From a virus, in the IMG/VR virus record IMGVR_UViG_3300021085_000220, positions 1-23,594 of that record: a DNA stretch of 23,594 nt; one strand, given 5' to 3'. The notes under the pieces were generated by a model. The model searched no databases. It was given only the letters and a program-made list of their open reading frames with translations, and was not told where the DNA came from. Of the stretch, positions 1-23,594 are shown one piece after another. The translations under genes and the position numbers were made by a program. Positions within the stretch are counted from its first letter, which is position 1, and the number at the start of each line of letters is the position of its first letter.

Positions 1-87
1 CCGCTTGACTTTAAGATACTCCTTAAATTCATTAGGGGTCATGTCTGCCGCTGTCTTAGATATTGTCTCTTGCCGTTCTTGCTTCAT
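1..87 (-). CDS. Unknown phage protein, N-terminal part (runs off the window)
   Basis: This is an open frame of 29 codons from an ATG at 87 to the window edge, beginning MKQERQETISK and continuing as a charged, soluble-looking protein. An SD-like GAGGGG lies about 3 bases upstream. It overlaps the end of the primase-helicase gene by 32 bp, which fits the overlapping style of this operon. The family is not recognisable from so few residues. Confidence 0.5.
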   Translation of the reverse strand, partial: MKQERQETISKTAADMTPNEFKEYLKVKR

Positions 88-2263
88 ATTCCCCTCTACT
101 CATTACGCCGTCTATAGTTCCGAGCCACTTACGCCCGCCAGTTGTTGAGAACGAGAACTTCTCTATGCGGCGCTCCGCGATAAGTTCCCGAACAATTTGG
201 TCTGCTGTATATTGGCTTATTCCAGCTAAAGAAGCTGGTGCCTCACTATCTGTCAATCTTTCTAAAATACTATCTGCACCACCACGCTGGCAAAGAGCCC
301 GACCATTACGCTCACATTCGGAAACCCAGTTTGCCATAGAATCTTTGCGTATCTGAGCCTGATTACTTTGCCCAAGGCTTAGAACTTGTTCGGTTCTGTC
401 CTCTAGCAACCCAGTAAGCGTGTTACGAATGAAGTGCCGTATGTCACGACTAGCAGGGCCGTTAGACTTAACCACGGCGCCGTCAAAGCAACGGTTGCGC
501 TGGTAATCAATGCCTAAGTCATTACAACGACCCTTAGATGTTTTCTCTTCGACTTGCCACACAGCAAACGCTGAACGAACCCCATCGACCAGAGCAGATG
601 TACCCCGAATCATATTACGCGCTTCTTCAGGCTTGGTTACAACCTTGTCGTCTTTTATCTTAGTCATATGGTGACAAACAAGAACTGCTGCACCAGTCTC
701 AGTTGCAACCCGAGCCAGAAGGCCCGTAAGAGCCGCACCAGCCGCTGGGTCAGCATTTACATCTGCGTGTACGAATGATGCTAGTGGGTCAAACACAATG
801 AGCTTCAGGTTGTCCATCTGAATCATTTGCTCGTAGATTTTTTTGAACTCGTCCGTTTCACTATATTCGCCCATTGATTCTCTGAGAATAGGGAAGACAC
901 CTCCCACGTTTGGTAACGGAACAACATGTAATTTGTTCGGGTACGAAAACCTAAGTCCTTCCTCGTCCAGTCGTTCAATTCTTCTGTGCATTTCCGATTC
1001 ATCATCTTCCGCAGTAAATAGAACAACATCACCAAACTCTCCTACAATACCACCGAATGAATTTTGCATGGGACTACCAGACGCAACCTTCATAGCCAAG
1101 TCCAATGTCATCATGCCCTTGCCTGAATCACCTGCGGCAGCAAAGATGATAGGAACCCCCAGAGGGAACGTACCATCAACCAAGAACTGCTGTTCAGGAG
1201 CAGAGCCGCTAAACCTAGATATAAGAAGGCTATCATTAAGAAGGTTAATACTACGATGCACAACACCTGCACCATCTTTAATGAATTGCTTCACATTGAA
1301 GCCTTCATCAATGGCGTCAGCCGCATCCCACTTGGACGGCTTGTCATGAGGTGGCTGTAGTATTGTTACTGAGTTCGCATCTGAGCCCATAGCAACTTCA
1401 CGAACAATTTCTGCTAGGCGCTTGCCAGCATCGTCATTGTCAGGCCATACGACTAAATCTTTGCCGCGCAAGGGAGTGAAGTCAAACTTCTCAGCGTTCT
1501 TGCGTGTAAGAGAACCAGCCCCGCCAAGCGTACAAGTAGCCGCCATTCCCTTGTCAACAAGAGCTTGAGCGCACTTCTCGCCCTCTACCCATATAACCTG
1601 CTGTTCGGATAAAATGTTCGGGATATTATATAGAGGCCTGATTTCAGGCGCTTTAGGATATGGCGAGCCGGGAACCCACGGACGGAACTCTTTCTTGCCG
1701 TCAATATCGTAGCGGCGCACGGTCACAAGAACCTCGCCGTCTCTGCTGATATAATCCCATTGCCCGTTATGTGGCGTGTTCGCATCAATACGAACCCTTT
1801 CCACTGAGGGAGTAGCCTTTGGTGTACTGGTGCCCTCTTTTGGTACACCGTTGCCAGCAGGAACCTTGTTCAGGTTCATTCCGCCTTCAGTACGCCATTC
1901 AGGTGCTGGTGGACGTATCGAATTGCTTTCCGATAAATAAGACCCGAACAACTCTTTTATGTCCGGCAGCCTCATGCCCCTAGCCTCCATCAATATCTTT
2001 ACGATGCCGCCGATACCAACGCCACCGTTAAAGTCTTGACCACGCATAAAGTGAGGACTGTTGTGATTGATGTCAATCTTCATGCTTTCGCCAGCTTCGC
2101 CAGCGAGTGAGCCGATAAAGAAGTCATTGCCTCTGATAACGCCATTAGGGAACGTATCCGATAGAACATTCACCTGAACGGAGCGAGGAACCTCTTTGCT
2201 TATTCTTTCTACTAAATCATGGGCATCACCAGATTTAGTGTTGTCAAATCGTATAACACTCAT
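56..2263 (-). CDS. TOPRIM primase / RepA-type helicase fusion
   Basis: This 735-aa protein looks like a bifunctional phage replication enzyme. Residues about 40-110 resemble the CHC2 primer-synthesis zinc region (GESMKID, then GGVGIGGIVKIL) but have no zinc cysteines. A TOPRIM domain follows, with acidic VEGEK at 226-230 and DNDD at 275-278. From about 355 there is a RecA/RepA-like ATPase: Walker A AAGDSGKGM with K382, Walker B LIVFD with D492, and a HH pair at 531-532 in VLVCHHMTK. The residue after the Walker A lysine is glycine, not the usual Ser/Thr. A C-terminal winged-helix-like tail (QYTADQIVRELIAERRI) is suggested. The domains predict a replication fork enzyme that unwinds DNA; whether it still primes without a zinc module is open. 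The start has AGGA 9 bases upstream. It is the last complete gene of the early operon. Confidence 0.85.
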   Translation of the reverse strand: MSVIRFDNTKSGDAHDLVERISKEVPRSVQVNVLSDTFPNGVIRGNDFFIGSLAGEAGESMKIDINHNSPHFMRGQDFNGGVGIGGIVKILMEARGMRLPDIKELFGSYLSESNSIRPPAPEWRTEGGMNLNKVPAGNGVPKEGTSTPKATPSVERVRIDANTPHNGQWDYISRDGEVLVTVRRYDIDGKKEFRPWVPGSPYPKAPEIRPLYNIPNILSEQQVIWVEGEKCAQALVDKGMAATCTLGGAGSLTRKNAEKFDFTPLRGKDLVVWPDNDDAGKRLAEIVREVAMGSDANSVTILQPPHDKPSKWDAADAIDEGFNVKQFIKDGAGVVHRSINLLNDSLLISRFSGSAPEQQFLVDGTFPLGVPIIFAAAGDSGKGMMTLDLAMKVASGSPMQNSFGGIVGEFGDVVLFTAEDDESEMHRRIERLDEEGLRFSYPNKLHVVPLPNVGGVFPILRESMGEYSETDEFKKIYEQMIQMDNLKLIVFDPLASFVHADVNADPAAGAALTGLLARVATETGAAVLVCHHMTKIKDDKVVTKPEEARNMIRGTSALVDGVRSAFAVWQVEEKTSKGRCNDLGIDYQRNRCFDGAVVKSNGPASRDIRHFIRNTLTGLLEDRTEQVLSLGQSNQAQIRKDSMANWVSECERNGRALCQRGGADSILERLTDSEAPASLAGISQYTADQIVRELIAERRIEKFSFSTTGGRKWLGTIDGVMSRGEYEARTARDNI

Positions 2264-2316
2264 TATATTGTATCCTGAAGCTTGTTGTTCTTTTCCTACA
2301 CGTTTCGTTTCACACT

Positions 2317-2344
2317 AAAGGGTCAGCTTCGGCTGGCCCTTTTT
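2317..2344 (+). terminator. Rho-independent terminator reading the plus strand
   Basis: An 11-bp stem (AAAGGGTCAGC with GCTGGCCCTTT) closes on a C(TTCG)G tetraloop, and the arm runs into TTTTT at 2340-2344. On the plus strand the only non-Watson-Crick pair is a T-G wobble (2323/2336). On the minus strand the same position is a C-A mismatch, the loop is CGAA and the tail is only TTTAG. The hairpin therefore works best against the direction of the flanking genes, with weaker function possible the other way. It sits just past the nuclease stop codon. Confidence 0.75.
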
Positions 2345-3132
2345 CATTTCCAACAAGTCTGGCGAAAGTCGCAAAACTTGCAGGTAAAGTAATCCGAGTT
2401 AGACGCAACCCGAGGAAGCATCTCACTTGCTTTTGTGGCTTGTAGTATCTCTACGCCTCTGTCACTTGTCCGCTGTGCAAGCCCTTTATCAAACGGAACA
2501 AGTTCGTAGTAGATTTCACTTGTATCCTTATTCATGACCGTAAACAAGGCTGGATTTTCTGTCAGGTCCATGTACGCCTGATACAAAGCTATTTGTGCGG
2601 CATATACAGGGTTAGCTTCCGCAACACCTTTCCGAACAAATTCACTAAACTTTTTGGTGTTCGCTGATTTGTTTTCCCAAAGGAATGGGTAGCCCATAGG
2701 AACTGGTCCCGAACAAATTACGCCGTCTATATGTCCCTTTATCTGCTCGTCCGCAACAGAGAAGCCAAACTGCTCACCATTCGAGTCGTGTGTCTTTAGC
2801 TCAAAGCCAGCATCAAGAAGGTACTTCGCAACCATGTCTTCAATCTGGTGCCCGAAGTCAAAGATACGCAACGTCCTAGCAGGGAACTGCTTAGATTCAT
2901 CTACAGGTGTTTGCATATAACGGTACTGAACCATTCTAGCGCACGAGCTGCCGAGAGATGAGCCGCCTAGATATTTACGGCTTGGCTGTGCATCATTCTT
3001 CTCACATATGGCCTTATCAACATTAAAGCTAATTAGCTCTATTGCATCAGAATGGTATTTCGTCGTCCGGGAATTCGTCAGGACTGGAGACAACCTTTTC
3101 GAGTTCAAAAAGTCCTTGTTCTGTATAGTCAT
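2344..3132 (-). CDS. Cas4/RecB-like PD-(D/E)XK nuclease with predicted 4Fe-4S cluster
   Basis: This 262-aa protein carries the complete RecB/Cas4 motif set: GHQIED with H95, GHIDGV with D136, the catalytic WENK (E153, K155), and the QIALYQAYM helix with Q180 and Y184. Four cysteines are placed as in Cas4 and AddB: C64 near the N terminus, and C251, C254 and C260 in YFTCKFCDFRQTCWK at the end. This predicts an iron-sulphur-stabilised exonuclease that resects DNA ends, in line with the Sak4 and SSB-like genes upstream. There are no cas1 or cas2 genes nearby, so a CRISPR role is not suggested. The ATG at 3132 has a weak GAGGG about 12 bases upstream and lies 86 bp inside the preceding gene. No later Met would keep C64. 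Confidence 0.85.
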   Translation of the reverse strand: MTIQNKDFLNSKRLSPVLTNSRTTKYHSDAIELISFNVDKAICEKNDAQPSRKYLGGSSLGSSCARMVQYRYMQTPVDESKQFPARTLRIFDFGHQIEDMVAKYLLDAGFELKTHDSNGEQFGFSVADEQIKGHIDGVICSGPVPMGYPFLWENKSANTKKFSEFVRKGVAEANPVYAAQIALYQAYMDLTENPALFTVMNKDTSEIYYELVPFDKGLAQRTSDRGVEILQATKASEMLPRVASNSDYFTCKFCDFRQTCWK

Positions 3133-3286
3133 CTGATAAATCCCTCACCTTTTGTATTACTGAAACAAGGCCCAACACCTCATCCTTTGAAAGGTCAGAT
3201 AACTTCTTATCCCACCCTATTACTCCGAAACATTTAGCCACTTCTTTTAGTGTACTGTCATCTCGTCTGGAAATATTATGTTGCAT
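3047..3286 (-). CDS. Small early protein with SSB-type acidic C-terminal tip
   Basis: This 79-aa protein is of unrecognised family. It has a predicted helical body (KEVAKCFGVIGWDKKLSDL, then DEVLGLVSVIQKV) and ends in DEFPDDEIPF, which closely resembles the acidic amphipathic tip of bacterial and phage SSB proteins (typically DDDIPF). It is too short for an OB fold. Its ATG at 3286 has a strong AAGGAGG, though about 13 bases away. It overlaps the preceding gene by 40 bp and the nuclease gene by 86 bp in another frame. The tip suggests that it docks on proteins that normally recognise SSB tails, or acts as a detached tail for the SSB-like protein in this operon; that is inference. Confidence 0.7.
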   Translation of the reverse strand: MQHNISRRDDSTLKEVAKCFGVIGWDKKLSDLSKDEVLGLVSVIQKVRDLSDDYTEQGLFELEKVVSSPDEFPDDEIPF

Positions 3287-3534
3287 AATCTTTTATCATC
3301 CTCCTTCTGTGGGTTAGCAAATGAGATATGGAAAAGCTCATCGTCTCCAACGACCATGTTAGCCACCCCTGTGCTAAAGTCTTCCATGTATTCTTGCGTA
3401 ATGTCTTCAACAAAATAGCCCATACTATCCATAATGTCGTCTTCATCTGCCGTTTCTGGAACGCTCAGAAATCCCTTAATCTCTTTCATTGGCTTGTCTG
3501 GAAAAAACAAGATAACATTTATTTCTATTCTCAT
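3247..3534 (-). CDS. Acidic 95-aa phage protein of unknown function
   Basis: This protein begins MRIEINVILFFPDKP and is rich in Asp and Glu (for example ADEDDIMDS and GDDELF), with no signal peptide, membrane segment or recognised domain. The start is firm: TTGGAGG lies 5 bases upstream of the ATG at 3534, and the preceding 58-aa gene ends at 3535, so the two abut as TAA-ATG. It overlaps the following 79-aa gene by 40 bp. The context is the early replication/recombination operon. The strong negative charge could suit a DNA mimic or inhibitor, but nothing in the sequence proves that. Confidence 0.7.
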   Translation of the reverse strand: MRIEINVILFFPDKPMKEIKGFLSVPETADEDDIMDSMGYFVEDITQEYMEDFSTGVANMVVGDDELFHISFANPQKEDDKRLCNIIFPDEMTVH

Positions 3535-3711
3535 TTATTCCTCCAAGGAACTAGCTTCACTGGACGGTAAAATCTTTTTATCTACATGCTTACCAGTTAT
3601 GTTTTCAGTGACGTTAGCATCTTGAAATCCATCATCTGGAAGGGATGCGGTAAACTCCTGCATCTTCCTTATCTGTTCAATTCTTTTTCTTTCGCGTTCT
3701 CTTTGAGACAT
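3535..3711 (-). CDS. 58-aa basic-to-acidic small protein
   Basis: This short gene is easy to overlook. The frame opens with MSQRERERKRIEQIRKM, a strongly basic helix, followed by a more acidic Ser-rich tail ending in EASSLEE. Its ATG overlaps the preceding stop by one base (TAATG at 3709-3713) and its stop abuts the next ATG, so it exactly fills the space between two other genes. That fit is the main evidence that it is real. The SD is poor, so translation probably depends on coupling to the upstream gene. The family is unknown; the basic helix could bind nucleic acid or a partner protein. Confidence 0.7.
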   Translation of the reverse strand: MSQRERERKRIEQIRKMQEFTASLPDDGFQDANVTENITGKHVDKKILPSSEASSLEE

Positions 3712-4070
3712 TACAAAGCAACCTGTATTAAGTCTGTTAAGTTTATCAAGAACCCTTTAGAAGAGTTATTGTCTCCGCCTTTGAATACATGGCTGTTCTC
3801 ATATGCTTTATTGCAAAGGGAGGTCAGCCTGTCCTTTGATACTATCAGGATTGGGCCAGTTGTAAAAACAAAAGCCCAAAAATCTGCATTTGTTGTTGTG
3901 ATGCCAGAAGGTTTGTTGCGGCACTCATACTCAATGAACACTCGTCCAGAGCGGTGCGCTATCTTATCGTGCTTTACTTCAATCTTTTTGTTCTGGAGCA
4001 AGTCGCCAAGAAATTGTTCGGCTACTTGGCCCACCAGAAGGTCATGCCCGAAGTCATTATTATAAAGCAT
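3711..4070 (-). CDS. Putative PD-(D/E)XK nuclease-like phage protein
   Basis: This 119-aa protein has an arrangement common to small phage nuclease-like proteins. A helix carries GQVAEQFLGDLL (E18), followed by a strand with IEVKHD (E31, K33, D35), then VFIEYE (E47, E49) and NADFWAFVF. The acidic residues and EVK are compatible with a restriction-like or resolvase-like active site, but the exact catalytic set cannot be fixed by eye. It begins 2 bases after the methyltransferase stop, so the two are co-transcribed. A methyltransferase/endonuclease pair of restriction-modification type is conceivable. A resolvase-like role in DNA processing is equally possible. Confidence 0.55.
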   Translation of the reverse strand: MLYNNDFGHDLLVGQVAEQFLGDLLQNKKIEVKHDKIAHRSGRVFIEYECRNKPSGITTTNADFWAFVFTTGPILIVSKDRLTSLCNKAYENSHVFKGGDNNSSKGFLINLTDLIQVAL

Positions 4071-4072
4071 AT

Positions 4073-4810
4073 CTAAATCATTTCTTTTATGGTGAGGCCA
4101 ATATTCATGGCAATTTGTGGAACGATTGCATTTCCTAATCCGGTGTTTCTGTCCACCCGATTGGGTATCCCATCAGCCACTCCATAAGGGCGGGATTCGA
4201 TTTTCCGCCATTGCCCTGTGTCAAATTCCTGCGCTCCTCTTCGGTCAGATGGCCTAGTTCTTTTAGCTTCGCCATCTTGTTGAAGTTTCCCGTCCCCCCG
4301 CAAAGTGCAGCGCCTGTCGTTGGCGTGGGCCACGATATAAATCCTGGCTCTTTCATGAATTGCGCCGACACTGTAAGCCGGTAGTAACATTGGGATTGCG
4401 GTGTAGTTTTCGGAGTGAAGGTCATTGATGACGGCATCAAGCCCGTTTGTGATATGTCCGCGAACATTCTCAAAAACGCACCAGTCAGGTCTTTTTGCGG
4501 AGATAATTTTTTTGATGTAGGGCCAGATATGTCGCTCGTCTTCTGTGCCTTTGCGGTTCTTAGATGCAAGGCTGAATGGCTGACAAGGGTATCCTGCGGA
4601 GAGGATTTGGCAATCGGGAACATTTCTTTCTGGGTCATCAGCTAAAGCCTTTACGTCCTCTGTTATGGGTACGTCAGGCCAATGCCTGGACAGAACCTTG
4701 CGTGACCAAGGCTCAATGTCACAGAACATGACAGGCTTTGACAGCCCAATTGTTTGGAATGCTAAAGCGAAGCCGCCGACGCCACTACATAAATCAACAT
4801 GTTTTAACAT
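4073..4810 (-). CDS. C5-cytosine DNA methyltransferase (Dcm-like)
   Basis: This 245-aa protein holds the ordered C5-methyltransferase motifs. Motif I is DLCSGVGGFALAF for AdoMet. Motif IV is GYPCQPFS with the catalytic C76. Motif VI is ENVR at 114-117. Motif VIII is HERARIYIVAHA with R155. Motif X is GLGNAIVPQIA at 224-234. The protein is short because the target-recognition region between motifs VIII and X has only about 60 residues; there (about 166-205) it reads as an unusual basic, low-structure stretch. It would methylate cytosine in phage DNA, most likely to avoid host restriction, or in host DNA. The ATG at 4810 has AGGAG and GAGGG upstream. A second frame inside this gene also looks conserved (see 4135-4638). 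Confidence 0.9.
   Translation of the reverse strand: MLKHVDLCSGVGGFALAFQTIGLSKPVMFCDIEPWSRKVLSRHWPDVPITEDVKALADDPERNVPDCQILSAGYPCQPFSLASKNRKGTEDERHIWPYIKKIISAKRPDWCVFENVRGHITNGLDAVINDLHSENYTAIPMLLPAYSVGAIHERARIYIVAHANDRRCTLRGDGKLQQDGEAKRTRPSDRRGAQEFDTGQWRKIESRPYGVADGIPNRVDRNTGLGNAIVPQIAMNIGLTIKEMI
4135..4638 (-). CDS. Overlapping +1-frame ORF inside the methyltransferase gene
   Basis: An open frame of 167 codons lies wholly inside the methyltransferase gene, shifted by one base. Its C-terminal part carries WPTPT at 103-107 and LMEWLMGYPIGWTE at 151-164. I recognise this pair from many phage proteins that are annotated as hypothetical or as methyltransferase-related. Between them it reads as ordinary protein (KMAKLKELGHLTEEERR), while the methyltransferase frame there looks unstructured. 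It stops at the start of methyltransferase motif X. No strong SD was established for the ATG at 4638. It may be a true overlapping gene, a frameshift product, or a relic; the family recognition is from memory and unverified. Confidence 0.35.
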   Translation of the reverse strand: MTQKEMFPIAKSSPQDTLVSHSALHLRTAKAQKTSDISGPTSKKLSPQKDLTGAFLRMFADISQTGLMPSSMTFTPKTTPQSQCYYRLTVSAQFMKEPGFISWPTPTTGAALCGGTGNFNKMAKLKELGHLTEEERRNLTQGNGGKSNPALMEWLMGYPIGWTETPD

Positions 4811-4833
4811 CTGCCCTCGCTCCTAAATAGGGT

Positions 4834-4861
4834 GGGTGGCTTTACGGCACTGGCGCCACCC
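4834..4861 (-). promoter_or_regulatory. Hairpin in the methyltransferase leader
   Basis: GGGTGGC at 4834-4840 pairs perfectly with GCCACCC at 4855-4861 around a 14-base loop. It ends about 24 bases upstream of the methyltransferase ATG. No T-run follows on either strand, so it is not a canonical terminator. A second, weaker pairing (CTAACG with CGTTAG, 4869-4898) lies just upstream in the transcript. This 100-base gap is by far the longest inside the early operon, so a leader structure that tunes methyltransferase translation, or an RNA processing site, is possible. Confidence 0.4.
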
Positions 4862-4911
4862 AAACCAGCTAACGACCTTAACTCAGGTTTGCCGTTAGTT
4901 CGCCTTTATTG

Positions 4912-5514
4912 TTATGCCTGTGCCCAAGCCGGAGCTACACCAGATGCAGGTGCAGTAGCTGGAGCCGCAGGTGCTAGTGACGCTGGGGCCATAGCAGGAG
5001 CATTGCCAGAAACGTAGTCGCTATTATCTGGCGTTAGAACAACAGTCATTTTGTTCTTAGCTGGGTAGCCATTATTCTCTGGCTCGACACCTACCAAGAA
5101 AGAAAACTCACAACCCTGCATATCTTGAATGCCTGAGATGTTTCGCTTCTGTTGCGCCTCTGGAGACATGTCGTTTGCCTTCAGATTATGAATGCTATCA
5201 ATCATGCGTCGAATTGTTTGCAAGCCGATGTTGCGAGCTACAGGTTGCCCGTTTTCATCCATCTTGTCGCCGTGAACAAAGAGCCTACTCCACACGCGGC
5301 GCTTGTCAAAAGACCCGCCGATAATGGTGAACTCCATGTCAGCCCAAATTGCGCTTGTGGTAGCTGAGTTCTTAAACAGCTTGCCATGCCCGAAGTCAGA
5401 CTTCTCTGTATCACCACCCGTAAAGTTGATGATAGCACGAACAGCAGTTTTGTCTGGAATGAGTTCCATAGTCTGGTTCTCAGTTCCTGTTGATACTTCA
5501 TTTAGATTAAGCAT
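4912..5514 (-). CDS. Single-stranded DNA-binding-like protein (DUF669-like)
   Basis: This 200-aa protein starts at the ATG at 5514, with GGAAGG about 9 bases upstream and an 8-bp overlap with the Sak4-like gene. A longer frame to 5589 would run far into that gene. The layout resembles phage SSB-like proteins of the DUF669 type: an N-terminal ELIPDKTAVRAII strand, a core reading FTIIGGSFDKRRVWSRLF, and a late strand reading CEFSFLVGVEPENNGYPAKN. It would coat single strands during replication and annealing next to the Sak4-like ATPase. The last 30 residues are a low-complexity Ala/Pro tail ending in PAWAQA, and the acidic tip typical of SSB is missing. The assignment rests on pattern and context. 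Confidence 0.65.
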   Translation of the reverse strand: MLNLNEVSTGTENQTMELIPDKTAVRAIINFTGGDTEKSDFGHGKLFKNSATTSAIWADMEFTIIGGSFDKRRVWSRLFVHGDKMDENGQPVARNIGLQTIRRMIDSIHNLKANDMSPEAQQKRNISGIQDMQGCEFSFLVGVEPENNGYPAKNKMTVVLTPDNSDYVSGNAPAMAPASLAPAAPATAPASGVAPAWAQA

Positions 5515-6373
5515 TTTCGGTATTTCCTTCCACCGCTTCACTAGGATTAACAAATTCGAGTGTACGTTCAGACTGCATCTTTCCGCCACTCATCTTCTCT
5601 AGAAGCCTACCAAGATGTGGCTCTTCTAGAGTATCAAGTCTGCCTGACCTGTCCTTGGCAGGGTATCCCCACTGGTTCAGTGTCTGACAAACAAACGCAC
5701 GATATGGGTTTCCATCTTCACTTGGCATAAGCGCCATAGTGATTACTTCGTCCACAATTCCAGGAAGTTCACGACCTGTCTTTGAGCCCTCAATTTGTAA
5801 CTCATAAGTCTCGCGTCCATAGTCATCAACCTTCTGGTCAAGGATGCCAACGAAGATTACGTTTTTATCCCTGATGTGCTGGAGATGGGACAACCATGCC
5901 ATCATCTCCCTGCCCTGCAAACCATATGCTGAACGTGTGTCCAGCTTACCAGTCCGCTCAGATTTACATTCGGGCTGGTTTTGGCAATGCTGAAAACAGA
6001 GCCTACCAGCAACCGTGATAGAGTCAACAAAGATTGTATCGTACTTAGATAGAATAGCTGTTGGGTCTCCATAAGTCTGACACACATAATCATAGTGTGC
6101 CTGACTGTATGTAGCGTCTTCGCCCAAAGATGGGTTTGGCCCACCTAAGAATACGGCGAAATCGCGGCACTCTTGCCATGTGCGAGGACGGATAACATCA
6201 ATGGCAACGCCTTCAATCGCCGCGTCACCCGCTTCCAAGTCCATGAACAAAGTCTTTGATGGGTCGAGTGTGCGAGCAAGAGATGTCTTGCCCACACCAG
6301 ACTGACCACAGATAACAATCTTGTGGCCCTTCTTTTCTTGGAGCCGTTGCTCCGCTGTAATAATATTAAGCAT
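5507..6373 (-). CDS. Sak4-like RecA-fold ATPase (single-strand annealing/recombination)
   Basis: This 288-aa protein is read from the ATG at 6373, which has GAAGGAA upstream and an 8-bp overlap with the preceding gene. A longer in-frame start at 6430 lacks support. Walker A is GQSGVGKTS (K29), followed by TLFMDLEAGDAA. Walker B is the hydrophobic strand YDTIFVDSI ending in Asp. A later strand NVIFVGILDQKVDD fits the RecA-like core of the AAA_24/Sak4 phage family. Sak4 proteins bind single-stranded DNA, work with a phage SSB, and promote annealing or strand exchange. Here the next gene encodes an SSB-like protein and a Cas4-like nuclease lies further down the operon, which supports a phage recombination module. 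Confidence 0.8.
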   Translation of the reverse strand: MLNIITAEQRLQEKKGHKIVICGQSGVGKTSLARTLDPSKTLFMDLEAGDAAIEGVAIDVIRPRTWQECRDFAVFLGGPNPSLGEDATYSQAHYDYVCQTYGDPTAILSKYDTIFVDSITVAGRLCFQHCQNQPECKSERTGKLDTRSAYGLQGREMMAWLSHLQHIRDKNVIFVGILDQKVDDYGRETYELQIEGSKTGRELPGIVDEVITMALMPSEDGNPYRAFVCQTLNQWGYPAKDRSGRLDTLEEPHLGRLLEKMSGGKMQSERTLEFVNPSEAVEGNTENA

Positions 6374-6803
6374 TATCCATTCCTTCAATGTCAACACTAA
6401 CGCCCTGCAAGTATACAGTACGAGCCTCACTTAAAGCCGCTTTGACTTCTGGTGGCGCGTTATTGTACTTGGCTTCTGGGATTGTGTATTTGATTTGAGC
6501 GTAATGCCGAGCGGTATCTTCATCCATACTATTAAGGACTTTAAGAAGCATACCTTCTTCCCATTCAACACGCCTACGGACATTAACCTTTAGCTTGTGC
6601 GCTCCATCCTCGATGGTGACACTACCAAAGTCTTTGCCCTGCTGCCGCAATGTATCTTGAGCCCTCTCAAGATAGCGACCCTCAAGCTCACTTTTAATGA
6701 GTTTGACCTTTTCCTGCGCCTCTACAATAATCCTGTCTAGCTCATTTTTGTAAATAGCTAGTTCAGGTAGAGAAGCAGATGATACAGAAGATGAATCTGT
6801 CAT
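6366..6803 (-). CDS. Coiled-coil early protein, first gene of the replication operon
   Basis: This 145-aa protein has a Ser-rich start, then a long predicted coiled coil (about residues 13-55, with KNELDRIIVEAQEKVKLIK). A compact C-terminal part follows, with KVNVRRRVEWEE, then PEAKYNNAPPEVKAALSEARTV. That last pattern recurs in phage proteins encoded beside Sak4-like ATPases (possibly DUF7173; unverified). The helix-plus-domain layout also recalls the Mu Gam nuclease inhibitor, but the resemblance is only general. It is the first gene after the promoter at 6837-6865, and AGGAG lies about 7 bases before the ATG at 6803. The function is unknown; a role with the following Sak4 and SSB-like proteins is inferred from position. 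Confidence 0.7.
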   Translation of the reverse strand: MTDSSSVSSASLPELAIYKNELDRIIVEAQEKVKLIKSELEGRYLERAQDTLRQQGKDFGSVTIEDGAHKLKVNVRRRVEWEEGMLLKVLNSMDEDTARHYAQIKYTIPEAKYNNAPPEVKAALSEARTVYLQGVSVDIEGMDNA

Positions 6804-6836
6804 CGGATACTCCTAAGTTAAGTTGTCGTTAAACCA

Positions 6837-6865
6837 AACATAGGAAGTCTTTTGCATAGTGTCAA
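6837..6865 (-). promoter_or_regulatory. Sigma-70-type promoter of the early operon
   Basis: On the minus strand a perfect -35 TTGACA (6860-6865) is followed after exactly 17 bases by TATGTT (6837-6842) as -10. Transcription would start near 6830, some 27 bases before the ATG of the 145-aa gene. It lies in the only gap between the DUF1064-like gene and the replication operon, which fits an early promoter recognised by host RNA polymerase. Confidence 0.65.
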
Positions 6866-6868
6866 CAA

Positions 6869-7225
6869 TTATTTTTTACTTATTCTGATGTCGATGCCGT
6901 TTGCCGCTAACATAAGTTTCTTTTTTAGCTTGAACTCTGGGGTTTCTACGCCCTTGGCATCCTCAACAATATATTGCCTTTCACCGTTCTCATCTGTCTC
7001 GTAATAAGTATAGTCAGCAACATAGGCACAAATCTTTTGGTCATTAACAAGTATGTTAAATCTAATCTGCCTGTCTAATTCCTCAATCTCTCCACGCTCG
7101 AACTTTAGGTAAAGCTGACCATATCTTTCTGCTTCCCACTTGCTGTCAAACTTCATGCCCATAAACTCTGTCTTTTTAGCGCCGAACTTGTTGCGCTTCC
7201 CATAGAAACCTTTATTATATGTCAT
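6869..7225 (-). CDS. DUF1064-like PD-(D/E)XK endonuclease
   Basis: This 118-aa protein matches the DUF1064 phage family in length and layout. It has a basic start (KRNKFGAKKTEF), then FDSKWEAERY with E31, a strand AYVADYTYYE with D71, the IVEDAKG strand with E88, D89 and K91, and a final LKKKLMLAANGIDI helix/strand. These supply the acidic residues and lysine of a PD-(D/E)XK active site. Family members are thought to be resolvase-like or structure-specific endonucleases of phage replication. AAGGG lies upstream of the ATG at 7225. The gene diverges from the ribbon-helix-helix-like gene at 7253, so both may be regulated from the same short interval. Confidence 0.8.
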   Translation of the reverse strand: MTYNKGFYGKRNKFGAKKTEFMGMKFDSKWEAERYGQLYLKFERGEIEELDRQIRFNILVNDQKICAYVADYTYYETDENGERQYIVEDAKGVETPEFKLKKKLMLAANGIDIRISKK

Positions 7226-7252
7226 AATGTGCCCTTACTTTTGGAGGTTAAA

Positions 7253-7453
7253 TTGACAGATACAGCTAAGTATAAATCAGTTGGTATTGATATTACTACA
7301 TATAACAAGTTACGCAAGATTTGTGATGCTGAAGACCGTAATGTTAGACAGCAAATATCTCGCATGGTAAATGAGAAGTGGAAGAGCGGCGAATATAAGA
7401 GTAGCGCAACTCCTTCAGGAATTGCATCAATCAGTCAGAAAAATACTGTCTAG
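7253..7453 (+). CDS. Ribbon-helix-helix-like small DNA-binding regulator
   Basis: This 66-aa protein is read from a TTG at 7253 because GGAGG (7243-7247) stands 5 bases upstream. A GTG at 7229 in the same frame has no SD. A strand YKSVGID, a helix TTYNKLRKICDAE, a turn at DRN, and a helix VRQQISRMVNEKW give the pattern of an Arc/CopG/MetJ-type dimer, followed by a Ser-rich tail. Such proteins usually repress promoters near their own gene. It is one of only three plus-strand genes, is divergent from the DUF1064-like gene, and converges on the 139-aa PD-(D/E)XK gene with a 27-bp tail overlap. Candidate targets are the 7226-7252 interval and the dyad at 7886-7902. Confidence 0.7.
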   Translation: MTDTAKYKSVGIDITTYNKLRKICDAEDRNVRQQISRMVNEKWKSGEYKSSATPSGIASISQKNTV

Positions 7454-7846
7454 ACAGTGTTGCCAAGAGCGCACCTCTAAGTCGTCTTTGTGAAACTTAG
7501 ATGGGGTTATTCTTCTTGTTACTTGTTTTGTTAATGTGGTGACTGGTGAGAATATAACACGCTCATCATTAACAGCGACAAAGGCGATAACATCGCAATG
7601 CTCTTCTGTTAGCGGTTTTTTCTTGCCGCTATATGATGTGGCAAATTGATAGCCTGGCCTTCCTTTACCAAATCCCTTTGTCTTCAGTATGCTGGACTTA
7701 ACCTGCACTCTTATTATCGACTGGTTGTAATGAACAATTATGTCAATCGTCTCTAGATTGACTATTTCGCATGCAACGCCCATTTTCATGAGCCTTGTCA
7801 TGCAGATATGCTCCCCTAACTTACCGGCCTCAAAGTTGTTAGCCAT
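7427..7846 (-). CDS. PD-(D/E)XK endonuclease-like protein (PDDEXK_5/HJ resolvase-like)
   Basis: This 139-aa protein has the compact restriction-like fold motifs. FEAGKLGEHICMTRL supplies E12, TIDIIVH supplies D35, and IIRVQVKSS supplies Q48-V-K50, followed by YQFATSYSG and a strand CDVIAFVAVN. This is the signature of the small PDDEXK endonuclease-like family that includes archaeal-type Holliday junction resolvases and group I intron endonucleases. There is no intron around it. TTGAGGG lies about 6 bases before the ATG at 7846. Its tail overlaps the plus-strand ribbon-helix-helix-like gene. It may act as a second DNA-processing nuclease, or as a selfish freestanding endonuclease. Confidence 0.75.
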   Translation of the reverse strand: MANNFEAGKLGEHICMTRLMKMGVACEIVNLETIDIIVHYNQSIIRVQVKSSILKTKGFGKGRPGYQFATSYSGKKKPLTEEHCDVIAFVAVNDERVIFSPVTTLTKQVTRRITPSKFHKDDLEVRSWQHCLDSIFLTD

Positions 7847-7875
7847 TCATCCCTCAAGTATATGCAAGTAATTTC

Positions 7876-7905
7876 TTGACGATACATAGTCATTGTGACC
7901 ATATT
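7876..7905 (+). promoter_or_regulatory. Probable promoter of the plus-strand small-gene cassette
   Basis: TTGACG (7876-7881) and CATATT (7900-7905) are spaced by 18 bases, giving a moderate sigma-70-like match about 35 bases before the GTG at 7940. It lies in the short gap between divergent genes and contains a dyad in its spacer. The -10 is imperfect (4 of 6), so confidence is moderate. Confidence 0.45.
7886..7902. promoter_or_regulatory. Operator-like dyad inside the promoter spacer
   Basis: ATAGTCA-TTG-TGACCAT is an inverted repeat with one mismatched pair (7888/7900). Its position between the -35 and -10 elements is where a repressor would block RNA polymerase. The ribbon-helix-helix-like protein encoded 430 bp away is the natural candidate, by inference only. 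Confidence 0.4.
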
Positions 7906-7939
7906 ATTAGAACAATGCAACAGCTAGGCGGAGATTCCC

Positions 7940-8125
7940 GTGTATGATGAGGGTGACGGAACTTTTCAAAAACGAATAGATAGCGGGCGCTGCCCAAAGT
8001 GCAGTACAAGCATGACGTTTAAGGACAATGACACAAAGCAAGACTATATGTCTTGCAATGTATGTGGCCTTGTCATGCTAACGCCAAGGTCTGTTGAGTT
8101 AGATGTTGTTGTGGAGCTAGACTAA
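7940..8125 (+). CDS. Small zinc-ribbon protein
   Basis: This 61-aa protein is read from a GTG at 7940 with GGAG about 7 bases upstream. Two cysteine knuckles, CPKC at residues 18-21 and CNVC about 20 residues later, form a zinc-ribbon pattern, and an acidic/hydrophobic C-terminal tail ends in VELD. Zinc ribbons this small in phages often act as adaptors or regulators that bind nucleic acid or RNA polymerase; nothing here fixes the target. Its stop overlaps the next ATG by one base (TAATG), so the two proteins are translationally coupled. It is the first gene behind the promoter at 7876-7905. Confidence 0.7.
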   Translation: MYDEGDGTFQKRIDSGRCPKCSTSMTFKDNDTKQDYMSCNVCGLVMLTPRSVELDVVVELD

Positions 8126-8331
8126 TGTTCACTGTTGTTGTTCTAGCTTGTCACTTTCTATATGCGGATAGATGCATAGATATTATTGATACCCGCGGCC
8201 CTTATTTAAAAGAAGAGCAGTGTGACGCTAGAGCAAGAGTTATGATAAAGGATTCTAGAGATATGTTTAAAAGAAACAGAATGCCTTTTAACATTATTGG
8301 CTGGAAATGTGACAAGGAAAACACAGTTTAG
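8125..8331 (+). CDS. Small protein with hydrophobic N terminus and conserved-looking cysteines
   Basis: This 68-aa protein begins MFTVVVLACHFLYADRC, a short hydrophobic stretch that could be a signal peptide or membrane anchor. A charged body follows with DTRGPYLKEEQC and a closing GWKC. Four cysteines (9, 17, 33, 62) could form disulphides if it is exported, or bind metal if not. I have seen similar DTRGPY/EEC small proteins in marine phages but no function is known to me. It is coupled to the zinc-ribbon gene by TAATG. Its stop overlaps the end of the convergent 51-aa gene by 4 bases, leaving no space for a terminator between the two operons. Confidence 0.65.
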   Translation: MFTVVVLACHFLYADRCIDIIDTRGPYLKEEQCDARARVMIKDSRDMFKRNRMPFNIIGWKCDKENTV

Positions 8332-8483
8332 GACTCTTCTGTACAAGTCTCTCCCTGGCAACAGTCGTAAATTACCTGACTACAGGTAACACACTGCTCA
8401 TGACCGTGTACAAACACAGTCTTTAGCTCTTCACCACAGCGGTCGCACCGCTTGCAGTGGCGCTTTATCTCAGGCTTCTCCAT
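8328..8483 (-). CDS. 51-aa cysteine-rich zinc-binding-like protein
   Basis: This short gene is easily missed. It reads MEKPEIKRHCKRCDRCGEEL at the start and contains eight cysteines (10, 13, 16, 31, 34, 41, 42, 47) plus histidines at 9, 26 and 28. CDRCGEEL and CVTC form a zinc-ribbon-like pair of knuckles, and the C-terminal CC and C may add a second site. GAGGT lies about 10 bases before the ATG at 8483, and the frame overlaps the lysozyme end by 14 bp. It is thus the last gene of the late operon. Function is unknown. Confidence 0.7.
   Translation of the reverse strand: MEKPEIKRHCKRCDRCGEELKTVFVHGHEQCVTCSQVIYDCCQGETCTEES
8372..8389. other. Perfect 7-bp hairpin inside the end of the cysteine-rich gene
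   Basis: TTACCTG and CAGGTAA flank a four-base ACTA loop. It lies 40 bases inside the collision point of the plus-strand cassette and the late minus-strand operon. On the minus strand it runs into ATTTACG, a weak U-tract, so it could be a poor terminator; on the plus strand no U-run follows. Confidence 0.35.
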
Positions 8484-8937
8484 CTGACAACGACCTCATC
8501 CGTGATACCAAACGTCTTGCGCGGTTCGGAACCTGAGTATACCAGCGGCTATCAACCATCTGGTCTGCCGCCTCGTTCCAATCACGAGCATCAACACCAG
8601 CCTTCATGCCCTTGAACTTGGACAGTCTAGGCCGACCCATGTTAAACATCATGTTGGCAACAATCTTCTGGCACTCGTCTGGTAGGTTAGCGAAGTCAGA
8701 GTACAGAGTCATGCAGTCGTTAATCGTGACAGCCATGTCCAGGTTAAATACCTGCTGTACCCGCTCCTGTTCGATTACTGTACCGACAGGCTTGCCATGT
8801 TCCTTGTCTTCTTTAGTCACCAAGTGACCTATGCCGAATGTAGGTAGGCCCAGATGGTCCAAATATATTTCGTACTTGCAGCCCTCGTCTTCAGCAAGCT
8901 CCTGACGAAGCTCGTTAAGCACTGTTGATTTCATCAT
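8470..8937 (-). CDS. T4-type lysozyme (GH24 muramidase), endolysin
   Basis: This 155-aa protein has the complete GH24 catalytic triad with T4 lysozyme spacing: E18 in AEDEGCKYE, D27 in IYLDHLG, and T33 in PTFGIGHLVTK. The downstream NMMFNMGRPRLSKFKGM and the closing DSRWYTQVPNRARRLVSRM are typical of the family. It cleaves the N-acetylmuramic acid to N-acetylglucosamine bond of peptidoglycan. There is no N-terminal signal or anchor, so it would need a holin, and none is visible in this window. The alternative is a virion-associated role, since it follows directly on the 988-aa ejection-like gene through an ATGA overlap (8934-8937). Confidence 0.92.
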   Translation of the reverse strand: MMKSTVLNELRQELAEDEGCKYEIYLDHLGLPTFGIGHLVTKEDKEHGKPVGTVIEQERVQQVFNLDMAVTINDCMTLYSDFANLPDECQKIVANMMFNMGRPRLSKFKGMKAGVDARDWNEAADQMVDSRWYTQVPNRARRLVSRMRSLSDGEA

Positions 8938-11900
8938 GGTTGTAGTAATCCTGCTGTTGGTCCCCGGATACCGAGTGCCTGGGCAATGCCAGGGTTCTGC
9001 GCTGCCTGCTGACGCAAATTGTTCGGGCCAGGGGCTACTGGTGCAACTTGCTGCGGCATAGCCGGAGAATTGTTCGGGGTTGGCTGCTGAATCTGCTGAC
9101 TCAAGTTAGATAGCTGCTGACTCAATCCTGAAGAGTCTGCAACTGCCCTGACTTGGTTTTCTACTTCTCTTTTACCTTCTTGTACGGACTGTCCAGTGCC
9201 TTGAGTAATAGACCTCATAGCATTAACCATAAGCTTTCCTAACATGCTTGCTCTTTGGTCTTGGTTAAGCCCAGTTTTCAACTTCTGGTAATCTTCCATT
9301 ATGCTTTTGTAGTAAAATTTAGAGCTGAATATTCTTCCCATAATACTGAGGCGAACAATTTTCTCTAAATTCTGCAAAGGTCCAGCTGCTATGTTTGCTG
9401 CTATCAAGTCACCGCCTGTAGCGGTTTGAGAATTTACTTTAAGCATCTTAGCAAACTTTACTAAATCTTCTCCATCTGCGTCCCCAAAGATAGCCTTTAA
9501 CTTGCCACCTTCATCAGCGTCAATAATCCTTTTAGCGAAAGCCGCTAAAGACTTACCGTCTGTTGTTACGCTGTCTCCAAAGTTAGAGATTAATCTCTCC
9601 ATGTAATTACCGCGTATTTTGCTGATAGCTTCTTCATTGCCTTCAAAAACATTCATTATTTGTTTAATGTCTTTAGGCTTTGTGGCAGCATCAGCAATTA
9701 CATCAGCCGCTTCTTGTGGGCGAAGGCCGCTGGCCCCGCCTCTCTGAAGTTTAAGAAGTGCCTGGCTAAGATTTTGAGTATGTATTGCTGACTGTGTTTC
9801 TGCCAAAGCTGTTAATTTATCAACTAAAGGAGCGCCCTCTCCGAGGTCTTCAGAAAGCTTCTTTATCACACTTGAATCTAAATTAGAAACCGATGTCTTT
9901 TCTATTGTGTCGGCAAGTTTTCTAATTTTGGCGGCATCAGGCCCGAACAGAACATCTGCTGTTCTTCCAAGGTCACGAACAGACTTAGCAAAAGCCGCAC
10001 CCTTAAATTTAGTTGGGTCAATGTTGTCGCCTGCTTTAAGACCTGAATTGGTAAGGGCATCATTAAGCCACTCACTGGCAACTTTTTGTCTGAATGCTTC
10101 TGATGACTGTATTTTTGCATCCTTAGATGCCCCATATTCAACAGCCTTTAACATTCTTTCTAGGACTAAAGGCTTGTCGTTCTTTATTATTTTGTCCAAG
10201 CGAATATCGTCAACGCCAGGGCTTTGACCGGTTCTTGCCTTGGCTCCAATGCTTTTAATAATTCCAGAGGACTCAATATCTTCAAATATTGTAGCGCCTT
10301 CATTATAGACTTTTCTAGCATTGTCTAATGAGTCAGACGCTCTTAACAGAACTCTTTTGTCCAAGTCAGTCAATTCGTCAGACGCCTCAATCGCCTCTTT
10401 CACAAAGTTTGTGTTAAGCTTAACATCTACTTTTCTAAGCAAATCATTAATTTCTTCACGCTCTGTTCTTTCGGTTGTTTTAGCTAATTTATCATTTAAA
10501 GTTTTTCTTAATTTGTATATTTGAATGTAAGAAGTCTTGTCTCCCTTCAAGGCATTAACAGCATCAAGAGCCTCTTTTAAAATAGGCAACGCTTTACCAG
10601 CTATACCAGTAACTTCATTATCCGCTATTTCTGCAGCTCTTGCTTTTATATTGCCTATCGGGATAATATTATATCCGCCACCAGAGCTTTCTAACGCATC
10701 GTCAATAGACTTAAAAGCAATAGATACTTCACTATCAAAAGCCTTTTGAGCATTGATTAGTATCTCAAATGTTTCTGTGTCGATGTCTACGTTCTTAGAT
10801 GCAGCCGCGCCAAGGTCATCTCCTAAAGCTCTTGCTGTCTGAAGAACCGATTGTTGGGCTTGTCTTTGTAACTCATCAAGTCTCTTGGCCTGCGCTCCTG
10901 TTGCCGACAGAAGCATCTGTCCGATTTCATCGTCATCGGCACCTGAGAACTTTGACCTAAAGTTAATAAGTTTTTGCTGTAAAACTTCAAAATTCTTTTT
11001 TAGACGAGGGGAAGAGCCAAAAACCTTTTCACCAATGGCCTGCTGCCTTGATATTAGCTGGTTAGCTCCGATAGCAGACAAGCTAGGAGCCATGCCAAGT
11101 TCTTTAAGCTCTCCTGTTACAGGGTCTACTTTTGCTCCACCTTCGATAAGAGCATCACCAATCTCAAGAATCTCTTCATCTGTCTTGCCTTTGCCAGGTC
11201 TTAGGTAGTTGCGACCTGCCCTAATACCGAAGCCAAACGTACCCAAGGTAACATCTGACAAAAATCCAATTGCAAACTCTTTTCCTAAGTCACCTACGAC
11301 CTCTTCGGCTGTTTGGTCTTGCACGCCGCCAATTGCTTCAACACCTTCTTCGACTGCTTGTCCTACAGCCGCTCCGGTGCCAGCGCCAACTGCGCTACCA
11401 AGTAGCATACCTAATGGTCCAAACGGCGCTCCAGCGGCAAAACCTTTTGCTGCGCCCGCAACACCGCCCACTACTTCAGGGACAATGCCAGCTAAGTCAG
11501 CTAAGTCATAACGACTGAACCCGCCTTCATCAATTAGTGTAGCCTTAGAAAGGTCCAGTCCAAGTTTCTTGCCACCAGACGGTGTGATAGCCAAGCGACC
11601 TCGTGAGTCACGGTCATAATCCTGTTCTGTAAGTCCGTAAAGCTCCCGAAGCTGTAGCTCTTCCTCTGCTGGTGTTTCAGCAGCGGATAGCTTTGCACGA
11701 AGCCCGGCGTCCTGAATACCAGAAGTAGTGTCGAACAGTTGTTCGTCTTCAGACTGCTTGGCCGTCTTAGATGAACTAAGGCCTCTTTGCTTTTCTCTAA
11801 TAACCTTGCCAATTTCAAACTTTTCTTTGGCTGTAGGCTGGTCTCCTGCAAACTCAAATCTAACTGTTTCATTAGGAAGTTCTAATAAAATCTGACCCAT
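8934..11900 (-). CDS. Large internal-virion/ejection-like protein
   Basis: This 988-aa protein begins MGQILLELPNETVRFEF, the short strand-rich start common to phage ejection proteins. Residues about 138-182 are a glycine-zipper hydrophobic stretch (VGGVAGAAKGF, then GSAVGAGTGAAVGQAV) able to insert into membranes. The rest is mainly long helices with coiled-coil character, and the last 100 residues are Gln/Pro-rich. Its size, its place between structural genes and the lysozyme, and the glycine zipper all point to a protein released with the DNA at infection, as with internal virion proteins of podoviruses. No lytic transglycosylase or peptidase motif was seen. GGAG lies 8 bases before the ATG at 11900. 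Confidence 0.6.
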   Translation of the reverse strand: MGQILLELPNETVRFEFAGDQPTAKEKFEIGKVIREKQRGLSSSKTAKQSEDEQLFDTTSGIQDAGLRAKLSAAETPAEEELQLRELYGLTEQDYDRDSRGRLAITPSGGKKLGLDLSKATLIDEGGFSRYDLADLAGIVPEVVGGVAGAAKGFAAGAPFGPLGMLLGSAVGAGTGAAVGQAVEEGVEAIGGVQDQTAEEVVGDLGKEFAIGFLSDVTLGTFGFGIRAGRNYLRPGKGKTDEEILEIGDALIEGGAKVDPVTGELKELGMAPSLSAIGANQLISRQQAIGEKVFGSSPRLKKNFEVLQQKLINFRSKFSGADDDEIGQMLLSATGAQAKRLDELQRQAQQSVLQTARALGDDLGAAASKNVDIDTETFEILINAQKAFDSEVSIAFKSIDDALESSGGGYNIIPIGNIKARAAEIADNEVTGIAGKALPILKEALDAVNALKGDKTSYIQIYKLRKTLNDKLAKTTERTEREEINDLLRKVDVKLNTNFVKEAIEASDELTDLDKRVLLRASDSLDNARKVYNEGATIFEDIESSGIIKSIGAKARTGQSPGVDDIRLDKIIKNDKPLVLERMLKAVEYGASKDAKIQSSEAFRQKVASEWLNDALTNSGLKAGDNIDPTKFKGAAFAKSVRDLGRTADVLFGPDAAKIRKLADTIEKTSVSNLDSSVIKKLSEDLGEGAPLVDKLTALAETQSAIHTQNLSQALLKLQRGGASGLRPQEAADVIADAATKPKDIKQIMNVFEGNEEAISKIRGNYMERLISNFGDSVTTDGKSLAAFAKRIIDADEGGKLKAIFGDADGEDLVKFAKMLKVNSQTATGGDLIAANIAAGPLQNLEKIVRLSIMGRIFSSKFYYKSIMEDYQKLKTGLNQDQRASMLGKLMVNAMRSITQGTGQSVQEGKREVENQVRAVADSSGLSQQLSNLSQQIQQPTPNNSPAMPQQVAPVAPGPNNLRQQAAQNPGIAQALGIRGPTAGLLQP

Positions 11901-11909
11901 TTAAAACTC

Positions 11910-13766
11910 CTAAGAAAGCTTGATAACTGTAATACCGTCTTTTGTTTGAGAGGTTTTCAGAGAACCTTTTCCTACCCCGATGGAACTGAGGGCGCTCGAA
12001 TTAATTTCAGCCTGAACCTTATCATAAAGATTTTCGTTTAGGTACATAGAACGGTCTTCAAACCTAACAAGTTGATTTTCTAAAGATTGGTTAGCTGACT
12101 CAAATATTTTTCTTGTTTCTGCCAACTGCTTTAAAGCCTGTTCTGGGTTTGTAAAGAAATCAATATTTCCAAGTGATTCAGCCAGTCTGTTTACATCACC
12201 CTCAGAAATACCGTTACCAGTTTCCTGCGTTAAGAACCTTTTATATTGAGCTATAACACGTTTTTTAATCGCGTCAGCTTCTGTCAATGGCCCAAGCTTT
12301 TCACCAGTTTGATAATTAGTGCCCATGTTTAGTCCAAGTGCGCTAAGTTTATTATCCCAAAATTCGTATAGTTTTTGTCCTGTAATACCCCCCGCTGAAA
12401 GTTTAGCGGCCTCACCTATTAAACCGGACATTTTATCAAGAGACGCTATGCCGTCTAATGAGTCTGAATAACCTTTTGCCAACAAGCTTACATCGCTTAA
12501 TGGTTTTGTAAAAACTTCTTGCCCATCACGCTTTCTATTAGCTATGTGAACTTTTATGTTTTTCATAGAAACTAAGGGCTCGTAAACCTTTTCTCCAGTG
12601 AAATCATACGCATCTTTTCCTGCTTCTATACCAGCAACCTTTAAAGCCGCGATTGCTTTCATGCGCTCTTTTTCAATATCAAGATTGTGCTTATCTTGTT
12701 GAAGAACGCGCTTGCCAACATAGTCAAGCTGCTTAACATTAAGGTCTTGTAGTCTTTTTTGTGCCGCCGCAAGGGTTGCTGCCTGCGTAGCTGCTGCTGC
12801 CTTTCTTTCTTGAAGGCCGTACTTACCAGCCGCTATGCGATTAGCACGAGCAGTCTCTTTGGCTTTCTGGAATGCTGGAGCAGCCGCTGTACCTGCTTCA
12901 CCTAGAGCGGAAAGAGCTTTAGATACATCAAAGCCTTTACCAGCCTTGTTCTGCATGAGAGCTAGACCAAACGCCATAAGAGCCTGAGACTTGTCAGCCT
13001 TACCATCAATGCTAACACCAGTAGCTTCAGCAAACTCCTTCATATAATCTTCTGTCTTTTTGGCGTCAGGGTCTCCGCCTTTAAGGGACTCAACATCCCT
13101 CATAGCCTTTTCAATTTCTTCACGATACGGGTCAAACGCCTCTTCTGAGTCGCCATCAAGGTCATCATTAATAGCGCGTCCAGCACCGCCAAAAGGCTCT
13201 AATGGGTCGTCTTTTGGAGGCTTATCACCTAATTCTGACAGGTCTCCTTCAAGGTTGTTTAGCGCATTCTGTGTGGCAAACCCTAAGTCGTCATCATAAT
13301 CTTCCATTGATTCGGGAGTCGGCCCCTCTATAAACTGACCACTTCCACCGAAAGGCTCAAGACCAGTAACGTCACCACCGAACCCACCGAATCTACCAAG
13401 GTCCATTTCATTTTTCAGTCTGTTTGCCTGCATCTGATTGGCTGTCTTTTGGTGTCGGTTGTATATACCACCAAAGAAATCCATTACTTCACCCACTACA
13501 GGTGGGGTTGGCGCGTTGGGATTTGTTACCCTAGCCGAACTAACAAGAGAGTCTACTGTCGGCGTCCCAATGTCACCTTGAGGAGCCAGTCCCGCTGCCG
13601 CTCTATAAGCATCAAGGGGCTGGGGAAGCCCAAGGTAATTATCCATTCTTTCTTGTGCGCTTCTTCTTGCCACCGTGTTTACACCGGAATCGAGATTAGA
13701 GCGTGATTGACCGCCTCCAGGCTGAAGGTAGCTTGTTTGAAAGCCTTTATTTATACCACTAGCCAT
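11910..13766 (-). CDS. Internal-virion-like structural protein
   Basis: In this 618-aa protein, an N-terminal Gly/Asn-rich part leads to a markedly acidic middle that contains two copies of LEPFGG(S/A)G about 50 residues apart. An Ala-rich helical stretch follows (KAAAATQAATLAAAQKRL). The C-terminal third has a folded look (LTEADAIKKRVIAQYKRFL, then ETGNGISEGDVNRLAESLG) that I associate with structural proteins of uncultured marine phages. No catalytic motif was found. It lies in a block of four similar-sized Gly/Ala-rich genes, and GGGAG precedes the ATG by 6 bases. An ejection or internal core role is inferred from order and composition. Confidence 0.5.
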   Translation of the reverse strand: MASGINKGFQTSYLQPGGGQSRSNLDSGVNTVARRSAQERMDNYLGLPQPLDAYRAAAGLAPQGDIGTPTVDSLVSSARVTNPNAPTPPVVGEVMDFFGGIYNRHQKTANQMQANRLKNEMDLGRFGGFGGDVTGLEPFGGSGQFIEGPTPESMEDYDDDLGFATQNALNNLEGDLSELGDKPPKDDPLEPFGGAGRAINDDLDGDSEEAFDPYREEIEKAMRDVESLKGGDPDAKKTEDYMKEFAEATGVSIDGKADKSQALMAFGLALMQNKAGKGFDVSKALSALGEAGTAAAPAFQKAKETARANRIAAGKYGLQERKAAAATQAATLAAAQKRLQDLNVKQLDYVGKRVLQQDKHNLDIEKERMKAIAALKVAGIEAGKDAYDFTGEKVYEPLVSMKNIKVHIANRKRDGQEVFTKPLSDVSLLAKGYSDSLDGIASLDKMSGLIGEAAKLSAGGITGQKLYEFWDNKLSALGLNMGTNYQTGEKLGPLTEADAIKKRVIAQYKRFLTQETGNGISEGDVNRLAESLGNIDFFTNPEQALKQLAETRKIFESANQSLENQLVRFEDRSMYLNENLYDKVQAEINSSALSSIGVGKGSLKTSQTKDGITVIKLS

Positions 13767-13776
13767 TTATAACTCC

Positions 13777-14676
13777 CTATTTAGCTGTAGCGCCGCCCAT
13801 GCCAGCACCCTGAAGCGCAGTGTACGCTCCAACGCCTTGCAAGAACGGGTTAGCTTCAGGCGTTGTTACGCCTTTAAAGGTGCTTGACAGGCTGCCTGAT
13901 GGAGTGCCCTTCAATAGCTGGCTACCAAGCTCAAGGCGTGTGTATGGCTCTTGAATCTGTTGCATAAGGTTCTGGCGGTCAGCGTCATACTCAGCCTGAG
14001 TCTGCCCTTGCCCAAGACGACCAAGCTGTGAAAGTGATGCAATATCCGCTCTACCTAACTCTGAGCCAACTCTACCAATATCGGCAACATTAGCACCAAC
14101 ACCGCCAAACGCCTGGCCCAGTCCCCCGAGCAATTGTCCGGCTTGCTGCGAAGATGCGACTGCTGTATCAAATCCTTTTGACAAGAATTCTCCAACTTTA
14201 CCAAGACGAGCACGTTCACCTTCTGCTGATTGAATAGCAGCACGGGAGCCTCCAAAAGCACCTTGCTGTACGGCCTGCCCTGCCAGTTTGTTTTGATTAA
14301 TAGCCGACTGGCGGTTTATTTCATCAATTACTGCGCCTTGATACGGGTTCATAAACTGCTGTATACCCTGAGACGGGTCTAGCATAGCAACGCCTTGACC
14401 TAAAGCTCCAATACCGGCTTGTGCCGCCATTTGGCCTTGCTCTAGTGAGGGTTGATAAGAACCTACTTGCTCTTGCCCTAACTGCATTGCCTGCAATTGC
14501 AAAGGGTCCATGCCCGCAACCTGATACTCAGGGAGGTCAAGGGCAGTATCTAATAATCCAGGACTGGTTTGGTTAGCTCCATTAAACTCACCGAATGCTG
14601 TACCAAGAACGCGCTTTTCTAAACCTTCTACATAGGGAGAAAGGCGTTGTATCTGTTCTATTGTTTGGGTAGCCAT
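13777..14676 (-). CDS. Internal-virion-like protein with FMNPYQ motif
   Basis: This 299-aa Gly/Gln/Ala-rich protein is mostly helical. It carries FMNPYQ at 108-113 and QQGAFGGSRAAI at about 137-148. These paired motifs recur in structural proteins of marine podovirus-like phages, where they sit among ejection or tail-associated proteins. The C terminus is low complexity (GAYTALQGAGMGGATAK). The start overlaps the preceding stop by one base (TAATG at 14676), with GAGAGG upstream encoding the previous protein's last residues. No enzymatic motif was seen. A structural role in the DNA-delivery apparatus is likely but its exact place is unknown. Confidence 0.6.
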   Translation of the reverse strand: MATQTIEQIQRLSPYVEGLEKRVLGTAFGEFNGANQTSPGLLDTALDLPEYQVAGMDPLQLQAMQLGQEQVGSYQPSLEQGQMAAQAGIGALGQGVAMLDPSQGIQQFMNPYQGAVIDEINRQSAINQNKLAGQAVQQGAFGGSRAAIQSAEGERARLGKVGEFLSKGFDTAVASSQQAGQLLGGLGQAFGGVGANVADIGRVGSELGRADIASLSQLGRLGQGQTQAEYDADRQNLMQQIQEPYTRLELGSQLLKGTPSGSLSSTFKGVTTPEANPFLQGVGAYTALQGAGMGGATAK

Positions 14677-15542
14677 TATGCCATCCTCTCAAATTTATTC
14701 ATTATTTCGTACATGCGCTTTGCTCCTTTATCATAGTCGCCGCCACCTGCACCTTTTACCGCGTCACGGGTGAATACAAACTCTTCATTTGAAACTCTAA
14801 TTTCGTCCGTGGGGGTGCCATTCTGGTAGACCATTCCTGGGATGCTATCAGATGTTCCCGTGCCTGGGCCTTCTATCAACCCACCTGCACCAGGCATTGC
14901 GCCTCCAGCACGATAGCCTGGAATCATTCCACCGTACCTGTAATTTATACCCCCTAATTTACCCCCTGGGCCACCTTCACCAAACGGACGAGAGCCTCCT
15001 GAACCTGTTGATTGCTCTTCTTCGTCAGCCAGAGCCTGTGCAATCAATCCTGCGGCTACGCCCTCTCCTAGTTGTGTGTTTAACAGCTTAAACAAAAGAT
15101 TTCCATCATCCTTCCCAGCAAAACCTATACCCTTTAGAAGCTTTCCGCTCATTGTTTCAGCGTCCGCTCCAAGAGCCTTACCAGTAAAGCCTCCAAATCC
15201 TGTAGATAAAGGAGCAGTAGATTTCAGTGCATTGTTTTTCGCCAACTGCGCGGCTGTCATATTCGTGCCTCTGGCCTGATTGAGCGCACCCATTGCGCCA
15301 GAATCATAACCACTTGTCATCGCGCCTGTTCTGGGCGCAAAAGCGCTACCTGCCGCGCCGCCCATAATACCAGCTAAAATAGCGTCTTTAGGCTTGTTAC
15401 CCATTACAAGAGAACCAAGGCCAGAAGCTAGTGCGCCAGAAACAAACGGGCTCATGCCAGCGGTCATTGCAAATTGAGGGGCAAATGCACCGATTGCAAT
15501 TGGTGCCGCTTTTTTAATTAAACCTTTTAGATTAAATCCCAT
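14676..15542 (-). CDS. Glycine-zipper structural protein with conserved phage C-terminal domain
   Basis: This 288-aa protein has an N-terminal segment (about 6-75) that alternates hydrophobic Gly/Ala stretches (GAFAPQFAMTAG, ALASGLGSLVMG, ILAGIMGGAAG) and probably interacts with membrane. The last 85 residues hold a module frequent in tail and ejection proteins of many phages: IEGPGTGTSDSIPGMV, then VSNEEFVFTRDAVKGAGGG, then KRMYEIMNKFE. It is coupled by TAATG overlaps to the genes on both sides. The domain pair suggests a minor virion protein near the tail or internal core; I do not recognise an enzyme. Confidence 0.6.
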   Translation of the reverse strand: MGFNLKGLIKKAAPIAIGAFAPQFAMTAGMSPFVSGALASGLGSLVMGNKPKDAILAGIMGGAAGSAFAPRTGAMTSGYDSGAMGALNQARGTNMTAAQLAKNNALKSTAPLSTGFGGFTGKALGADAETMSGKLLKGIGFAGKDDGNLLFKLLNTQLGEGVAAGLIAQALADEEEQSTGSGGSRPFGEGGPGGKLGGINYRYGGMIPGYRAGGAMPGAGGLIEGPGTGTSDSIPGMVYQNGTPTDEIRVSNEEFVFTRDAVKGAGGGDYDKGAKRMYEIMNKFERMA

Positions 15543-15775
15543 TAAGATGCTACCTTTACAGTCCCGCTATCATTATATAGTGCCCCTGCCTCAAGTCCAG
15601 TCGCAGATGTAGGCAAGTTGGTTAAAGTAATTTGCGTCCCCCTTAGTTCTCCGGGGTTACGCTCCTGGCTAATAAAAAGCTCTAATGCCCTTACTATATC
15701 AGACATATAGGCTCTTGAATACTGCTCTGGAGCTTCCGGCAGTCTTGGCGGTGGAATTTGATTATTTCCAGACAT
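15542..15775 (-). CDS. 77-aa virion-associated small protein
   Basis: This short protein starts with a Pro-rich stretch (QIPPPRLPEAPEQYSR), then a helix (DIVRALELFISQ), and ends with TLTNLPTSATGLEAGALYNDSGTVKV split over its last 27 residues. That ending, of the form LxNLP-x-GxLYNDSGxxKV, recurs in small phage structural proteins. It is locked between two structural genes by TAATG overlaps at both ends. Function is unknown; its place suggests a connector or tail accessory. Confidence 0.65.
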   Translation of the reverse strand: MSGNNQIPPPRLPEAPEQYSRAYMSDIVRALELFISQERNPGELRGTQITLTNLPTSATGLEAGALYNDSGTVKVAS

Positions 15776-17907
15776 TAGCGCCTACCATCCTGCCTCAAGT
15801 CAACTCTTGGGCTTCCAAGTTTCCATTTTGAGCCCAGTGCCTCTGATTCGACACGAAGCGCGAAAGAACGTCCACGAACTCTAAGGTCAAGTTGATTGGT
15901 AAACTGCTCAACAGGGCTTACTGATGTGCGTATAGCATCCCCTGATTCTGTGCTGTTAAAGTTAGCGCCAGGGAAGTTGCGAGCTTTAAGGGTAAATGTA
16001 GCCTGCGGAGAGCTAAGAGCAGTAGAGCCAGTAAAAGTTAAGTCAGGAATTAGTCTTCTGATATAGGTGAAGTGGTCTCCGTCCCCCATGTCCATTACAG
16101 CAGATTCAATGAACGAGTTCATAGGAGCGCCATCATCATCATATCCAAGCTCATGGTTATATAAATAATTGCCACCTGTCGCAAGAGGGAAGGCACGAGT
16201 TCCACGGTCCAACCACGCAGTTCTTTCAATCGTTCCGAAGGTCCAAACTTTTTCAAGGTAGTTGTATGTAACGTATCTGTCGTTTTCTTCTGAGTCAGCA
16301 GAAGGATAAAACCATGTTACTTCGCTAAATTCAGAGTTTACACCGGACGTTACTTTTTGAATCTGAGATATATTAAAGTCAGCAAATACCTTGTCCTTTA
16401 CAGTGCATGGTAGCTGTGCAGTCTGACCCGCATAGATGAAGAATGAGTCAATACCCATCCAAAACACAAAGTCCTCAGAAGCCGCCGCCGCGTTAGCGCT
16501 GGCGATAGTAATACCAGAAGCAAGCTGTTGAATACCAAAGGTAAATGGAGGGCCAATAAAGCGCATACTGTGTAACGCAGTATCTGTCCATACTAGTATC
16601 TCACGTTTTGTTTCCACAGCCTGCATAAAGGTAGACCCTGCACCGAGACGTAAATCACCCGCCGTGTTGTCCGATACAGGATACCAGTTTAGGGGGTCTT
16701 CTTGAGTAGAAAACCTAATAAGCAAAGGGTCTTGCAGCCCACTACCGTTCACATCACTGGACCCGCCTATGGCATCAGCACCAAACGCTATAACATGTCT
16801 ATCTTGGTCTGACACCAAAACCTGTTTTGATATTGTAGGTATGCTTCTTTTCGTACCTGTTAAGGTATTAAGGGCCACTGCCCTTGCGCTTGTGCCGTTA
16901 GTTCTATCCCAGTAAAATAAGCCAGCGTCACGAGGATTGATAATTAAGTCTTCGCCAAAGTTATCTTGTGAGTAGGTTCTAAGTTCTACTTCTGTTGTCA
17001 GGCCGCCTGAAGCCGCTATGCCCCAACCGAAAAAGTCATTGCTTGCGTCAGCATTTCCAAGAACTAAAGTTACGATTGACCCGTTATCGTGTGCCGCAGC
17101 AGTGGTGCCCAGATGCCCTCTTGTACAGCCTGTTAAAGTATTTGTAGACACACCACCAACAAGAATAAGTTCTTCGTCAATAAGAATTACATCACTGGCA
17201 GATATACCTGTTCCGCTTGCTACATCTATTGCATCTTCTGAGTTATCTATAGCTTCGGCAGCAGTTGTACTAAGAGCATCGCTTGTTGCCCCGCCCCATA
17301 AACCTGCACCCCAGCCTGTTCCTCCAACTGTGGTGTCTAAGCCGGTGTTGATTTGGTACTTGCCAACAACACTAGAACCCCCGTTACCGCTGTCAGAGCC
17401 ATTGGCTGCCGCCGCCACAGTAATCTCGTATTGATTAGAACTAATAAGTTTTTGTATTTGGTACTCTTGATTTAAGACTTCCGCTGTTACAGTGCCACCT
17501 AAACTAGCCGCTCCACTAAAGGTTACAAAATCAAACTCGTTTGCTCCGTTAGCTGGGTCAGTAACAGTTATTGTTGTTGAGCCATTAGTTGCGGCAAAGG
17601 TTACATCACCTGCGGATGTTGTGGACCGAAGGGGAGTAATGTCGTTAAAAGACTGACCCTCTTCAATATAATATTTAAAGTTGGTGCCAATACCAAGATA
17701 GTTAGAGCCATCTAGTGCCACCCAGTTATGAAGAGCACGAGCAGAGCCAAGATATGTAGAGCTAGAATATTTTTCCCAACCACCTATCTTCTCAGGATAC
17801 CCAAGACGAAAGCGCACCTTGTCACAATCGCGCCACCCACCTTCATTAGTATATGAGGTTAAGTCACGATTTATGCCCGGTCTAAACTGTAACTTAGTTA
17901 GCGGCAT
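15775..17907 (-). CDS. Large tail/neck structural protein with inserted GCTRG module
   Basis: This 710-aa protein opens with LQFRPGINRDLTSYTNEGGW and DCDKVRFRLGYPEKIGGWE, a start I know from tail or neck-associated proteins of marine podovirus-like phages. The body is rich in beta strands. Near residues 215-280 an inserted module is recognisable by IDEELILVGGVS followed by LTGCTRGHLGTTAAAHDNGS, a motif that turns up in many unrelated phage virion proteins. The part after it (DRHVIAFGADAIGG, VSDNTAGDLRLG, RFIGPPFTFGIQQL) looks like a propeller or beta-sandwich surface. No enzyme motif was found. It lies between fibre genes and ejection-like genes, consistent with a tail hub or stabilising protein. 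Confidence 0.6.
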   Translation of the reverse strand: MPLTKLQFRPGINRDLTSYTNEGGWRDCDKVRFRLGYPEKIGGWEKYSSSTYLGSARALHNWVALDGSNYLGIGTNFKYYIEEGQSFNDITPLRSTTSAGDVTFAATNGSTTITVTDPANGANEFDFVTFSGAASLGGTVTAEVLNQEYQIQKLISSNQYEITVAAAANGSDSGNGGSSVVGKYQINTGLDTTVGGTGWGAGLWGGATSDALSTTAAEAIDNSEDAIDVASGTGISASDVILIDEELILVGGVSTNTLTGCTRGHLGTTAAAHDNGSIVTLVLGNADASNDFFGWGIAASGGLTTEVELRTYSQDNFGEDLIINPRDAGLFYWDRTNGTSARAVALNTLTGTKRSIPTISKQVLVSDQDRHVIAFGADAIGGSSDVNGSGLQDPLLIRFSTQEDPLNWYPVSDNTAGDLRLGAGSTFMQAVETKREILVWTDTALHSMRFIGPPFTFGIQQLASGITIASANAAAASEDFVFWMGIDSFFIYAGQTAQLPCTVKDKVFADFNISQIQKVTSGVNSEFSEVTWFYPSADSEENDRYVTYNYLEKVWTFGTIERTAWLDRGTRAFPLATGGNYLYNHELGYDDDGAPMNSFIESAVMDMGDGDHFTYIRRLIPDLTFTGSTALSSPQATFTLKARNFPGANFNSTESGDAIRTSVSPVEQFTNQLDLRVRGRSFALRVESEALGSKWKLGSPRVDLRQDGRR

Positions 17908-17909
17908 TT

Positions 17910-19274
17910 TTAGTAATACTCCTCAACGATAACAATCCCGGAACCACCGGAACCACCTGTTCTAGCTGTGTCATATCCAGTGGCTACCGCTGGGCCGCCG
18001 CCAGAACCACTGTTTGCTGGCCCACTTATGCCATTGCCGTTGCCTGTTCTGGCTCCCCTGTTGCCGCCAAATAAAGAAAAACCACTGGTTCCAGGGCCAC
18101 CTACAGTTCCATTTATGTTAATCGTGCCACCAGAACCAGTGCCTCCGTCAGCACTTTGTTTTATATATGTAGCACCGCCACCTCCAGTACCGGCACCTCC
18201 ACTACCGCCTGACGCGCTACAGAAAGAACCAAATGATGAAGTCCCACCAGATGAGCCAGCACTACCAATAGATGCGCCATTGCTACCCGACCCGCCGCTT
18301 CCACCAGCGCCTATTGTAACAGTAACAGAAGAGTCGCTTGTCACATCAATATACTCAATCGCAGCACCACCGCCACCACCACCCTGCGTAGTGTAGTTAC
18401 CACCTTGTGAATTAGCACCGCCAGCACCACCGCCACCAGCAACTACAGTTACCTTAACAGTTTTACAACCAGTCGGTCTGTTCCAAGTAGCTGTTCCAGA
18501 ACTGGTAAATGTTTGTATTGTAGGAGGAGACGCTATTGAACTGGTATTTGTATAACTAAAACTTCCGTCTCCATCGCTGGTAACTATCTGACCAGCGGTG
18601 CCATTACCAGAAATGTTTATAGCGGCAGCGCCAACTGCATTATCAGCAATCGCCGCCGCGCCAACTGCATCGTCAGCAATTAAAGCCGCAGTGATAGCGT
18701 CGTCTGCTATAGAAGCAGTTACAACAGCATCATCAGCTATAGCGGCGGTTACAACTGCGTCATCAGCAATCGCCGCTGTAACCACTGCGTCATCTGCTAT
18801 CTTGGCAGCAGTAATGGCATCATCTGCAATGGATGCTGTACCAATGCTACCAGCAGAAGCCACTGGCTTAATCTCGGCAACCGCCGCACCAGAACCTGCG
18901 CCATCTGCATAAATAATTGCCTGTGCGCCATTAGCAATAGTTACGTTAGCGCCGGAGCCTTGACTAAAAATAGCAGACTGACCAGAGCCATTAGAAACAA
19001 AGTAAAGCTTCTCTTGGTCATTCGGAGAAATAGTGATTGTGTTTGTGTCAGATGGAGAGCCTGCCAGTATAAGAACCTTGTTCATGCCGTCAGTTACTGT
19101 GCCATCGGTTGTAGTCAGAGTATGTGTTGTCCCTGACAACGTGATACTTACTACTCCGTTTAAAGCTGTGTCAATAATATCAAAGTTACGATTGGAGGTC
19201 GTGCCCCAGGTGCCAGCCTGCTCGCCGGTTCCAATCTTCTCAATGCCCGTGTTGCCTGTATATGTACTAGCCAT
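17910..19274 (-). CDS. Glycine-rich tail fibre with decapeptide repeats
   Basis: This 454-aa protein has three regions. Residues 1-145 form a beta-rich head beginning MASTYTGNTGIEKIGTGEQA with YFVSNGSGQSAIFSQG, like the N-terminal virion-attachment parts of marine phage fibres. Residues 149-218 are seven decapeptide repeats (IADDAVVTAA type), a stalk able to trimerise. From about 260 there is a strand reading TFTSSGTATWNRPTGCKTVK. A very glycine-rich C terminus (GGGGAGG, GGSGGSGSNG) then ends in GSGIVIVEEYY, as in glycine-rich tip domains of tail fibres. It should contact the host surface. The Pro-rich open frame opposite this gene is a shadow of the Gly codons. Confidence 0.8.
   Translation of the reverse strand: MASTYTGNTGIEKIGTGEQAGTWGTTSNRNFDIIDTALNGVVSITLSGTTHTLTTTDGTVTDGMNKVLILAGSPSDTNTITISPNDQEKLYFVSNGSGQSAIFSQGSGANVTIANGAQAIIYADGAGSGAAVAEIKPVASAGSIGTASIADDAITAAKIADDAVVTAAIADDAVVTAAIADDAVVTASIADDAITAALIADDAVGAAAIADNAVGAAAINISGNGTAGQIVTSDGDGSFSYTNTSSIASPPTIQTFTSSGTATWNRPTGCKTVKVTVVAGGGGAGGANSQGGNYTTQGGGGGGAAIEYIDVTSDSSVTVTIGAGGSGGSGSNGASIGSAGSSGGTSSFGSFCSASGGSGGAGTGGGGATYIKQSADGGTGSGGTININGTVGGPGTSGFSLFGGNRGARTGNGNGISGPANSGSGGGPAVATGYDTARTGGSGGSGIVIVEEYY
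18621..18830 (-). repeat. Seven 30-bp tandem repeats encoding a fibre stalk
   Basis: Residues 149-218 of the fibre are seven units of exactly ten residues with consensus I-A-D-D/N-A-(V/I)-(V/T/G)-(T/A)-A-x. The DNA has drifted at synonymous positions, so this is an old array, kept by selection on the protein. It is not a CRISPR, since there are no spacers. Confidence 0.85.
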
Positions 19275-20051
19275 TTAAACTACCTTCTCTGTCCACTGCT
19301 CTATTGTACCACCAGCATCTATTTGTGTCCATGTATCACCAGTATGAACTATCTGTGTCCAAGACTCTGGGTCGGCTCCTGCGTTTATAGGCTCCCACAA
19401 CAATCCGCCAGCGGATGTTTGTGTAAAGCTAAAGGACATACTGGAGGCTCCTAAGAAACGAAGCCCACCAAGCGCCGACAATGTGAAGTCAGACAGCATA
19501 TCAGATACACCGGATATAAGCAGGCCGCCGTTAGATGTTTGCGTGAAGCTAAAGTCCATTGTAACAGCTTCAGTTCGCACTCTTGTCTGAGCCGTTGTCT
19601 GCGTGAAACTAAAATCTTGAGTGGAGCCTGTTATCTGAACTCTTGTTCCTACGGAGTCTTGCGTAAAGTTGGCATCCTGAGTAGAGGTGCCAACAAAAAT
19701 ACCATTAGCCGCCGCTGTCTTAGTGAAGCTGAATACTTGAGTAGAGACCCCCTCAAAAATCTCAGTGCCCACAGTTGTCTGCGTGAAGTTCGCATCCATA
19801 GTTTGTGAGGCGGATAGAACTAGACTTGGCGTGGCTGTTTCAGTAAAGCTGGATATAATATCTGTAGCGCCTACAAGAACGCCTACACCGATAGAAGCTT
19901 TACTTGATGTTCCTATCATCTCGGCTTCACCAGAAGCTATGTAGATAGCAGGAGCTGTCTGCGTAAAGCTTGCGTCCATAGTCTGCGCGGCAGGAAGAAC
20001 AATCCCTTGCGTAGCTATTGGCTGTTCAGATATGGACGAGACAGCAAACAT
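19275..20051 (-). CDS. Tandem-repeat tail protein (20-residue FTQT repeats)
   Basis: This 258-aa protein is almost entirely repeats. From residue 9 to 208 there are ten units of exactly 20 residues, most starting F-T-(Q/E/K)-T and ending in a (S/M)-(T/D)-Q/M-D-(F/A)-(S/N) type segment; an eleventh unit starts at 209. Hydrophobic residues alternate, which suits a beta-solenoid or a chain of beta hairpins. The last 30 residues hold a second repeat with Trp at 231, 241 and 253 (WTQI, WTQI, WTEK). No enzyme motif or transmembrane segment is present. It lies between fibre genes, so a rod or spacer in the adsorption apparatus is likely. The family is not known to me. Confidence 0.7.
   Translation of the reverse strand: MFAVSSISEQPIATQGIVLPAAQTMDASFTQTAPAIYIASGEAEMIGTSSKASIGVGVLVGATDIISSFTETATPSLVLSASQTMDANFTQTTVGTEIFEGVSTQVFSFTKTAAANGIFVGTSTQDANFTQDSVGTRVQITGSTQDFSFTQTTAQTRVRTEAVTMDFSFTQTSNGGLLISGVSDMLSDFTLSALGGLRFLGASSMSFSFTQTSAGGLLWEPINAGADPESWTQIVHTGDTWTQIDAGGTIEQWTEKVV
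19428..20027 (-). repeat. Ten 60-bp tandem repeats
   Basis: Ten in-frame units of exactly 60 bp encode the 20-residue repeats. Two (at residues 9 and 49) lack the FTxT head and are the most diverged. Adjacent units differ at many bases, but runs such as gtctgcgtgaa recur on the plus strand. No indel breaks the phase across 600 bp. Confidence 0.85.
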
Positions 20052-20251
20052 TAGTCAGCATCCGCAATCGTCAACGTGCCATCGTTTACTTGACGCATGA
20101 TTTCTGCGTAATGTATGTTGGCTGGGTCCTTTGGCACGTTCATCATAATACCGTTAATCGTAGCATTAATGTTGTGCCTAGCGTCATCTATTGTTCCATC
20201 TGTGTTTTGTGATGCGTTATATTGCGCTGATGTAATTGTCATTTCGTTCAT
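20051..20251 (-). CDS. Small tail-associated protein (fibre companion)
   Basis: This 66-aa protein is read from the ATG at 20251, with GGAG 9 bases upstream, just past the stop of the fibre gene before it. A longer frame to 20290 lacks support. It contains INGIMMNVPKDPANIHYAEI and ends with NDGTLTIADAD. The pattern VPxDPAN-xxYxxI followed by G-x-T-I-x-D-A-D is common to small proteins next to phage tail-fibre genes. It may be a chaperone or a small structural part; the function is not established. Its last base overlaps the start of the repeat protein gene (TAATG type). Confidence 0.7.
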   Translation of the reverse strand: MNEMTITSAQYNASQNTDGTIDDARHNINATINGIMMNVPKDPANIHYAEIMRQVNDGTLTIADAD

Positions 20252-20253
20252 AC

Positions 20254-21306
20254 TTATAACTCCGCGCTTAAAGTCATTGTTAATAACCAAGAATAGTTGC
20301 TGTCACTACTACCACCTAAATTCATGTCTATTGAACTTTGTTCAGATGAAGGGTTTTCAAGGGCGGGCTTCCCACTCGCATAGCCACCGTGTGCGCCACC
20401 TGTAAATACTGCTGTAGGAGTTGCCCTCATAGGGACAGAATAAATAATATGCTGTCGTCTGTTAGCTGTTGCGTTCCCAGCAAAATGATAGCAATACATA
20501 ATGCCTCCACTCGGTATTACGTCATTGAAATAACGCTTGCACTTCTGCAAAGTAGCCGCATAGCTTTCGTGTTCAAACGGCGTGGCTACATCGCCTATTT
20601 CTAAGGAAACTCCTGTGACTTGCCACGTTGCATTTACCGTACCTGCAACATTGGTTGCGCCTGTGGTAAATGTTTTGGTGTTCCCACTTTGTGTACCCCA
20701 AGCATTAGCCGATACAACTCTATCTGACCCACCGCCTAAACCAAAAACAACAGTAAGTCCTGCGGCATTGGTTGTAACCCAAGTGCCAGATGTGTCTCCT
20801 GCGAGCGTAACTGTTTTGTATTCCCAAGTGTTTGCACTGCTAATTGCGTACAAATTACCATAAACTCTTGTATTGTCGCCATTACCCACGTTGAGTGAAA
20901 AGTCTCCTGTTAAAGAGGATTTCACCCAAAAAGAAACAGTCATTGTTTTAGCATCAGACGTGCCAAGACCTAAACTATATATGTTTTGACCTTCAATAGC
21001 TTGGCGGATAGCATAACCTTCAGCGCTTGTAGGAGAGGCATCGGCTGTTGTCACAGTAAGTTTCAGGCTATTTTTAAAACCAGTCGGAGCGTCAGTAACT
21101 TGCTGTGATGTTAGTCTCCCAGAACCAGAGCCATCAACCCGCACTTGAAACCTGTCCACACCAAACTTTGAAGTATCAGAAATCCCTGTCTGTGCAGACC
21201 CACTATTTCTTTGGTCAACAGCCATCGCACCGTTAATAATTAGGTTCTTATCACCCTGCGCCTGACCTGAACCAATCAGTGCGGCTAGTTGTGCTGCTTT
21301 ACTCAT
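20254..21306 (-). CDS. Tail fibre/receptor-binding protein with carbohydrate-binding-like jelly roll
   Basis: This 350-aa protein has DKNLIINGAMAVDQRNSG at 19-36 and DRFQVR at 51-56. A beta-sandwich follows (MTVSFWVKSSLTGDF, then TWEYKTVTLAG), with VSLEIGDVATPFE at 233-245. A YAATLQKCKRYF helix at 249-260 precedes a distal strand domain of about 90 residues. This order is typical of receptor-binding fibres in marine and other phages, whose jelly-roll middle resembles carbohydrate-binding modules. The distal domain probably determines host range. The ATG is coupled to the last tandem paralogue by TAATG, with GGAG formed by that gene's final codons. Confidence 0.8.
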   Translation of the reverse strand: MSKAAQLAALIGSGQAQGDKNLIINGAMAVDQRNSGSAQTGISDTSKFGVDRFQVRVDGSGSGRLTSQQVTDAPTGFKNSLKLTVTTADASPTSAEGYAIRQAIEGQNIYSLGLGTSDAKTMTVSFWVKSSLTGDFSLNVGNGDNTRVYGNLYAISSANTWEYKTVTLAGDTSGTWVTTNAAGLTVVFGLGGGSDRVVSANAWGTQSGNTKTFTTGATNVAGTVNATWQVTGVSLEIGDVATPFEHESYAATLQKCKRYFNDVIPSGGIMYCYHFAGNATANRRQHIIYSVPMRATPTAVFTGGAHGGYASGKPALENPSSEQSSIDMNLGGSSDSNYSWLLTMTLSAEL

Positions 21307-21701
21307 TATGCTAGGTCTCCGTGTATATTGCCGTGCATTTGTTCAACATCAACCGCACCGTTTTGCATATTTCTAGCACCAAGTAAGACAGAACTTGTAT
21401 TTTCAGGGGTAGTTGACGCAGCCCTGTTTGTTGTATCAATGCCAGAGGTTCCTGCATTCCGCGAGGCGTTACTATTTAAATTATAGTTAGCGTTACTCAT
21501 AGCACTAGACAAATTGTAACTATACAAACCTGTACCATCGTCATCAATACTTGAAACTGAAAAGCTGTCCCTTATAGCAATCGTTCCGACGCCATTGAAG
21601 TTCACCCATCCCTTCGCACTACCATTAGCCACAAAGCTAGTAGCAATGCTGTTGTTCCCAGCGGCATCCTTCAGGGTGTTTACTCTAAGTTCGCTTGCCA
21701 T
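21306..21701 (-). CDS. Tandem tail paralogue 4 (131 aa)
   Basis: It begins MASELRVNTLKDAAGNN and continues with SAKGWVNFNGVGTIAIRDSF and SVSSIDDDGTG, followed by NLSSAMSNANY. This is the pattern of a short fibre-module family frequent in marine phages (WVNF, then IRDSFNVSS, then the AMSNANY strand). It ends in GDLA like two of its neighbours. The distal half differs from the other three copies. Its start shares a base with the preceding stop. It is probably a small tail-tip or fibre subunit; the array context suggests interchangeable receptor-contact modules. Confidence 0.7.
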   Translation of the reverse strand: MASELRVNTLKDAAGNNSIATSFVANGSAKGWVNFNGVGTIAIRDSFSVSSIDDDGTGLYSYNLSSAMSNANYNLNSNASRNAGTSGIDTTNRAASTTPENTSSVLLGARNMQNGAVDVEQMHGNIHGDLA

Positions 21702-22117
21702 TATGCTAAACCTCCGTTTGTTACGAGATGCACAGGGTCTTGGTCGTTATTACTAGAGCCATTATGATATACAAAATGAACTGTTACACCAGTAGTTGCT
21801 TGTGCCACCCCATCTGAACAAATGTAACCAAGATAGTTTGTTTCTGAAGAACCTATGTTACTGCCTGTGACTGGATGATTGCTTGTGCTTACGTTATTTG
21901 TGTAAGCTATTGAGTAATCTGCCGCCGCATTATCTGTTAGTGTTGAGATATTAAAACTTGTATCAATCGAAACAGTTCCTGTTCCATCAAAAGATATGAA
22001 AGCCTTCGCCAACCCCTGCTGAAGTGACTGCGTAGCCGCACCACCTTCACTAGTAATCGTAATGTCACCCGCCGCTGTTACACCTTGGAGTGCATCTACT
22101 TTAAGAATGCTTGCCAT
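21701..22117 (-). CDS. Tandem tail paralogue 3 (138 aa)
   Basis: It opens with MASILKVDALQGVTAAGDI, identical over the first 17 residues to the next copy upstream. After that come LQQGLAKAFISFDGTGTVSI, then TSFNISTLTDN, the family core. The end reads NGGLA, where GGAGG in the codons supplies the next gene's SD. The distal part (NNVSTSNHPVTGSNIGSSE onward) does not resemble the sibling copies. The first 42 bases belong to a 52-bp direct repeat shared with the paralogue at 22117-22545. Confidence 0.7.
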   Translation of the reverse strand: MASILKVDALQGVTAAGDITITSEGGAATQSLQQGLAKAFISFDGTGTVSIDTSFNISTLTDNAAADYSIAYTNNVSTSNHPVTGSNIGSSETNYLGYICSDGVAQATTGVTVHFVYHNGSSNNDQDPVHLVTNGGLA

Positions 22118-22122
22118 TATGC
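22071..22122. repeat. 52-bp direct repeat, copy A
   Basis: This stretch spans the start of paralogue 3 and the junction before it. It matches 22499-22550 at 51 of 52 positions (t at 22091 against c at 22519), with a 428-bp offset. Recombination between the two copies would remove or add exactly one paralogue gene in frame. Confidence 0.85.
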
Positions 22123-22545
22123 TAGGTCTCCGTGACCAATAATTCCAACTTCATTGTCAACAGCGCCAACTCCATTTCTGTATGTGGTTACATTAAATGC
22201 TGAAGTCGTATAAGTTCCTCCACCTTGAGCAAAGTACACAAACATATCTACAGTTACATTACTTGCTTCTTTCATATGACCAGAACCTACAGGAGAGTAA
22301 CCAGTATTAGCAAAATTGTTTGTAAAAGTTATAAGTGCTAATCCAGTTCCTGCATCTGCATAACTGGTAATGTTAAAACTTCCATAAATCCCTTGAGCAC
22401 CACCAGAGCTTTGATTATAGCTAACTCTAATCTTTGCCAAGCCTTCTTGCAGGTTAGTCGTAGTTGAGTTACCTTCACCAGTGACCAGTATGGAACCAGC
22501 CGCTGTTACACCTTGGAGCGCATCTACTTTAAGAATGCTTGCCAT
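22117..22545 (-). CDS. Tandem tail paralogue 2 (142 aa)
   Basis: It starts MASILKVDALQGVTAAGSI and has LQEGLAKIRVSYNQSSG, then YGSFNITSYADAGTG and ITFTNNFANTGY, so the family core is present with a small insertion. The end is GHGDLA, and its codons GGAGAC serve as SD for the following copy. The start shares its first base with the upstream gene's stop. The distal third (VYFAQGGGTYTTSAFNVTTY) is unique to this copy, as expected if the tips were diversified by selection. Confidence 0.7.
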   Translation of the reverse strand: MASILKVDALQGVTAAGSILVTGEGNSTTTNLQEGLAKIRVSYNQSSGGAQGIYGSFNITSYADAGTGLALITFTNNFANTGYSPVGSGHMKEASNVTVDMFVYFAQGGGTYTTSAFNVTTYRNGVGAVDNEVGIIGHGDLA

Positions 22546-22550
22546 TATGC
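22499..22550. repeat. 52-bp direct repeat, copy B
   Basis: This is the partner of 22071-22122, covering the start of paralogue 2 and the paralogue 1/2 junction. The conservation at DNA level, including synonymous sites, contrasts with the diverged rest of both genes, and so suggests a recent duplication or gene conversion of the 5' ends. Confidence 0.85.
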
Positions 22551-22922
22551 AAGGTCTCCTAAAACGCTACCGTGATTGTAGCCTGTAGCTTGTGCATTAG
22601 CTACAGTGTACATTTCAGTATCAACTTGAGTTGTTGAAATACAGTTCATAGCCAAGTTTCTATTAGCAGGGTTTGTTATAGTAGGACCGCCACCACTACC
22701 TACTGGGGCATAGAAAGCATCAGACATTGCAGAAGTAAGATTGAATGCAACTTCAGTTGCGCCATCCGTTAAAGAAGAAATATTAAAACTACCTTGTATC
22801 GCAGGGGTGCTAGGGGCAGTGTCGAAGTTGACCCAAGCCTTCGCCGCACTCTGCTTAGTCAACCCAACAGGACCAGTGCCAGCCTTATCTGCAATAGTAT
22901 CTACATTCAATACACTGGTCAT
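22545..22922 (-). CDS. Tandem tail paralogue 1 (125 aa)
   Basis: The start is taken at the ATG at 22922 because GGAG stands 6 bases upstream and the ATG overlaps the preceding stop as ATGA; an earlier in-frame ATG at 22934 has no advantage. It reads MTSVLNVDTIADKAGTG, then AAKAWVNFDT and IQGSFNISSLTDG, with NLTSAMSDAFYAPVGSG, and finishes in VLGDLA. It is the first of the four copies and follows the fibre adaptor-like gene. Function as a small tail-fibre subunit is inferred from the family pattern and place. Confidence 0.7.
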   Translation of the reverse strand: MTSVLNVDTIADKAGTGPVGLTKQSAAKAWVNFDTAPSTPAIQGSFNISSLTDGATEVAFNLTSAMSDAFYAPVGSGGGPTITNPANRNLAMNCISTTQVDTEMYTVANAQATGYNHGSVLGDLA

Positions 22923-23380
22923 ACGATACTCCAATATCCATTAACAGTAACAGTCGCATTGTCCTGTGTGATAGGCCCACCTGATACACCGTTCTCGTCA
23001 GCATCAATCGTAATGTCGGCTGTGATGCTCTGACCATTCAAGCGGATGATACTGTTGTTACCCTTGAATGGGTAGCGTGTGTCACTCTCTGATTGCGTGT
23101 AGCTGTTGGCAACGGAGAACACATCATATGCCACCATCTCAACTACATCATTAAGTGAGGCACCTGTGACCAGTACGACTGTTGTACCTGTCGTTGCGGT
23201 ATAGTCTGTGCCCGGTTTTAATAGTACCCCGTTTTGAAATACGTCCATGTACAGACTGTCTTGGTATGTCAGCACCTTCGCGTCTTGGTCACTGCCACTG
23301 AAGCTAGTTTGACTAGCCGTAGCCTGATATACGAAGCGGTTACGAACGCCGTTCTGTGGGGATTTACCTATATAGGGCAT
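22919..23380 (-). CDS. Tail-fibre N-terminal/adaptor-like protein
   Basis: This 153-aa protein begins YIGKSPQNGVRNRFVYQATA after Met-Pro. It continues with SLYMDVFQNGVLLKPGTDYT, then TTVVLVTGASLNDVVEMVAY and DVFSV. This is the N-terminal fibre domain very common in marine phages. In longer homologues that domain is fused to stalk and tip regions. Here it stops soon after, with a short beta-rich extension ending in VNGYWSIV. It may thus serve as a separate adaptor on which the following small tail proteins or fibres assemble. AAGGAAG lies 4 bases before the ATG at 23380. It overlaps the next gene by ATGA. Confidence 0.8.
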   Translation of the reverse strand: MPYIGKSPQNGVRNRFVYQATASQTSFSGSDQDAKVLTYQDSLYMDVFQNGVLLKPGTDYTATTGTTVVLVTGASLNDVVEMVAYDVFSVANSYTQSESDTRYPFKGNNSIIRLNGQSITADITIDADENGVSGGPITQDNATVTVNGYWSIV

Positions 23381-23389
23381 CGTTCTTCC

Positions 23390-23594
23390 TTATGGTTTCG
23401 TAGGCCAAGTCACATCGTCTAGTGATGTGGCACTGGATGTAATGTCTCGTAGGGCTTGGCGATATGTTGTCATAGCATCAGACATTGTTACGTCTGAGTT
23501 ACCATAGAAATCTGTTTCAGCTAGTTTGGTGTTTCTAACAACCCGCAAATAACCTAACTTTTCTTCGTCTGTTTGAGCAATCGGTGTCCAGTTG
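23390..23594 (-). CDS. Tail-fibre-assembly-like protein, C-terminal part (start outside window)
   Basis: The reading frame enters at the window edge and ends at TAA 23390-23392, 9 bases before the next ATG. The visible 67 residues include VVRNTKLAETDFYGNSDVTM, then TTYRQALRDITSSA and a closing DVTWPTKP. The LLxETDW-type start, the YRQALRDI helix and the final WPTKP are the hallmark of small phage tail-fibre assembly or chaperone-like proteins that precede fibre genes. About 30-40 residues are probably missing upstream. Confidence 0.75.
   Translation of the reverse strand, partial: NWTPIAQTDEEKLGYLRVVRNTKLAETDFYGNSDVTMSDAMTTYRQALRDITSSATSLDDVTWPTKP

Follow-up and report, generated by a model that had tools for sequence, protein, structure and literature searches.

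A phage C5-cytosine methyltransferase gene with a nested +1 reading frame for the probable specificity half of the enzyme

Analysis of a C5-cytosine DNA methyltransferase locus in a virus record (IMGVR_UViG_3300021085_000220, analysed over its whole 23,594 bases and termed the window below) indicated that positions 4810-4073 are very probably one gene for a two-subunit enzyme like M.EcoHK31I, of which the beta subunit would supply target recognition and motif IX. The open reading frames (ORFs) for alpha (4073..4810, 245 aa) and beta (4135..4638, 167 aa, ATG start) are both on the minus strand, as are all features of the locus given below, and beta is contained entirely within alpha, in the +1 frame of the latter. 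There is little doubt that this second frame is a genuine gene, and its product is most likely the half of the enzyme that determines specificity. A first-pass annotation made from the sequence alone had noted the 167-codon +1 ORF at 4135-4638 and its end at the start of motif X; the ORF coordinates confirmed the former, and the last sense codon of beta directly abuts GLGNAIVPQ. A precedent exists in M.EcoHK31I, and what seems new is the breadth of the family across many phages and prophages, the short recurring modules of beta, and the evidence for assigning the recognition segment to beta.

Alpha matched PF00145 (E 4.5e-33; alpha residues 3-169 on profile positions 2-168 of 324, covering motifs I-VIII) and phrog_363 (E 1.9e-60). 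The catalytic motifs of C5 methyltransferases were all present in alpha and, as the first-pass annotation had stated, intact in frame 0: motif I (DLCSGVGGF, 4769..4795), motif IV with the PC pair and the catalytic Cys (AGYPCQPFS, 4571..4597), motif VI (ENV, 4463..4471), motif VIII (HERARIYIV, 4331..4357), and motif X (GLGNAIVPQ, residues 224-232, 4115..4141). In a 30-sequence alpha alignment that included the window, the invariant residues were D6, L7, C8, S9, and G10 (motif I), P75 and C76 (IV), E114, N115, and V116 (VI), H152, R154, and R156 (VIII), and G224, L225, G226, N227, I229, and P231 (X). The alpha chain is without a recognition domain and motif IX, and motif IX is found instead in the +1 frame. 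AlphaFold2 modeled alpha residues 1-166 with ten-residue mean pLDDT values of 63-98 and the motif X helix with 88-94; values for residues 167-227 were below 50, in agreement with the earlier description of an unstructured stretch in frame 0. The best structural matches of the model were M.HhaI chains, including 2i9k_A (Z 22.9, 191 residues, rmsd 2.6), on which alpha 1-245 aligned to HhaI 11-322 with low-confidence stretches left out. Since alpha models as the large domain of M.HhaI plus the motif X helix, it would represent a large domain without its small domain, with beta as the candidate for the missing piece; unlike alpha, M.HhaI is described as a single chain that includes the small domain (PMC3404938).

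Judged from the window by itself, an open +1 frame of this length is barely unusual, as a run of the same or greater length occurred in 1.9% of 1000 synonymous-codon permutations of alpha (p = 0.019, marginal), and the case rests on the relatives, which put it far beyond chance. A viral-contig search with alpha as the sole query, blind to beta, yielded 79 loci of which 76 were examined (L039, L041, and L043 were left out), and three of these alpha ORFs were cut by a contig end. The longest +1 run lay over the same stretch in all 73 complete ORFs (164-316 codons vs. 32-115 for the +2 runs), had a length that none of 200 permutations matched in 66 and at most five matched in the other seven, and ended in motif-IX sequence in 72, the exception being L113 where both frames had shifted together. 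Fairly long +1 runs were also present in two of seven single-chain controls (L219, 143 codons, p 0.001; L215, 143 codons, p 0.041), and length alone is therefore a weak argument.

The frame of each motif was located in 196 loci plus the window, of which 18 were without a full alpha N-domain and one was without a profile match. The resulting 178 sequences comprised 104 viral-contig loci, 69 bacterial genome loci, four phage loci (four of ten beta-hit phage loci passed the full-N-domain filter), and the window, with some duplicates; the bacterial genome loci were selected with beta, such that only the viral set is unbiased. In 171 of the 178, motif IX lay in the +1 frame and motif X lay in frame 0, and the alpha ORF was continuous through motif X in 168 of these 171. 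The remaining seven included two that end at a contig edge, three with motifs IX and X shifted together (L113, L117, and L119), and two with both motifs in one frame (L134 and L148). None of the 178 sequences had motif IX sharing a frame with both the alpha N-domain and motif X. A beta-profile draw of 101 genomes gave two matches, one of which was the centre genome itself.

The constrained frame switches twice along the gene, from frame 0 for motifs I-VIII to +1 between VIII and IX and back to frame 0 for motif X, which bears out the first-pass claim that different segments are constrained in different frames. In 50 non-overlapping pairs picked greedily out of 2,724 in-range pairs of 134 distinct sequences, where large indels may misalign columns, substitution rates at frame-0 positions 1/2/3 showed the usual frame-0 pattern in the 5′ part covered by alpha alone (.128/.071/.367) and around motif X (.128/.083/.367). 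From motif VIII to motif IX they were.337/.140/.122, as for a gene read in +1, and within motif IX.254/.071/.074. Motifs IV-VIII were intermediate, with the third-position rate down to.262 and then.190. The rate at position 1 exceeded that at position 3 in 44 of 50 pairs between VIII and IX (six did not) and in none of the 50 in the 5′ part, and a set of 15 pairs (gaps at most 60, four sharing L044) agreed with this frame switch. As the constrained frame between VIII and IX is +1 and not frame 0, the recognition segment would be placed in beta and not in alpha. The same switch was visible between the window and its relative L044 (74.5% DNA identity), as alpha residues 164-203 were 47% identical in frame 0 vs. 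82% in +1, with flanks of 77% vs. 38% and 67% vs. 24%.

Both frames are under selection. Among 21 loci of <60% alpha identity (22 non-redundant loci minus L167, which contains N), conservation in +1 exceeded codon-randomised nulls with z values of 10.7, 22.7, 6.1, and 43 across successive segments of the overlap but not in the flanks (-0.5 and 1.4). The +2 frame was also over the null in the overlap, to a lesser extent (z 4.0, 8.5, 2.1, and 19.5; flanks -1.9 and 2.2) and while carrying 4.7-13% stops, as expected because the same bases are constrained. Stop codons in the +1 frame of homologues, named in the first-pass annotation as potential counter-evidence, made up 0-0.5% of codons in the overlap vs. 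4.8% and 7.1% in the flanks, and this check thus did not count against dual coding. When beta residues were kept and their codons randomised, the alpha frame was often interrupted in the VIII-IX segment (summed log10 p -28.8 over the 21 loci; p 0.14 in the window alone), and alpha is therefore under selection for openness up to motif X. Alpha residues 167-203 (4202..4312), for which pLDDT was below 50, form the corresponding linker of the window, in which frame 0 is open and, by the L044 comparison, scarcely constrained.

The start of beta is conserved. Across 56 distinct loci (excluding duplicates, open ORFs, L072, L113, and L115), the +1 run started near alpha residue 56 and a beta start codon occupied the second codon of the run in 54 and one of its first six codons in all 56 (ATG in 49, GTG in six, TTG in one), preceded in every case at 4-16 nt by a Shine-Dalgarno-like motif (AAGGAG in 33, AAAGG in 22, AGGT in one). 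The window has AAAGG (4648..4652, within alpha) nine bases before the beta ATG. Frame-0 lysine codons among the seven codons that precede the beta start were AAG in 55/56 vs. 274/626 elsewhere in alpha. Two polypeptides via internal initiation would be likelier than a programmed frameshift because of this conserved start with its Shine-Dalgarno-like site and the +1 constraint upstream of motif VIII.

A single chain produced by two programmed frameshifts, from frame 0 to +1 near motif VIII and back to frame 0 before motif X, nevertheless mirrors the order in which the constrained frame changes, and single-chain C5 enzymes (L215, L211, and L219) do hold motifs IX, X, and the catalytic motifs in one frame. 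This explanation is improbable: +1 is already constrained well ahead of motif VIII (z 10.7 and 22.7), where a shift would not yet be useful, the internal start is present in 56/56 loci, and frame 0 is selectively held open over the linker, for which a double shift has no use. In addition, the second product is annotated as its own gene in TygerBlood, where the overlap is 26 nt, and in Jamun, where there is none. Of the three interpretations offered by the first-pass annotation, true dual coding is strongly supported, a programmed frameshift swapping the C terminus is disfavored on the same grounds and by motif X requiring a second shift back, and the descent of one protein family from another through a frameshift was off the mark, as the products look instead like complementary pieces of one enzyme.

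In the two-subunit enzyme, the alpha chain would form the large domain with motifs I-VIII and X, and beta would be translated in +1 from the internal ribosome-binding site and the ATG at 4638 to contribute the small domain, which comprises motif IX and the segment for target recognition. The two chains would then join into an active enzyme whose methylated sequence is set by beta, and methylation would most likely shield the phage DNA against host restriction. The alpha frame between VIII and X would be a passenger linker of which openness alone is needed, keeping motif X on alpha.

Beta consists of an N-terminal part, one WPTP module, and motif IX. In family searches of both translations, where alpha reached PF00145 and phrog_363, beta matched phrog_1008 “DNA methyltransferase” (E 1.5e-17) with no meaningful Pfam match. 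The phrog_1008 family was matched by all 32 members of a beta alignment and none of these 32 betas reached a Pfam family, their N-terminal part being extra, conserved, and without a known family. The Pfam candidates NS1_C (0.059) and CNP1 (0.049), each from one beta of the 32, were below any cut-off. A beta profile searched against PDB sequences returned nothing relevant, with the CRISPR protein Csf1 at E 0.52 and 0.58 taken as chance. The WPTPT and LMEWLMGYPIGWTE strings reported by the first-pass annotation were both found in +1, and the WPTPT segment, probably for target recognition, is directly ahead of motif IX (NPALMEWLMGYPIGWTET; LMGYPIGWTE; 4144..4197). The motif IX assignment was derived from the +1 conservation (z 43) and from hhalign of the beta profile against six single-chain proteins, in which the motif-IX segment was the sole alignment, motif on motif, with E 0.00096 and a probability of only 22%. 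Single-chain methyltransferases in overlap-carrying genomes have YLTERETERAMGLPDGWTEF, RLTPTEAERLQGYPDGWTEA, and RLTELECERLQGFPDGWTDI as their motif IX. Modeled alone with AlphaFold2, beta gave no confident fold (pLDDT 49, pTM 0.21), which would fit a need for the partner in folding but does not count as evidence for it.

A real beta that is no subunit, for instance a separate phage protein with an anti-restriction or regulatory role whose frame overprints the methyltransferase, could account for the extra N-terminal part, which is conserved and of no known family, and the physical association of alpha and beta is itself a prediction. The chance of this is nonetheless small, as beta has the motif IX that is absent in alpha and occupies the place expected of the recognition domain, and the +1 product also bears motif X in four actinobacteriophages. 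Finally, it is scarcely credible that the +1 frame is a by-product of frame-0 motifs and codon bias with alpha working alone, given that the mild departure of the window alone (p 0.019) and the dictation of some +1 residues by frame-0 motifs (e.g., the VAHAN bases giving WPTPT) are set against frame 0 being the unconstrained frame between VIII and IX in the pairwise rates and the L044 comparison, +1 modules of the same kind recurring in distant loci, codon-randomised nulls exceeded with z up to 43, an alpha that would be without a recognition domain and motif IX, and a contradiction at the level of selection by the null-model and pairwise results, provided that the alignments are right.

The two-subunit reading gives the segment between motifs VIII and IX a candidate role in specificity. 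Among 134 distinct betas, this segment held zero to six W[PA]TP-type modules with a median of 41 aa (45 betas had one and three had none by the pattern). The window has one such putative target-recognition module (WPTPTTGAALCGGTGN...TQGN, 4210..4332), of a cluster type present in 13 loci with alpha N-domains down to 35% identical. After clustering of modules of at least 20 aa at 60% identity, the 25 clusters present in at least three loci were inspected; module clusters recurred in different slots, and the widest-spanning ones occurred with alpha N-domains that are only 35-66% identical. The recurrence of modules in distant loci suggests an exchange of recognition modules, and the W[PA]TP-type modules may be what sets specificity. 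The C5 methyltransferases of Bacillus phages (SPR, phi3T, and relatives) are multispecific single chains with several recognition domains in a row of ~40 residues each; the betas of the relatives similarly have up to six short modules in a row, although these are in a separate nested subunit.

For the wider reading, the prospects are evenly balanced: the locus may belong to a widespread phage and prophage family in which the +1 subunit is an exchangeable specificity cartridge, its one to six ~41-residue modules recombining among very different alphas over a near sequence-free alpha passenger, and in which dinucleotide repeats may switch frames in some bacterial copies. If the cartridge reading is true, specificity could change while the catalytic protein stays as it is, much as the HsdS subunits allow in Type I systems but here within a single gene. 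If the two-subunit reading is right, many phage genes of the nested type that are annotated as “cytosine methyltransferases” encode just one half of the enzyme, the specificity half being concealed in +1 and often left without annotation; a codon-optimised alpha clone would destroy beta and should yield an enzyme without activity. As a pair of overlapping genes on one strand, the locus is also unusually clear, with two changes of the constrained frame inside one gene, and it is a test bed for nested-gene evolution with one frame nearly free.

Among known systems, the window would be best filed with the M.EcoHK31I-type two-subunit enzymes. The original M.EcoHK31I paper (NAR 1995) is said to have beta read from another frame inside alpha, as the small subunit of the window is within the large one. 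M.EcoHK31I (YGGCCR) is summarized as two polypeptides, the large one with motifs I-VIII, X, and a predicted recognition domain and the small one with only motif IX (PMC3404938), and has been termed naturally split (PMC3439449). The window shares the distribution of motifs in this account, with I-VIII and X in the large subunit and IX in the small one; compared by description, it differs in that the recognition domain of M.EcoHK31I is predicted (in itself a prediction) to be in the large subunit (PMC3404938) and the constraint data here point to beta. As outlined in the same source, M.AquI consists of two subunits and is divided within the variable region, past motif VIII (PMC3404938). Its small subunit holds both IX and X; the window would share the division after VIII but has motif X in alpha. 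When C5 enzymes are cut in two between motif VIII and the recognition domain, the halves are reported to complement efficiently (PMC5944983), which fits a division of alpha and beta after VIII. As to finding M.EcoHK31I itself among the relatives, no restriction gene was annotated beside the related loci in two plasmid regions. By title and abstract, no description of a nested two-subunit methyltransferase family was found among the open-access papers listed.

Both frames were open over the overlap in all ten phage regions picked among 32 beta-hit records. The second frame had previously been annotated in some of these phages, as “g62 internal gene” in Lily and “Mte8-like” in K1ind1 and fTaEco03. 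Lily g62, the Kagunavirus “Mte8-like protein,” and gp57 of Paenibacillus phage Bloom are the same nested +1 ORF as in the window, annotated by others as “hypothetical protein,” “Mte8-like,” or “methyltransferase” with no mechanism assigned. In Xanthomonas phage FoX4 (L005, MT161385; 1842-2567), the +1 beta ORF alone is annotated as “hypothetical protein” and the 235-codon open methyltransferase frame is unannotated; the same match is named “DNA methyltransferase” in the RefSeq copy NC_055839.

Ten further phage regions were picked from alpha hits, with Lucky2013 among them but outside the class counts. Zerg, Bloom, Lc-Nu, and ZQ26 were nested like the window, and Klebsiella phage phiKp_23 had a conventional single-chain enzyme whose +1 frame was not long (86 codons, p 0.246). 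In the actinobacteriophages Phanphagia, TygerBlood, Dylan, and Jamun (L231, L232, L233, and L239), alpha stops soon after motif VIII and the +1 ORF has WPTP-type modules, IX, and X, a layout like that of M.AquI with the second gene in +1. Their adjacent “DNA methylase”/“DNA methyltransferase” gene pairs look like halves of one split enzyme, and the conserved +1 sequence in TygerBlood and Jamun starts well upstream of the second gene as annotated.

Several bacterial copies deviated from the nested layout. In L134 (2112-3324), motifs IX and X are both in +1 and the alpha frame stops after VIII, resembling the actinobacteriophages. The Clostridia loci L117 (3388-3661) and L119 (3349-3669) have a first motif-IX-like segment (MMGYQRAFTQL and LMGYEQAFTQL, respectively) and then a normal motif IX after both frames rotate. 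Dinucleotide repeats were found downstream of motif VIII in L119 (3486-3507, (AG)11) and L148 (2307-2330, (CA)12), with the frames displaced downstream of them, and slippage at these repeats could act as an on/off switch of the enzyme or change its specificity.

Elsewhere in the window, two large ORFs at 8934-11900 (988 aa) and 11910-13766 (618 aa) had no PHROG match at 1e-5. The methyltransferase neighborhood is a replication/recombination block (56-6430) that includes a primase/helicase (56-2263), a Cas4-domain exonuclease (2344-3132), and a Sak4-like annealing protein (5507-6430).
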